From: Acidobacteriota bacterium
GTDB lineage: Bacteria > Acidobacteriota > Terriglobia > Bryobacterales > Bryobacteraceae
NCBI GenBank assembly: GCA_016870995.1
Contig: VFZU01000013.1
Coordinates: forward strand, 1 to 64,000
Direction of reading: 5' to 3'
DNA: 64,000 nt
Numbering within the stretch: the stretch's first letter is position 1; every line of letters starts with the position of its first letter. The position numbers were made by a program, and so were the translations under genes. The notes beneath the pieces are model-generated. The model was not told where the DNA came from and searched no databases. It saw only the letters and a list, made by a program, of their open reading frames with translations. Positions 1 to 64,000 of the stretch are shown in pieces.

Positions 1-102
1 GACCGCTGCGCGCCTTGGGCAAAGCAACCTTATATCGAGGCGAAGGGCTTAACTGAAGGTCGAGATACTATGAATCCGCTGGACGAAGTTTGGACGTCTT
101 GA
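1..102 (+). CDS. 3' end of an unidentified gene (partial)
   Basis: Frame 1 is open from base 1 to TGA at 100-102 (...KQPYIEAKGLTEGRDTMNPLDEVWTS*), followed directly by a perfect palindrome; the other two + frames close earlier. Confidence 0.35.
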   Translation, partial: DRCAPWAKQPYIEAKGLTEGRDTMNPLDEVWTS

Positions 103-104
103 CA

Positions 105-130
105 AGGGGAGCCCCCATGGGGGCTCCCCT
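105..130. terminator. Perfect 26-bp palindrome AGGGGAGCCCCCATGGGGGCTCCCCT, hairpin/terminator-like
   Basis: Self-complementary sequence just after the stop at 102; no strong T-run. Confidence 0.5.
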
Positions 131-159
131 CTGCCTCCCTCAATAGAGCCAAATCTGCC

Positions 160-215
160 AGACTAAGTGTTACCCATGTGACCGGATAGAAGTGTTACCT
201 ATGTGCCCGGTCGGA
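160..215. mobile_element. Probable IS end remnant (IS481-like terminal sequence) with two direct copies of AGTGTTACC(C/T)ATGTG(A/C)CCGG
   Basis: 20-bp near-identical repeats at 166-185 and 191-210; the LRR ORF ends inside the second copy (MSDRAHR*). Confidence 0.5.
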
Positions 216-1178
216 CATCCGGTTGAACGAAGCATTAAATATTCTCAACTGGCCATTTTCATTAAGTAATGGAAGATTACCTGTCAATTGATTAGTGCTG
301 ATATCGAACTCGGATAACAAGCGAAGCCCGGTAAGGTCGGGCACAGGCCCTACAAAGGAATTATTTTGGGCGTAAAAAAATGTAATATCTCTATTAGTTG
401 ACAACTGAGGTAGCTGACCGGATAGCTGATTATTGGCAACGTTAAATCGAATCAGATTCCTAAGATTATCGATCGAAGGAATACTGCCGCCTATTTGATT
501 ATCGCTTATCGAAAAATACCTAAGGCTAGAGAGCGAGTTCAGTTCAGGAATCGTCCCAATGATCTTGTTTTCGCTAGCATTGAAATCGGTCAGGGCTAAT
601 AATCCAGCTAGACTGGGCAAGACGTCGCTCAATTGGTTCTTGCTGACATCGAAGCGGTCTAGTGCCTTTAAGGATGCGATTTCTGGAATGGAGCCCGTTA
701 ATAAATTTGTTGAAACACTAAAACTGGTGAGATTAGCGAGTCCTGTCAAAGTCGGCAGTGGACCGCTAAAGCGGTTATTGTAAGCAAAAAAAGTTCGTAG
801 CGATTGCAAGGCAGTAAGAGCAGGTAGCCGACCACTCAACCGATTGGTACTAATATCGATCGAGACAAGATTTGTCAAACCATCAAGCGGCGGAAGATTT
901 CCGATTAAATTATTTGCCTGCAAATCAAGACTAATTACACGCTGGTTCCCAGCATCACAGGTAACTCCAAACCAACTGCATTCGGTTCCTGCCGGGTCTT
1001 TCCATCGAATGCTACTGTTCGGTTTAGTTTGCCGCACCCACCCTATGCCGCCGGTATTGTCATATAGTGTGATTAACGCCGCTCGTTCTGAAGGGCTTAC
1101 TTGCGCGAAAACAGATGTAGAACAGAGAAGGAACAGGAGGCCCAGTTTGATGAAAGGGAAGCTTGCGGATGGCGGCAT
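195..1178 (-). pseudogene. Secreted plant-type leucine-rich repeat protein, 3' truncated at an IS end
   Basis: MPPSASFPFIKLGLLFLLCSTSVFAQ signal peptide, LRRNT-like region (W..CSWFGVTCD), ~10 LRRs of the form LxxLxxLxxFdvSxNxLxGxxP; the last codons lie in the IS remnant. Confidence 0.75.
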
Positions 1179-1265
1179 GTACAAAATTGTACTATGAGAC
1201 GACCCTCCCCCCGCGCTCCGCACACTCTAAAATCCGAAGTACGGACGAAGAGAAGGAGAAAAAGG

Positions 1266-1541
1266 ATGAAGGCATCGAAGTACAGTGAGGTGCAGAAGAT
1301 TGCGGCTTTGAAGCAATTGGATGCAGGGCGGAAGTCCGAGGAGATTGGCGGGGAGCTTGGAGTCTCCAAGCACACGATTTACGCCTGGAAGCAGAAGTAC
1401 GGCGGCATGAGCGTATCAGAAGCTCAAGAAGTGAATCAACTGCGCGACGAGAATGCTCGGTTGAAGAAGTTGGTGGCGGAACTAGCCTTGGATAAGGATG
1501 GATTGCAGCACGTGATCCGAAAAAACGGCTACAGCTTGTAA
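1266..1541 (+). CDS. IS3-family transposase OrfA (HTH)
   Basis: MKASKYSEVQKIAALKQLDAGRKSEEIGGELGVSKHTIYAWKQKYGGM... helix-turn-helix plus leucine-zipper-like tail. Confidence 0.88.
   Translation: MKASKYSEVQKIAALKQLDAGRKSEEIGGELGVSKHTIYAWKQKYGGMSVSEAQEVNQLRDENARLKKLVAELALDKDGLQHVIRKNGYSL
1520..1526 (+). promoter_or_regulatory. Candidate programmed -1 frameshift heptamer A_AAA_AAC
   Basis: In the OrfA zero frame (CGA AAA AAC); a -1 shift reads KKRLQLVSPKAQLQQGRADVLEVRAHLKCS..., directly in frame with OrfB. Confidence 0.7.
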
Positions 1542-1579
1542 GCCCGAAGGCGCAACTGCAACAAGGACGCGCAGACGTC

Positions 1580-2467
1580 TTGGAAGTCCGCGCGCACCTG
1601 AAGTGCAGCGAGCGCCAGGCATGCAAGCTGATGATGGTGGCGCAGTCGAGCCTGCGTTACCAGCCCAGGAAAGCAGAGCAAGACAAGGAAGATGCTGCGC
1701 GGTTGAAGCAGCTCGCCCTTGAGAACCTGCGATATAGGTCTCCCCGCTTATGCGTTTTGTTACGTCGTGAGAAGTTGATCAATCACAAGAAGGTGGAGCG
1801 ACTATACCGGGAGCAGGGCCTTGCCTTGCGACGCAAGAAGCGAAAACGCATTGCAAGGGTAGCCATGGAGAGAAAATTGACTGAGCGCGCGAATCAAGAA
1901 TGGGCGCTCGATTTCGTTGCCGATTCGGTGGCAAGCGGTCGACACATTCGAATCCTGACGGTTGTCGATGTACACACTCGCGAATGCGTAGCGTTGGTGA
2001 CGGACATCTCGATCGGCAGCGGGCGAGTGATTCGAACACTGGAGCAAGTGATTGAGGAGCGAGGACTGCCGGAGCGGATTCGCAGTGATAACGGCCCTGA
2101 GATGACAAGCCGGGCCTACCTTGCCTGGGCGATGGAACGTGGAATCGAGTTAGTGCACATTCGGCCTGGTAAGCCAGTGGAAAACGCACACATCGAGAGC
2201 CTCAACGGCAGATTGAGGGAAGAATGCCTGAATGTGAACTGGTTCCGGAACTTACTGGATGCGCGCCGTCGCTTGGCGGCCTGGAGGGCGCACTACAACG
2301 AAAAGAGGCCGCACTCGGCGCTGGGAAACCGGACCCCGAGTGAATATGCGCTTGCGATTGCAAGCGCAGCACTCTGCATTGCTGAAATGGGAAGAGGTGG
2401 CTCAATCGCCACCCCCTCTTCCCAAACCCATCTCCCCGCTTCAAACCAGCGAGGGGAAGTTATATGA
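1580..2467 (+). CDS. IS3-family transposase OrfB (rve integrase core)
   Basis: DDE motifs: WALDFVADS..., RSDNGPEMTSRAYLAWA, HIESLNGRLREECLN, HYNEKRPHSALGNRTP. Confidence 0.92.
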   Translation: MEVRAHLKCSERQACKLMMVAQSSLRYQPRKAEQDKEDAARLKQLALENLRYRSPRLCVLLRREKLINHKKVERLYREQGLALRRKKRKRIARVAMERKLTERANQEWALDFVADSVASGRHIRILTVVDVHTRECVALVTDISIGSGRVIRTLEQVIEERGLPERIRSDNGPEMTSRAYLAWAMERGIELVHIRPGKPVENAHIESLNGRLREECLNVNWFRNLLDARRRLAAWRAHYNEKRPHSALGNRTPSEYALAIASAALCIAEMGRGGSIATPSSQTHLPASNQRGEVI

Positions 2468-2495
2468 TCGTCTGTGCGGAAATAGGGGGAAGGTC

Positions 2496-2725
2496 ACCTG
2501 GGCGAGGAACTCGACACCATTTATTTCGGGCATGCGCTGATCGGCGAGGATGAGGGCGACGACTTCGTTGTGCTCGCGGATCTAGTGGAGGAGTTCGAGG
2601 GCGGCTTTGCCAGATTCGGCGCGGAGGATGCGATAGGAAGAGGCGTATTTGTTGGGGAGATCGCGTTCGATGCCGCGCAGAACGGCGATGTCGTCGTCGA
2701 CGGTCAAGATGAAAGGCTTGGCCAA
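2496..2725 (-). pseudogene. Response-regulator receiver domain remnant, probably the N-terminus of a fused response regulator/thioredoxin-reductase-like protein
   Basis: AKPFILTVDDDIAVLRGIERDLPNKY...ALELLH*IREHNEVVALILADQRMPEINGVEFLAQ; in-frame TAG near 2580 and abrupt end at the IS boundary. Confidence 0.75.
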
Positions 2726-2735
2726 AGCGGGCTCC

Positions 2736-3602
2736 TTATAGGGCTGCCACGAAGGCAGCGGCGATAGCGGCGGGCGATTTGCGTTCGAGGACCACCTGAG
2801 CATTCCAGTTTCGCATCAGAGCCACTGAAATGCGGCCTGCCAGTTTGTCTAGTGCGGGGCCCAGGGCCGGGAGGCGGGCGAGAGTTTGCTGGCGGACGGC
2901 AAGACAGGTCTCGTAAGGAGGGAAGAAGCGGAGGTCGTCGATGAGCGCAGTGAATTTTGGGTTGCTGAGGGCGGGATCGGTGGAGTTGCCGGCGACGAGG
3001 TCGACGTCGTTTGCGTCGAGGGCGCGGTAGAGGAGCCCGAGGTCCATCGTGCGGAGGTTGCCGTTGCGCTGGAGCGGGTAGGTGGCGACAAAGCTGCGCC
3101 AGCCGTCGGGGCGTTGCTCGAATTCATAGCCGACGCCAAGACGCCAGTCCTGTTTGAGGCGGACCGCGTCGGAGAGGGTGCGGATCTTGAGGGCGGTCGC
3201 GTCGGCGGTGCGCATCACCATGGCGAAGGTGTTTTCGAAGCCGAGAGGCCAGCCCCATTCGATCTGGTGGCGCTCGGCGTAGGTTTGCTTGACGGCGTTG
3301 AATACGGCGCGGGGATCTTTGACGAGGGGAAGTTTGAGACAGGCGGTGAGGGCGGTGCCGGAGTATTCGGGGTAGAGATCAATGCCGCCATCGATGAGGG
3401 CCTGGTGGGCGAGGAAGCTGCCGCCCAGATGGAGGCGTTGCTTGGGGGTGAGGTTGAGCTGGCGGGCGAGATGGGCGGTGAGGACTTCGCCGAGGATGTC
3501 CTGCTCAGTGAAGTTCTTGGCGCCGACCGTGAGTGCGCCGGGCTGTGCGCAGGAGGAGGCTAGGGCTGTTGCGCCGAGTTGGAGAATTTGTCTTCGATCC
3601 AT
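2736..3602 (-). CDS. Glycine betaine/osmoprotectant ABC transporter substrate-binding protein
   Basis: MDRRQILQLGATALASSCAQPGALTVGAKNFTEQDILGEVLTAHLARQ... OpuAC-type; the ORF-track N-terminal extension to 4742 is out-of-frame read-through. Confidence 0.85.
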   Translation of the reverse strand: MDRRQILQLGATALASSCAQPGALTVGAKNFTEQDILGEVLTAHLARQLNLTPKQRLHLGGSFLAHQALIDGGIDLYPEYSGTALTACLKLPLVKDPRAVFNAVKQTYAERHQIEWGWPLGFENTFAMVMRTADATALKIRTLSDAVRLKQDWRLGVGYEFEQRPDGWRSFVATYPLQRNGNLRTMDLGLLYRALDANDVDLVAGNSTDPALSNPKFTALIDDLRFFPPYETCLAVRQQTLARLPALGPALDKLAGRISVALMRNWNAQVVLERKSPAAIAAAFVAAL

Positions 3603-4171
3603 TGAAATGCCTGGTCGGCGAGGAGGGCCAGCAATGCCGCGGGGATTGCGCCTTCGAGAAGCAGACCTGTTTCCACTGTAGCGAGGCCGCGGTAGAGGAG
3701 GACGCCAAGGCCGCCCGCGCCGATGGCGGCGGCGACAGTGGCAGTGCCGATGGTGGTGACGGTGGCGATGCGGAGGCCGGCGAGGATCGAGGGGGCGGCG
3801 AGGGGAAGTTGTACCTCGCGGAGGATTTCGCCTGTGCTCATGCCGAGGGCGGTGGCGGATTCGATGATGTCCTGCGAGATGCCATTGAGGCCGAGGATGG
3901 AATTGCGGAGGATGGGGAGTACGGCGTAGAGGAAGAGGACCGCGATGGCGAGCTTCGAACCGATGCCGCCGATGAGTGGCAGGGGTAGTAGCAGGCCGAA
4001 GAGGGCGAGGCTGGGGATGGTTTGGATGACGTCGGCGAGCTTGAGGACCCAGCGGCCGAGGCTGGGGTGGCGGTGGCTTGCGATGGCGGCGGGGATGGCG
4101 AGCGCCGCTGCGGCGAGCACGGCAACCGTGACGAGCAGGATGTGTTCGAGGATGAGGTCGAAGTGCATCAT
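3560..4171 (-). CDS. Osmoprotectant ABC transporter permease
   Basis: Hydrophobic 203 aa, IESATALGMSTGEILREVQLPLAAPSILAGLRIATVTTIGTATVAAAIGAGGLG (OpuCB/ProW-like EAA loop). Confidence 0.88.
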   Translation of the reverse strand: MMHFDLILEHILLVTVAVLAAAALAIPAAIASHRHPSLGRWVLKLADVIQTIPSLALFGLLLPLPLIGGIGSKLAIAVLFLYAVLPILRNSILGLNGISQDIIESATALGMSTGEILREVQLPLAAPSILAGLRIATVTTIGTATVAAAIGAGGLGVLLYRGLATVETGLLLEGAIPAALLALLADQAFQWIEDKFSNSAQQP

Positions 4172-4848
4172 CGGAGGGTCTCGAGGTAGGCGCGGATCTC
4201 GGGGTCTTCGGAGGCGGCGAGGGTTGGTGCGGGCCCGTTGAAGGCGATTTTGCCATTGCGGAGGAAGACGAGTTGTTCGCCGATGCGGAGGGCCTCGCGG
4301 AGGTCGTGTGTGACGAAGACGATGGTCTTGTCGAGGGTGAGGATGAGGTCCTGGAGGTCGCGGCGGAGGATGGGATCGAGAGCGGAGAATGGTTCGTCGA
4401 GCAGGAGGATGGGAGGGTTGGAGGCGAGGGCACGGGCGATGGCGACGCGCTGTTGCTGGCCGCCGGAAAGTTGGTGTGGGTAACGGTCGAGGTGTTGGGG
4501 GGCAAGGCCGAAGGAGGCGGCGAGCTCTTCGACGCCCTGGGAGTGCTGGTGGAAGCGGGCGATTTGTTGGCGGGCCGTCCAGTGAGGGAAGAGCCCGAGG
4601 TGTTGGGAGACGAAGCCGATGGATCGGCGGAGTTCCAGCGGGTGGACGGAGTCGATGGGTTGTTGGCCGAATCGGATCTGGCCTGAGGTTGGTTCAAGAA
4701 GGCGGTTGATGAGGCGAAGGAGGGTGCTCTTGCCGCTGCCACTGCGGCCGATCAAGGCGGTGCGGCGGTTGTTCTCAAAGGCGAGGGTGACGTGATCGAG
4801 AATGACCGAGGGGCCGCGGCGGAAGCAGACTTGCTCGAGGTGGATCAT
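4168..4848 (-). CDS. Osmoprotectant ABC transporter ATP-binding protein
   Basis: Walker A GRSGSGKS, signature [15 protein letters not shown], Walker [13 protein letters not shown]. Confidence 0.92.
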
Positions 4849-6251
4849 TTGGGCTTGGGCAAGGGCAAGCGAATCGAGAAGACGGTGTTGCCCGGCTCGG
4901 AGGTGACGCGGATGTCGCCACAGTGCTGGCGGATGATGCGATAGACGGTGTCGAGGCCGAGGCCGGTGCCTTCGCCCTGGGGCTTGGTGGTGAAGAAGGG
5001 GTCGAAGATTCTGGCGAGGATGTTGGCGGGGATGCCGTGGCCGTTGTCTGTGATCTCGACGAGGACCGTTTCGATTTCGAGTCTGGTGGTGACGGTGAGG
5101 GTGGCCTGCGGGGTTTTGATGGCTTCGAGCGAGTCGAGAGCGTTGTCGACGAGGTTGGTCCAGACCTGATTGAGCTGGCCGCCGTGGCCGCAGATTCTGG
5201 GCAGATCGGGGCTGTAGTTGCGGACGAGATGGGTGCCGGATTTGAAGCGGAAGCTGAAGAGGGTGAGCGTGCTTTCGAGGTTCTGATTGAGGTCGATTTC
5301 GGCGGTGGAGGAGCGGTCCATGAAGGAGTAATTCTTCATGGCGGAGACGAGGTCGCTGATGCGGGAGGTGGCGTTCTGGAGTTGGGCCAGGACCTGTTCG
5401 TGTTCGATGGCGGCGGCAACGCGGTGGAGGGCCAACTCGCGGATTTCGGGGGAAAAGGTGGCGGTGGCGCGATTGAGACTATCGACATTGAAGCCGGCGT
5501 TGACGAAGGCGGAAGCAATGTGCCAAGGCTCTGCGATCCCGATCGATTCGAGCCAGGCGACGATGGATTCCTCGAGATCGCTGCGGGTGAGCGAGTCGAT
5601 GGGTTTGGGATCGAGTACGGCGACGGAGGCTTTGGCTTCGAGGTTGCGCACCTGCTCGTAGACTTCGCTGTTGGCGCACCGGTTGGCGAGTTGGTCGAGG
5701 GTGTCGCGGTAGCAATCGAAAATTTGCCTGGCGCTGGTGCTGGCCTGGCGGGTCGCGGCGGCGGGGTTATTGAGATCATGGGCGAGGTCGGCGGAGAGCT
5801 TGCCGATGGCGGCGAGTTTGTCGGTTTGCGTGGTGGCGCGGGCGGTTTCGCGAACCCGGTCGGTAAGGATGGCGACCAGCTTGGGGATGACGTCGGGAAC
5901 GGCGAGGTACATGGCGGGGAAGTGGTCGCGATGGATTGCAGCCATGCGAATGAAACTGTTGGCGCGGACCGGGTTCGGGTAGTGGGTGATGCGCGAGAAG
6001 GGGAGCGCGCCGCTGATGGCACCTTTGCGGGCCTGGAAGACAGCTTCACCGGTCGCATCGTTGCGGACAATGAAATCGCCTTCGAGAATCATGAACATGT
6101 GGTTGGCGGGATCGCCCGCGTGGCCGAGGAATTCGCCGGAGTGGTATTCGCGGTATTCGCAGCGGTCGAGAAGCCATTGCAATTGATCGGCGGGGAGCTC
6201 GGCGAAGGCAGGGAACTGGCGGAGGTCGTCGAGGGAAACCTGGGGAGTCAC
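4845..6251 (-). CDS. Cyclic-nucleotide-binding-domain sensor histidine kinase
   Basis: cNMP-binding-like N-terminus, HisKA-like [13 protein letters not shown], HATPase [11 protein letters not shown]...[32 protein letters not shown]; likely GTG start at 6251. Confidence 0.85.
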
Positions 6252-6389
6252 GTTGTGACGATTATCGCTGAAATTTGGCTGAGGTTCTCCTTCCTGGCCG
6301 GGTAAGGAGTAGTGGGGTGGTGTTTGGAAGTCTGAAAGTCTGATGCGATCCCGCTCCGACCCCTGGCACCGCCCGATTTTGCGCTTCCA

Positions 6390-6700
6390 ACACCGCTCCA
6401 TTTCTCTTTGACAAGGGAGATTTTCTGAGTTTCGTTTTTCGCGTCAACTTGACGAGCGGTGGATCCATCAATAATGTGATTCACATCAAGAATCTTTTCT
6501 TAAAGAATTAATTGGATAACGGTACAACAGTCGACAACAACGAATACATTGACGACTGGCGCAAAGATGGGGATCTCGGATCCTTTGATGTGCGTAACCC
6601 GAATGGTACGCCTACGAGCGAAAACCCGGTGCCAGAACCTTCCTCGTTTGCTTTGCTCGGTGGCTCGATTATCCTCGCCGGATTGCTTCGACGCCGCTAA
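6390..6700 (+). pseudogene. Remnant of a PEP-CTERM sorting-signal protein
   Basis: C-terminus VPEPSSFALLGGSIILAGLLRRR; the same frame is open upstream (PFLFDKGDFLSFVFRVNLTSGGSINNVIHIKNLFLKN) with one in-frame TAA at 6509-6511. Confidence 0.6.
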
Positions 6701-6718
6701 GAAGTAGATCAAACCAAA

Positions 6719-6766
6719 GAGGCCCTTTTTTGTGGAAACACAAAGAAGGGCCTTTTGCTTTTCTTT
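6719..6766. terminator. Bidirectional rho-independent terminator
   Basis: AGGCCCTTTTTTGTG-GAAA-CACAAAGAAGGGCCT followed by TTTGCTTTTCTTT. Confidence 0.8.
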
Positions 6767-8212
6767 AACGCATCACCATTACTGTGGCAGAGCCGGCGGA
6801 GTTGCCTGCTGCGTCGAACGCCTGTCCCTGCGATATATAGGATTCGCGGCTGATCTTTTGGGTATTCCAGCGGATTGTGAAGGGAGCGGAAGTGGAAGAA
6901 CCGACCACCACACCGTTGACCAATAGATTGACTCGGGTTACGGCGACATTATCCGTGGCGCGGAAGGTGACGGCAACATTGCCGCTGACCATTGAGTTCT
7001 GCGCCGGCGAGAGGATGGAGATCTGGGGTGCGGTTAAGTCCTGCGCTGGGGTGGCGGAGGAGGGGGAGTGGAGTTGGCGGTTGTTGAGATGGCCTGCTGC
7101 ACAGCGCGGGCCGCGTTGACACGGCCGTAGCCAAAGGTCGTATCGAGGCCGGCGGGACCAAGGTCATCGGCGGTGGAGCGCAAGATCGAGACCACCTGAG
7201 TGGGTGTGAGATTGGGGTTGGCCGAGAGGATGAGGGCGGTGACGCCCGCAACCACGGGGGAAGAAAACGATGTGCCGCAAGCGCTGCCGTAACCATTGCC
7301 ATTGAAGGTGGTGACAACGCAGCCGGGCGCCGAAAGGGTGACGCAATCGCCTGTGGTGGACCAGGAGTAGATCACGTCGTTGGGGTCGGTGGCGCTCACG
7401 GTGACAATGTATTGATTTGCGGGCAGCGAGCTGAAAGTGCCGGAATTGCCAGCCGAACTCACCACTACGCCACCTTTGCCCTAGAAGCATTGAGCGGCGG
7501 AAGCGACTGTGGCACTGCCGGTGACGTCGTAGCTCATATTGGCGACGCGGGCGCCGTTATTGGCAGACCAGTTTAGGCCGCTCGCGAGAGCGGAGTAGGT
7601 GGCCCTGCCGTTGAAATCTCCAACCCGGATCGGCATGATCAGGGTATCCCAGGCGACGCCGGTCACGCCAATGCCATTGTTGCCGGTGGCGCTGGCTGTG
7701 CCCGCTACTTTAGTGCCGTGGCCCTGGACGTCGGTGGTGTTGGTGTTGTTGTCGAAGAAGTTATAACCGGGGACCATGCGAGAGCTGAGATCGCTGTGGG
7801 AAGCATCGACGCCGGTATCGAGGATGGCGACGCGAATCGCTGTTGAGCCCTTGGTGGTTTGCCATGCCGTGGGGGCCTGGATTCTGGGCAAGTGCCACTG
7901 CTGCGAATCGGAAGGATCGTTCGGCGTGATCTGGACCGGGGGGATATACATGTCGGGTTCGACAAATTCGACTTCTGGACGGTTACGGAAAGCGTTTGCG
8001 AAGGCGTTGGCGTTGGCTGTGGGTGGCGAATCGACAAGATGGACAGCCAGATTGCCAAGTTTCTTTGAGCCGCGCGCGCCATTCGATTGAATGATGGCGG
8101 AAGCCTGGGAGTCGTTGATTGAACTCCTGAAGCCAACAAGGAGCTTTCCGGGGACGGGGGTCTGGGCGGTCAAAGCGACCGCAATCAGGAACAACGGTGT
8201 GAGTTTTCTCAT
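6765..8212 (-). pseudogene. Subtilisin-like S8 serine protease with C-terminal Ig-like domain, disrupted
   Basis: Catalytic D (VAILDTGVDASHSDL), H (VQGHGTKVAGT), S (GTSFSSPVVAGVTAL) present; in-frame TAG near 7481 (AQCF*GKGGVVVSSAGNSG) and a frameshift in a proline run near 7040-7060. Confidence 0.85.
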
Positions 8213-8436
8213 TTGGGACGAACTTTTTGGATTCTGGTAGAGGGATCGGTGTTACCGGAAAATCCCAGAATGCTCGGTTTGCCTTATAGAAGGGTGCGTC
8301 GGTTCATTAGCCCTGTGGGAAGGGTTCTGGGACCTTAGCCCCAGAAAACTCCGCCGAACCCCACTTGACAGCCACTCACTTTGCCTGACAAGCTAAGCAT
8401 TCAATCTTTTTCCGGTCGAGAGTACAGGCGGAACGC

Positions 8437-8871
8437 ATGAGCGCTTCATTCGAACAGGAAATCCAGGAATACCAGCTTGAGTCGACGCTAGACAGCGTGG
8501 ACCTTGCGGACCAGAACGCGCTTGATCTGGCTCGGAAGTTTGGTTTCGGCGAAGACGACCAGAATTCGATCTCGATGGCTGTGCGCGAATGTATGGTGAA
8601 CGCGGTGGCGCATGGGAACAAATACAATGCGCGCAAGAAGGTTTACCTGAAGCTGGAAGCGATGCCTGGAACTCTTGCGGTGACGATCGGGGATGAAGGG
8701 GATGGATTTAAGGACACTGATGTACCGGATCCGCTCGCTCAGGAGAACCTGCTGAAGCAGTCTGGGCGCGGATTGTTGTTGATGCGAGCCTTCATGGACG
8801 AATGTGAACACGCGGCGCGCGTTCCCCAAGGCACCCTCGTCCGGATGGTGAAGCGGTTGGGCGAAGTTTAG
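8437..8871 (+). CDS. RsbW-like anti-sigma factor / ATP-binding serine kinase
   Basis: HATPase_c_2 type: MAVRECMVNAVAHGNKYN...GDEGDGFKDTDVPDP...SGRGLLLMRAFMDE. Confidence 0.9.
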   Translation: MSASFEQEIQEYQLESTLDSVDLADQNALDLARKFGFGEDDQNSISMAVRECMVNAVAHGNKYNARKKVYLKLEAMPGTLAVTIGDEGDGFKDTDVPDPLAQENLLKQSGRGLLLMRAFMDECEHAARVPQGTLVRMVKRLGEV

Positions 8872-8903
8872 ATTTTCAATTTGATTCCGAAGGAGGAAAC
8901 ACT

Positions 8904-9248
8904 GTGAGCGTAACAATGACCAACCGTCAGGTTGGTGATGTGACAGTAATCGATGCGGCAGGCCGCATCACCCTGGGCGAAGGATCCAGCGCATTCCGCG
9001 ACACGATCAAAGACCTGGTAACCAAGGGCGACAAGAAGGTGCTTCTGAACCTGTCCGAAGTGAGCTACATCGATAGCTCTGGCATCGGCGAACTGGTGAG
9101 CGGCTTTACGACGGTATCAAATGCCGGTGGCCGCCTGAAGCTGCTCGGCTTGACCAAGCGCGTGCAGGACTTGTTGCAGATCACCAAGCTGTACACGGTG
9201 TTTGAAGTGTTCGACGACGAAGCCGCCGGGCTGGCCAGCTTCAGCTAA
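8904..9248 (+). CDS. Anti-sigma factor antagonist, STAS domain
   Basis: VTVIDAAGRITLGEGSSAFRD...VLLNLSEVSYIDSSGIGELVSGFTTVSNAGGRLKLLGL. Confidence 0.92.
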   Translation: MSVTMTNRQVGDVTVIDAAGRITLGEGSSAFRDTIKDLVTKGDKKVLLNLSEVSYIDSSGIGELVSGFTTVSNAGGRLKLLGLTKRVQDLLQITKLYTVFEVFDDEAAGLASFS

Positions 9249-9275
9249 GCGAAACGAATCTTCAATGGATGAAAG

Positions 9276-9309
9276 GCAACCCCGGAATGGGGTTGCTTCT
9301 TGTTTTTCT
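9276..9309 (+). terminator. Rho-independent terminator
   Basis: GCAACCCC-GGAAT-GGGGTTGC followed by TTCTTGTTTTT. Confidence 0.85.
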
Positions 9310-9347
9310 GTCTTTTTACTTTTCTGTCTTTTTACTTTTCTGTCTTA
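9304..9347. repeat. Short tandem repeat, ~2.7 copies of 16-bp TTTTCTGTCTTTTTAC
   Basis: Units at 9304-9319, 9320-9335 and a partial unit from 9336. Confidence 0.9.
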
Positions 9348-11201
9348 GGGCTGGATGGCGATGTCGACCATGTCGTGGAAGCTGCTCGCCGTTTCGATGG
9401 CGAGTGGCACGGCGGAGCCGATCGGGGCGTTGGCTGGGATGACGATGTTGAGCTGGTAGAGGCCGGCGAAGCCTGGGGCAGCACCGGAAAAGCTTACGGT
9501 AGCGCGCTGGCCGCCGACGTAGACGTTCAGAGAATCGGTGATGCGGGTGAGTGATGTTGAAGGGGCGGCCGCGCCATCGGCAAGCGCAGGATTCAGTGCG
9601 CCCAGGCCTGTCAAATAGACCAGTACTGTGTCGCCGCGGCGAGTCGCATTGGCGGGGGTGACGACGGAGAAATCCGCCTTGAGGATCGCGCCGGGGCCGA
9701 TGCCGTTTTGTGTATTCGAGTAGATGCCGGGAGACATGCGGCTGACTGGTACCGTGACGCGGTTCGATTCCTGATTGTCTTGCCGGACGATGATGTCGGC
9801 CGTTGTACCGGAGGTGGCAAAGGGGACCAGTGCACTGATCTGATTGGCGCTGACAAAGTAGAGTGGTGCAGGCCGACCTTGTACGGTGACACTGACGCCG
9901 CCAAGCGTAGTGGGGAAGGGAACTGAGGAGGCGACAACGGGGGTGGTTGGGCCCATGCCGGTGCCAAACAGGCCGATGAACTGGCCCGGCGCGATTGGGT
10001 TGCCCACGGGAGCAAAGCTCGCCCCGTTGAGCACTCCGGCGGGATTGAGGAACACACCAGTGCCGCTGAGGTCACGCGCTTTTGCCCCAAAGAAGATCTC
10101 GTAGTTGTCAGAATCGACGAAGGAAACTCCCGCTCCAACAAAAGCGTTGTTGTTGGCGCCGATGACGAAGCGGTTGCTCATCATGGAACCGACGCCGTCG
10201 GTGCCGAGTGTGTAGTCATTGACGGCGGTGGAATCGACGTTGCCTTCTGGCAGGCGGACACGGCGGGTCCAGACGGACTTGCCTGTGCCGAGCCCATTGA
10301 TGGCTCCGCTGTAAGTGGATGGGCGGGACTGATCGATCTTGAGGCCGGATGAGAAGTAGAGGCCAGTGAAGTTGCGCGGGGTTGCACCAGCGGCTGCGGA
10401 CCGAATGGCAAACAAAAAGTCGTGAGCGCCCTGGGAGACAGAACCACCCAGAACAAAGTCGCCATTGGCGGAAACCAAGATCTGTTTATCACCGAGCAGC
10501 AATTGCGTGGACGAGGGAAACGGAGCCGTGATGGGGAAGATCATTTGGCCGGAGCCGTCGCCCGAAATGCTGTAGGTGCTCGGCCCGATGGATTGTTGCA
10601 GCACGCGTTTGCCGTTGGTGACCGTCTGGCCCGAGGTGTTTACCTGACCCAGGCTGCCCTGGCCGTTGGAGGTGAAGCGGAAGAAGCTGTTTTTGATGCT
10701 CGAAAACAAGCCACCGGGAACTTCGATGGAAACGCCAGCATAAGCGCCTGTGACGGCAGCGTTTGAAACCGTCTGCTGTGGCAGAGGCACTGCGGCGAAG
10801 ATATCGAAACTGTTGCCGGCCGAATCCGTGGTGCTTCCAAGCAGCAGGCCGGTGGCGAGGCGGGCGTTGAGGTTGGCGTTGAGGTCGAGGGGGCTTGTCA
10901 TCGTGCAAAGCCCGCTTGCCGCAACGCTGTAGGAGCCAGCACCCGAAAAGGGGGCGGGGGGATTGTTGCCGGAATTTCGGGTGCCCTGAAAGGAAAATGA
11001 CCCGCGGCCATCGAAACTGATCACCCCGACGAAGCTACGCGCCTCGATTGGCTGGCCAGCGCTATTGGTGGCGATGAGAAGCTGGCGGAAGCCGTAACGG
11101 CCATTCAGGAAATTATTATCCAGAACTTGCGCCTGCATCTGAGCTACAAGCGCCAGAACGGCCAGACCGCAGTAAAACGGCGCTTTGGCAATGGTATTCA
11201 A
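9345..11201 (-). CDS. Secreted protein with TIGR03437-type C-terminal domain
   Basis: GVLNGASFAPVGNPIAPGQFIGLFGTGMGPTTPVV...VYLTGLGALNPALADG; start uncertain (TTG near 11201 proposed, because the longer ORF overlaps feoA). Confidence 0.8.
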   Translation of the reverse strand: MNTIAKAPFYCGLAVLALVAQMQAQVLDNNFLNGRYGFRQLLIATNSAGQPIEARSFVGVISFDGRGSFSFQGTRNSGNNPPAPFSGAGSYSVAASGLCTMTSPLDLNANLNARLATGLLLGSTTDSAGNSFDIFAAVPLPQQTVSNAAVTGAYAGVSIEVPGGLFSSIKNSFFRFTSNGQGSLGQVNTSGQTVTNGKRVLQQSIGPSTYSISGDGSGQMIFPITAPFPSSTQLLLGDKQILVSANGDFVLGGSVSQGAHDFLFAIRSAAAGATPRNFTGLYFSSGLKIDQSRPSTYSGAINGLGTGKSVWTRRVRLPEGNVDSTAVNDYTLGTDGVGSMMSNRFVIGANNNAFVGAGVSFVDSDNYEIFFGAKARDLSGTGVFLNPAGVLNGASFAPVGNPIAPGQFIGLFGTGMGPTTPVVASSVPFPTTLGGVSVTVQGRPAPLYFVSANQISALVPFATSGTTADIIVRQDNQESNRVTVPVSRMSPGIYSNTQNGIGPGAILKADFSVVTPANATRRGDTVLVYLTGLGALNPALADGAAAPSTSLTRITDSLNVYVGGQRATVSFSGAAPGFAGLYQLNIVIPANAPIGSAVPLAIETASSFHDMVDIAIQP

Positions 11202-11225
11202 GATATACTTTGATTTAACTAACAA

Positions 11226-11471
11226 GTGAGTCTCCCCGCAAAATCTCTGGCTCAACTGCGAATTGGCGAACAGGCGCTCCTTGGCCACTTGCATCTATCG
11301 GACGATATGAGCCTGCGCTTGATGCAAATGGGCATGATTCCGGGATGTATCGTCGAAGCGGCCCATGTGGCACCTGCCGGTGACCCAACTGTGTACCGCG
11401 TGGATGGCACCGAAATCGCCCTGAGACGAGAAACCACCCTGAATATCACAGTGCTGGATGTGCCCCGGTAA
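11226..11471 (+). CDS. feoA: Ferrous iron transport protein A
   Basis: SH3-like 81 aa, LSDDMSLRLMQMGMIPGCIVEAAHVAPAGDPTVYRVDGTEIALRR; immediately precedes feoB. Confidence 0.88.
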   Translation: MSLPAKSLAQLRIGEQALLGHLHLSDDMSLRLMQMGMIPGCIVEAAHVAPAGDPTVYRVDGTEIALRRETTLNITVLDVPR

Positions 11472-11475
11472 GAGC

Positions 11476-13350
11476 ATGGAATCCTGTCACCCCAGTTCGG
11501 CCACCGTCTCTCCCATCATAAACCCGGCAGGACACAAGCTAGTTGCGCTGATTGGTCCGCCGAATACGGGTAAATCGACATTTTTCAACCGTTTGACGGG
11601 GTTGCGCCAGAAAGTGGCGAATTATCCTGGCGTGACCGTGGAGCGACATATCGGGACGGCGCGGGTGGATTTGACTCGTGAAGTGACCTTGATCGATCTG
11701 CCGGGCGTTTACTCGCTTGAACCGCGCTCAGAGGACGAACAAGTGACGCACGACGTCCTCCACGGCAAGATGCCGGATCTCGAAAAGCCTGATGCGATCC
11801 TGCTGATTCTTGATTCGACGAGCCTGGCGAGGCACCTGATGCTGGCAGCCCCGGTGTTGAGTCTTGGGATTCCGACACTGGTGATTCTGAACATGTCGGA
11901 CGATCTGGAGCGCCGTGGTGGTGCCGTGGACGCGGAGGCTTTGGCCTTGAAGCTGGGTGCCCCGGTGGTGCTGGCGAGCGCAGTGCACGGGAGCGGCGTG
12001 GAGGCCGTCAGGCAGTTTCTGGCCAAGACGATTCCGCAACCGGAACGGATTGAATTGCCGGTTCTGAATAACATGCCGAGTTGCCGCCGCTGGAGTGGTG
12101 AGCTGGCGGCTGGTTCGGGCTTCAATCAACCGGCGCCGCCGGAATGGACTTACCGGCTCGACCGTATCGTGCTGCACCCGGTTTGGGGGCCGCTCAGTTT
12201 TCTGCTCGTCGTGTTGGCGGTTTTTCAAAGCATCTTCACGTTCGCCAAGCCATTGATGGAAATGGTGCAGGTTTCGATCCAGACCAGCGGGCAGTGGATT
12301 GCAACTCTGATGCCGGAATCGTGGTATCGCGATCTGCTGGTTGAGGGCGTTTGGGGCGGCGTGGGCAGCGTGATCGTATTTCTGCCGCAGATTCTGATCT
12401 TGTTCGCGTTCATTGCGGCGCTTGAGGATAGCGGGTATCTGGCGCGAGCCGCCGTGATCGCAGATCGAACTATGGCAAAGGTAGGCTTGCAGGGTAAGAG
12501 CTTCATCCCGCTGTTGAGCGGCTATGCTTGTGCGATCCCGGCAATCCTGTCGACGCGCACTATCGAAAACAAACGCGACCGCATTGCAACCATTCTTGTG
12601 ACGCCGCTGATGACCTGCTCTGCGCGGCTGCCTGTTTACACGATGCTGATTGCGGCTTTCATTCCTGACCGTCCGCTACTCGGCCCGCTGTTTGGCACGC
12701 GTGCCGCAATGATGTTGGGGCTGTATGTGTTGGGCTTTGTGGCAGCGGCAACGACAGCACGGCTGTTGAAGAGCACGATTTTCAAATCGGAGAAGACGCC
12801 GTTCCTGATTGAGCTTCCCCCTTATCGCGCGCCGCGGCTGAGTTCGATCCTTTATCGCTTGCTCGATCGTGCCAAGGTTTTCTTGAAGCGCGCCTCGACG
12901 ACGATTCTCTTCACGATGGTGCTGTTGTGGACGCTGGCCCATCTGCCTCTGCAGAACGGCGTTGCCCCAGCGATGGAGCAAAGCTACGCAGGACAATTGG
13001 GCAAGCTGATTGAACCTGCGATTGCGCCGATGGGATTCAACTGGAAGACTGGCGTCGGGCTGATTAGCTCGCTGGCGGCGCGTGAAGTGATCGTGGGAAC
13101 GCTCGGTACGATTTACGGAATTCAAGGCGATCAGGACGACCTCGGGTTGCAGCGTGCACTGCAGCAGGATCTGAACATGGCATCGGCTGTGGCATTGCTG
13201 ATCTTCTTTGCGTTTGCGCTCCAGTGCATTTCGACGATCGCGGTTGTGCGGCGCGAAACTGCCAGTTGGAAGTGGCCGATTCTGCAGTTTTTGTACATGG
13301 GAGTGCTCGCCTATGTATGCAGTTGGCTTGCCTACATCGCGCTGCGGTAG
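11476..13350 (+). CDS. feoB: Ferrous iron transport protein B
   Basis: G motifs GPPNTGKSTFFNRLTG, VANYPGVTVE, DLPGVYSL, then transmembrane Gate motifs (GYACAIPAILSTRTIENKRDR). Confidence 0.95.
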   Translation: MESCHPSSATVSPIINPAGHKLVALIGPPNTGKSTFFNRLTGLRQKVANYPGVTVERHIGTARVDLTREVTLIDLPGVYSLEPRSEDEQVTHDVLHGKMPDLEKPDAILLILDSTSLARHLMLAAPVLSLGIPTLVILNMSDDLERRGGAVDAEALALKLGAPVVLASAVHGSGVEAVRQFLAKTIPQPERIELPVLNNMPSCRRWSGELAAGSGFNQPAPPEWTYRLDRIVLHPVWGPLSFLLVVLAVFQSIFTFAKPLMEMVQVSIQTSGQWIATLMPESWYRDLLVEGVWGGVGSVIVFLPQILILFAFIAALEDSGYLARAAVIADRTMAKVGLQGKSFIPLLSGYACAIPAILSTRTIENKRDRIATILVTPLMTCSARLPVYTMLIAAFIPDRPLLGPLFGTRAAMMLGLYVLGFVAAATTARLLKSTIFKSEKTPFLIELPPYRAPRLSSILYRLLDRAKVFLKRASTTILFTMVLLWTLAHLPLQNGVAPAMEQSYAGQLGKLIEPAIAPMGFNWKTGVGLISSLAAREVIVGTLGTIYGIQGDQDDLGLQRALQQDLNMASAVALLIFFAFALQCISTIAVVRRETASWKWPILQFLYMGVLAYVCSWLAYIALR

Positions 13351-13426
13351 TACGCATAGTACAAAATCACTTTTCTTAGTTGCGGCTTGTGTTCCGCCCA
13401 CTGCAAATCTCGGGTAGAACAATTAC

Positions 13427-14272
13427 ATGGTCCGTTTTTTCTTCATGCGCATTTATCTCGTCTTTTGTATTTTGCTTGTCCAGAGTCTGATGGCCGTACC
13501 CCTTGAGTACAACAACAGCGCCTGGTATTCAGGTCTGGATCCGTACCTGGTAGGCAAACGGGAAAACTTCATGATTCAAGGCGTGAAGGTGGACGCGATT
13601 CGTGATGCCAATGGTTTCACGGGCGCCTTCACTGCGGTGCTCAAGTTCAACTACGGGGGGCCGTCGCCGGCAATTGGCAATCTTTCGACAATTGCTCCTT
13701 ACAATTTCAATACTGGCGGAGTGGTTTCGGCACTGCATGCGGCGGATTTGTTCTTCAAGAAGAACGGGGTGATTCGCTACGGAATTCCGCTGGTCGATCA
13801 CGGCGGCCCTGGCAACGTGAATGGCAATCCGATGGGGAATGGCTTGTTTGACGATGGGGATTTGTATCAAATCACTGGCGGTGTTCAAACGATCACTTCA
13901 AATCAGTTCTTGACGCCAGGCACGAATCCTTCCCTCTTTGGCACGGGACGGACCGTGCGGATGACAAGCGGATCTACGGTACAGGCATTGCAATCCGGGT
14001 CAACTCAAATCTACTTCAATGGGGAATGCACCGAGACGGTTTGCCCGATGGCGGAATACACCGTGACCTTCAATTTGAATGGCCCTGCGCTTGAGGGATC
14101 TGACTGGTATCAATTTCTGGTGGGTGTGAATGATGGGTCATTGACTCCCTATTTCACGGGGTCGGCGTGCGGTAACGACCTGCTCGATGGGGCAGTGCCT
14201 GAGCCATCAACTTGGGCGATGCTTGGCGCTGGACTGATGGGAATGCTTTGGCGCGGGCGTCGGCGGTTGTAA
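13427..14272 (+). CDS. PEP-CTERM sorting domain-containing protein
   Basis: N-terminal signal peptide; C-terminus AVPEPSTWAMLGAGLMGMLWRGRRRL. Confidence 0.9.
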   Translation: MVRFFFMRIYLVFCILLVQSLMAVPLEYNNSAWYSGLDPYLVGKRENFMIQGVKVDAIRDANGFTGAFTAVLKFNYGGPSPAIGNLSTIAPYNFNTGGVVSALHAADLFFKKNGVIRYGIPLVDHGGPGNVNGNPMGNGLFDDGDLYQITGGVQTITSNQFLTPGTNPSLFGTGRTVRMTSGSTVQALQSGSTQIYFNGECTETVCPMAEYTVTFNLNGPALEGSDWYQFLVGVNDGSLTPYFTGSACGNDLLDGAVPEPSTWAMLGAGLMGMLWRGRRRL

Positions 14273-14283
14273 ACTGTTGACTA

Positions 14284-15204
14284 GTGCATAAAGTCGTGAT
14301 TCTTGGCTCGGGCTGCGCGGGCAACACCGCAGCGATTTATACCGCGAGGGCTGGCCTGAAGCCGTTGGTCTTGATGGGCAAGGAACCGGGCGGGCAATTG
14401 TCGATCACCTCAGAGGTGGAAAATTACCCTGGCTTCCCGGAAGGGATCATGGGCCCGCAACTTGTGGAGAACATGAAGATCCAGGCTGAGCGGTTTGGTG
14501 CAGAATACCGGTTCGGCACGGTTGTTGAAGCGGACTTGTCGAAGCGCCCTTTCCGACTGAGTGTTGACGGCGAATGGATTGAGACTTCCACTTTGATTGT
14601 GGCGACGGGCGCGAGTGCGCGCTGGCTGGGGATTCCCGGAGAACAGCATCTGATCGGCAAAGGAGTTAGCTCCTGTGCCACCTGCGATGGGTTCTTTTAT
14701 CGGGGCAAGAAGATTATGGTGGTGGGCGGCGGCGATAGCGCGATGGAAGAAGCGAACTTTCTGACGCGCTTCTCTGACGTGATGCTGGTGCATCGTCGCG
14801 AAGAATTTCGTGCCTCGAAGATCATGATCGATCGTGTGGCTGCAAACCCGAAGGTCAAGGTAGTGCTGAACACCGTTGTTGACGAAGTGCTGGCCAACGA
14901 GACGGGTGTGGTTTGTGCAGCGAACATGCGCAACGTGAAGACCGGCGAGACCTGGCGTGAAGAGGTCGACGGATTCTTTGTGGCGATTGGACACATTCCG
15001 AACACGAAGCCTTTTGTGGGGCAACTGGATATGGACGAGGAAGGCTATCTGCTGAGCCACGGCGGCGCGCGGACGAACATCCCCGCTGTCTTCCACGCCG
15101 GCGACGTTCAGGACCGTCAATACCGACAGGCAATCACCGCCTCTGGCGCGGGTTGCATGGCTGCGATCGAAGCAGAACGGTTTCTCGAGGCTGAGGGCCA
15201 CTAG
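14284..15204 (+). CDS. trxB: Thioredoxin-disulfide reductase
   Basis: GSGCAGNTAAIYTARAGLKPL, active site CATCDGFFY, VVGGGDSAMEEANFLTRF, GDVQDRQYRQAITASGAGCMAAIEAERFL; GTG start. Confidence 0.92.
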   Translation: MHKVVILGSGCAGNTAAIYTARAGLKPLVLMGKEPGGQLSITSEVENYPGFPEGIMGPQLVENMKIQAERFGAEYRFGTVVEADLSKRPFRLSVDGEWIETSTLIVATGASARWLGIPGEQHLIGKGVSSCATCDGFFYRGKKIMVVGGGDSAMEEANFLTRFSDVMLVHRREEFRASKIMIDRVAANPKVKVVLNTVVDEVLANETGVVCAANMRNVKTGETWREEVDGFFVAIGHIPNTKPFVGQLDMDEEGYLLSHGGARTNIPAVFHAGDVQDRQYRQAITASGAGCMAAIEAERFLEAEGH

Positions 15205-15960
15205 ATGACACTGGCCGGGTGCAACGCTCTTGTGACGGGAGGCGCATCGGGACTCGGCGAGGCTTGTGTCCGGGCGTTGGTTGCGGCGCAGGCTGCCGTG
15301 ACAATTGCGGATCTCAACGAGGTCAAAGGTGAGGCGCTGGCCCACGAGCTCGGGGCTCTGATTCAGTTTTGCCGTACTGACGTTTGCGACGAAGCCGATG
15401 TGCTGGCTGCGCTTGATGAAGCCGAGCGTGTCGATATCGTCATCCATTGCGCCGGAATCGCCACGGCGGAACGAGCGCTTGGTAAAGAAGGCCCACTCGA
15501 TCTACAACGATTCGATAAGGTTATGAAGGTGAATGTCTCGGGTACCTTCAATGTCGTGCGACTGGCGGCGGCGATGATGGCGAAGAACGAGCCCGGACCG
15601 GATGGTGAGCGCGGCGTGATCGTTCTCACCAGTTCAGTGGCAGCCTTTGATGGGCAGATTGGCCAAGCGGCTTATTCTGCTTCCAAGGGTGCTGTGGCAG
15701 CCATGACATTGCCATTGGCTCGTGAGTTTGCCCGCTTCGGAATTCGCGTGCTCTCGATTGCGCCTGGGTTGTTCCATACGCCACTTCTTGCGGGCTTGCC
15801 CGAAGAGGCGATGAAGCAGCTGGCAGCGACGGTTCCGTTTCCGGCTCGCCTGGGTGATCCGGCTGAGTACGCGAGCCTGGCTCTGCACATGATTCAGAAC
15901 CGCATGCTGAATGGGGAAGTAGTGCGCCTTGATGGGGCGCTCCGCATGGCGCCTCGCTAG
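15205..15960 (+). CDS. SDR-family oxidoreductase (3-hydroxyacyl-CoA dehydrogenase type-2-like)
   Basis: [25 protein letters not shown]-terminal [23 protein letters not shown]. Confidence 0.9.
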
Positions 15961-16646
15961 CTATGGCGGCTGACGACGATTCGTGAAGGGTAAAGGGTTT
16001 GAGTGACCGTGCGGGTCTGCTCAATCTCAAAGCCGCAGGCTTCAAGAATCTCAGGCCCGCGGCGATCCATCTGCTGACCGAGAAATGCCGGAACTACCTT
16101 TGAGGCGATCCGGTAGGCCTGATTGAAAGACTCGTGGTTCTGGCCAATCATGATCAGCGTGAACTTGCCGTCCGGCTTCAATACTCTCTGCACTTCGTGC
16201 AGGGTGCGTACGATGTCATTCGAGGCGAGTAATTCCAGCAGATAACAGCAAACTACATGATCGAAAGATTGATCGCGAAACGGCATCAGGCGTGAATCGG
16301 CAGCCTCAATCGTGCAATTCACCTCTGGATGTTCCTGCCGGAGTCGCCCCAAGGTACGAGCCGCCATCGAAGGTGACAAATCCAGCCCGACGTTCAGGCC
16401 CTTGGCGTTGCCCCCGGCAATTCTTGAGAACATTTCGCCGGAGCCGGTAGCGATTTCAAGCACCTTCTCTCCGTTTTCGATCGCTGCAAGTTCGAGCGCC
16501 AGGCGATGTGCACGGGCGTGAAACAGATAGCTGGAGATCGGATAGACGCGTGCCAGCAGGTCATAGACGCGACGGGTTCGATTGGCAATTGTAACCGGTA
16601 GGCGCTCGGTTCGCCAGTTTTCGAGAAGTCCTTCTAATTGATTCAA
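15957..16646 (-). CDS. Class I SAM-dependent methyltransferase
   Basis: [18 protein letters not shown]...[30 protein letters not shown]. Confidence 0.85.
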
Positions 16647-17980
16647 ATCACTTGATAGTCTACTTGAGCTTGCGTGGGTTTGCTTGCTGGGATTTCGATT
16701 TCGGTTCGAGTGCCTTGTCCGAGCCGGCTGTCGACGCTCATACGGTAGTGCTCTCCAAAGAGCACCTCAAGCCGCTCTTTGACGTTCGAGACGCCGATGC
16801 CGCTTGATGCTCCGAACAGATCTTCCATCTTCTCTTCGGGAATTCCCTCGCCGTCATCTTCGACGACGAGCAGCAGTCGGCCGCTTTCCAGCATGCGTGA
16901 TCGCAGCCAAATGGTGCCACCCTCGAGTTTGCCGGCCAAGCCATGTTTGATTGAGTTTTCGATCAACGGCTGTAGCACCATGGCGGGGACGGGCACGTTC
17001 AAAGTGTCTGGGGCGATCTCGCGCAGAAACCGCAGCTTCTCACCAAATCGCACCATCTCGATGGAAAGGTAATCGTCGATAAAGGCAAGTTCGTCGCGGA
17101 GGGGCGAAAACGTGTCGGTGTTTTTCATCGCGCGACGCAGCACGTTGGACAGCTTGTAGACCATGGCGCGAGCCCGGTCTGGGTCAAGGCGGATCAACGA
17201 GGAGACGCTATTGAGGGTATTGAACAAAAAGTGGGGGTTGATCTGGCTGGTGAGCGCGGCGAGACGCGCCTCGGCAATCAATCGTTGCTGGAGGGACAGT
17301 TTGCTTTCCATCCGCGTTGTGTTCCAGATCTTGAGCGGCAGAAATGCGCAAAGCACGGAGGTTCCGAATAGTGCACTGATCCAGGGCAGGAGAGGTTCGG
17401 TGTCGAGTTGGATGGGGCTGAAGATTGCGCGCGAGCGGAACATCGATTGCCCCAACAACCGTAGGCCTTCGGCGAAGAGCAACCCGATCGTGATCAGAAT
17501 GCGGTAGCCGAGCCGCGGAATCATGGCTGGCTTGCGAAGCATGCGCCACGAGCCGAGAATGTCGAACACGGGCGAGTATCGCCAGATCTCTTCGGTGCCG
17601 GGTGCGCAATCTCGAATCAGCCCACCGAGCACGCCGATGCCCGCATAGAGCGGCATGGCTAGTAGCTCATTGGCGAACATTGCCGGCAGGCTCATCAGAA
17701 TTCCGCTCACCATGCCCGTGACGTAGCCACCCATCAGGCCGGCAAGATAGGCACCCGCAATCGTGAGGTCGGCCGCCTGATAGGAGCCGGTAAAAACCCT
17801 GGCCGCCGCACCCGCACCGAAGATGGAGCCGAAGGCGAGCGCCATCTCGAGCCGCTGTGTCACCGTGCGTTCTTCGCGCAGCAACATGCGCTGAAATGCG
17901 GGGATGCGCGACAGGATTGAGGCGAGGCTAGCGGCGACGCCTAAATTGAAAAGCAGCAGGATGAAGGCCGGTTCGACCAT
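16643..17980 (-). CDS. LytS/YehU-type sensor histidine kinase
   Basis: 5TM-LYT-like membrane region, LTSQINPHFLFNTLNSVSSLIR, LQPLIENSIKHG, GEGIPEEKMEDLFG, GIGVSNVKERLEVLFG. Confidence 0.9.
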   Translation of the reverse strand: MVEPAFILLLFNLGVAASLASILSRIPAFQRMLLREERTVTQRLEMALAFGSIFGAGAAARVFTGSYQAADLTIAGAYLAGLMGGYVTGMVSGILMSLPAMFANELLAMPLYAGIGVLGGLIRDCAPGTEEIWRYSPVFDILGSWRMLRKPAMIPRLGYRILITIGLLFAEGLRLLGQSMFRSRAIFSPIQLDTEPLLPWISALFGTSVLCAFLPLKIWNTTRMESKLSLQQRLIAEARLAALTSQINPHFLFNTLNSVSSLIRLDPDRARAMVYKLSNVLRRAMKNTDTFSPLRDELAFIDDYLSIEMVRFGEKLRFLREIAPDTLNVPVPAMVLQPLIENSIKHGLAGKLEGGTIWLRSRMLESGRLLLVVEDDGEGIPEEKMEDLFGASSGIGVSNVKERLEVLFGEHYRMSVDSRLGQGTRTEIEIPASKPTQAQVDYQVI

Positions 17981-18005
17981 AATGGAATTGTCCCCACCAT
18001 TATGG
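17977..18005. repeat. Inverted repeat CCATAATGG-N11-CCATTATGG covering both divergent start codons
   Basis: Arms 17977-17985 and 17997-18005 are exact reverse complements. Confidence 0.85.
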
Positions 18006-18592
18006 AGCTAGTTCACGCTGCGGAAGCAGATTTCCCCTCAGAGTTCGGCCGGTTTCGCATCCATGGATTTGAATGGGTGCAGGGTGGAGTACGGGAGGAA
18101 GCCGTTGCGGTGGTGATGGGAGACCTCACTGGACAGCCCGCTCCCATCCTGCGGATCCACTCGCAATGCCTGACCGGGGATGTCTTTCACAGCTTGCGCT
18201 GTGATTGCCGAAAGCAGCTGGAGATGGCTTTGGCGGTGGTCGGCGGTGATGGCCGGGGCCTGGTGATCTATGAGCTGCAGGAAGGCCGTGGCATCGGTAT
18301 CATCAACAAGCTTCGAGCCTATCAACTGCAAGACCAGGGAGCCGATACCGTGGAGGCAAATGAGGCACTAGGGCTTGAGGTAGACGCACGCGATTACCGC
18401 CTGCCCGCAGCTATCTGTCGTCACTTTGGGGTAACAGCCGTGCGGCTGATGTCGAACAATCCGGACAAGATTGCCGCGCTTGAAAATGCTGGAATCCAGG
18501 TAGTCGAGCGGGTCCCGACCATTGCGGTTGGCAGTGTTCACTCAAAGGACTACCTGGATGTTAAGCGCGAGAAGCTTGGCCACCTGATCTAG
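18002..18592 (+). CDS. ribA: GTP cyclohydrolase II
   Basis: RIHSQCLTGDVFHSLRCDCRKQLEMA, EGRGIGIINKLRAYQLQD, ADTVEANEALGLEVDARDY. Confidence 0.93.
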   Translation: MELVHAAEADFPSEFGRFRIHGFEWVQGGVREEAVAVVMGDLTGQPAPILRIHSQCLTGDVFHSLRCDCRKQLEMALAVVGGDGRGLVIYELQEGRGIGIINKLRAYQLQDQGADTVEANEALGLEVDARDYRLPAAICRHFGVTAVRLMSNNPDKIAALENAGIQVVERVPTIAVGSVHSKDYLDVKREKLGHLI

Positions 18593-20022
18593 CGCGTTGA
18601 CCCGATCGCAACGCTAAAGGTAAGCGATGAATCCGATTCTGCGCCAATTGCGGTATTCCGCATTGTGACGAGGAACAGTCCGCCAGATCGAGGTGTGAAG
18701 GATCCGGTGGCTGTGGTGGCGGTTCGATTGCGCAGCGATGAGGTTGCGATGACAGAGCCGGACGATGGGCACCCACCTCCACGAATCACCATCTGCAGCC
18801 GCTCTGCTTCAAAGGTGCCGCCGGTCACATTCAACGTCAGCAAGCTGTTTGTGGTGCGAGTTCCCGAAACCACAAGACCTGTCAGAGTGGGTTGGGCTGG
18901 GGCAGGGCCCGATGGAGGTGGGAGCGGAGGAGGTGGTGGAGGTGGCGGAGGCGGGGCAGCTTGTTGCGGGGTCGCTCCGTACAGAGCTTGCAGGCCAGCA
19001 AGGTCCCCTACCTCAAAGGTACGCGTGGAGGTGTTGGCTGGCCCTGTGCTGAACCACATGGTTTGATCGTTACACATCGCTGGGTCGGGGTGGTCGAGCC
19101 CGACTGTGTGGCCAAGCTCGTGCAGGCCGACGCCCTCAATGTCGAACTTGTCTGCCTCTCCCGAGCTGCTCCACTGGAACATACGATTGAAGGTAATTGT
19201 GAAGCCGACTATGGTTTGCGTGGCGGGCTGAAAGGAAACCCTTGCCTGTGCGAGTACTCCCTGACCTGTTACTGGCCCGTAGCTGATGACATTAGTGCTG
19301 AAGGAATTGTTTGTAAACCGGATCGGTACACCCGAGCTGCTGATCGTGTTCGCGGCGGCAATCACCGCAGTGCGGAATGTCGAACTCAAAGTAGAATCCA
19401 GCTTGTAGGTCAGGTTATTGGTCCGCCATTTCGGGCCCATCAAGTTGAAACAAGTGGCATCACCAGCATTGAGTTGGACTTCTGGTTCGCTCGATTTTTT
19501 TCGCGAATTCGAGAGAAAGTCGTTTGCGCGCGACCATTCTGCCTCTCGAACGGGCTCGCCGATTTCTTCGAGTTCCTCGCGGATCTTAAAGAGAAGCTCC
19601 TTCGCGGTCATGCGAACTTCGCCCAGGTAGCGACCATCCAGCTCGTACTTCGCGGTGGCGTCGAAGCCCCCCTTTTCATTGGTGCTAAGAAAAACCAGTG
19701 CGGCTTCGCTCGCTTCAAAGTGAGGTGCGCTTGTGAACAACACGCCCTCGTCGCCGACGATTCCGCCTGGGATCGTGAAGGTGATCTGCGAGGGAGTTTC
19801 CAGGTCCTGTTTGAGAACTGCAGTCACTCTGAGAGTGATGTCGCTGTAGATCTCTCCATCCGGGGCGTAATAGCTGTAGATGCGATCTACTTGCCCAGTC
19901 ACAACGTTGTTAGCGGTGCGAACATCACGCTTGAGGTCCACAATTTTTGTGGCACCCCATCCAAGCGCTGCACAGAAAATCAAGGCACAACCCGCCTTGG
20001 GCAGTGATGAAAGACGATTCAT
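18589..20022 (-). CDS. Secreted matrixin-like (metzincin) metalloprotease with poly-proline linker
   Basis: Zinc motif HELGHTVGLDH in VGLHELGHTVGLDHPD; PPPPPPPPPPLPPPSG linker to a C-terminal beta domain. Confidence 0.82.
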   Translation of the reverse strand: MNRLSSLPKAGCALIFCAALGWGATKIVDLKRDVRTANNVVTGQVDRIYSYYAPDGEIYSDITLRVTAVLKQDLETPSQITFTIPGGIVGDEGVLFTSAPHFEASEAALVFLSTNEKGGFDATAKYELDGRYLGEVRMTAKELLFKIREELEEIGEPVREAEWSRANDFLSNSRKKSSEPEVQLNAGDATCFNLMGPKWRTNNLTYKLDSTLSSTFRTAVIAAANTISSSGVPIRFTNNSFSTNVISYGPVTGQGVLAQARVSFQPATQTIVGFTITFNRMFQWSSSGEADKFDIEGVGLHELGHTVGLDHPDPAMCNDQTMWFSTGPANTSTRTFEVGDLAGLQALYGATPQQAAPPPPPPPPPPLPPPSGPAPAQPTLTGLVVSGTRTTNSLLTLNVTGGTFEAERLQMVIRGGGCPSSGSVIATSSLRNRTATTATGSFTPRSGGLFLVTMRNTAIGAESDSSLTFSVAIGSTR

Positions 20023-20064
20023 AGGATTTCAATCCTTGAAGGTCGAATTTCGCGAGAGTATGAG

Positions 20065-20991
20065 TTAATTTTTGGCTGGATCGGAAAGATTCGCGCCGCT
20101 TGGCTCAAACCGGGCGAGAAACCTTCTGAAGTGGTCGATGTGTCCCGGTGTCAATCGAGGATACTCACGACCGTAGCCTTGGACGCGGAAGGTCTGGTCT
20201 GCCTTGGGGATGACCGAGATCTGGTAGTCTTTGCGCTTCTGTTTTGTGAGTGCTTCGCGCAGGTCGAAGGCGATCTGGCGCGTGCCGCGTTCGAGATTGG
20301 AATTGCGGCCATCCGCCTCACCGAGCAGCACAAAGATGGGACATTGCAGGGCTGCGATTGAGGTTATCCGTTCGTGTGAGGGAGATAGCAACATCACAAA
20401 CTCAGGGGCTCCCTCCTTGGGCAAGACAGGAATCGGCATGTCCTCGGTGAGGATCCAGCCTGCTCCCGGTTGGGGTTTGGAAGAGGTGGCGATACCCAGC
20501 CTTGCGAGCAGATCGGCGTTGAAGTGGGCCAGGGCTTCGTTCTTACTGAAAACCTGGACCTTGGCGCGAACACTGCGTTGTGTCGGCGTCAGGTCGACTG
20601 GACCGTCTTCGCGATAGGGCTGCGTGGGGATCCGCCCCAGACGCCGCAAGTGAATTTTCTCTTCGGCCGGCTTGAACTCGACATCGAAAGTCGGGCCGCC
20701 GTATCCGCCCTGGTATTGGCGCGGACCTTCGACGAGCGGCAAGGTGAACTGGAACAGGCCGCCTTCGAGCTTCCAGGTCTGTACTGCATGAGTCGCCAAA
20801 AACAGGTCTCTGCAACTGAAGCGGAATTCGAATGCGTTGCCAGCCTTGGCGGCAAAGTCGAAGTTGACATTCATTGAGGAGGCTCCATTGGTGAGCCTGC
20901 CTTCCCAGCGTCCTTCGATCGTGCCAGTCGATCCGCGGCGTCCGCAGGCGCCGAGCGCCGGAAGTGTAAGCAACAGATTTCTACGGTTCAT
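20065..20991 (-). CDS. Alpha/beta-hydrolase-like lipoprotein, apparently lacking the nucleophile segment
   Basis: FNADLLARLGIAT runs nearly straight into APEFVMLLSPSHE...CPIFVLLGEADGRN...; no GxSxG motif anywhere in 308 aa. Confidence 0.55.
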   Translation of the reverse strand: MNRRNLLLTLPALGACGRRGSTGTIEGRWEGRLTNGASSMNVNFDFAAKAGNAFEFRFSCRDLFLATHAVQTWKLEGGLFQFTLPLVEGPRQYQGGYGGPTFDVEFKPAEEKIHLRRLGRIPTQPYREDGPVDLTPTQRSVRAKVQVFSKNEALAHFNADLLARLGIATSSKPQPGAGWILTEDMPIPVLPKEGAPEFVMLLSPSHERITSIAALQCPIFVLLGEADGRNSNLERGTRQIAFDLREALTKQKRKDYQISVIPKADQTFRVQGYGREYPRLTPGHIDHFRRFLARFEPSGANLSDPAKN

Positions 20992-22001
20992 GGTTTTTCA
21001 AAAAGGTAATGGGATACTCCCCATTCCGAGCCTTTCTTGTAGGCAAATAGTTCTGCGCAGGCCATAAAAAACACGCGCCATCGCACGATCCAACGGGTTT
21101 CCTCGGCGGGGCCATAACACTTGCTGAACAACTGCCTGATGCTGGCCTCGTTGGCATCCATGCGAACCAGCCAGTCCTCGCAGGTCTGAGCATAGTGCCG
21201 CCCATTGATCTGCCACGATTCAGCCAGTTTCAGGTCGCGATCAAACTCGCCCAGCAATGCGTGCGATGGCATCTGCCCGCCTGAGAAGAAGTATTGCGCC
21301 ATCCAGTCGTTTTCCTGGCCGGTCTCGAAAGGATAAGCGAATTGGCGATGCGTGAAGATATGCACAAACAGGCTGCTCCCCGGATTCAACCAGCTGGCCA
21401 CTCGTCGCAGCAACTCTTCATAATTCCGCATGTGCTCGAACATCTCAACGCTCACGATGCGATCGAACTGACGACCGGGCGTGAAATGGACCATGTCGGC
21501 GGTGACCACTTCAAGATTGGCGAAGCACATTCGCTTTGCTTCGCTGTCGATAAATGCCTTCTGCGTTTTGGAATTCGAGACGGCGAGGATGGTCGATGAG
21601 GGAAATTTCTCCGCCATCCAAAGCGACAAAGAGCCCCAACCACAACCCAGTTCGAGGATGCTCTCGCCATCGTTCAATCGCGCCCGTTTGCAGGTGATCG
21701 AGAGCATCGCCTCTTCGGCCTCGGTGAGCGTTTCACTGCCAGTCTCATACCAGGCGCATGAGTACTTGCGACGAGGCCCTAGCGCTTTGAGAAAGAACTC
21801 CGTGGGTACTTCATAGTGCTGTGCGTTGGCGTCTGTGGTGTGGAATGCAAGCGGGCTAGTGCGGATCTCCCTTCGCCAGGCGGCTGCATCCCGCCCAGCT
21901 TCTTCAATCAGTCGCTGCTGGAGAAGGCGTCGAATGCCTGTGCGAATGAGCCAGTCTGGAATCAGATTCCGGTCGAGCCACGATTCGTAAAATGCTGCCA
22001 T
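20988..22001 (-). CDS. Cyclopropane-fatty-acid synthase-like SAM methyltransferase
   Basis: ESILELGCGWGSLSLWMAEKFPSSTILAVSNSKTQKAFI...FDRIVSVEMFEHMRNYEELLRRVASWL. Confidence 0.85.
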   Translation of the reverse strand: MAAFYESWLDRNLIPDWLIRTGIRRLLQQRLIEEAGRDAAAWRREIRTSPLAFHTTDANAQHYEVPTEFFLKALGPRRKYSCAWYETGSETLTEAEEAMLSITCKRARLNDGESILELGCGWGSLSLWMAEKFPSSTILAVSNSKTQKAFIDSEAKRMCFANLEVVTADMVHFTPGRQFDRIVSVEMFEHMRNYEELLRRVASWLNPGSSLFVHIFTHRQFAYPFETGQENDWMAQYFFSGGQMPSHALLGEFDRDLKLAESWQINGRHYAQTCEDWLVRMDANEASIRQLFSKCYGPAEETRWIVRWRVFFMACAELFAYKKGSEWGVSHYLFEKP

Positions 22002-22825
22002 CAGACCTCAACTGCTTTCTTGGGGGGCATGGGGATAAATGCGCTCACTTCTTGCTGATACTTGCGATAAGCATCGCCCTTGCTGCGCAAAGCCTGTTCT
22101 TCGGTCGGCGGAATACCGGTCACGTTAAGCACAAAATGCAGCATGAGGGCTGGCGAGATCATGCCGAGAAATCCCCAGGGGGAAGTTAACGCGTAAAGGC
22201 CGTAGCTCAGCCAAACCAGCCACTCGAAAAAGTAGTTGGGGTGCCTCGACCAGGCCCAGAGGCCCTCCCGGCAAACCTGCCCCTGGTTTGCGGGCATCTG
22301 CTTGAACCGGTTGAGCTGCATGTCGGCAATCGTCACGCCAGAGACGCCAATCAGCCATGTGATCATCGCAAGCTTGTCGAACAGATTGAATTCAGCATCA
22401 AAGTTCAAGCAGGCCAGCAGGAACGGCAAAGCCAATACGACGCAACTGATTGCCTGCATCTCGAAAAACAACAGAAACTTCAGCTCAATATTGGGAGCCC
22501 ATTTGCGCCGCAGCTCGACATAGCGGCCTTCTTCAGGATGCCCGATCACGCGATTTAGCAACAGGTGCAGCGCGAGGCGGCCGCCCCAGACGAGCACCAT
22601 AATGGCGAGCAGCCATCGCCGTGAGAACGCCCCCGAACCGTTGAGCGCATAAAAACCAGCGCACAATGTAATCCCGATCGCCCAGCCCGCGTCGACGATC
22701 GCTGCGTTTTTCAGCGGCAAATGAATTAGCCACAAGATGAACATCCATGCGCAGACTACCAGCAGGGATTGCGTTGTCAGGTTGAGAAACTCCTTCCAAT
22801 AAGGAATAGTGCTAAACGGATTCAT
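22001..22825 (-). CDS. DUF1295-family (steroid 5-alpha-reductase-like) membrane protein
   Basis: GWAIGITLCAGFYALNG...CREGLWAWSRHPNYFFEWLVWLSYGLYAL. Confidence 0.88.
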   Translation of the reverse strand: MNPFSTIPYWKEFLNLTTQSLLVVCAWMFILWLIHLPLKNAAIVDAGWAIGITLCAGFYALNGSGAFSRRWLLAIMVLVWGGRLALHLLLNRVIGHPEEGRYVELRRKWAPNIELKFLLFFEMQAISCVVLALPFLLACLNFDAEFNLFDKLAMITWLIGVSGVTIADMQLNRFKQMPANQGQVCREGLWAWSRHPNYFFEWLVWLSYGLYALTSPWGFLGMISPALMLHFVLNVTGIPPTEEQALRSKGDAYRKYQQEVSAFIPMPPKKAVEV

Positions 22826-23159
22826 TTGCGCGCCTTTGAACCAGTATCGTCCAAGGTTCCTGGTCTGGCTCTAAGGAAAACAACTGGATCAATACGTAAA
22901 GACTCATTGCGATATTACCCAGGGTCATGATGAGAACAAACCAGACGATGCGCCCAAGCCATTTGGGTTCTTTGTAGCTCACCCAAACATAAAAGGTCAG
23001 GAAGCCGAAATATGCATCCCACAACGTAGCGGGAGACCAGGGGTTGTCCCCAAAGGTGGCGAAAGCCTCCCAAATGGGCATCTCAAGACTGGTGCGGACC
23101 GTGACAAAGATCATGGAGACAAAAATCGCGCCAAACAACGCGATCAGTAGGCTTCTCAT
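22812..23159 (-). CDS. DUF1475-like small membrane protein
   Basis: MRSLLIALFGAIFVSMIFVTVRTSLEMPIWEAFATFGDNPWSPATLWDAYFGFLTFYVWVSYKE; start at MRSLL. Confidence 0.7.
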   Translation of the reverse strand: MRSLLIALFGAIFVSMIFVTVRTSLEMPIWEAFATFGDNPWSPATLWDAYFGFLTFYVWVSYKEPKWLGRIVWFVLIMTLGNIAMSLYVLIQLFSLEPDQEPWTILVQRRANESV

Positions 23160-23169
23160 AAGTGGATAG

Positions 23170-24423
23170 ATGCGCGTTGCCGTCGTAGGGAGTGGAATTT
23201 CCGGTCTTACCGCCGCCTGGCTCTTGAGCCGGCGGCATGAAATGCATCTTTTTGAAAAAGACACGCGTCTTGGTGGGCACACGCACACGCATTCTATTCA
23301 GACGAGCCAGGGCCCAAGGCCAATCGATTCGGGCTTTATTGTTCACAACGACCGCACTTACCCAAATCTGATTCGGCTGTTCGCTGAAATTGGCGTGGAG
23401 TGTGAGAACAGCGACATGAGCTGGGGCGTCACCGATCATGAGGGCTTCGAATACTCCAGCCGCGGGGCGAGCGGGTTTTTCGCGAACCCACTGCGATTGG
23501 CTTCTCCAACGCATTGGCAACTCCTTCGCGATATTCTGCGCTTCAATCGCGAGGCGCTTCAGTTGCTTCGCCAGGGCAAGGCCGAGAGCATGATGCTCGG
23601 TGTGTTCATTGAAGAACGCGGTTACTCGGCGGCGTTCCGCGATTACTACCTCTACCCGACCGTTGCTGCCATCTGGTCTACTTCGCCACGCAAGGTCCTG
23701 GAATTCCCCGCCGCGACTCTGATCCGTTTTTTCGATAATCACGGCCTGCTTGGGATTTCTGGCCATCCGCAGTGGCGGGTGCTGCGAGGGGGCTCGAGTG
23801 TTTACATTCCAAAGCTCACCGCGCCGCTTGATGGCAACATCCATGCCGGCAAACCAGTGGTGAGCGTGACCCGCGTTCAGGGCGGCGTTGAAGTGAAGCA
23901 GGATGGGGAAGAGGGATTGCGCTTTGATGCCGCAGTCATTGCAGCCCATGCTCCGCAAGCCTTGGCGCTGCTGCGAGACTCAAGCCCTCTTGAACGAGAA
24001 ATTCTCGAGAGCTTTCGCGTGACTTCCAATGAAGCGGTGTTGCATACCGACACGAGCATTCTGCCGCGCCGCAAGGCTGCCTGGGCCAGTTGGAATTACC
24101 GCATCCCACCAGAGCGGGTCGCCCCGGCCACGCTGACCTACGATATGAACCGACTTCAGAACATCGATACCCCCGAGCGCTATCTGGTCACGCTAAACTC
24201 TACGGAACGAATCGATCCGTCGAAAATCCTGCGTCGCATGAATTACCAGCATCCTCTCTACACTCTCGAAGCGGTTCGCGCACAATCTCGTTGGTCTGAA
24301 ATCAGCGGCGCAAACGGTGTTCATTTTTGTGGCGCCTACTGGTTCAACGGATTTCACGAGGATGGCTACAAGAGCTCCTTGCGCGTGGCTCAAGCCTTGG
24401 GAGTTCCATGCGAGATTCTTTAG
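23170..24423 (+). CDS. FAD-dependent amine-oxidase-like oxidoreductase
   Basis: VAVVGSGISGLTAAWLLSRRHEMHLFEKDTRLGGHTHTHSI; FVHNDRTYPNLIRLFAEIGV; C-terminal GVHFCGAYWFNGFHEDGYKSSLRVAQAL. Confidence 0.88.
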   Translation: MRVAVVGSGISGLTAAWLLSRRHEMHLFEKDTRLGGHTHTHSIQTSQGPRPIDSGFIVHNDRTYPNLIRLFAEIGVECENSDMSWGVTDHEGFEYSSRGASGFFANPLRLASPTHWQLLRDILRFNREALQLLRQGKAESMMLGVFIEERGYSAAFRDYYLYPTVAAIWSTSPRKVLEFPAATLIRFFDNHGLLGISGHPQWRVLRGGSSVYIPKLTAPLDGNIHAGKPVVSVTRVQGGVEVKQDGEEGLRFDAAVIAAHAPQALALLRDSSPLEREILESFRVTSNEAVLHTDTSILPRRKAAWASWNYRIPPERVAPATLTYDMNRLQNIDTPERYLVTLNSTERIDPSKILRRMNYQHPLYTLEAVRAQSRWSEISGANGVHFCGAYWFNGFHEDGYKSSLRVAQALGVPCEIL

Positions 24424-25145
24424 CGCCTGGCTTGTATCGGGGGAAGGTTCGCCACCGTCGCTTCCATCCTGTCGAGCATGAGTTCGAGTATTCCGTCTTC
24501 ATGGCGTTTCTTGATATCGACCGGCTGGCCGAATTGATGAGGGTCTCCCCGCTGAGTGGCTATGGCAAGCCGGCGCTGGTTGCTTTTCGAGAAGAGGACC
24601 ATTTTGGTGACCCAGGCCTTTCGTTGCGCCAGCGCCTGACCGCGGATGCAGCGGCTCAGGGCATTACTTTACCCAGCGGGCCAATGTATCTGCTCACCCA
24701 TCTGCGCTACGCCGGCTATTGCTTCAATCCGATCTCTCTTTACTATTGCTACGAGCCGGAGGGTACCGAGCCTGCATATGTAATGGCTGAAGTTCACAGT
24801 ACCTTCGGTGAGCAACACAACTATTGGATCGATGGGTTGCGCGCCGACGGAGTCACCAAGCAATTGCACGTGTCGCCCTTCAACACGATGGACAACGAAT
24901 ATGGGTTTCGACTGAGCGCCCCCGCGGCGACACTGGTGGCTCATATCGATTCTTTCCGACAGGGCAATCGATTTTTCGATGCGACTCTCTCGATGAGCTG
25001 GATTCCTTGGACCGCATCCAATCTGCATCGGGCTCTGGTGACGTATCCTCTAATGACCCTCAAGGTCATCGCGGCGATCCATTGGGAAGCGTTGCGAATT
25101 TATCTGAAGCGGGTGCCCTTTGTGCCGCACCCTTCAAAACCATAA
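24408..25145 (+). CDS. DUF1365 domain-containing protein
   Basis: LYRGKVRHRRFHPVEHEFEYSVFMAFLDIDRL, YCFNPISLYYCYE, AEVHSTFGEQHNYWI; overlaps the upstream ORF. Confidence 0.9.
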   Translation: MRDSLAPGLYRGKVRHRRFHPVEHEFEYSVFMAFLDIDRLAELMRVSPLSGYGKPALVAFREEDHFGDPGLSLRQRLTADAAAQGITLPSGPMYLLTHLRYAGYCFNPISLYYCYEPEGTEPAYVMAEVHSTFGEQHNYWIDGLRADGVTKQLHVSPFNTMDNEYGFRLSAPAATLVAHIDSFRQGNRFFDATLSMSWIPWTASNLHRALVTYPLMTLKVIAAIHWEALRIYLKRVPFVPHPSKP

Positions 25146-25160
25146 CGGGACTAAATCACG

Positions 25161-26405
25161 ATGGAACGGAAGTTATTCGAAAAAGTTCTTCGGCAATTGC
25201 GGGGCGGGCGGCTGACGCTCGTTGAGAACAATCGTCTGAGTGTTTACGGCGAAGAATCTGCCGACGGCCTGGAAGCCATGATCGAGATTCATTCGCCCAG
25301 CTTTTACCGCGCTGCTCTGTTTGGTGGCGAAATTGGGCTGGGCGAAGCCTACATGGATGGCGCGTGGAGTAGCCCGGATTTGACGAGTCTTGTGCGGCTG
25401 GCTGTGCGCAATGTGAGCTTGCTTGACAGCTCGAATGCCCTGTTTAGTTTCGCCAAGCGTGCGCTTGCCCGGCTGGAACATTTGAGCCGGCGGAATACGG
25501 TCGAGAATAGCCGTGCCAACATCGAGGCCCACTACGATCTCTCTAACGAATTCTTCGCATTGTTTCTCGACGAGAGCATGATGTACTCCTCGGCCCTTTG
25601 GGAGCGTGAAGATGACACGCTTGAGCAGGCCCAATGGAACAAACTCGAGCGCATCTGCCGCGTGTTGCGTTTGACGGAAGACGATCATTTGCTGGAAATC
25701 GGCACAGGGTGGGGCGCCTTTGCCATCCACGCGGCCAGCCGCTATGGGTGCCGCATCACGACGACCACCATCAGCCAGCGGCAGTTCGAACTCGCGCAAC
25801 AGCGCGTTCGCAACGCAGGGCTGGAAGACCGCATTACGATTCTTCTTGAAGATTATCGCCACCTGAAGGGTTCTTTCACCAAGGGCGTTTCGATCGAGAT
25901 GTTCGAGGCCGTAGGGCTTGATCATTATGACGACTATTTCAATGCCTTCAACCGGCTCATTCAGCCGGGTGGCACGATTCTTCTGCAGACCATTACGATG
26001 AACGACCGGCAGTTCCCCTCTTATCAAAAGAGTCCGGACTGGATTCAGAAATACATCTTCCCGGGCGGCGAGCTGTCGAGTATTGTCGAGATTCAAAAGA
26101 GCCTGGCGAGGACAGGTCATTACCGCCTGATGGATCTCAGTGACTTCGGGGTTCACTATGCCTGGACGCTGCGCGAGTGGCGTCGGCAATTCCACGAACG
26201 GATTGAGGATGTGAGGCGGCTTGGCTTTGACAAGCGCTTTGAACGCATGTGGGATTATTACCTTGGCTACTGCGAGGGCGCATTTCTTGAGCGCTATATC
26301 GGTGTCGCTCAACTGCTTTTGGTGCATGCCAGTGCGCCTGTTGGAGTGCATGGCGAACCTGTGGCGAAGGTTGGCAGCAGACGTGCAGGTGGCACTCGCC
26401 TCTAA
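25161..26405 (+). CDS. Cyclopropane-fatty-acyl-phospholipid synthase
   Basis: IEAHYDLSNEFFALFLDESMMYSSALWE, LLEIGTGWGAFAIHAASRYGCRITTTTISQRQ, KGVSIEMFEAVGLDHYDDYF, IFPGGELSS. Confidence 0.92.
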   Translation: MERKLFEKVLRQLRGGRLTLVENNRLSVYGEESADGLEAMIEIHSPSFYRAALFGGEIGLGEAYMDGAWSSPDLTSLVRLAVRNVSLLDSSNALFSFAKRALARLEHLSRRNTVENSRANIEAHYDLSNEFFALFLDESMMYSSALWEREDDTLEQAQWNKLERICRVLRLTEDDHLLEIGTGWGAFAIHAASRYGCRITTTTISQRQFELAQQRVRNAGLEDRITILLEDYRHLKGSFTKGVSIEMFEAVGLDHYDDYFNAFNRLIQPGGTILLQTITMNDRQFPSYQKSPDWIQKYIFPGGELSSIVEIQKSLARTGHYRLMDLSDFGVHYAWTLREWRRQFHERIEDVRRLGFDKRFERMWDYYLGYCEGAFLERYIGVAQLLLVHASAPVGVHGEPVAKVGSRRAGGTRL

Positions 26406-26416
26406 GGGTGAGTACA

Positions 26417-27577
26417 ATGAAGACGTTACATTCCATGCGAATTCCTGCATTCCTATTGTTGTTGTCGTGTGCCGTTTTTGCGGCAGAAGTGGTTACAGTG
26501 CAACAGATCGTTGCCAAGGTCAACGGTGACATCATCACTACGGCCGATCTGTCGCGCGCCCGCAAACAGATGATCGATGAAATGAAGGCCCGCAAAGTCA
26601 GTGCGGCCGAAATCGATATGACCTTGGCTACCGCCGACAAAAATATTCTGCGGGACAAAATCGACAGTATCCTGCTCGCCAGCAAGGGCAAAGAGCTGAA
26701 CATCAGTGTCGACAGCGAAATCAGCAAGTACATTGCAGACTTGATGGTTCGTACAAAGCTTGCCAACCAGGAAGACCTCGCCAAGATGGTCACCGAACAG
26801 ACTGGCCAGACATTTGAGGACTGGAAGAACGAAATGCGCACCAACATGATCACGCAGCGTGTGGTTCGCCAGGAAGTCGGCGGCAAGATCAACATCAAGA
26901 AGGAAGAAGTCGCCAAGTACTTTGAAGAGCACAAGACGGAGTTCGTCCGCGAAGAGGAAATCTATCTGCGGGAACTGCTTCTGTCGAGCGAAGGCAAGGC
27001 TCCGGCCGAGGTGGCTGGGCTCGAAAAGAAAGCCAAGGACATTGTTGCCCGCTTGAGGAAGAACGAAAAGTTCAGCGTACTCGTGCGTGAATTCAGCGAC
27101 GCCCAATCCCGCAACGAAGAAGGCGATCTTGGCTGGATGAAGAAGGGCATGCTGAATGCGCAAATCGAAGCGATGGTCTTCAAGGGGCAAAAGAATTTCG
27201 TCACCGACCCGATTCAATTGCCGAACGGTTGGTTGATTCTGCGTGTCGAGGACTTCCACCAGGCTGGCCAGGCGCAGCTCGAACAGGTCGAAAACGAGAT
27301 CATGGAAAAGCTGTACATGCCCAAGTTCCAGCCCCAGATGCGTGAGTATCTGACGAAGCTGCGCATGGATGCATTCCTCGAAATCAAGGAAGGCTTCCTT
27401 GATTCTGGTGCGGCCCCCGGCAAGAACACGGCATGGACCGACCCGGCTCAGCTTAAGCCCGAAACGGTTTCCAAAGAAGAAGTCGCCAGCCGTCGCCGAA
27501 TGAAACGCGCCCTCTGGGTGGTGCCAATTCCTGGCACCAAGACCAGCGCCACATCCAAGTCCCAATCCGTAAAATAG
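26417..27577 (+). CDS. SurA/PpiC-type periplasmic peptidyl-prolyl isomerase
   Basis: Signal peptide, SurA_N-like VQQIVAKVNGDIITTADLSRARKQ, parvulin core ...FSVLVREFSDAQSRNEEGDLGWMKKGML. Confidence 0.88.
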   Translation: MKTLHSMRIPAFLLLLSCAVFAAEVVTVQQIVAKVNGDIITTADLSRARKQMIDEMKARKVSAAEIDMTLATADKNILRDKIDSILLASKGKELNISVDSEISKYIADLMVRTKLANQEDLAKMVTEQTGQTFEDWKNEMRTNMITQRVVRQEVGGKINIKKEEVAKYFEEHKTEFVREEEIYLRELLLSSEGKAPAEVAGLEKKAKDIVARLRKNEKFSVLVREFSDAQSRNEEGDLGWMKKGMLNAQIEAMVFKGQKNFVTDPIQLPNGWLILRVEDFHQAGQAQLEQVENEIMEKLYMPKFQPQMREYLTKLRMDAFLEIKEGFLDSGAAPGKNTAWTDPAQLKPETVSKEEVASRRRMKRALWVVPIPGTKTSATSKSQSVK

Positions 27578-27619
27578 AGAGGTGTGCCTGCTTTCGGGCG
27601 GGCATGCGGTTCCGCGTCC

Positions 27620-28684
27620 ATGAAGAGCCCTTTCGTTAGCGAGTTGCAGGCCAACTCCGATATCACCGCGCTGTTTCTCGTCCAGGCCAAGGACGTACGC
27701 CAGAAGAAATCTGGCGAGCCCTATTTGTCTTTAACTCTCGGCGATCGCAGCGGAGACATTGATGCAAAGATGTGGGACAACGTCGAAGAAGTACTCGACG
27801 GGTTCGAGCGCGACGACTTCGTTAAAGTTCGCGGGCGCGTGCAGATCTTCCAGAACAAGCCCCAGTTGACCGTGCATCGCATCCAGAAGGTGGAAGATCG
27901 CGAAGTGGATCTCGGCGACTTCTTCCCGGTTTCGGCTCGGGGACTCGACACCATGTGGGCCGAGCTTGAGACGCTGATCGAGGGCTTGAGCAATCCGCAT
28001 CTCAAAGCTCTGTTGCAAGCTCTGTTTGCCGATGCCGAAACCGCCAGGAAGTTTCGCATCGCTCCGGCCGCCAAGTCGATCCATCATGCCTGGCTGGGTG
28101 GTTTGCTGGAACACGTGCTGAGCCTGGCTCACCTGGCCCGCCTCACGGCAGCGCATTATCCTGAAGTGGATCTCGACTTGTTACTTACCGGTGTCGTGCT
28201 GCACGATATCGGTAAGATCCACGAACTGAGCTACGACCGCAGCTTCTCCTATTCCACCGAAGGACAGTTGCTCGGCCACATCACCATCGCCATCCGCATG
28301 ATCGACGACAAGGCTCGCACCATCGACGGCTTTCCGCCACGCCTGCGCCTTCTGGTCGAGCATATGATTCTGAGCCATCACGGCGAATTGCTCTACGGGA
28401 GCCCGAAGACACCGATGTTTCTTGAGGCGCTACTTCTGCATCATCTCGACAACCTCGATTCGAAGATGGAAGCGATGCGCCAGCACGTCAAGCGGGATCG
28501 CAGCGTCGCCGGGGAATGGACGGCATTCCTGCCAGCCATGGAAAGGTCGATTCTGAAAAAGGATCGCTTTCTTAACCCGGAGCCGGAGCCCCAAGCGCCT
28601 CCTGCGCCCAAACCCACCCCGCAGCCTTCTGCCAAGCCGTCGGCGTCTCCATTCGCGGACAAACTCAAGCAAGCACTGGTTTAG
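27620..28684 (+). CDS. YhaM-like OB-fold/HD-domain 3'-5' exoribonuclease
   Basis: OB-fold KKSGEPYLSLTLGDRSGDIDAKMWDN; HD motif HHAWLGGLLEHVLSLA...TGVVLHDIGKIHELSY. Confidence 0.87.
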   Translation: MKSPFVSELQANSDITALFLVQAKDVRQKKSGEPYLSLTLGDRSGDIDAKMWDNVEEVLDGFERDDFVKVRGRVQIFQNKPQLTVHRIQKVEDREVDLGDFFPVSARGLDTMWAELETLIEGLSNPHLKALLQALFADAETARKFRIAPAAKSIHHAWLGGLLEHVLSLAHLARLTAAHYPEVDLDLLLTGVVLHDIGKIHELSYDRSFSYSTEGQLLGHITIAIRMIDDKARTIDGFPPRLRLLVEHMILSHHGELLYGSPKTPMFLEALLLHHLDNLDSKMEAMRQHVKRDRSVAGEWTAFLPAMERSILKKDRFLNPEPEPQAPPAPKPTPQPSAKPSASPFADKLKQALV

Positions 28685-28768
28685 CCGGGTTGTCCCGGAA
28701 ATCATCAACTTGGCGCTCTTGAAATCATACTTTTCCGTTTGACGCATAGTCCTGAACGGAAAGCAAGA

Positions 28769-28797
28769 TTGTAACAATCAAAAGAAAATCTTATACT
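28769..28797 (+). promoter_or_regulatory. Candidate sigma-70-type promoter for the TonB receptor: TTGTAA-17 bp-TATACT
   Basis: -35 at 28769-28774, -10 at 28792-28797, followed by AAAGGAG and ATG at 28819. Confidence 0.6.
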
Positions 28798-28818
28798 AGT
28801 GCTATTGAAAGGAGTCTT

Positions 28819-31800
28819 ATGAGTTTAAAAAGAAAAGGTTTATTCACCTTTGCTCTTCTCGTTCTGACCTCGCTGATCCCAGTGGCATCAGCACAAACCA
28901 TCACTGGAAGCTTCACCGGCACCATCACCGATCCGTCCGGTTCTGTTCTTCCGAATGCCAAGGTGACCGCAGTCAACACGGGAACTAATATTAGCTACCC
29001 GGCCAAAACCAACGACGCCGGCATTTACAACATTCTCTTTCTTCCGATCGGCGAGTATAAGCTGTCTGCCGAAATCACGGGCTTCAAGAAGGCAAGCCTT
29101 GGGCCGTTCCGCATCGAAGTCAATCAAATCGCTCGTATCGATGTGAAGATGGAAATCGGCGATGTGAGCCAATCTGTCGAGGTGACCGGCGTTGCACCGG
29201 TGCTGCAAACGGAATCCACCCAAACGGGCGCGAGCTTATCCAGCGAAAAGCTGACCTCTCTTCCCCTGAAGAGCCGCAACTTCGTGGCCTTGACGCTGCT
29301 GATTCCTGGTGCTGTCAGCCCCAATCCTGAGGGCATGAACAGCCGCTTCGGTGCGCGTCCCTACGTGAACGGCAACCGTGAGCAGACGAACAACTTCATG
29401 CTCGACGGTGTGGACGTGAACGACTCGATCGACAATCGCGTTGGCTACTCGCCGAACGTCGATGCCCTTGAGGAGGTGAAAGTCATCACCGGCAATGCGG
29501 CCGGCGAATTCGGCAATGCCGGCGGCGCAGCCGTCGTCATGAACCTGAAGAGCGGCACCAATCAGTTCCGTGGCAATGTTTTCGAATTTTTCCGCAACAA
29601 TGTCCTTGATGCCAACGGGTTCTTCCGCAACCGCAGCGCAGCCACGGCTCGCCGCGCCGATCTGCGCCAGAACATCTTTGGTGGCACCTTCGGTGGCCCT
29701 ATCAAGAAGGACAAGCTCTTCTTCTTCGTCGACTACGAAGGCACGAAGACTCGTACTGGCGGTCCGGCCAATGCATCTGTCGCCCCCGCCGCATGGCGCA
29801 ATGGCGACCTGAGCGCCTTCCCCAATACGATCATCGACCCGACGAATGGCCAGCAGTTCCCGAACAAGCAGATTCCGTTGTCCCGGTTTAACCCGGTGGC
29901 TCGCAACCTGTTTGCGAACAACACTCTTTATCCCCTGGCCAACCAGGTTGGTGTCGGCCCCTTGGGCGTCACCAACAATTACGGTTCCAGCAGCCGCAAC
30001 ACCATCAATAACGATCAAGGCGACGTGAAGATTGATTGGCGCCCCAGCGATAAGGATCAAATCTCTGGACGCTACTCGCGCGGATACTACCAGCAGTTCG
30101 GAAGTGCAGCAGCTCTTCCCACCTCGATGACTGGCGGACAGGATGGCCCCACTCAATCCTTCGTTTTGAACTGGAATCGCACCCTCACCCCGTCCATTGT
30201 GAACGAAGCCCGTGTTGCATACTCCCGCATCGGCATCATCGATCGCACTGTGGATTGGTCGGGACAACTTGGTACCGACGGTAACCAGAAGCTCGGCATC
30301 CCTGGCGGACAGGCCATTGCTGGTTTGAGCGCAGTCAATATCGGCGGCGGGCTCACCGGCATCGGTTCGCTCGCAACTCTGTCGAACACTTACGACAACA
30401 AGTTCATTTACTACAACAACCTGACATGGCAGAAGGGCAAGCACCTCCTGAAAATGGGTGGGCAGTTCATGCGGTATCAACAGAACCGCTACTACTCTGG
30501 AAATAACGGCGTGTTGGGCGTCTTCCGCTACAACGGCACCTACTCTGGTCTGGATTTTGCTGACTTCCTGCTGGACGCTCTTGCCTCTAAGGGCCGTGGC
30601 GCCTTGACTGGTGCCTGGGGCCATCGCTCCTGGCGTTCTGCTTTCTTTGTCCAGGACGACTATAAGGTTGCCAGGAACTTCACCCTCAACCTTGGCCTGC
30701 GCTGGGAATACATGCAGCCGATCTATGAAGTTGCTGATCGCCAAGTGAACGTCGATACGTTCGCGGGCAAGCTCGTTAAGCCAGGCGGCGAATTCGGCCG
30801 AGCCCTTTACAAGGGATACCCGTTCCAGTTCATGCCCCGCATCGGCTTCGCCTGGACTCCGGGCATGTTCAGCAACAAGGTTGTGGTTCGCGGTGGTTAC
30901 GCTTACCAGAGCTTCATGGAAGGCACCGGTGCCAACCTTCGTCTGCCTCTGAACCCGCCGTTCTTCGTTGAGTCTGACATCACTTATGACACACGTATTC
31001 CGAGCACGATTCGCAATGGCTTCTCCGATGTCGTTACGACAAACGTGACTCTGGACGGGCCCCGTCCTCCTGGAGTTACCGCTCCTCAGCTCCAAGGCCG
31101 CGCCTGGGATTTGAACCTGCGTCCGCAGACCACTTCCCAGTACAACCTCACGGTCGAATATCAGGTTGATAACTCCACCTCTGTTTCGGCCGGCTACGTT
31201 GCTCAGAAGGGTACACATCTGGTTGCTCCGGTGGAAGCTAATCAGCCATTGCCCGGTACTGGCGCATTCTCAACCTGGGCAAACATCAATGATCGTCGTC
31301 CTCTGCGTAACTCGCTGCCGAACCTCGGCAACATCGCGCGTACGGAATCTTCGGCCACGATGGATTATCACTCGTTGCAAGTCACGGGCCGCCGTCGTCT
31401 GGCTTCGGGCCTCGACTTCGTTGCTGCCTACACCTATGGCAAGACCCTCACCGATAACCTCGGCTACTACGGGTCGGGCTTCACGCAGGGCGAAGGTGCC
31501 TACTGGCAAAACGCTTACGACCGTCGCTCCAATCGCGGCCGTTCGTTCTTCGATATCCGTCACAACTTCACCATCGGTGGTCTCTATCAACTGCCGATGG
31601 GCCGCAACCAGAAGTTCAACTTCGTTGGCAACAAGTTCGCTGAAGCACTGCTCGGTGGCTGGGGGCTGAATTTCAACATGGCTACCCGCACTGGGTTGCC
31701 CGTTACGGTTCGCGCCCAGGACAGCACTAACCAGGCTGTTCGTGGCAACGTCCGCGCTAACTACTATCGGCCATTGACGATCAACGACAGCGCTCGCAAC

Positions 31801-32163
31801 GTTGATAATTACTATGGTCTGCCGACCGATCTCGCCCAGCGCCAGGCATTCTTCTGTCTGACGCCGGGTGCCAACAACGGCACTTGCTCCTATGGCAATC
31901 CAGGCCAAGGCCTCTTCGGGAACGGCGGTATCGGTACTGAACAGGGTCCGGGCTTCTTCAACCTGGACTTCGCCATCGGCAAGCGCTTCAATGTGACCGA
32001 GCGTCAAGTTCTGGAATTCCGCACGGAGTTCTTCAACGCGCTGAATCACGTCTCCTGGGCACCTCCGGGCTTCAATCTCACTAACGTGGGTGCGATCGGC
32101 CAGGTCGGTGGGCAGGTTCAGAATCCTCGCACGATCCAGTTCGGCTTGAAGTATTTCTTCTAA
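28819..32163 (+). CDS. Oar-like TonB-dependent receptor with carboxypeptidase-regulatory-like N-terminus
   Basis: ITGSFTGTITDPSGSVLPNAKVTAVNTGT..., plug NNFMLDGVDVND...; C-terminal beta-barrel ending ...NPRTIQFGLKYFF. Confidence 0.93.
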   Translation: MSLKRKGLFTFALLVLTSLIPVASAQTITGSFTGTITDPSGSVLPNAKVTAVNTGTNISYPAKTNDAGIYNILFLPIGEYKLSAEITGFKKASLGPFRIEVNQIARIDVKMEIGDVSQSVEVTGVAPVLQTESTQTGASLSSEKLTSLPLKSRNFVALTLLIPGAVSPNPEGMNSRFGARPYVNGNREQTNNFMLDGVDVNDSIDNRVGYSPNVDALEEVKVITGNAAGEFGNAGGAAVVMNLKSGTNQFRGNVFEFFRNNVLDANGFFRNRSAATARRADLRQNIFGGTFGGPIKKDKLFFFVDYEGTKTRTGGPANASVAPAAWRNGDLSAFPNTIIDPTNGQQFPNKQIPLSRFNPVARNLFANNTLYPLANQVGVGPLGVTNNYGSSSRNTINNDQGDVKIDWRPSDKDQISGRYSRGYYQQFGSAAALPTSMTGGQDGPTQSFVLNWNRTLTPSIVNEARVAYSRIGIIDRTVDWSGQLGTDGNQKLGIPGGQAIAGLSAVNIGGGLTGIGSLATLSNTYDNKFIYYNNLTWQKGKHLLKMGGQFMRYQQNRYYSGNNGVLGVFRYNGTYSGLDFADFLLDALASKGRGALTGAWGHRSWRSAFFVQDDYKVARNFTLNLGLRWEYMQPIYEVADRQVNVDTFAGKLVKPGGEFGRALYKGYPFQFMPRIGFAWTPGMFSNKVVVRGGYAYQSFMEGTGANLRLPLNPPFFVESDITYDTRIPSTIRNGFSDVVTTNVTLDGPRPPGVTAPQLQGRAWDLNLRPQTTSQYNLTVEYQVDNSTSVSAGYVAQKGTHLVAPVEANQPLPGTGAFSTWANINDRRPLRNSLPNLGNIARTESSATMDYHSLQVTGRRRLASGLDFVAAYTYGKTLTDNLGYYGSGFTQGEGAYWQNAYDRRSNRGRSFFDIRHNFTIGGLYQLPMGRNQKFNFVGNKFAEALLGGWGLNFNMATRTGLPVTVRAQDSTNQAVRGNVRANYYRPLTINDSARNVDNYYGLPTDLAQRQAFFCLTPGANNGTCSYGNPGQGLFGNGGIGTEQGPGFFNLDFAIGKRFNVTERQVLEFRTEFFNALNHVSWAPPGFNLTNVGAIGQVGGQVQNPRTIQFGLKYFF

Positions 32164-32183
32164 ACTGGCTGGTTCTTAAATCG

Positions 32184-32224
32184 AATGCCTCCCGTCCTTT
32201 GGGCGGGAGGCATTTTTCTTTTCA
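32184..32224 (+). terminator. Rho-independent terminator of the TonB receptor gene
   Basis: AATGCCTCCCG-TCCTTTGGG-CGGGAGGCATT followed by TTTCTTTTC. Confidence 0.9.
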
Positions 32225-32237
32225 GGTTGAACTTCGG

Positions 32238-32885
32238 TTAGCTCAGGATTCCCCGCGCCTTCAAGTGTTCTCTCAGTCGCGCCTCTCCCACGAACTGCTC
32301 AGCGTCGATCCCATACGCCCTTGCGCCTTCCACATACCGCTCGATGTCGTCGGTAAAGAAACACTCCCCTGGCTCACATTTCGCGTTTGCAACTGCCGCC
32401 GCATAGATCCGGTCATCCGGCTTCATGGCCTTTTCGGCGTACGATAGCGTGTAAGCATCAAAGTGGTTCAAGATCGGATAGCGCTCCCGCAACCAACCGA
32501 AATGCAACTCGTTCGTGTTGGACAAAAGCACCAACCGGTACTTGCGTTTCAACTCTATAATCAGCTCTTCGCTAGTCGCCGTCTCCGGCAGGAAAATCGA
32601 GTTCCACATCTCTCGGAACTGCGCCAAATCACACTTCAAATCAAGTAGTTCCGAAAATCGGTTCAAAAATGCTTCGGTCTCAATCCCGCCGGATTCATAA
32701 ACCGAATAGAGGCCTGAATCTCTGATTCTCTCCGCTACAATTTCTTCTGGCAATCCCGAGTTTGCCGAGAGTGCCTGATAGCCGCGCTGAATCTCGAAGG
32801 GGACCAGAACGTTTCCCAAATCAAAAAGTAATGAACGAATCACCTTTTCATTATCTCCGCTCACCTTGTCCTCGCGTCCGTTCAT
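32238..32885 (-). CDS. HAD-superfamily hydrolase
   Basis: LLFDLGNVLVPF, LVLLSNTNELHFGWL, EKAMKPDDRIYAAA, FFTDDIERYVEGARAYG. Confidence 0.88.
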   Translation of the reverse strand: MNGREDKVSGDNEKVIRSLLFDLGNVLVPFEIQRGYQALSANSGLPEEIVAERIRDSGLYSVYESGGIETEAFLNRFSELLDLKCDLAQFREMWNSIFLPETATSEELIIELKRKYRLVLLSNTNELHFGWLRERYPILNHFDAYTLSYAEKAMKPDDRIYAAAVANAKCEPGECFFTDDIERYVEGARAYGIDAEQFVGEARLREHLKARGILS

Positions 32886-33048
32886 TTTTTTTGAAATTTT
32901 ATGTCTCTTTTTTTCCGTTTTTGCCGCTTATCCATACGGAGGTTCTTCCTCCAAATAGGTCTGGAGCTGGTGTTGCAAGGGACGAGACAACGCCAACTTC
33001 CAGGCCTGTTCTTTTTCTACGGCTACAGTGAGATGCTAGGAGGATAGA

Positions 33049-33816
33049 ATGACCTCCTTCCTCGATGTGGATCGGCGCGGACGAGTACTTGAAATCACTC
33101 TGAACCGCCAGGACAAACGCAACGCCCTCAATCAAGAGATGTGCGAAGCCCTGGTCGCTCATTGTGAGATCGCCGAGGCTGACGAATCGGTAGGTGCGAT
33201 TTATCTTCGTGCTGTGGGTCAGGTCTTTTGCTCAGGCATGGATCTTGACGAGGCGATGAGCTCGAATGCCGTTGAAGTCACCGCCGTTCATGGCCGTCTT
33301 TTTTCATTAGGCTCCCGCCTCACGAAACCAATCGTCTGCGCCGTGCAGGGGCCTGCCCTTGGGGGTGGTCTTGGCCTGGTCGCCAATGCTCACGTTGCGA
33401 TTGCTTCTCATGGCACCAGCTTCGGGTTGACCGAAATCCGCATCGGGATGTGGCCTTATGCCATTTACCGTTCGATTGAATATGCACTAGGTCCACGCCG
33501 CGCCATGGAGCTCACACTCTCAAGTAAGATCTTCAATACCCCTGAGGCGCTGGCCTGGGGACTGGTGCAGGAAGTAGTGCCACCTTTTGAACTTGAAGAA
33601 CGAGGCGAAGCCATCGCTTACGCTCTTGCCTCTGCCCCGACAGGGACAATCCAGAGAGGGATGCGCTTCGTTCATGAGTCGCGTCATCTGAATGACACTG
33701 ATGCGATGGCGCTGGCGCTGCGCGAACGCGCAGTCAATTTCTCCAGTCTTGATTTTGAAGAAGGCATCAAAGCCTTTCGTGAAAAGCGCCAACCCCGCTG
33801 GCCATTGCACCCTTAA
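33049..33816 (+). CDS. Enoyl-CoA hydratase/isomerase family protein
   Basis: LNRQDKRNALNQEM, GQVFCSGMDLDEAM, VQGPALGGGLGLVANAHVAIASHGTSFGLTEI. Confidence 0.9.
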   Translation: MTSFLDVDRRGRVLEITLNRQDKRNALNQEMCEALVAHCEIAEADESVGAIYLRAVGQVFCSGMDLDEAMSSNAVEVTAVHGRLFSLGSRLTKPIVCAVQGPALGGGLGLVANAHVAIASHGTSFGLTEIRIGMWPYAIYRSIEYALGPRRAMELTLSSKIFNTPEALAWGLVQEVVPPFELEERGEAIAYALASAPTGTIQRGMRFVHESRHLNDTDAMALALRERAVNFSSLDFEEGIKAFREKRQPRWPLHP

Positions 33817-34949
33817 TGCTCGATTACATCAGTCCTGCAACCCTAGTCGAATGGGTTGAAAACACCGCCCCATTTCTGTTTCTCGAGCCGGAGCCCATGC
33901 CTTCGGTTCGCCTGATTGATCGCGACTTTCTGGCGATCCTGCGCTCGGTCCGTCAGGGCTACACTTTGCCCGAGGATCAAACAGCGCACATCGAAGACTA
34001 TTTCGCACTTTGTTTATCGGCGCACCACGCCACCGTGGCCACATTTATCCCGACGGACGTCGATTCCAAAATTCGTGGTTTGCTCTGGCGTGACAACAAA
34101 GATCCACAGTCTCACCGCCGTATGTTTGAGTTCGCATTGAAGGCGATGCACTGGCCCCTCAATGGGGTTTCCCGGCGCTATACCGAAGTCGCTGGCCTCG
34201 GCCCGGTGTCGGGTCACAATGGCGAACAACTCAGCGTGCTGATGGGGGCGTTGCAGGCTTTTCTCAAAAACGATGACAAGGAGTACGTCGAGCGTGCGCG
34301 AACCGCTATCGACGAAGAGCTGCGCCGCGAGACGATCGAGTTCGTTACCGCGATCGAAACCAAGGGCCTTGAGATCGACGCCCTTCGAATTACATCCTCG
34401 ATCACTCATAACGTTGGTGATGTCGATCAGGGACTGTCCTATTGGTCCAAGCATGAGATGTACGATTCGGTTCGCAAAGATTACGGCCGGCTGGCTCATG
34501 AGAATACACGCCCGTTCGGTGGCGTATTCGCGCAGGCCGCCCGCGTTTACAAGAAAGTGATGTCGGCTGAGGGACATCGCCACTATCCGCTGCGTTCGAT
34601 CCGTGGATTGCGCCAGTCTCCGGATCTATTGCTTCCTCTCGGGCCTTTCTTTGATGACTGGGGCAAACTGATCGCAAAGCACCCTGGGGTTGACGATGAA
34701 ACCCGCGGCGAAACCCTCGCTGCGCTTGTCACCGGTTGTCGCAAAATCCCAGGACAGAAGGGCTACTATCGGGCGATCCGCGGAATGCTCGATGCCCTCG
34801 GGCAATCGAAGCTCGACGCGTTGCTGAAGTACCAGGGCAATGCCGCCCGAAAGGACTTTGAAGATCCCGAGTTGCGAAAGCTCGTCGCTGTCTCTCTCGA
34901 GAGCTTTGAATCTAGTATGAAGAAGGCACTCAAGGCCGCTCTCGTTTAG
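33816..34949 (+). CDS. Protein of unknown function, translationally coupled to the enoyl-CoA hydratase
   Basis: 377 aa with no motif I recognise; ATG overlaps the upstream stop (TAATG). Confidence 0.75.
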   Translation: MLDYISPATLVEWVENTAPFLFLEPEPMPSVRLIDRDFLAILRSVRQGYTLPEDQTAHIEDYFALCLSAHHATVATFIPTDVDSKIRGLLWRDNKDPQSHRRMFEFALKAMHWPLNGVSRRYTEVAGLGPVSGHNGEQLSVLMGALQAFLKNDDKEYVERARTAIDEELRRETIEFVTAIETKGLEIDALRITSSITHNVGDVDQGLSYWSKHEMYDSVRKDYGRLAHENTRPFGGVFAQAARVYKKVMSAEGHRHYPLRSIRGLRQSPDLLLPLGPFFDDWGKLIAKHPGVDDETRGETLAALVTGCRKIPGQKGYYRAIRGMLDALGQSKLDALLKYQGNAARKDFEDPELRKLVAVSLESFESSMKKALKAALV

Positions 34950-36106
34950 CTATACGCTGCAATTCCGGTGACGGCTTCGCCGATCACGAGTGCATGGATG
35001 TGATCGGTACCCTCGTAGGTTTTCACACTTTCGAGATTCGCCATGTGACGCATGACGGGATACTCTTCCATGATGCCGTTCGCGCCAAGTAAATCGCGGC
35101 TCACGCGTGCGCAATCGAGCGCCATCGCCACGTTGTTCCGCTTCAGCATCGAGACCTGCTCGGGCTTCAGGCGCTGTTGGTCTTTTAGTCGCCCACAATG
35201 CAGCGCCATGAGTTGCGCCTTGGCGATCTCCGTGATCATGTCAGCCAGTTTTTCTTGTACCAATTGATGCGACGCGATCGGTTTGTGATCAAACTGCTTC
35301 CGCGTAATCGTGTATTGCCGGGCTGCCTCATAGCAATCCTCTGCTGCTCCGATGACGCCCCAGCCGATGCCATAGCGGGCTTGCGTCAAACACTGCAGGG
35401 CACTCTTTAATCCCTTTGCGGCGGGCAGCACGTGTGAGTCAGGCACCCGGCAATCCGTAAACATCAGGCTTGAGGTCACCGAGGCGCGCATCGATAACTT
35501 GCCATGGAGGTCGCTTGTCGAAAAGCCTTTCATCCCACGCTCGACGAGAAAGCCTTGCACAGCCTCTGCGGTTCTCGCCCATACTACGCTCACGTCGGCA
35601 ATGCCGCCGTTTGTAATCCACGTCTTCTTCCCGTTCAGCACCCATCCATCGCCGTCCCTTTCGGCCCGTGTCAGCATGCCTGAAGGATTCGACCCGAACT
35701 CTGGCTCTGTTAATCCGAACGAACCCACCAGTTTGCCAGCCGCCAGTTCAGGCAACCACTTCTGTTTTTGTTCTTCAGTGCCGAAGCGATGAATCGGAAA
35801 CATCACCAGAGCTCCTTGCACACTGGCGAAACTGCGCACGCCAGAATCGCATCGCTCCAATTCCTTTAAGATCAACCCGTAGTCGATATTCGACATTCCG
35901 GGGCATCCATACCCGTCGAGGTTCGCTCCGAGAAAGCCCATTTCGCCGAGTTGTGGAATCACCTGACGCGGGAATGTACCTGCCGTGTAAGCTTCACGGA
36001 TCAAAGGCTGAATCTGTTCTGTTACGAATCGGCGCGCACTGCTCCGCACCAGCTTCTCTTCTTCGCTCAACTGCGAGTCGATGTCCAGATAGTCGATCGT
36101 TTGCAC
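34946..36106 (-). CDS. Acyl-CoA dehydrogenase (glutaryl-CoA dehydrogenase-like)
   Basis: GSFGLTEPEFGSNPSGM, GKKTWITNGGIADV, YTITRKQFDHKPIASHQLVQEKLADM, GANGIMEEYPVMRHMANLESVKTYEGTDHIHALVIG. Confidence 0.9.
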   Translation of the reverse strand: MQTIDYLDIDSQLSEEEKLVRSSARRFVTEQIQPLIREAYTAGTFPRQVIPQLGEMGFLGANLDGYGCPGMSNIDYGLILKELERCDSGVRSFASVQGALVMFPIHRFGTEEQKQKWLPELAAGKLVGSFGLTEPEFGSNPSGMLTRAERDGDGWVLNGKKTWITNGGIADVSVVWARTAEAVQGFLVERGMKGFSTSDLHGKLSMRASVTSSLMFTDCRVPDSHVLPAAKGLKSALQCLTQARYGIGWGVIGAAEDCYEAARQYTITRKQFDHKPIASHQLVQEKLADMITEIAKAQLMALHCGRLKDQQRLKPEQVSMLKRNNVAMALDCARVSRDLLGANGIMEEYPVMRHMANLESVKTYEGTDHIHALVIGEAVTGIAAYS

Positions 36107-36110
36107 AACC

Positions 36111-37223
36111 CTATTCTATGGTGGACAAATACTCTTCGAGCCGCCCGAGTGCATCGTTGAAACTCAATCGTCCAAAGCCGATCCGAACGTGCGCGTCTCC
36201 GGCTTCGTAGACTGTTGAGGGCAATAACATCACGCCAGCTTCGGCGGCAGCTCGTTCGCAAAAATTGCTCGCACTGCCTCGCAACCATCGCGGAAAACAG
36301 ACTGGTCCAGCATCCGGCCAACGCATCGCAAGGTGCTTTTCATGCCTGCCCGCAAACTCTGTCAGTCGCGTCCGGTTGTTGCGAAGGATCTTTCGGCAAC
36401 GTTCACGCAAGGTCTCCGCGTTCTTTATCGCAATCAATGCAAGGCGCTCGCTCGGGGCACTGGAGCAAATGGTTGTGTAGTCCTTATATGCTTTTGCCGC
36501 ATTGATTACCTCGCCATCACGGCAAACCATCCATCCACAGCGCAATCCAGCTAATCCGTAGGCCTTTGATAAGCCTGCGATCGATATCGCCCTTTCCGTC
36601 AGGTTCACGGCGGGGGCCAACTCGTCGCCAGCTTCCTCGAGGCCTCGGTACATCTCGTCGGAGATCAACCAGGCCCCGCAATCCTCAACCATCCTCACTA
36701 TCTCCGCCCACTCGGCTGCCGTTGATCGTGCGCCCGTCGGATTGTGCGGGAAGTTCAGTACCACTGCCTTCGCTCCGCCTTTGAGCAAACTCTCGAGTTC
36801 CCTTGTCTCGAACTTCCATCCGTTCGCCGTCTCACGCGGCATCCAACGCAACATCTCACAGCCCGCTCCCGCCGCAATTTCATAGAGAGACTGGTAGCCC
36901 GGATAGGTCGTCACCACACGGTCGCCTGGCTTGAGCAGCGTGCGCATGATGAGGTAGATCACTTCTTCCGGTGCCGCCGTCATGACCTGATGCTCATCGA
37001 CACCCGCATACTCTTTTGCGATGAATTCCCTCAACTCAGGCAAGCCCGCCGATTCCGTGTAGCCCAGCCTCAGCGATTGCCAGGCTTTCAGATCTTCTGC
37101 AGTTGCCAGTTGCAGCAGTTCATCGAGCCGCATCGCCTCGCAATCGGAACTGCCTAGCAGGAACGGAGTCTGAAATTCATAACGCGCAAAATATCTCTCG
37201 AGCCAAAAAGGTCGCAAGCTCAT
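36111..37223 (-). CDS. PLP-dependent class I/II aminotransferase
   Basis: VVLNFPHNPTGA, WLISDEMYRGLE, SIAGLSKAYGLAGLRCGWMV; start at MSLRPFW. Confidence 0.88.
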   Translation of the reverse strand: MSLRPFWLERYFARYEFQTPFLLGSSDCEAMRLDELLQLATAEDLKAWQSLRLGYTESAGLPELREFIAKEYAGVDEHQVMTAAPEEVIYLIMRTLLKPGDRVVTTYPGYQSLYEIAAGAGCEMLRWMPRETANGWKFETRELESLLKGGAKAVVLNFPHNPTGARSTAAEWAEIVRMVEDCGAWLISDEMYRGLEEAGDELAPAVNLTERAISIAGLSKAYGLAGLRCGWMVCRDGEVINAAKAYKDYTTICSSAPSERLALIAIKNAETLRERCRKILRNNRTRLTEFAGRHEKHLAMRWPDAGPVCFPRWLRGSASNFCERAAAEAGVMLLPSTVYEAGDAHVRIGFGRLSFNDALGRLEEYLSTIE

Positions 37224-37290
37224 TGAATCAGGATGACGCAAAAAGATTGCGAACATTTGCTCTCATTGCCCACTACCTCTCTGCACGGTC

Positions 37291-39204
37291 ATGATTCGTA
37301 TTGCCATAGTTGCGGCATTCTGTTTCGCCATTTGTTTGTATGGCCAATCAAAAGAGGGAGATGTCGCCAATGCCGCCTACGCGCATTTGAACGCTGGGCG
37401 CCTGTTAGAGGCGCGACAATCCTTTGAGGCTTCTCTTGCGGCCGATCCCCGTCAGCTTGAGGTCCGCCTCGATTATGCGTATCTACTACTGAAGCTCGGC
37501 GAGACGGAATCTGGGCGCGATGAGCTGAAGCGTGTCCTTGCCCAAAAGCCCGATGACGAGAGGCTCATGCTCGAGTACGCCTATCTCGCCTTTGAAACCG
37601 GCAAGCGACCTGAAGCCTTTGAGCTGTTTATTCGTTTAAAACTTGCGAAAGATGAATCGATCCGGTCGCAAGCCGCTAGCACCTTTGCTCGTCTCGACTC
37701 CGAATTAAAACTTTCGATCGAACGCTGGCGGGAAGCCGCGGCCAAATCGCCCGATAGCTACAGCGTCCATGAGGAGCTTGCTCGATTGCTGGAAGAGCGC
37801 AACGCCTGGGTTGAAGCAGCTGCCGAATACCGTATTGCGTTTGGTCTCAAGCCCGACAAGCGTCGCTTTCTGCTCGACATTGCCCGGGTTGAACTTGAGG
37901 CGGTCCGTCCTGATTATGCAAGTGCTGCCATCATTGCCGCATCTCGCGGAACGCCGGCAATGGTTGCTGAAGAAGCACGCGAGTTTCTTCCAGCACGATA
38001 TCCCTACGTGTATGAATTCGAGCTGGCCATTCAGATGGATCCTCTCAATGTTGCACTTCGCCGGGAGCTCGGCTTTCTGTTGCTGAAAATGAATCGCGAG
38101 CGCGAAGCCGTTGCTGTGTTTGAGGCGCTTCTGAAGTTGGCTCCCGATGATGCTCTCGCGATTGCTCAATTGGCCTTTCTGCGCGTCAATCGTCCAGCTG
38201 CGCCACCAGTTGATAACGGCCTTACCGCGGTGAAAGAACTTGCCGACAAGAGCTTCGAGAGAGGTTATCTCAAAGATGCGCTCAAGTATCTCGAACAGCT
38301 GCATGAATCGAATCCCGACGACGCCGCCACCACGCTTCGCCTCGGTTGGACCTACAACATGCTCAAGCTGGATCGCGATGCGGTGCGGTGCTTTGACACT
38401 GCGCGCCGAAGCACTGATTCCAAGATCGCGGCTGAAGCCGATCAGGCGTATCGCAGCCTTAGTCCATCGCTGGCGCCCGTACGCACGACAGTCTGGATGC
38501 TGCCGTTCTATTCATCCCGTTGGCGCGAAGGATTTGCTTATTCCCAGATCAAGGCTGAGTTCCGCTTGCCTTTCACCAAGCTGCGTCCTTATCTGTCCAC
38601 TCGCTTTATTGGCGACATGAATTTCAATAGTGGTCTCTTGCGCGGACCTGCAGGCCAGGTCACTCCTGGTGGACTCAGCGAAAATGCTGTGGTCACGGCG
38701 GTGGGTGTTGCTACTCCCCGGTCGCACAACCTGATGGCCTGGGGAGAGGCTGGTGGTTCCTGGCAGTACTTTGCCCAACGAAATGGCACTGCCACGATCC
38801 GGTCTGACTTCAGGGGTGGCGTCAACTTTGCGCGTGGCTTTGGTGCTGCAAACTTTTCGAGTGAAGGCGGGTGGTTTGCTGTAACGACTGCCGACGCTGT
38901 CTATCTGAGCCGCTTCAACAACAACACACTTTTCTACAGCCAGAATCGGGTTGGCTATCACCCCGATGGTTCGGCTCTGCAGTTCTACATCAATCTCAAT
39001 CTCACCACTGATGTGCAGCGTATGGACTGGGCGAACTATTTTGAAATCGGCCCTGGCGTCCGCTGGCAGGCGCCTGGCCTGCCCAGGTCGCTTTATCTCT
39101 TTGCCGATTTCATCTACGGTCGCCACATGCTGAAGGGCGACCCTTCACGTGCACGCAAGTTCACCGATTTTCGGGCAGGAGTCTGGTATGCGTTTACTCG
39201 TTAG
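37291..39204 (+). CDS. TPR protein with C-terminal outer-membrane beta-barrel-like domain
   Basis: Signal peptide, several TPR units (ALAAQ/ALKYLEQL...ATTLRLGWTYNML), C-terminal aromatic-rich strands ending RKFTDFRAGVWYAFTR. Confidence 0.72.
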   Translation: MIRIAIVAAFCFAICLYGQSKEGDVANAAYAHLNAGRLLEARQSFEASLAADPRQLEVRLDYAYLLLKLGETESGRDELKRVLAQKPDDERLMLEYAYLAFETGKRPEAFELFIRLKLAKDESIRSQAASTFARLDSELKLSIERWREAAAKSPDSYSVHEELARLLEERNAWVEAAAEYRIAFGLKPDKRRFLLDIARVELEAVRPDYASAAIIAASRGTPAMVAEEAREFLPARYPYVYEFELAIQMDPLNVALRRELGFLLLKMNREREAVAVFEALLKLAPDDALAIAQLAFLRVNRPAAPPVDNGLTAVKELADKSFERGYLKDALKYLEQLHESNPDDAATTLRLGWTYNMLKLDRDAVRCFDTARRSTDSKIAAEADQAYRSLSPSLAPVRTTVWMLPFYSSRWREGFAYSQIKAEFRLPFTKLRPYLSTRFIGDMNFNSGLLRGPAGQVTPGGLSENAVVTAVGVATPRSHNLMAWGEAGGSWQYFAQRNGTATIRSDFRGGVNFARGFGAANFSSEGGWFAVTTADAVYLSRFNNNTLFYSQNRVGYHPDGSALQFYINLNLTTDVQRMDWANYFEIGPGVRWQAPGLPRSLYLFADFIYGRHMLKGDPSRARKFTDFRAGVWYAFTR

Positions 39205-41095
39205 CTTTGTTTGTTTATCGCTTCACGCGCAGACTTATTCAAACACTGCAAACAAGCCTGGTTGGGATAGCGTGCTCACTTCGCTTGGCCTGGTTGCAAC
39301 CGATTCTGCCGATGCAAAGGTACTTGTTGGCGCCACTGCAGTCACACCGGGAAAGCTCGTCGTGCTCGAAGGCCATTCCGCGCTTGCGGCTAGTTTGGGC
39401 ATCACACCTTCCGGCCAACAAGTCGAAATTCGTCAGATCCGCGATACGGCTAGCCCCGAACTGCCTATCGTCTGGCAGTCTCCGCTCTTGATCGATCAGG
39501 CCACTGTTGATGCCGCCTGGACGGTCCGCGCTCGTGACCGTTGGTCCAACTCCCCCGTGCTCGCCACACGCTCTGGAGCGATTTGGACTGCGACGCCCAT
39601 TGGCCAGTCTGGTTACGAGCGTTACCCTTTTCTGCCTCAGGCTCTGCTTGCGGCTGGCCTCGATGCCCCCGTTCGTGCACAGGGCCTTTGGGCCTTTTTC
39701 GACGCGGGTTTTCGCCAACGGGCCGACCTGCGGCATCTTGTGACTCAGTGGAAGGCCGCGGGTCTCGGTGGTATTCATGTCACCAGTTGGCAGTTTGACG
39801 ATGCTAGCCCTGAGCGCGCCGCCTGGCTCAAAAATCTCATTGATCTCTGCCATGAAAATCTGATTGTGGTCTACGCATGGGTGGAGCTGCCGCACGTCAG
39901 CGAGCACTTCTGGCAGCAGTATCCCCAATGTCGCGAACGGACGGCCAGCGGTATGGAGGCCAGCCTCGATTGGCGGCGCCTGATGACACTCGTTGATCCT
40001 AAGTGCTCCCAGCTGGCCGAAGACAACATTCTCGCCCTCTTGCGCCGATTCGATTGGGACGGTGTCAACCTCGGCGAACTCTATTTTGAATCGCTCGAAG
40101 GCCACCTGAACCCGGCTCGCTTCACGCCCTTTCATGATTCCGTTCGCGCTGAATACAAGCAACTCCATGGCCGCGATCCACTTGATGACCTCAAGAGGGA
40201 CGGCCTCGCGACTCTGCTTGAATATCGCGCCAATCTTGCCGCGCGCTTGCAATCCGACTGGCTCGCCAAGCTTGAAGTCATTCGCCGCGAGCGCCCCGGT
40301 TTCGACATCGTCGTCACCCACATTGACGATCGTTTCGACACCCGCATGCGCGATGCTCTTGGTGCAGATGCCGCGCGGATTCTCCGATCGACAGAAGGGC
40401 AGGAAACCGGCTTTCTTGTCGAAGACCCCGCTACCGTCTGGCATCTCGGCCCGGCCCGATACCGCGAGATCCGAAAGCGCTACGAGTCTCTTACTTCAGA
40501 ACATGCCCGCCTCTCGATCGATATCAATATCGTCGACCGCTATCAGGATGTTTACCCCACCCGCCGCCAAACCGGCGCTGAACTGGCACAGCTCGTGCAT
40601 GAGGCCGCGGCTGCATTCGATCAGGTCGCTCTCTATTTTGAATATTCGCTGCGCCCCGTCGATCTCCCGCTGCTTGGGCTTGCTGCTGCTCGGCTCACGG
40701 CCTGGCGGCAATCGAACGATGGCGTCGAGGTGACTTTGGCAGCTCCCGCCATGGTGCGCTGGCAAGGCCCGGCGTTGGTGAATGGAATTCCCTGGCCATT
40801 GGCAGATGGCGCGCACCTCCATCTCCCTGCGGGCAATTGGCGCATCGAACGGGCCGCTGCGTATCCTGTGAATCGCATCGTCGACCTCAATGTGAGGCTG
40901 GAAGGGGTTGAACTCGCCCAAGGCGAATACACGATTCGCTACACGTCCCGCACTACCGGAACTCTGCTTGTAGAGACCGCATTAGGCCGCGAGCGGCGCA
41001 CGCTCCCGCGCGGCGGCGGGGTGTTCACGCTTAGCGCGAAGCCACTTCCGTTTTCGGTTGAGAGTAATTCAGTGCAACTTCGTCCCCAGCGCTAA
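39188..41095 (+). CDS. Secreted TIM-barrel glycosidase-like protein (GH10-like / PgaB C-terminal-like)
   Basis: QWKAAGLGGIHVTSWQFDD, HENLIVVYAWVELPHVSEHFW, FDWDGVNLGELYFE, FDIVVTHIDDRFDT; start codon overlaps the preceding gene. Confidence 0.6.
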   Translation: MRLLVSFVCLSLHAQTYSNTANKPGWDSVLTSLGLVATDSADAKVLVGATAVTPGKLVVLEGHSALAASLGITPSGQQVEIRQIRDTASPELPIVWQSPLLIDQATVDAAWTVRARDRWSNSPVLATRSGAIWTATPIGQSGYERYPFLPQALLAAGLDAPVRAQGLWAFFDAGFRQRADLRHLVTQWKAAGLGGIHVTSWQFDDASPERAAWLKNLIDLCHENLIVVYAWVELPHVSEHFWQQYPQCRERTASGMEASLDWRRLMTLVDPKCSQLAEDNILALLRRFDWDGVNLGELYFESLEGHLNPARFTPFHDSVRAEYKQLHGRDPLDDLKRDGLATLLEYRANLAARLQSDWLAKLEVIRRERPGFDIVVTHIDDRFDTRMRDALGADAARILRSTEGQETGFLVEDPATVWHLGPARYREIRKRYESLTSEHARLSIDINIVDRYQDVYPTRRQTGAELAQLVHEAAAAFDQVALYFEYSLRPVDLPLLGLAAARLTAWRQSNDGVEVTLAAPAMVRWQGPALVNGIPWPLADGAHLHLPAGNWRIERAAAYPVNRIVDLNVRLEGVELAQGEYTIRYTSRTTGTLLVETALGRERRTLPRGGGVFTLSAKPLPFSVESNSVQLRPQR

Positions 41096-42389
41096 TACCG
41101 GTTTCGATGACAACCTGAGTCTGATTCATCGAGCCCGTTTTTACTTCTCGCTTCACAAAGTTTGCACCTTGCTTGGCAAACACGAAAGTTTTGCCGTCTT
41201 CTTCGTGAATCGCGCCACGCGGCACCATGACTGCTTTCTCTACACTGGTTGCCGTTAGCACTTCAGCTGCCGCTGATAGATCGGGAATCAGCTTCGGATC
41301 AAAACCATCGATGGCCACTCGCACGGGGATCGTGCGAATGAAGCTCTGTTGACGGCCCCCGGCTACAGCCAGTGCGCCGACAGAGTATAAGTGCCCCTTC
41401 ATCGTCATCCCAGGGAAAGCATCCACAGTAATCGTTGCGGTTTCGCCAATCCGGAACTGGCTTACTTCCGTCTGATTGATCGAGCCTTCCAGCTGCATGC
41501 TCTTCGGGTCGACAATTTTCATCGCGACTTGACCCGGCGTGACGATGTCGCCCATCTTGATGGTGTCGTTTTCGCCACCGCGGAACATCGGTTGAACTAC
41601 CGCCAGGCCGTCCATCGCCGCCGACACCACAAACTTCTTCAAGTCTGCTTTGTGGCGATCCCGGTGGCGGGCGTGACGCTCCATGGTGAACCGCAAAATT
41701 TTCATCTCAGAAGCCTGCGACTGTTTCTTCAGATCGATGTCCTTCAGCAACTCGTTGTACTTGGCTTCTGCTTCTTCAACCGCAAGCTGCAATACTTCTT
41801 GGTCGAGGGCCGTGCGGAGTTCCTTTGCTTTCGCGTCGAGCCGCACCTTGTCGAGTTCCGACTTGGCCACGCGGACATTCTGCATCAGGTTCTCCATGTC
41901 GAGTGCCTGCTCTGCCTTACGCTTTTCGATGTCGCCCAAAGCTTGCATCACGGTCGCGTGCACATCGTCCACGTGATCCTGCAAAGACTGTCCATCGATC
42001 TCAAGGACAACCTGCCCTTTTTTCACCATCGAACCGCTTGCGACCATTTTCAAAATCGTCATCGGCCGGTTTCCTTCGGGCCCGGTCAGCTTGGGCACCG
42101 TGATGTTGGCAAAGTTCCGCGCCGTCGTCACACCGGTGACTCGCACTGTGTGGTGTAGCGGGGCCACCCGCGCCTTTACGGTGCGCACTGCCGGGATTGC
42201 AGCCAGGCGCTCCGCCTGTTGTTCTGCCGCGTAATATCGCCATGCCGCCACGCTCGCCACCAGCAACACCAACAGCCCGACCCACACCATCCACCCACGA
42301 TTCGGGCTGGATTCTTCAGGCGCAGGCACCAAAACCGGCTTTTTTGCCGGGTCTTGTGGATTCGGGACTGGGTTCAAAATGGCGGACAT
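41031..42389 (-). CDS. HlyD-type periplasmic adaptor (efflux RND/ABC adaptor)
   Basis: Single N-terminal TM, lipoyl/barrel pattern (MVKKGQVVLEIDGQSLQDHVDD..., VTPGQVAMKIVDPKSMQLEGSINQTEVSQFRIGETATITVDAFPG), long coiled coil. Confidence 0.85.
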   Translation of the reverse strand: MSAILNPVPNPQDPAKKPVLVPAPEESSPNRGWMVWVGLLVLLVASVAAWRYYAAEQQAERLAAIPAVRTVKARVAPLHHTVRVTGVTTARNFANITVPKLTGPEGNRPMTILKMVASGSMVKKGQVVLEIDGQSLQDHVDDVHATVMQALGDIEKRKAEQALDMENLMQNVRVAKSELDKVRLDAKAKELRTALDQEVLQLAVEEAEAKYNELLKDIDLKKQSQASEMKILRFTMERHARHRDRHKADLKKFVVSAAMDGLAVVQPMFRGGENDTIKMGDIVTPGQVAMKIVDPKSMQLEGSINQTEVSQFRIGETATITVDAFPGMTMKGHLYSVGALAVAGGRQQSFIRTIPVRVAIDGFDPKLIPDLSAAAEVLTATSVEKAVMVPRGAIHEEDGKTFVFAKQGANFVKREVKTGSMNQTQVVIETGISAGDEVALNYSQPKTEVASR

Positions 42390-42499
42390 TGGAGCCTCGT
42401 TTGATTGGAGCGTTCGGACAATTCTATGTTACTAGACGTTCCCCTAAAGCTGAAGGCGCACAAGTTGCGCAAATCGTTACCTGTATACTCATCTAGATC

Positions 42500-43753
42500 G
42501 TGTCCGATTCCCCCGAAGAAATCCGTTTCCGCTGGCTCGCGCTATGGGCCGCCATGCTCGGCTTCATGCTCGACGCCATGGACGTCCTTCTCTATTCCTT
42601 CGCTTTGCAGAGCATTCGCGCGGAATTTGGCCTCACTAATGAGCAGGCTGGGCTCGTTTTCACCTATACGCTTGTGGCTTCTGCCTTCGGCGGCATCCTA
42701 AGCGGCCTCGCCGCTGACCGATTCGGTCGCCAGCGTACTCTGATTGCCACCATCCTGCTTTACTCGTTCGCCTCTGGCGGCAGCGCTACTTCTTCGAGCC
42801 TCACCGAATTGCTCTTCTGGCGCTCGCTGGTTGGACTCGGGTTGGGTGCCGAATGGAGTGCCGGGGCGGTGTTGGTCGCTGAATATTGGCCGAGTGAAAA
42901 ACGCGCCCGCGCCATCTCGCTCATGCAGAGCGGTTGGGCGATCGGATATATTCTCGCCGCGATTGTCGCCGCCACTGTGTTGCCCTCTTACGGCTGGCGC
43001 GCCATGTTCTGGATTGGTGTGCTGCCTGCTCTGCTTACCGTCTGGATCCGTCGCAACGTACCCGAGCCTCCGGTTTGGGTGAACCGCACCGAGCCCGCTG
43101 GTAGCTTCTTTGAGATCTTCCGCGGCCCCCGGCTGCGCATCACGCTTGTCGCCACGGCCCTCGCCACCACGGTGCTGTTCGCCTATTGGGGCGTGTTCAC
43201 CTGGCTGCCCGGGTTCCTAGCCGCCCCCAAATCTGCTGGTGGTGCGGGTTTTGGCATCGTGAAGACCAGCGGCTGGATCATTGCGATGCAGGTGGGTGCC
43301 TTCGCCGGTTACAACTGCTTCGGCCTGCTGGCCGATCGTCTCGGCCGCCGGACTGCATTCGCCATATACGTCGTTGCCGCCGCAATCATGACTTTTGCCT
43401 ACGGCAGTGCCCCACGCTGGGCGGGCGATAATGCCCCGACGGTTTTGCTGATCGCCGGTCCCCTGCTTGGCTTCTTTGGCACCGGCTTCTTCGCTTTGTT
43501 CGGCACGATGCTCGCCGAGCTTTATCCGACTGCGGTTCGCGGAGCAGGTCAGGGCTTTGTTTACAATTTCGGTCGCGGATTAAGCGCTCTTGCTCCGCTG
43601 ACGGTTGGTGCTGTCGCTGATAAGAGCGGCCTCGATCTCGCACTGGTACTCAATGCCTGCTACTTCCTCGCTGGCGCCGCCCTGGTGTTCTTCCTGCCAG
43701 AAACCAAGGGCAGAGAACTGACATCTCAGCTTCCTGTGAACTCTGGCAACTGA
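42500..43753 (+). CDS. MFS transporter (AAHS/sugar-acid-porter-like)
   Basis: 12-TM pattern; GLAADRFGRQRTLI, GLGLGAEWSAGAVLVAEYWPSEKRARAISLMQSGWAIG. Confidence 0.9.
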   Translation: MSDSPEEIRFRWLALWAAMLGFMLDAMDVLLYSFALQSIRAEFGLTNEQAGLVFTYTLVASAFGGILSGLAADRFGRQRTLIATILLYSFASGGSATSSSLTELLFWRSLVGLGLGAEWSAGAVLVAEYWPSEKRARAISLMQSGWAIGYILAAIVAATVLPSYGWRAMFWIGVLPALLTVWIRRNVPEPPVWVNRTEPAGSFFEIFRGPRLRITLVATALATTVLFAYWGVFTWLPGFLAAPKSAGGAGFGIVKTSGWIIAMQVGAFAGYNCFGLLADRLGRRTAFAIYVVAAAIMTFAYGSAPRWAGDNAPTVLLIAGPLLGFFGTGFFALFGTMLAELYPTAVRGAGQGFVYNFGRGLSALAPLTVGAVADKSGLDLALVLNACYFLAGAALVFFLPETKGRELTSQLPVNSGN

Positions 43754-44445
43754 GCCATCACCGACGAACGCAACTGCTTCACAGCGTCATACAACTGCTC
43801 GAAGCTGTCTACTACGTACAGACGGTTCTGATAGCGGTCGATCTCAAACGGCGTCGCAATGACTTCCTTCAAGTCGAACGGTCTCCGCTCCACCGCGCTC
43901 GAATGCAATGCGTGATCCAGTTCGCCCAGGCTCGACATCACGCCGCTGCCATAGGCCTTCAGCGTACCGCCGCAATCCATCAATCCGAATTCGATTGTGT
44001 ACCAGAAGAACCGGGCCAAAGCGCCAGACACACGCTCGTCGTCATGCATCTGTTCGGCGAGGGCACCGAAGCTCGCCAGCGTATCGGCGAACACGCGATT
44101 GGTATGCATTGGCACGTGGCCAGCCACATCGTGAAACAGGTCCGGCTCGGGCAGATAATCCATCTGATCTTCTCGCCGCACCTTCGTTACCGTTGGGAAC
44201 TGCCGCCGGCGTAAATGTGCAAAGAAGTCCACCGCCGGCATGTATCCATCGACCGCAATCGCTTGAAATCCCGTGAGTGGTGCCAACCGCTGATTGATGT
44301 CAGAGAGCGACGGCGCCCTGCCTGGCTCCAGATTCAGCGCCGCAAGCCCATCCAGAAAAACGGGCGTCGCCCCAGACTTCCATCGCGGCAGCATCCGCTC
44401 GTAGAGCCGCTGCCAGATCGCATGTTCCGCCTTCGTGTAATTCAT
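43726..44445 (-). CDS. phhA: Aromatic amino acid hydroxylase (phenylalanine 4-monooxygenase-like)
   Basis: PEPDLFHDVAGHVPMHTNRVFADTLASFG (iron ligands HDxxGH), FWYTIEFGLM; start at MNYTKAEH. Confidence 0.85.
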   Translation of the reverse strand: MNYTKAEHAIWQRLYERMLPRWKSGATPVFLDGLAALNLEPGRAPSLSDINQRLAPLTGFQAIAVDGYMPAVDFFAHLRRRQFPTVTKVRREDQMDYLPEPDLFHDVAGHVPMHTNRVFADTLASFGALAEQMHDDERVSGALARFFWYTIEFGLMDCGGTLKAYGSGVMSSLGELDHALHSSAVERRPFDLKEVIATPFEIDRYQNRLYVVDSFEQLYDAVKQLRSSVMAQLPEFTGS

Positions 44446-44474
44446 GAGGCAAGATGTCTCCTGCCTCCTGTGTA

Positions 44475-44501
44475 CCAAAAAACACCACCTTGCAGTGGTG
44501 C
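44475..44501 (-). terminator. Rho-independent terminator, minus strand
   Basis: Minus strand reads CACCAC-TGCAAG-GTGGTG-TTTTTT, directly after the stop of the 44502-45368 gene. Confidence 0.88.
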
Positions 44502-45368
44502 TTATATAGCCGACAGCCCGCGCAGGTTCCAGCCGCAGATCGTAGAACCAAGCATTTTGTTGCCATCCGGCCCCGGCCAATGCGTCTCAAGGCTCAGGGA
44601 ACCCCGATACCCATCTGCCACCAGCGCTGCAACTTGCCCCTTCCAATCCACGTGTCGCGAGCCGACCGGGCCCCACACCGGCTTGTGACCTTCCATGTGG
44701 CAATCCTTCACGTGTACATGCGCGATGCGGTCTTTCGGCAGCAGCCCGTAGCCATGAGGAAACGGCTCTTCGCCAGCTACCAGTGCATTTGCCGGATCCC
44801 ATACCAGCTTGAGATTCGGATGCACCACGCGCTCCAGAATTGCCTTCGATTCTTCCGCAGTCCCGATATGGCAGGCATGTTCGTTTTCAATGCCGATAAT
44901 CACGTTTTGCTTGGCGGCCTTGTCGGCCAGGTCCGTCAACGCACTGACGACTGCTTCAAAGCAGGCCTCTGGCTCCACGGTGCGCCAGTAGCTGAACACG
45001 CGGATGATCTTGGCACCCGTCAATTCACAAAGCCGGAACGCCCGGTCGAGCAATCTCGGCTGATCGTCAAAGGTGTGCTTCGAATTAAAAATGTCCTGTT
45101 GGAAACGCGTATCCACAGCCGGGCCATTGGGCAGCACGCACTTCAAGATCGGCGAAGCAATTCCGAGAATCGAAACTCCCTTGGCCGCGCAAAGATCCCG
45201 CGCCCGCAGCACTTCCTCGTCGCTCAAGTCCATGATGTTCTTGCCGAACACGACGCGCAATTCCGCGCCGGTCATTCCAATCGAAGCCATCGGCTCCAGA
45301 GCCGCCTCCAGATCGGTGGGCGAAAATTCATCGGTGATTGCCGCAATGGGCAGCTTCAGTTCGTTCAT
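44502..45368 (-). CDS. Sugar phosphate isomerase/epimerase (xylose isomerase-like TIM barrel)
   Basis: IGIENEHACHIGTAEESKAILERVVHPNLKLVWDPANALV, HVHVKDCHMEGHKPVWGPVGSRHVDW. Confidence 0.88.
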   Translation of the reverse strand: MNELKLPIAAITDEFSPTDLEAALEPMASIGMTGAELRVVFGKNIMDLSDEEVLRARDLCAAKGVSILGIASPILKCVLPNGPAVDTRFQQDIFNSKHTFDDQPRLLDRAFRLCELTGAKIIRVFSYWRTVEPEACFEAVVSALTDLADKAAKQNVIIGIENEHACHIGTAEESKAILERVVHPNLKLVWDPANALVAGEEPFPHGYGLLPKDRIAHVHVKDCHMEGHKPVWGPVGSRHVDWKGQVAALVADGYRGSLSLETHWPGPDGNKMLGSTICGWNLRGLSAI

Positions 45369-46996
45369 TTCTCTATCAGTTTCTCAGAGTCTTCTCGAAT
45401 CACATAGCGCTTCCGCCCAGCGACATTCTGAAACCGTTGCTTCTTGCCGTTTGGCCATTCGACTTCGATCAATTTCGCCGCCGCTTCCTGGTTCAATCCA
45501 AAGTGCAGAGCCAAATCGGACTGACTCAGATAACTCGAGCCGGATCGGACCATCTGCCATTGCTTTGCCGCGCCAGTATCCACGCGCACCACAGCGCCCA
45601 GCGCAGACCGATTCGACGTTACACCTTCCAGCTTCAGCTCAAGCCAGCTGAGCCTGTTGCCGCCTTCATTCTTGAAGAACGACACCGGCCCGTGATTGTT
45701 GTTGATCACGATGTCGAGATCGCCGTCACGATCGTAATCCGCATAAGCCGCCCCGCGCGCCACTATCCGCTTCATCAGATCTGCCCCGCGGCTGCGCGAT
45801 ACATCTTCAAATCCGCCCTTGCCCGTGTTGCGAAACAACAGCGGTGCCTGCCGGAACGATACCTTGGGTTGCACCCGGTTGATCTCTTCGTCGATGTGTC
45901 CGTTCGCCGCGAAGATATCGAGCCACCCGTCGTTATCGAAATCGAAAAAGAACACGCCAAAGGCCAGGCTCAACAAGCTGGCCTTGCCGATGGTTCTGCG
46001 GGGTGCTTCATCGACAAACAATCCTCGCCCCTCGTTGTGATAAAGCCCCAGCATCTGATTCGAGAAATTTCCCACCAACAAATGCGGCCGGCCTGAGCGG
46101 TCATAATCTGCCGCATCGACGCCCATTGCGCCGCGCGCGACGCCATCCTCACCAAATGCAATTCCTGCCGCCACGGCTTCCTCGCTAAAGGTTCCGTTCT
46201 TGTTGTTGCGGTACAGCTTGTTCGGCTGTGTGTCGTTGGCGCTGAAGATGTCCGGCCATCCGTCGCCGTTGTAGTCGAACACGGCCACTCCCAGCGTTTT
46301 TGACGTTGGATCTCCGAGGCCTGCCTTCTGCGTTGCGTCTTCAAACTTGCCGCTGCCGAGATTCCGGTACAGCTTCACGCTCTGCCCCTTGTACGATTCC
46401 GGTGTGCAATAGCTCTTGGTTGATCCATCGAGAGAGCAGAACAAATCCCTCTTGGCCTCCCATCTCACATAGTTCCCTACAAACACGTCGGCCTTGCCAT
46501 CTTTGTCGTAGTCGAGCCATGCCGCGCTCGTGCCGAAGGCCTTGTTGTTGATCCCCGCTGTCGCTGTCACATCCTTGAACTTGAAGTTCCCCTCGTTGTG
46601 CAGCAACTTGTCGCCGTCGAGCGAACTGATGTACAAATCTTCTCGCCCGTCGTTGTCATAATCTGCGGCGGCTCCGCCCATTGCGTACTTCTCGACATCG
46701 AGACCGCTGCCGAGGGTCACGTTCGTGAACGTGCCATTGCGGTTGTTCTTGTAGAGCGCGCTCAGCGGCTTGCGTCCCCGAGGAGACCAGTCCCGCGAGT
46801 TCAATAAAAGCAGGTCTGTCCAACCATCCCCATCGGCGTCGAACCAGACCACGCCGCTGCCCATCGTCTCAGGCAGCCACTTCTTCCCAGCCCGTCCGGA
46901 GTTGTGGGTAAATTTCACTCCCGCCTCAACACTTGCCTCGCGAAACGACTCCGCCGCCAGCGGCAACGCCAAACACAACACCACCAAACTCTTCAT
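45365..46996 (-). CDS. CRTAC1-family protein (FG-GAP/VCBS repeats + ASPIC/UnbV)
   Basis: Repeated D-x-D-x-DGxxD motifs (WFDADGDGWTDLLL, DYDNDGREDLYI, DYDRDGDLDIVI) and C-terminal SWLELKLEGVTSNRSALGAVVRVDTG. Confidence 0.9.
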   Translation of the reverse strand: MKSLVVLCLALPLAAESFREASVEAGVKFTHNSGRAGKKWLPETMGSGVVWFDADGDGWTDLLLLNSRDWSPRGRKPLSALYKNNRNGTFTNVTLGSGLDVEKYAMGGAAADYDNDGREDLYISSLDGDKLLHNEGNFKFKDVTATAGINNKAFGTSAAWLDYDKDGKADVFVGNYVRWEAKRDLFCSLDGSTKSYCTPESYKGQSVKLYRNLGSGKFEDATQKAGLGDPTSKTLGVAVFDYNGDGWPDIFSANDTQPNKLYRNNKNGTFSEEAVAAGIAFGEDGVARGAMGVDAADYDRSGRPHLLVGNFSNQMLGLYHNEGRGLFVDEAPRRTIGKASLLSLAFGVFFFDFDNDGWLDIFAANGHIDEEINRVQPKVSFRQAPLLFRNTGKGGFEDVSRSRGADLMKRIVARGAAYADYDRDGDLDIVINNNHGPVSFFKNEGGNRLSWLELKLEGVTSNRSALGAVVRVDTGAAKQWQMVRSGSSYLSQSDLALHFGLNQEAAAKLIEVEWPNGKKQRFQNVAGRKRYVIREDSEKLIEK

Positions 46997-49617
46997 CGAA
47001 TCTTGCCACTTTCATGATCGTGAATCGGCTGCCGCTCGTTGTTGTCCTCAGGGCTCAACATGCGCGGCTTGGCCGTTACCGCCTGCGCTGACTCATCCAC
47101 CTTAAATCGCCGGAACAACTTCTCAGAATAGGCAGCTTTGTCTGTCGCTCCGAGTCCGCGATACGACAGCATCAGGTTGTAATGCGCCTGCACGTCCTCG
47201 CTATCCACTTCGAGCACGCGCTCGAGATACTTCACCGCCGTCGCGTAATCCCGCTTCAAAAACAGGATGCGCCCCATCTGGTTCAACATCACGCGGTCTC
47301 GCGGATACTGTTCTTCCACCTTGTGCAACGAAGCGATCGCCGCATCGTAATCGCCATCCGATTTCTCCGTCATCGCCTTGAAGAAGTGAACTCTCGCGAG
47401 TTTCGGATTCCTTTCCATGGCCTTTGCCAAATACCCTTTGGCCTTCTCCGTCTCGCCTTCCTGAATCAGCGCCCTCGCCACATTCAGCCAGCCGTCAGCA
47501 TACTCGGGCTCGGCCTCCGTCACTCGCTGAAAGGCATACTCGGCACCTTTCAGGTCGCCTTGTAGCAGCAACCCGATGCCCCAGTCGTTCCAGCGTTCCC
47601 GATCCTTCTTTGTAACTGCGGGCTTCCAATTGGTTGCGCCAGCCCCCACTTCGGCTTTTGCCGTCGCCATCGTCACAATCGGAATCACCGGCACCCGATC
47701 CTTCACCGGCCCCGAAACATCGGGCCGCTTCTCATAAGAGAACTCGTTGTAGCTGTGCGCGAACTTTCGGTAATTCAGCTTCGCCTCGAAACGGAACGGA
47801 GCCTTCGCAGTCTTCGGAATCTGAACTCGGTAATGTACCGTGTCAGCCGCACCTGGCGGAATCAATCGCACATACAGGGCGCTTCGTGCCTGCCACGCGT
47901 TCCGCTTGTTGATGTGATTGCCTTCGGCATCGACCATGTAGCTGCGATAAAAATGCGCTCCTTTGTCCACCGGGCCCTTGCCGTCATCCTCGGCTTTGCC
48001 AGACCAGAAGAACACCTTGCCATCGGCATCCTTGCCCTGCAATTCGAGCCAGAGATCGTACGCATCCACCGTGCCACCAGGGAAAAAGTGCCCAACGCGA
48101 CGCGTCCTTACGACAGCATCCACTCGCACAGTCGATCCTGGCTCCACTGTTACCTTGGCCGTATCGATTGGCGCTGCCACTTTCGATACTTCACGGATGA
48201 AGAACTGCCCGGCCGTTTCGGCCTCTTCACCCACCGCCATGGTTGAGTTCAGGCTTTGCGTATCTCCAGCCCGCCGCAACATGGGCGCTTGCCCTTTCAT
48301 CTCTTCGACGGGAGTAATCGCGAACAGATCGACGGTCACAAAGCCGCTCTTCAAGAAGTTCACGGTTTCCTCAAGTTGTTTCTTGTCCCCATTCACGCTG
48401 GGGACGGCTGTATTGGCCGTTGCGAATCGATGCGAATGCACGCGACCATTCCGGTTGCCGGGGTCGTTGGAGGCAACCATCGGCATGTGACAGTCATTGC
48501 AGGTGCTTGGCTTGGCCGGATAGTAGAAGCTCCGCGCTCCTTGTCCCGATACCGCCGATGCCTGCCAGTTGTCGTAGTCGTTGAATCCCCGCAACCAGCG
48601 GTAATCGTTCACCGGCTGATCCAGATGCACCTTGTGGCAGGTCGAGCAATACTCGGCCGATTGTTCCCTCATGAACGGCTTGATGAAGGTCTTTCGGTGC
48701 GGTTCTGGGTCTGCGTAGGTCAAGAAGTTATCGAGCATTCTCACGTAGCGGTTCCGGCTCGATGCCAGCTCATGCATTGGCGGGTACTCAATGACGAAGT
48801 TCCCATTGCCGACGCTTCCCTTCACGTGAACAATTGAATGGCACGACAAGCAGCCCAGCCCATTCTGTGCTTCAGGTGTGTAGACCTGATCCTTGATCGG
48901 TTGCTCCCACTTGCCGTTGAAGAACACCGCATGATCGTGGCATCCCGCGCACCACTTGGAAGGCTGCGTGGATTTCTGCACATCCTGCATGTACTCAATC
49001 GAGCGCCGGTAGTACTGATTATTGAAGCTCGAGAAGTGGTGCATCGAGCTGTTCCACTGCTCGTAGATGTCCTTATGGCACTCCCCGCAGAGTTTCGAAT
49101 CCATGAAGAAGTTCGAAGGGATGGTCTTCTTCACATCCGTATCGGCGGGCGATGGCCAGAACGGCCCTTTCTCTCGGCCCTCTTCGTGCATCGATGCCGG
49201 GATCACCAGTTGCCGGTTCGTCAGCTTTTGGCTCGGCGCGTAATACGCCCGATCGTAGAAATAAGTCGCCAGCGGCAACATCGACAAGCCGGCAACGGCT
49301 ACGCGATGCTGTTTGCTCACCCAGGCAGCGCCAACCACTCCTACTGCGATATGGCCCGCCAACACCCATGCTTGATCTGACGTATTTCCAACAATCGCCA
49401 GATACATCCCAACCATCAGGGCTACTGCCAACAACCCTGCCGCTATGGGTTTCTCGCGCCGCAGCATCCACACGAGTGTTCCTACTACGATCGCCCCACC
49501 GACAATGTGCAAAAGCACATTCGCCATGTAAAACAGATTTGCCTGCGCGAAAGCGGCCAAATAAGCGCTATTCAGCAGTAGCAGGGCAAAAGCGCCCCAC
49601 ACCAAACGTTGAATCAT
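46993..49617 (-). CDS. Membrane-anchored multiheme c-type cytochrome with C-terminal TPR repeats
   Basis: N-terminal TM segments; five CxxCH motifs (CGECH, CAGCH, CLSCH, CSTCH, CNDCH); TPRs such as YADGWLNVARALIQEGETEKAKGYLAKAMERNP. Confidence 0.88.
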   Translation of the reverse strand: MIQRLVWGAFALLLLNSAYLAAFAQANLFYMANVLLHIVGGAIVVGTLVWMLRREKPIAAGLLAVALMVGMYLAIVGNTSDQAWVLAGHIAVGVVGAAWVSKQHRVAVAGLSMLPLATYFYDRAYYAPSQKLTNRQLVIPASMHEEGREKGPFWPSPADTDVKKTIPSNFFMDSKLCGECHKDIYEQWNSSMHHFSSFNNQYYRRSIEYMQDVQKSTQPSKWCAGCHDHAVFFNGKWEQPIKDQVYTPEAQNGLGCLSCHSIVHVKGSVGNGNFVIEYPPMHELASSRNRYVRMLDNFLTYADPEPHRKTFIKPFMREQSAEYCSTCHKVHLDQPVNDYRWLRGFNDYDNWQASAVSGQGARSFYYPAKPSTCNDCHMPMVASNDPGNRNGRVHSHRFATANTAVPSVNGDKKQLEETVNFLKSGFVTVDLFAITPVEEMKGQAPMLRRAGDTQSLNSTMAVGEEAETAGQFFIREVSKVAAPIDTAKVTVEPGSTVRVDAVVRTRRVGHFFPGGTVDAYDLWLELQGKDADGKVFFWSGKAEDDGKGPVDKGAHFYRSYMVDAEGNHINKRNAWQARSALYVRLIPPGAADTVHYRVQIPKTAKAPFRFEAKLNYRKFAHSYNEFSYEKRPDVSGPVKDRVPVIPIVTMATAKAEVGAGATNWKPAVTKKDRERWNDWGIGLLLQGDLKGAEYAFQRVTEAEPEYADGWLNVARALIQEGETEKAKGYLAKAMERNPKLARVHFFKAMTEKSDGDYDAAIASLHKVEEQYPRDRVMLNQMGRILFLKRDYATAVKYLERVLEVDSEDVQAHYNLMLSYRGLGATDKAAYSEKLFRRFKVDESAQAVTAKPRMLSPEDNNERQPIHDHESGKIR

Positions 49618-49618
49618 A

Positions 49619-52600
49619 CTACCTCAAGATCGACAAAGGCCTCAATAGTCTCAGCGCGGGCCGCGTATTGAATCGCTTTTCTGCATCCCCCGCTGGAGAG
49701 CTTTCTGACTCCAGCTTATATGAATATCCACTCATCCGGTGAAACGGCAACGGACCTACACTCTGCGAGTACGCAGTGTTTGCATCGCGGTCTTTGGCCC
49801 AGCCATCCACATGCAGCAGATAATCTCTTCGCCAGCCAGAAGGCAATGCAGGCAAACCTGCGGTATCGAACTCAAGCCGCAACTCGTCTCCGGAGCCCAT
49901 CACGGCCAATTTGTCATCGATCGCAAGCGTCAATTCCTTCACATCGCCGTACCGTGTGTAGTTTCCTGGTGTCGGGTTCCACAGAGAAGTGGGTTCTGGA
50001 TTCGGATACGAAAATTCTTCCGGCTGCTTTCGCTCTGGGTGAATCACTGAGGGTGAAAATCCGCGGAACTGCAAGCTGGCCGCGCTGGCATTGAGCGCCG
50101 TCAACACGTGCTCAGGTCGCGCACTTCCTTCGCTCAAGAAGATCTCATCCCAATACACACAAAGGTTCGTCACGATCCGCACCTCGCGGCTGGTGCTCAA
50201 GAACGTGTTCGTCAAATCGACAACCATCGCCTTCGGCTTTCCCGACGGCATGCCCATGTCCTCGATCACCGTCACCCATTCCCCGCGCTTGTTTTTCACC
50301 TGCAATGAGGGTGGCGAGAGCGGCTTGCCTTCTTGCGCTGCGGCGAGAAACGTTGAGCCATCCGCCCAATCCACCCATCCTGACAACACCAGGATCGCGT
50401 TGTTCTTCGCCGCTACATTTCCGAAGTCCAATGTCAGCGTATGGCGCTCTGCCACACCCGCCGTCGACCTCTTATAGAAGTTCGGATAGGTTCGGTCCTT
50501 TGCAGCCAGCAGTGCTGTCACATCATTGCCCAGATGATCGACGGCCTTTCGTGCGTGGACCGCATTCTTCACCCCATACAGCTGAAACTCAGGAAACGGC
50601 GGCGCCTTCCACTTCTCATTTGAGTACACTCGCGTGTCGGCAGGATGATCCACCGCGAGCAGCCGCACCTGATCGAAATAAGCCGCTTCGCTCAATTCTT
50701 CAGTCAGCCTCACCTCCAGTCGCCCTGCGGCATTTGGCTTGAGTTGTTCGCCCGCAATCGAGATGTACTCATCATGATCGGTCGCAAAGAACGTCCCATC
50801 ACCTGCGCTCGCACCCAGCGGCGCTACGCCCAGGACATCTGTGATGTACTCGAAGCCTTCGCCGTTAAACGTCCACACAATTGGGCACGACCCCGACAAT
50901 CGCTGCGCCTCTTTATAGCGCCCCGGCGTCGCGACTGCCTGCTTCATCTCGTTTTGAATCAACCCGTTCGGCCAGGTGATCCGCACCACCTCCACCTGCG
51001 TCGCTTTGCCCACTCCAAAGTTCAACGCAAAGCCCTCGTAGAGCTTCTTTTGATACAAGCCGCCCGCCCGTACTTCAATCTCTGCTCCGGGTGCCGACTT
51101 GATGTTCTTCACCCCTTCGAGCGTCACCTTCAACACCTTGTTCAGCAAGGGCGTCACGTTTAAGTTCTCGATCCAACCCGAAGGCCGCAACTGCACCAGA
51201 TCTGTCTTGCCATCGTTGTTCAGGTCGAGCGCCGCAGCTCCAGCTACCAGCTCATAACGCCCATCATTGCGAAGGTCTGCAATCACGGCTTGCCCCATCA
51301 GACCCGCCACTCTTGTAGCTTTTGCCAATCCAGCCGTCACCATCACGCGATCGCCATCGCTGAACACGACATCGAGCACGCTATCCTGATCCACATCCCC
51401 AACCACCAGATTCTTCGCGCCAGCCGGAATCACGGCCAGGTCTTCCCGTGCATATTTGCCTAGCAATAAATCCCGGTACAAGGCACCAGTGCCCGCAGCA
51501 AAGCTCACAATTACATCGAACCCGCGTGTATCCGGCACCACCCGAGTCACCACGGCATCGACTATCTCACCAGTTCCAAACGGGAACAGCTCGCTCTTGT
51601 CGGCAAAACCCGCTTCGCCCTGATTGCGCAACAGCAGACTCTTCTCGCCGAACACCAGCAAGTCAAGATCATAGTCGTGATCAAAATCTATAAACACACA
51701 CTTGTTGAATTTGCCGCGTGCCGGCAGTGGCAACTGCCTCCATCCCGTGCCCGTATTCTGCACGAGCACTGGCATTTCTTCACCCACAACACACAAATCC
51801 ACCAGTCCGTCGTTGTTGAAATCTCCCGCCGACACATTCCTCGCGCCGCTCACGCTTGCGATCCGTTTGCCTCCGATACTCAAGCCCTGCGCATCCCAAT
51901 ACAGCGCCTGATTGCCTAGCGCAATTGCACCCTTCCACGCATCGGCCAGCTTACGCTCCTGCCACCGCAATATCGTCTTGTCGCGAAGCGGTGCTGCTGG
52001 CTTTGGATCATAAATTTCTGAATACTGGCACCAATCTACATCCTCGGGTACTGCAGCTCCCTCGGTTAGTTTCTTTAGCCCTTGAAAAACCTCAAGTTGC
52101 ACCTTCGCATCGTTTGCCCGCCCAGCCTGCCGGTACATGTTGAACAATTGAAACCGCGCCGCCGCCAGATTCACGTCTAGCTTCATCGCCCGCTCAAACG
52201 CGGCCGTTGCTCCCGCTGCATCGCCCAACTGCTTCAGCAATACCCCAACGTTGTAATGCAGAATCGGCTCTTTCGCATCGAGCTTCACCGCCCCCTGCAT
52301 CTGCTCCAGTGCCTTCTGCGTCTCGCCCTGCTTCTTCAGCTCAATGCCTACCGTGAACCACGTATGTGGCAGCTCCGGCTTCTCTTTCTGCACCGTTAGC
52401 AGTTGCGCGATCCCTTCTTGTGCCTGCCCAGCCCGCAGTAGGGCGAGGCCATAATTCAGGCGCTCCCGCGCCGACTTTGGTGCGAGATCCAGCGCCTGCT
52501 TCAGCGTCACCACCGCTTCTTTTTGCGTCGTTGGATTTTCATAGAACGCCTTGCCCAGATTGCGTAGCGCCTCAAGCCGTGCCTCCTGTGCAAACGCAAA

Positions 52601-52633
52601 TCCACACATCAAAAAAAAGAAGATCAGTTTCAT
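49619..52633 (-). CDS. TPR + FG-GAP/VCBS + ASPIC/UnbV protein with large uncharacterised C-terminal region
   Basis: N-terminal TPRs (AVTLKQALDLAPKSARERLNYGLALLRAG...), central GDFNNDGLVDLCVVGEE / DFDHDYDLDLLVFGE repeats, UnbV-like GAEIEVRAGGLYQKKLYEGFALNFGVGKATQVEVVRITWPNGL. Confidence 0.85.
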   Translation of the reverse strand: MKLIFFFLMCGFAFAQEARLEALRNLGKAFYENPTTQKEAVVTLKQALDLAPKSARERLNYGLALLRAGQAQEGIAQLLTVQKEKPELPHTWFTVGIELKKQGETQKALEQMQGAVKLDAKEPILHYNVGVLLKQLGDAAGATAAFERAMKLDVNLAAARFQLFNMYRQAGRANDAKVQLEVFQGLKKLTEGAAVPEDVDWCQYSEIYDPKPAAPLRDKTILRWQERKLADAWKGAIALGNQALYWDAQGLSIGGKRIASVSGARNVSAGDFNNDGLVDLCVVGEEMPVLVQNTGTGWRQLPLPARGKFNKCVFIDFDHDYDLDLLVFGEKSLLLRNQGEAGFADKSELFPFGTGEIVDAVVTRVVPDTRGFDVIVSFAAGTGALYRDLLLGKYAREDLAVIPAGAKNLVVGDVDQDSVLDVVFSDGDRVMVTAGLAKATRVAGLMGQAVIADLRNDGRYELVAGAAALDLNNDGKTDLVQLRPSGWIENLNVTPLLNKVLKVTLEGVKNIKSAPGAEIEVRAGGLYQKKLYEGFALNFGVGKATQVEVVRITWPNGLIQNEMKQAVATPGRYKEAQRLSGSCPIVWTFNGEGFEYITDVLGVAPLGASAGDGTFFATDHDEYISIAGEQLKPNAAGRLEVRLTEELSEAAYFDQVRLLAVDHPADTRVYSNEKWKAPPFPEFQLYGVKNAVHARKAVDHLGNDVTALLAAKDRTYPNFYKRSTAGVAERHTLTLDFGNVAAKNNAILVLSGWVDWADGSTFLAAAQEGKPLSPPSLQVKNKRGEWVTVIEDMGMPSGKPKAMVVDLTNTFLSTSREVRIVTNLCVYWDEIFLSEGSARPEHVLTALNASAASLQFRGFSPSVIHPERKQPEEFSYPNPEPTSLWNPTPGNYTRYGDVKELTLAIDDKLAVMGSGDELRLEFDTAGLPALPSGWRRDYLLHVDGWAKDRDANTAYSQSVGPLPFHRMSGYSYKLESESSPAGDAEKRFNTRPALRLLRPLSILR

Positions 52634-53595
52634 TACTCGCTCCGGCTTACCTGGGCATCTTCAAAACTTGCCATCTCGCTATACATCTTCATCGCGCAGC
52701 GCACCATGTGCATCCCCAGCACTGCGCCACTCCCCTCGCCCAACCGCATCCCTAGTTCTAGTATCGGGTCTCCATCGAGCTCTTCGAGCATCGCTCCATG
52801 TCCCCGTTCTGCCGATCGATGAGAAAAGAACATGACCTCGCGCGCCTGAGGTTCCATTTTCATTGCCACTAGCGCCGCCGACCCGGTGATGAAGCCATCT
52901 AGCATCACCGGTAGCCTCAGCTTGCCCGCTTCCATCAGCATCCCCGACATTCTCGCAATTTCGAACCCTCCGACTGAGCGCAACACTTCAAAGGCAGACT
53001 TTCCCTGCAATTGGTGCAACTCGAGTGCCGCATCGATCACGTCCGCCTTGTGCTTGACTCCGGATGCATCGAGGCCTGTTCCGCGCCCTGCAACCTCCGC
53101 ACCACTTCGCCCACAAAGTGCCGCGAGCAATGCCGCTGCAGACGTTGTATTCCCAATCCCCATCTCTCCCACGCCCACCATGTCAAATTTGCGAATCGCC
53201 TGCCGCGCGTCTTCACGCCCTGCCTCAATTTGCGCAGCACATTCCGCTTCGCTCATCGCGGCTTCGCGTGCGAAGTTCTTGGTCCCCTCGCCCACTCCCG
53301 CATCCACCACATTCACTACAACGTCGTGCGCACGTGCCAACACATTCACTGCCGCCCCACCCGCTTCGAAGTTTGCCACCATTTGCCGCGTTACTTCCTT
53401 GGGATACAAACTGATACCTTCCGCGGTCACCCCATGATCTGCAGCGTAAAGATACAACCCAAGCCGCTCCAGCCGTGGCAATACTTCCCCCCGCATCAAA
53501 CAAAACTCCTGCGCCAGGTTCTCCAGTCGCCCCAAGCTCCCCTGCGGCTTCGTGCGCGTATTCCAACGCGCAGCAATCTGATCAATTAACGTCAC
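52633..53595 (-). CDS. cobT: Nicotinate-nucleotide-dimethylbenzimidazole phosphoribosyltransferase
   Basis: TKPQGSLGRLENLA, ADHGVTAEGISLYPKEVTRQMVANFEAGGAAVNVLA, GEMGIGNTTSAAALLAALCG, GFITGSAALVA. Confidence 0.94.
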   Translation of the reverse strand: MTLIDQIAARWNTRTKPQGSLGRLENLAQEFCLMRGEVLPRLERLGLYLYAADHGVTAEGISLYPKEVTRQMVANFEAGGAAVNVLARAHDVVVNVVDAGVGEGTKNFAREAAMSEAECAAQIEAGREDARQAIRKFDMVGVGEMGIGNTTSAAALLAALCGRSGAEVAGRGTGLDASGVKHKADVIDAALELHQLQGKSAFEVLRSVGGFEIARMSGMLMEAGKLRLPVMLDGFITGSAALVAMKMEPQAREVMFFSHRSAERGHGAMLEELDGDPILELGMRLGEGSGAVLGMHMVRCAMKMYSEMASFEDAQVSRSE

Positions 53596-54077
53596 AATTT
53601 CACGATCTCACAGTATCCCTGCCGGAACCCTATCGCTGGCTCTCCAGTTAATAACTCTCGCAACACGCTGTTCACAGCGAGATGCGCCACAATTACACAC
53701 GGCTGATGGCATCGCGCCAGTCCCCGCGACACACGCCCTCGAAAGGCTTCCCAACTTTCAGCTCCATCCACGCAGTAACCTAACCAGTCCTCCATCTTCA
53801 GTCGAGCTTCCTCGGGCCACTTCGCTTCGATCTCCGCCCAAGTCAACCCCTCCCAAGGCCCATAGTCAATCTCGCGAAATTCCTCGATCACCTCATAAGT
53901 CAATCCCGCCGCCTCCGTGGTTTCAACCGCTCTCTGCAATGGACTTGCATACACCGGCCAATTCACCCCCACCTCCAACCTCGCCGCCATTTCGCGCCCG
54001 GCCTTGCTCAACTTCAAGTCGAGTGATCCCAAGAACACACCCTGCTTCACCGGCTCTCCGTGCCGCACTAGAAGCAC
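53592..54077 (-). CDS. Histidine phosphatase family protein (CobC-like)
   Basis: LLVRHGEPVKQGVFLGSLDLKLSKAGREMAARL, YASPLQRAVETTEA, EIDYGPWEGLTWAEI; proposed GTG start overlaps the end of cobS. Confidence 0.85.
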   Translation of the reverse strand: MLLVRHGEPVKQGVFLGSLDLKLSKAGREMAARLEVGVNWPVYASPLQRAVETTEAAGLTYEVIEEFREIDYGPWEGLTWAEIEAKWPEEARLKMEDWLGYCVDGAESWEAFRGRVSRGLARCHQPCVIVAHLAVNSVLRELLTGEPAIGFRQGYCEIVKL

Positions 54078-54817
54078 GTCATCACCACCAGGCAATAGAT
54101 GACGCAAACCTGCTGTAATGCACCAAAACAATCCCCCACCACGCCGCCGAGCCGCGTCACAAAATACTGTCGCGCCATCCAAGTGAGCAGGATCATGCCA
54201 CCCGCCATCCACGCTCCCATCACCCAACCCGTCAGTGCGCACAGGCCCACTGCCCACACGATCGACATCCCGATTGCCCACCATCCCCGGCCTTCGCTCA
54301 GATAAGCTCCCATTCCAGGACGCGCTGCTGGCGCGATCCATCCGAGCCAGATCAACGCGCATCGTGACAACCCCTCGCTCACCGCTACTAGCTTCATCAC
54401 CTCCCACGGTTCCTTCGCCCCAACGATTACAAGCCCCTGCCAGCGCATCAGCAGTCCAATCATCAATGCCGACGCCCCATAGCTGCCAATCCTGCTGTCT
54501 TTGATGATCTCGAACATCTTCTCCCGCGTTCGCCCCTTGCGCACGCCATCGGCAATATCCGCGAGCCCATCTTCATGGAGCATCCCCGTTGCTACAAGCT
54601 GCGCCACCAATACCAGACCCGCCTCGATTCCCAGCGGCAACCGCAACCAAGCCATTGGCAAGGCTGACACCAGCCCGATCATCATCCCTACTAAAGGAAA
54701 GAAACCTGCGGATTCATGCACCGGCACCGTCGAGCGGCTGATTGGAAACACGGTCAAGAACTGCACAGCTCCCAGAAATCTCAACCCCATTTGGCTCAAC
54801 ATCAGAATCGGGTTCAC
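54068..54817 (-). CDS. cobS: Adenosylcobinamide-GDP ribazoletransferase
   Basis: FLGAVQFLTVFPI, FFPLVGMMIGL, GMLHEDGLADIADGVRKGRTREKMFEIIKDSRIGSYGASAL. Confidence 0.93.
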   Translation of the reverse strand: MNPILMLSQMGLRFLGAVQFLTVFPISRSTVPVHESAGFFPLVGMMIGLVSALPMAWLRLPLGIEAGLVLVAQLVATGMLHEDGLADIADGVRKGRTREKMFEIIKDSRIGSYGASALMIGLLMRWQGLVIVGAKEPWEVMKLVAVSEGLSRCALIWLGWIAPAARPGMGAYLSEGRGWWAIGMSIVWAVGLCALTGWVMGAWMAGGMILLTWMARQYFVTRLGGVVGDCFGALQQVCVIYCLVVMTCF

Positions 54818-55341
54818 CCTTTTGGGGCTACCAAGCCCAATTCGGCCAGTTGTTCTTCCAGTTCTTTTGCACTTGCCCAGGGAAGTATCCGGGATAGGTT
54901 TCGCTCATCGGGCGGGTGCTCCGGGAGTGCTTCAGACCAGCCTCCACAACCCACCAATGGCAGTAAAGGCCGCTTGTGCAACCATGCCAGGCAGACTTCT
55001 GAAATCGTTCCAGCCCTACCTCCGATGACGATGCAAGCGTCCCCAGCCAGTGCCATCAGCAGATTTCTCGCGTCGCCGACGCCACAGGGGATCACAACGG
55101 TCGCGGGCCAATCGCTCTCTGGCATCTCATCAGGTGGGATGATGCTCACAACCAGACCTCCCATCGCCAACGCGCGTTCCGCCGCAAATCGAGTCGCCGG
55201 GCTGCCACACCCGCTCACCACTGTCATGCCCAATCGAGCTAATGTTTCTCCAGCTTCCCCGGCAAGTTCATACGCTTTCGACCCGGGTTCCTCGCTCCCA
55301 ATTACGCATACCTGCGGCTTTCGATTCCCTCGATTGGACAT
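54814..55341 (-). CDS. TIGR00725/LOG-like (SLOG) protein
   Basis: QVCVIGSEEPGSKAYELAGEAGETLARLGMTVVSGCGSPATRFAAERA..., VIGGRAGTISEVCLAW. Confidence 0.82.
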   Translation of the reverse strand: MSNRGNRKPQVCVIGSEEPGSKAYELAGEAGETLARLGMTVVSGCGSPATRFAAERALAMGGLVVSIIPPDEMPESDWPATVVIPCGVGDARNLLMALAGDACIVIGGRAGTISEVCLAWLHKRPLLPLVGCGGWSEALPEHPPDERNLSRILPWASAKELEEQLAELGLVAPKG

Positions 55342-55401
55342 TCCAGTCTCCTCAGTCGAGTCTCCCACAGTCGTACTGGATCGCTCGGAATCGCTAACTC
55401 G

Positions 55402-55442
55402 AAAGGCCGGGATCGCCCTGAGCAAGCGCGCTCCCGGCCTTT
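55402..55442. terminator. Hairpin downstream of the CHRD gene
   Basis: AAAGGCCGGGA ... TCCCGGCCTTT; 11-bp perfect stem. Confidence 0.65.
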
Positions 55443-55464
55443 GAGTTCAATCGATGAGAACCAA

Positions 55465-57549
55465 CTACCTTACATACAGCAGCGTTGAGTTCGACCGTAC
55501 TCCCTGTGATTCCACCACCAGCGCCTGAGCGCCACTCAGGCCTGTTGGAACCATAAACACGATCTGGCTGAACCCGACATAACCTGGGATCAGCGTCGCC
55601 ATCACACCCGTCGCATCGCGTCCGCCCACAGTCACTCTCACGCCTGCAAACGCTTGCGCTGGCCCAAAGGCCACCGCCCCCGTTTGCTGCGCCGGAGTGC
55701 TGAGTCCAAGGCCCGTGCTGAACACACCCACCATCGTGCCGCCGGCAGCTGCGTTGTCCATCGTCACCTGCGAACCATTCATCGCACTGTAGGCCACCGC
55801 GCGATTGCCCGCCGTGGTCATGAGGTCGAAGAACACGGCTGGTGCAACGGCGGACACGGTCACGCGAACTGGCGCGCTCGCACCGTTGGTGTTTCGCACA
55901 ATAACTTCAGCCTCGCCGTTGGTGGCATCCACTGGCACCTGCGCCAACACAAACGAAGGATCCACATTCAGGATTGCCGCCGGTCTTCCTCCCACATTCA
56001 CACTGGTGCCATTCAATCCAGATGGGATGCGTGGCGCCTGCCAGCCATCCAGGTTGCCCGCCAGTTCGGCCAGCTGCTGGCCAAAGATCGTCATCAATCC
56101 GCCTGGAGCGACACGGCGCAGATTCTGATCCGATACCGCGCTCAACACCGCTTCGATCGAGGGAAGCGCTTGGTTCAACGGCGCTAGTTGCGCTCTGACT
56201 GCTCCTCCCGGGTTCGCCATTGTGTGCAGATTCAAGTATTGGTTGTCGGGGTTGCTCAGGATCTGATTCATCGAAGCGATCTGCGCATCGGTAGTCACCA
56301 CCGCAGTCCGGTAGAGGTTCCCGGAACCGCCGGCGCTCATGACCGTTGCACCGGCACGAATGCCGCTATCGATCGTCACCGGGCCGTTCGCACCTGCGGG
56401 ACCCGTGTGGATATGGAGGCCCGTAAAAGTTGTTTCGCCGGGGAACCGATAGTTCACATTAAAGACCGCCAGCGCTGCCATGGCCGTGCCATCCGCACGT
56501 CGCAACAGGTTCGCCTCAAACACGCCTTCCCCGCTGGCATTCAGGTTCGTGATGGCTGGCACTTCGTTGGCCGGGCTCATCCCTGTCATCGTGAACGCGA
56601 CGCGTTCGGTGCCTCGTAGTTGCGCCCGAATCTCGCCACCGGGATTGGCTACAGTGTGCACGTTCAGGTAAGCCGTTCCGGGGTCGTTCCAAATTCCGAG
56701 CACCGTGTTGGCAGCTGCCGCCGAGCCCACGTTGACGTCGGCCACAAATTTCAGGCCGCCGGCTCCGCCCATCCCTGCCATCACATTCTGGGCACGCGTC
56801 AATCCGGTGTCGATGGTCACCGGCCCGTTCGCGCCGTTGTTTCCAACGTGTATGTGCATCCCGGTGAATTGTGTTCCTGCCGCGAAGCCGGTGTAGCTCA
56901 CCTCAAAAGTCACTTCGCTGCTCTGGACTTGACCCGCATCGCTCAATGCCGCGAGAATCGTCATGAACCCGAAGCCTTGTGCTTGTGAGGTCACTGCCGG
57001 CACTTCGTTCTCCGGAGAAAGTACCGTCCCATAAACTCTTCGCTGCGCACGGGCCATCTGCGCCCTCACCGCACCGCCTGGGTTCGCCGTCGTGTGGAGG
57101 TTTAGATAGTACCCGCCAGGGTTGCGAATCAGATCTTCCAGCACTTCCACGCTTGCCGAGCCAGCCGCAATCTCGGCGGTCCTGGCAATTTCGCCCCGTC
57201 CGCTGGCTTCCACGATCGGACTCGCCGCCGTGATTCTTGTATCGATCACCACAGGACCGTTGGTCCCGGCATTCCCGCGATGGATGTGCAGGCCGGTAAA
57301 GGTGACCTCCCCCGGAAACTGGTAGCGCAAGGTGAAATCGACAGTGCCGCTCATTACTCTTCCGGCTGCATTGCGTACGACATGCGCCCAAACGGTTGCA
57401 AACCCGGTGGCATTGAGCCCTTCCACGGCCGGCACCTCATTCGCCGGACTCATGTTCAATCGAAATGGAATCGATTCCACGCTCTGCGCCAATGCAGAAG
57501 GAACCAGGGACACAGCGGCGCACAGAGCCGCTATCAAAAATGGACGCAT
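55465..57549 (-). CDS. Triple CHRD-domain protein with TIGR03437-type C-terminus
   Basis: Three repeats of MSPANEVPAV...GFATVW...FTGLHIHRGNAGTNGPVVIDT...YYLNLHTTANPGGAVRAQ; then GLMTIFGQQLAELAGNLDGW. Confidence 0.9.
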   Translation of the reverse strand: MRPFLIAALCAAVSLVPSALAQSVESIPFRLNMSPANEVPAVEGLNATGFATVWAHVVRNAAGRVMSGTVDFTLRYQFPGEVTFTGLHIHRGNAGTNGPVVIDTRITAASPIVEASGRGEIARTAEIAAGSASVEVLEDLIRNPGGYYLNLHTTANPGGAVRAQMARAQRRVYGTVLSPENEVPAVTSQAQGFGFMTILAALSDAGQVQSSEVTFEVSYTGFAAGTQFTGMHIHVGNNGANGPVTIDTGLTRAQNVMAGMGGAGGLKFVADVNVGSAAAANTVLGIWNDPGTAYLNVHTVANPGGEIRAQLRGTERVAFTMTGMSPANEVPAITNLNASGEGVFEANLLRRADGTAMAALAVFNVNYRFPGETTFTGLHIHTGPAGANGPVTIDSGIRAGATVMSAGGSGNLYRTAVVTTDAQIASMNQILSNPDNQYLNLHTMANPGGAVRAQLAPLNQALPSIEAVLSAVSDQNLRRVAPGGLMTIFGQQLAELAGNLDGWQAPRIPSGLNGTSVNVGGRPAAILNVDPSFVLAQVPVDATNGEAEVIVRNTNGASAPVRVTVSAVAPAVFFDLMTTAGNRAVAYSAMNGSQVTMDNAAAGGTMVGVFSTGLGLSTPAQQTGAVAFGPAQAFAGVRVTVGGRDATGVMATLIPGYVGFSQIVFMVPTGLSGAQALVVESQGVRSNSTLLYVR

Positions 57550-57706
57550 AAAAATCCTCTCAAACTGAAAGTACGTGCAATAGCTTATAGCAGATGTATT
57601 TTTTAGCAGCAACGGTGACTTTATTTCATTAAGACTCAGATAGGATTCCGCAGGTAGCTTTGCATTCACCGCCACGTGGTGCAGAATGCAGCAATTTTAA
57701 TCGTTC

Positions 57707-58963
57707 TCAGGCGACGATAAGGCGCTGAAGTTGAGCTTGGTTGAACTCCACACCGAGGCCGGGGCGCTCTGAGGGCTTGGCGTAGCCGGGGAAATACTCA
57801 AGCGGGGATTCGAGCAGGGCGTTGCCGAAAGCGCCAACGTGTTTGTTGCCGCCTTCCATGATGACGCAGTTGGGTGTGGCCACCGCCAGATGAATTGAGG
57901 CCGACATGTAGGGCGCAGTGCCCATGCTGACGTGGGGGGACCAGAGGACACTGTTGACGTCCGCAAGGATGGCGATCTTGCGACATTCTGTAACTCCACC
58001 AGCGCGGCAGATATCGGGATTGACGATATCAACTGCCTTCGACGCAAAGAGGTCACGGAACTGGAAGCGATTCGAGAGGGTTTCGCCAGCGACGATGGCC
58101 GTATCCATGGCATCGGCGAGTTTGGGATAACTGACGGTGTCCTCCGGCATCAGGGCGTCTTCCCACCAGCCGATGGAACCCATGCGATCGAGCTCGCGGC
58201 CGAGTTGGATCGCTTCATGGAGTTTGAAAGCGCCTAAGGAATCGAGCAGGAGCTGGCCTTTGCCTTTTACGGCAGCAGCGGCGGCGGCGACGCGATTCAT
58301 GTCGCGGGTGCCAGCGCCCTTGCCCAGGCCCATCTTCACGGCGGCAAAACCTTCGTCCATCGCTTTGGTGGCCGCAGCGGCGACTTGCTCGGGCGTGCCG
58401 CCACCGATGCCGAGATAGGTGGGGATGCGGTCGCGATATTTGCCGCCCAGCAGACGGTAGAGTGGCTGGTTTGTGTACTTGCCGAGGATGTCCCAGAGGG
58501 CGATGTCGATGCCGGCGATGGCCTCGGTGTAGAAGCCGGTGGAGTAACCGCGAAGGCGCTGGGTCGAGTACATGCGGTCCCAGAGTGCTTCGACGTCGCG
58601 GGCGTCCTGGCCGATCAGGACGGGCGTGAGCATGTCGGTGATGATCGTCTGGTGGACGCGCGGGGCAGCAGGGGCGTGACATTCGCCCCAACCGTAGAGA
58701 TCGCCGGTGGTGACTTTGACGAGGACGGCCTGCGAATACTGCTGGGAGCGTGAGGGAGTTGCGAAATCGAGGCGGTTGTAGAGACCGGGGCCGCCAGTAA
58801 GGGCACCGGGGGCGGGCATCTGCATGAGGTCCGCGTTGGTGGCGGCGGTGTTGGGGGTGCGGATGACAAAGGCTTCGACGCGGGTAATTTTGAGCGGCAA
58901 GGAGGGCGCGGCGAAGGCGGCGGTGAGGGAGGGGATCGAGGCCAAGAAGGAGCGGCGGAGCAT
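57707..58963 (-). CDS. Mandelate racemase/muconate lactonizing (enolase superfamily) enzyme
   Basis: Signal-like N-terminus; AAVKMGLGKGAGTRDMNRVAAAAAAVKGKGQLLLDSLGAF, VAGETLSNRFQFRDLFASKAVDIVNPDICRAGGVTECRKIA. Confidence 0.88.
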   Translation of the reverse strand: MLRRSFLASIPSLTAAFAAPSLPLKITRVEAFVIRTPNTAATNADLMQMPAPGALTGGPGLYNRLDFATPSRSQQYSQAVLVKVTTGDLYGWGECHAPAAPRVHQTIITDMLTPVLIGQDARDVEALWDRMYSTQRLRGYSTGFYTEAIAGIDIALWDILGKYTNQPLYRLLGGKYRDRIPTYLGIGGGTPEQVAAAATKAMDEGFAAVKMGLGKGAGTRDMNRVAAAAAAVKGKGQLLLDSLGAFKLHEAIQLGRELDRMGSIGWWEDALMPEDTVSYPKLADAMDTAIVAGETLSNRFQFRDLFASKAVDIVNPDICRAGGVTECRKIAILADVNSVLWSPHVSMGTAPYMSASIHLAVATPNCVIMEGGNKHVGAFGNALLESPLEYFPGYAKPSERPGLGVEFNQAQLQRLIVA

Positions 58964-58967
58964 ACGG

Positions 58968-61544
58968 TTACCTGGTGCGGAAGGTTTGACTGTTGATGAG
59001 GGCAAACGTGAGATCGCGCGTGCCGCCGCCGGTGCGGCGGATGTCGGCGACAAGGGCGCGAATCTCCTGGCGTTCGGCGTAGTTGGGGACGCGGCCGGTG
59101 GCGTAGGTCAGCAGTTTTTCGCCGTAATTGGCGGCGATCAAATCGATATTGCGGACGAGCCATTGCTTGAGCTCGAGGGCGTCGCTGACCTTTGTGCCGT
59201 CATGGAGGGTAACAGCGGAGGCGATGGGCTTGTTCGATTTCGGCCAGGTCTTGCGCCAACGGCCGACAGGGTCGTAGTTTTCAAGAACGAAGCCGAAGGG
59301 GTCAATGCGCGTATGGCAGGAGGCACAGCGAGGCTCTTTGGTGTGCGCGGAGAGCAGTTCGCGAGGCGTGGTAGCGCCAGCGATATCGGGCGTGAGCGCA
59401 GGGACATCGCTAGGCGGAGCGGGAGGGGGCATGCCGAGGACTTTGTCGAGAACCCAAACGCCACGGAGGACCGGTTGGGTATCGACACCATTGGCCGTAA
59501 CCAGGAGGGTTGAGGCCATGCCGAGGAGGCCACCGTAGCGGCCATCCCGAGGGAGGGCGAGACGGGGAAGAGTGTATGGCGCCTCGGCTTTAGTATTGGC
59601 TGGAGCATTGAGGCCATAGTTGCGGGCTGCAAAGGCGGGCGTCGTGAAGGTGAAGTCAGGGTTGATGAAGTCTGTGAGGGGGCGATTGGCGGCGAGCATT
59701 TCGGTGAAGAAGTGCTCCACTTCCTGACAGGCGAGGGCGAGGTCGGGATCAGGGAAGCGGAAGGCAGGGTCCGGCATCAAGGAGGCGAGTTTGCGGGTGT
59801 CGAGCCACTGGCTGGTGAAGTTGCGAACAAACGGGGTAGTGGGTTGCGTGGGAAGAAGCCGTTGCGCTTCGGCACGCAGGCCAGCGGGGGTGAGGAGGCG
59901 GCCAGAGCGTGCGGCTTCGAGGAGTTGAGCGTCGGGCGGGGAGAGGCGCAGGAAGTACGAGAGCCGGGAGGCGAGATCGTATGCGTCGAGCGTGCCGGGT
60001 TGGGTGTCGCGATAGAGGAAGCGGGGAGAGATAAGGATCGTGCGCAGCAGTAGGTGCATGCCTTCGGCGAAAGTGTGGCCCTCCTGCCAGTGGCGGGTGG
60101 CGATGTTGAGATAATTTGTGCGGGTGGCTTCGTCGACCGGGCGGCGGAATGCCTGGGGGAGGAAGCGATCCACCACTCTGCGGGCGTATTCTTGCGCGGG
60201 GACTTCGCTCGCCGAAATGCCGGCGAGGGATTTCTGGATCTTTAGGCGCTGTTTGTCCTTGGGGCCAGGGACAGGGGCGAAGGGGCCTTCAACGGTGAGG
60301 CCATGGATTTGCAGGGAAGGGCCGTGGTCGAAGTATTCGTTGGCCAGCGTGTCGTGGAGGTTGTTGAGGCCGCCCGTGGTGCCGATCATCTCGAGCATAC
60401 GGCGGGTACGGTCGGAGTTGAGGGTGGCGTGGGTCATGTCGAGGTTGGGGTCGAGCATGAGGCGGTTGATCAGGTCGTAGCCGTTGCGGCCCCGAAGACG
60501 GCCGGGAGACTGCGGCGTGCCATTGGGGTAGTAGAGGGCGTTCAGGTAAGCGGCGAGAAGGCGTGGGTTGCGGGCGAAGCGTTCGCGGTAGAGGGCAGGG
60601 AGTTGTTCAGAGGTGTGATCGAGTTCGGCGTCGGCCCAGCGGATCAGCGGAGTTTGGCCTTCGTAGAGGTCTGCTTCGAAGGTGAAGGTTTGAGGCGTAT
60701 CACCAGTGACTGCCATGGTGTGTAGGCGGCGGAAGGCCTGGATCTTGGAGCGGTCGGTGGCGTCGATTTCGCGTGCCCAGACTTCAAGGGTCATGGTCTG
60801 GTTGGGGCGGGGCTGAAATCGGGAGGCGGTGATGGTGAGGCGGTAACGGCCTGAGTCCATGATTTCGACTCGGGCAGGCCAGGTACAACTGCGCATGACG
60901 TCTTCAGCGCGAGAGGCCATGCGGAGGATGCCATTACGGATTGTGGATGCAGAGAAGCTGATGACAAGGTTGTCTGGGGTGACATCCCAGCGGCGCTGTT
61001 TGGCCGGCCGAGCCGGAGGCGGGAAAATAGCGTCGGCGACATCAGCAGCAGTGGTGGCGTAGGCCTCCATGAGGGGCGCGGAAAGGCTGAGACCAGCGGC
61101 GAGGTTATCGAAACCATGGGAGGGGACATCCGGGGGGAAGCCCATCGGGAGGCGGAACTTGGGAAGGCCAAAGAGGTCGCGAATGGTGGCTTCGTATTCG
61201 GCGGCATTGAGGCGGCGCGGCACTTGGCCGCCGATCGGGGTTTGGCGGGCGAGTTGGGTATGAAAGTGTGCGGTGAGCGGGGCAAGGGCAGCGTTGCTGG
61301 GACGAGGAAGGGGAGGGGGCGGCATGCGGCGTTCGTCGATCACACGAAGGGCGCGTTCCATGAGGACGCGGCTGGCTGGAGTAGAAGCGTCGAGAGGTGT
61401 GCTCTGGAGGTCCACACCGCCTTTACTGGCGGCTGTAGAGTGGCAGGCGAGGCAATTGTTGCGGAGGGTTTGCGAAGCGGCTGGGGGCAATGGCTCGGCT
61501 GCGACTGCGAGGGCCGCGAGAGTGAAGACGAAGGTGTAAATCAT
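58968..61544 (-). CDS. DUF1587/DUF1592/DUF1588/DUF1585-type c-type cytochrome-like protein
   Basis: NNCLACHS heme motif; RRLNAAEYEATIRDLFGL; DRFLPQAFRRPVDEATR; ASTLLVTANGVDTQPVLRGVWVLDKVLGMPPPAPPSDVPAL; CASCHTRIDPFGFVLENYDPVGRWR. Confidence 0.92.
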   Translation of the reverse strand: MIYTFVFTLAALAVAAEPLPPAASQTLRNNCLACHSTAASKGGVDLQSTPLDASTPASRVLMERALRVIDERRMPPPPLPRPSNAALAPLTAHFHTQLARQTPIGGQVPRRLNAAEYEATIRDLFGLPKFRLPMGFPPDVPSHGFDNLAAGLSLSAPLMEAYATTAADVADAIFPPPARPAKQRRWDVTPDNLVISFSASTIRNGILRMASRAEDVMRSCTWPARVEIMDSGRYRLTITASRFQPRPNQTMTLEVWAREIDATDRSKIQAFRRLHTMAVTGDTPQTFTFEADLYEGQTPLIRWADAELDHTSEQLPALYRERFARNPRLLAAYLNALYYPNGTPQSPGRLRGRNGYDLINRLMLDPNLDMTHATLNSDRTRRMLEMIGTTGGLNNLHDTLANEYFDHGPSLQIHGLTVEGPFAPVPGPKDKQRLKIQKSLAGISASEVPAQEYARRVVDRFLPQAFRRPVDEATRTNYLNIATRHWQEGHTFAEGMHLLLRTILISPRFLYRDTQPGTLDAYDLASRLSYFLRLSPPDAQLLEAARSGRLLTPAGLRAEAQRLLPTQPTTPFVRNFTSQWLDTRKLASLMPDPAFRFPDPDLALACQEVEHFFTEMLAANRPLTDFINPDFTFTTPAFAARNYGLNAPANTKAEAPYTLPRLALPRDGRYGGLLGMASTLLVTANGVDTQPVLRGVWVLDKVLGMPPPAPPSDVPALTPDIAGATTPRELLSAHTKEPRCASCHTRIDPFGFVLENYDPVGRWRKTWPKSNKPIASAVTLHDGTKVSDALELKQWLVRNIDLIAANYGEKLLTYATGRVPNYAERQEIRALVADIRRTGGGTRDLTFALINSQTFRTR

Positions 61545-61550
61545 ATCCAG

Positions 61551-62825
61551 CTAGGAAACGAGGTGGTTCAGATTGCGGGAGGCGTTGGAGAAGGTGCCGA
61601 TTTCCATGCCCATTCGTTGCATCAGTGTGATGTAGAGATCGCCAAGGAGCGGGGCGTTGGGGGCGTCGCGATCGATGGCGATGTGTTTGCCGTGGGACGA
61701 GAAGCCGCCGCCCGCGACGATGGTCGGCAGGTTCAAGTTGCTGTGGCGGGAGGCGTCGCCCATGCCGGTGCCGACGTGGACGATGGTTGAGTCAAGGAGG
61801 GGGCGATCCTGCGCGTCTTTCTTGGTGCGGAGTTGATCGAGGAACCCGGCGAGTTTGGACATGTGGGAGCGTTCGAGCTTGACGAGATCTCGAACCATGC
61901 CGGGGTCGTTGCCGTGATGCGAGAGCGCGTGGTAGCCAGCGGAAAGCGCCTGGCCGTCGATGGAGAAGACCTGGCCGAGCCCGTAGAGGCCGAAGGTAAT
62001 GACGCGTGTCGATTCGGTTTGGATCGCGAGAGCCATGAGGTCATAGAGGACCTCTTCGGCTTCCATCATGAGATTGGGGGTGATGGGGTCGGTTTCGGGG
62101 AGCTTGTAGTTGGGCTGGGGAATCGGTACGTCGATGGTTTCGATCTGTCGCGACATGCGGCGTTCGACGGTGCGAACGGATTCGAAGTATTCGCCGAGCT
62201 TGGCCTGATCGGAAGCGGGGAGCGAGGCATTAAGGCGTTTGGCGTCGTCGACTACGTCGTCGAGAACACTCTTACCGCTGGAGAGAATATAGGCGACGCG
62301 GGCGCGATCGGCCTGGGACATGAAGAGTCGCTTGTAGAGAACACTGGGGCGCTCGATTTCAGGAAGGGGAACACCTTCTTTGGTGTAGCTGATCTGGCGG
62401 CCTTCGGTGTGTTCGCTGGCACCGGCGATGAGATGGATAGAAGGGAAGCGAGACTGCTGGCCGATGCGGTCGGCGATGACCTGATCGAGGGAGTAGGAAC
62501 CGGGGACTTTGCCGCAGAGAAAGTTGTTCCAGGCTGCATGGCCATTGGGGGCGCGGTGATCCAGGCCAGAGAAGATGGTGAAGTGGTCGCGATGAGAGGC
62601 GAGCGGTTCTAGCAGCGGCGGCATGTTGTAGCCAAAGCCGGTCTGCTTGGGGTAGAAAGCGGGGGCATGCCAGCCTAGGTAGGCTCCGACCGAGACGAAA
62701 GTTCGCACGGGGGCAACGTTGCGAGTAGGGGCTGCGAAGGCTTCGAGGGCCGGAAGAGCGATGGAAGCAAGGCCTGCCTGCAGGAAGCGGCGGCGGGGAT
62801 GAGCGTTTTGACTGGACGATGCCAT
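61551..62825 (-). CDS. DUF1552 domain-containing protein
   Basis: Tat-like RRRFLQAGLASIALPALEAF; FTIFSGLDHRAPNGHAAWNNFLCG; MSRQIETIDVPIPQP; GMGDASRHSNLNLPTIVAGGGF. Confidence 0.9.
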   Translation of the reverse strand: MASSSQNAHPRRRFLQAGLASIALPALEAFAAPTRNVAPVRTFVSVGAYLGWHAPAFYPKQTGFGYNMPPLLEPLASHRDHFTIFSGLDHRAPNGHAAWNNFLCGKVPGSYSLDQVIADRIGQQSRFPSIHLIAGASEHTEGRQISYTKEGVPLPEIERPSVLYKRLFMSQADRARVAYILSSGKSVLDDVVDDAKRLNASLPASDQAKLGEYFESVRTVERRMSRQIETIDVPIPQPNYKLPETDPITPNLMMEAEEVLYDLMALAIQTESTRVITFGLYGLGQVFSIDGQALSAGYHALSHHGNDPGMVRDLVKLERSHMSKLAGFLDQLRTKKDAQDRPLLDSTIVHVGTGMGDASRHSNLNLPTIVAGGGFSSHGKHIAIDRDAPNAPLLGDLYITLMQRMGMEIGTFSNASRNLNHLVS

Positions 62826-62914
62826 TCTGACGTTAGGTTATATTAACTGAGGGCTGAGGGCAAGGGTGGGGGTTGTCTTCAGTATCCAGTGCATTCCTCC
62901 GGGAGAACCCGAAT

Positions 62915-63832
62915 ATGATGAAGACCATGAAGAAAGCGTGGATGGTGATGGTGGCGATGCTGGCATGGGGGGCCGACCCAGTGAAGGTGTTGGACCGAGG
63001 AGCCGGTGAGGGGCCGGCGTGGCATCCAGAAAAGGGTCTGTTCTTTACGGGTGACGGGAAGATCTGGAATCTGGGGCTGGATGGGAAGGTGACGGTTTTC
63101 CGTGAGGATGCCGGGGGTGCTAACGGGTTGTTGTGGGACCGGGACGGGCGGCTGGTAGTGTGCGAGGCGGCACGTAGGCGGGTGACGCGGACCGAGAAAG
63201 ATGGGAGTGTGACGGTGCTGGCAGACCGCTATGAGGGGAAGCGATTCAACTCGCCAAATGATCTGACGATCGATTCGCGAGGGAGGATCTACTTCAGCGA
63301 TCCACGGTATGGGAAGCGAGAGGGGATGGAGATGGGTGAGGGCGTGTATCGGATTGATGGGCCAGGGAAGGTGGTGCGCGTGATTGATGGAGAGGTAGAG
63401 CGGCCGAACGGGTTACTGGTGAGTGCTGGGGATCGCTATCTGTATGTAGCGGATAACAACAATAATACGAAGGGAGGTGCGCGGAAGTTGTGGCGGTTTG
63501 ACCTTCGAAGGGATGGCTCAGTGGACCGGCAAAGTCGAAAGTTACTGTTTGACTGGGAGACGAGCCGAGGGCCAGACGGTTTGAAGGAGGATGCGACGGG
63601 ACGGCTGTATGTGGCCGGAGGACTGAAGGGGCGGAATCAGTATGAATTACCCGAGAAGTACCGCGGCGGGGTGTTCGTGTTGACGCCGGAGGGGAAGCTG
63701 GAACGGTTTGTCGAGATCCCAGTGGATGAGGTAACGAATGTGGCGTTTGGAGGAAAGGATGGCAAGAAGCTTTATGTGACGGCGGGAGGGACGCTGTGGA
63801 GTCTAGCGGTGGAGGTGGGGCGCGCTCGGTAA
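62915..63832 (+). CDS. SMP-30/gluconolactonase/LRE family protein
   Basis: EGPAWHPEKGLFFTGDGKIW, FNSPNDLTIDSRGRIYFSDPRYG, RPNGLLVSAGDRYLYVADNN. Confidence 0.9.
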   Translation: MMKTMKKAWMVMVAMLAWGADPVKVLDRGAGEGPAWHPEKGLFFTGDGKIWNLGLDGKVTVFREDAGGANGLLWDRDGRLVVCEAARRRVTRTEKDGSVTVLADRYEGKRFNSPNDLTIDSRGRIYFSDPRYGKREGMEMGEGVYRIDGPGKVVRVIDGEVERPNGLLVSAGDRYLYVADNNNNTKGGARKLWRFDLRRDGSVDRQSRKLLFDWETSRGPDGLKEDATGRLYVAGGLKGRNQYELPEKYRGGVFVLTPEGKLERFVEIPVDEVTNVAFGGKDGKKLYVTAGGTLWSLAVEVGRAR

Positions 63833-63844
63833 GGTGAGGGCGGC

Positions 63845-64000
63845 TCAGCCCTTGCCCAGCCGCGCCCGGCTCACCGCTGTTCGCCAGCCGTCCAATAGTG
63901 TTTCCCGTTCGGATGGTCGCAGTGTTGGCTCAAATCGCTTGTCGATCCGCCAGAACCCTTCAAGTTCTGAGGTTGCTTTGAAGTGGCCGATCCCCAGCGC
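63845..64000 (-). CDS. glpK: Glycerol kinase / FGGY kinase C-terminus (partial, runs off the window)
   Basis: Reverse-strand translation ALGIGHFKATSELEGFWRIDKRFEPTLRPSERETLLDGWRTAVSRARLGKG*. Confidence 0.75.
   Translation of the reverse strand, partial: ALGIGHFKATSELEGFWRIDKRFEPTLRPSERETLLDGWRTAVSRARLGKG

Follow-up and report, generated by a model that had tools for sequence, protein, structure and literature searches.

Two overlapping genes in the genome of an Acidobacteriota bacterium of the family Bryobacteraceae encode a TPR protein with a predicted outer-membrane β-barrel (here termed the channel protein) and a secreted glycoside-hydrolase-like protein (the hydrolase). Nearly all of the Bryobacteraceae genomes sampled carry the pair, usually in a single copy. 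We propose, with a probability of roughly 60%, that it constitutes a translationally coupled module for exopolysaccharide processing and export, whose two products probably trim and export a sugar polymer. This reading is preferred because homologs of the hydrolase in other Acidobacteriota families are fused to a DUF2334 domain, with a gene for a GT2 glycosyltransferase adjoining the fusion in 11 of 13 loci.

Acidobacteria rank with the dominant bacteria of soil, and little has been described of their machinery for exopolysaccharides. A survey of synthase-dependent operons published in PLoS Comput Biol in 2020 leaves the Acidobacteriota unmentioned in its main text (PMC7112194). To the initial annotation of this DNA, the present analysis adds the conservation of the pair across the family, a signature of translational coupling, a putative active site, and the operons in which more distant relatives are found.

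The Gene Pair and Its Distribution

The window, i.e., the whole stretch of 64,000 nucleotides that was analysed, belongs to contig 13 of a host genome that is 99% complete. Close relatives are Bryobacter MAGs, whose hydrolases are about 60–66% identical to that of the window. A check of the ORFs places both genes and their overlap where the initial annotation had put them (Table 1). Its observation that neither a synthase nor a deacetylase gene adjoins the pair was borne out. Neither promoter nor terminator scans around the pair gave signals above chance.

Table 1. Features of the gene pair, with positions in the window.
Feature	Position	Strand	Basis
TPR + C-terminal outer-membrane β-barrel protein (channel protein), 637 aa	37291..39204	+	ORF, Pfam TPR, AlphaFold, Foldseek, adjacency to hydrolase gene
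Predicted 12-strand β-barrel domain, residues 397–637	38479..39201	+	AlphaFold secondary structure
C-terminal β-signal R-x-G-x-x-Y-x-F, residues 628–635	39172..39195	+	Residue conservation, codon statistics
17-nt overlap of channel-gene end and hydrolase-gene start	39188..39204	+	Identical offset in 66/71 loci
Secreted glycoside-hydrolase-like protein, 635 aa	39188..41095	+	AlphaFold, Foldseek
TIM-barrel predicted catalytic domain, residues 167–500	39686..40687	+	Invariant D172, D291, E297, D380, D413, D445

Among 200 genomes sampled at the level of the class, the hydrolase gene is present in 39 of the 41 Bryobacteraceae, usually as one copy. The two genomes without it (G089 and G185), both apparently complete, are also devoid of the channel gene. 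Adjacency was counted over 80 loci from the GTDB collection, 74 of which had enough upstream sequence to be evaluated. In 73 of them, the channel gene is the immediate upstream neighbour of the hydrolase gene, in the same orientation, the exception being locus L072. Clustering of the neighbouring genes around the pair revealed no further conserved partner, and thus the unit comprises exactly two genes. Their conservation through a whole bacterial family indicates more than a chance association.

Overlap and Probable Translational Coupling

The GTG at position 39149, annotated as the start of the hydrolase gene, stems from a mechanical ORF caller, whereas the conserved start is the ATG at 39188, which precedes the final base of the channel gene by 16 nt in 66 of 71 loci. 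This ATG falls within the β-signal codons TGG TAT GCN, which encode an invariant Trp-Tyr and a near-invariant Ala. The codon usage around it is strongly biased. Tyr is encoded by TAT in 69 of 70 channel genes, compared with 37% in the remainder of these genes (Fisher p 6e-28), and the Gly codon three codons before it has a purine at its third position in 55 of 70, compared with 32% elsewhere (p 2e-15), both p-values being computed as though the sequences were unrelated. A purine-ending Gly codon yields a Shine-Dalgarno-like GGA or GGG, the former in the present locus. Since these synonymous sites are kept across proteins of about 40% identity, they suggest selection on the translation of the hydrolase gene, and the placement of the start codon within the β-signal points to a selected translational coupling. 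If this reading of the codon pattern is right, the pair offers a clear example of an outer-membrane β-signal that harbours the start codon of the next gene.

The Channel Protein

The channel protein begins with an N-terminal signal peptide (MIRIAIVAAFCFAICLYGQ) and has TPR matches in Pfam. In its AlphaFold model (pLDDT 88.9, pTM 0.47), TPR helices extend up to residue 394 and are followed by 12 strands at residues 397–636. Given the low pTM, the geometry of the TPR part relative to the barrel is uncertain in this model. Foldseek matches are in the main TPR proteins; among the 50 matches listed, BcsC of E. coli (9b8a/9b8h) is the one that combines TPR with an outer-membrane barrel. A search of the barrel region alone against Pfam gave no match. 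The predicted β domain ends in the motif R-x-G-x-x-Y-x-F, which we take to be the outer-membrane β-signal consensus. A TPR scaffold joined to a predicted outer-membrane barrel is therefore present, as judged from the Pfam repeats, the AlphaFold strands, the BcsC fold, and the β-signal. The initial annotation had described a TPR protein with a signal peptide and an apparent C-terminal barrel, and had made this description depend on structure prediction. The predicted model does contain a barrel-like C-terminal β domain and is consistent with that description. The strands number 12, not 16 as in PgaA, and this count, together with the uncertain placement of the barrel, speaks against an exopolysaccharide function.

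The Hydrolase-Like Protein

The AlphaFold model of the hydrolase (pLDDT 91.2, pTM 0.92) comprises a signal peptide, a β-rich N-terminal domain, the TIM barrel, and C-terminal β domains. Together with the Foldseek matches, it agrees with the earlier description of a secreted TIM-barrel hydrolase-like protein. The best Foldseek match by target-normalised TM score is Cwp19 from C. difficile (TMt 0.63). The C-terminal domain of PgaB (4p7n) reaches a TMt of 0.60, and the matches also include GH42 and GH20 exo-enzymes. At the sequence level, the hydrolase has no family match in Pfam, even at E 10, nor in NCBIfam, no credible match among PDB sequences, and no match to Cwp19 in sequence profiles. A literature search on Cwp19 returned nothing. 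Weak Pfam similarity to GHL10 (PF02638) and GHL6 (PF14871) is seen in most homologs, the best E values among them being 4.3e-5 and 9.1e-5, respectively. Membership in these two families was rejected: the window hydrolase does not match them, and the fusion homologs checked (see below) stay under the curated cut-offs in the hydrolase region.

The hydrolase assignment had been made to depend on the presence of catalytic acids, and conserved acids are found. D172, E297, D380, D413, and D445 are located at the C-terminal ends of strands β1, β4, β5, β6, and β7, respectively, and are invariant, together with D291, H222, and R263, both in the Bryobacteraceae and in distant clades. In PgaB, D474 (numbering of the Bordetella enzyme) is the probable catalytic residue, while D326, D328, D364, and E585 bind the substrate (PMC5933820). 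E297 is predicted to be the equivalent of D474. Among the fusion homologs, the acids are retained in 11 of the 12 rows checked. In the exception (L154), D172, E297, D380, E412, D413, and D445 are all altered and an N-terminal domain of the GHL6/GHL10 type has been gained, as though a new hydrolase had taken the place of the old one. From the fold and the conserved acids, we infer that the hydrolase is probably a catalytically active glycoside hydrolase of an apparently undescribed family.

Relatives in Synthase Operons

A profile search of the phylum, together with regions from other families of the class, located the same hydrolase in other Acidobacteriota families, where it forms the C-terminal half of proteins of ~1290–1660 aa. 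The homology to the window hydrolase spans its full length (605 columns, probability 100). A DUF2334 domain, presumably of the polysaccharide-deacetylase superfamily, occurs in each of the six fusions scanned with Pfam (E 1e-42 to 1e-50), and the fusions read to their end carry a terminal hydrophobic segment, probably transmembrane. In two of the 11 loci with an adjoining GT2 gene, this gene runs off the end of the contig. The full-length GT2 proteins that were inspected contain DxD, TED, and QxxRW motifs and are processive-type synthases. A UDP-GlcNAc 2-epimerase gene is found in 10 of the 13 fusion loci (once as a fragment at a contig edge), and a small predicted β-barrel of ~240 aa in five of the 13. 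The fusion operons share the layout of deacetylase, hydrolase, and synthase with Pga without being related to PgaB in sequence. A search for the fused hydrolase on plasmids gave no homolog, and a literature search returned no link of DUF2334 to exopolysaccharides or glycosyltransferases.

The link to exopolysaccharides suggested in the initial annotation is strongly supported by these DUF2334-fused homologs beside GT2 synthases. Its idea of a minimal pair holds for the Bryobacteraceae; in related families, the two absent functions, synthase and deacetylase, are encoded in physical linkage with this enzyme.

A phylogenetic tree separates three clades, namely fused, Bryobacteraceae, and standalone. 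The Bryobacteraceae clade stands apart from the fused clade at ~30% identity, an observation that runs counter to the exopolysaccharide reading. The same is true of the small barrel of the fusion operons, for which no relation to the barrel of the channel protein was detectable (hhalign probability 0.2). A member of the distant standalone clade from another family (L121) overlaps an α-L-rhamnosidase gene, which suggests catabolism and is a further point against the exopolysaccharide reading. In one genome (G001), one hydrolase of the fused type and one of the Bryobacteraceae type lie side by side (L115), with the TPR-barrel gene located elsewhere (L116).

While a dedicated synthase accompanies most of the fused homologs, it is absent at the Bryobacteraceae loci. 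The initial annotation had called for a search for PgaC-like glycosyltransferases elsewhere. In the host genome, this search yielded no PgaC equivalog, the best score against TIGR03937 being 101 bits versus a cut-off of 422. Orthologs of the GT2 synthase of the fusion operons are likewise absent from the host, the best relatives having 24–28% identity. The best host GT2 was rejected as a specific partner, because the gene occurs in 189 of 200 genomes of the class and is therefore core to it. The host genome contains no DUF2334 gene and three PF01522 deacetylases, which are unlinked to the pair. The missing DUF2334 and PgaC equivalog and the low identity of the GT2 relatives are points against the exopolysaccharide reading.

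Comparison with Known Systems

The pair resembles PgaA/PgaB in having neighbouring genes for a TPR-barrel outer-membrane protein and a periplasmic TIM-barrel hydrolase protein, the fold of which matches the C-terminal domain of PgaB. In the Pga system, the TPR domain of PgaA scaffolds PgaB (PMC9384988), and the PgaB hydrolase cleaves the deacetylated polymer (PMC5933820). However, there is no detectable sequence homology between the window hydrolase and E. coli PgaB (hhalign E 0.23), and the fold similarity is confined to the C-terminal domain. Unlike PgaB, the window hydrolase is devoid of a deacetylase domain and carries an additional N-terminal domain as well as C-terminal β domains. The profile match of the channel protein to E. 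coli PgaA is limited to the TPR repeats, and assignment to the PgaA family was rejected, as the NCBIfam PgaA models score 10.7–13.3 bits versus cut-offs of 366 and 1043. Neither by sequence nor by gene content (PgaA, PgaB, PgaC) does the pair belong to the pga system. The initial annotation had seen in the pair a mirror of PgaA and the hydrolase domain of PgaB. What stands of it is an analogy of architecture, along with the fold matches; a closer correspondence falls with the lack of PgaB homology, the TPR as the sole part in common with PgaA, and the missing PgaC.

A TPR-barrel exporter with a periplasmic hydrolase is also reminiscent of BcsC/BcsZ in cellulose production, but the hydrolase is not of the BcsZ type, no BcsA equivalent is linked, and fewer strands are predicted in the window barrel. 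PelB is the TPR-barrel partner of PelA, an enzyme with both hydrolase and deacetylase domains, and the Acidobacteriota fusions combine the same two kinds of domain, the second being deacetylase-like. Unlike in PelA, this domain is a DUF2334, placed first, in a protein with a probable C-terminal transmembrane helix, and the synthase of the fusion loci is a GT2 rather than a Pel-type enzyme. The window hydrolase itself differs from PelA in the absence of a deacetylase. With GHL10/GHL6 and Cwp19, the hydrolase shares a similar TIM-barrel fold and, in most homologs, the weak Pfam similarity, whereas the flanking domains and the gene context differ. The DUF2334-GH/GT2/epimerase operon defined here has a hydrolase region to which the window hydrolase is homologous over its full length, but the host has neither the DUF2334 domain nor an adjacent GT2.

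Proposed Function and Alternatives

In the proposed mechanism, the channel protein would form a passage through the outer membrane, and its TPR superhelix in the periplasm would lead a sugar polymer to the C-terminal β-barrel. The hydrolase would be a periplasmic, endo-acting glycoside hydrolase that binds to the TPR scaffold and either shortens the polymer or sets it free on its exit, similarly to the PgaB hydrolase domain with PgaA. The other Acidobacteriota may represent the ancestral or a sister arrangement, in which the hydrolase is combined with a DUF2334 de-N-acetylase-like domain, a processive GT2, and usually a UDP-GlcNAc 2-epimerase. In the Bryobacteraceae, the hydrolase would be a separate protein paired with a TPR-barrel protein of its own, and the polymer would come from a synthase encoded elsewhere. 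More tentatively, and at slightly less than even odds, the Acidobacteriota may own an undescribed synthase-dependent exopolysaccharide system made up of a GT2, a UDP-GlcNAc 2-epimerase, and the DUF2334-hydrolase-transmembrane fusion. From it, the hydrolase would have split off in the Bryobacteraceae to become translationally coupled to a new TPR-barrel exporter, acting on a polymer that possibly contains amino sugars and whose synthase was not found. If the overall reading of the pair is right, it would yield a family of hydrolases whose active site is predicted and which may be of use in biofilm dispersal, as well as a phylum-level polymer operon open to testing.

Transport in the opposite direction has to be considered, with the TPR-barrel protein as an oligosaccharide porin and the hydrolase degrading incoming external glycan in the periplasm. 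The 12 predicted strands would suit an oligosaccharide-specific porin such as NanC or KdgM, and both the α-L-rhamnosidase gene overlapped by the standalone paralog and the GH42 and GH20 exo-enzymes among the fold matches fit digestion. Yet no conserved CAZyme, transporter, or regulator lies beside the pair, which, being single-copy and near-universal in the family, is unlike typical utilisation loci. The occurrence of hydrolase homologs in synthase operons also argues against import, as do long TPR domains fused to barrels, a hallmark of the polysaccharide exporters BcsC, PelB, and PgaA (PMC9384988). Import is thus unlikely in our view. We consider a role in envelope upkeep more doubtful still. 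The substrate of the hydrolase would then be peptidoglycan or some other glycan of the wall, as for Cwp19, and its anchor at the outer membrane would be the TPR-barrel protein. The rank of Cwp19 as top fold match and the core-like, near-universal distribution of the pair are in line with this role, but they are set against the missing Cwp19 match in sequence profiles, the two apparently complete genomes that do without the pair, and the fusion operons, whose genes code for the synthase of a polymer and for a deacetylase-like domain, not for wall synthesis.

Export of a polymer would also be compatible with a hydrolase that has lost its activity and serves the exporter as a polymer-binding chaperone, given that some TIM-barrel proteins of export systems bind polymer without cutting it. 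This is highly improbable considering the invariance of D172, E297, D380, D413, and D445 across very distant clades; the sole homolog that lost the acids (L154) is the one that gained another GH domain.

Hydrolase Homologs at Other Loci

In Acidobacteriota, a conserved operon (L147-L154 and L111-L113) encodes a DUF2334-hydrolase-TM fusion together with a GT2 synthase and a UDP-GlcNAc 2-epimerase, and at several of these loci it includes an additional predicted beta-barrel of ~240 aa without a Pfam match. No account of this operon was found in the literature searched. The L154 fusion has lost all candidate catalytic acids from its C-terminal hydrolase and has acquired an N-terminal domain of the GHL6/GHL10 type.

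Genome G189 carries a second, divergent copy of the TPR-barrel/hydrolase pair, in which the partner of the hydrolase is a TPR-only protein of 295 aa lacking the barrel. In G001, two hydrolases, one from each major clade (DUF2334-fused and Bryobacteraceae), lie side by side, and the TPR-barrel gene is unlinked to them. Elsewhere, a standalone hydrolase paralog (L121) overlaps an alpha-L-rhamnosidase gene, which suggests that the family has a catabolic branch.

Neighboring Genes

A minus-strand HlyD-family gene overlaps the end of the hydrolase gene tail to tail, and a homolog of it was found at only about one quarter of the related loci. Further along the window, a DBI_PRT-type phosphoribosyltransferase gene adjoins the cluster of FG-GAP/ASPIC-UnbV and TPR-cytochrome-like proteins.

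Coordinates of the variant loci and of the neighboring features
Feature	Location	Length
Fusion with altered hydrolase	L154:6217-11196	1659 aa
Divergent second copy of the pair, G189	L119:4132-7037	
Adjacent hydrolases, G001	L115:4821-8104	4 nt (overlap)
Unlinked TPR-barrel gene, G001	L116:5033-6979	
Standalone paralog and alpha-L-rhamnosidase gene	L121:4789-9671	
Tail-to-tail overlap, hydrolase gene/HlyD-family gene (minus strand)	window 41031-41095	65 nt
FG-GAP/ASPIC-UnbV and TPR-cytochrome-like cluster	window 45365-52633
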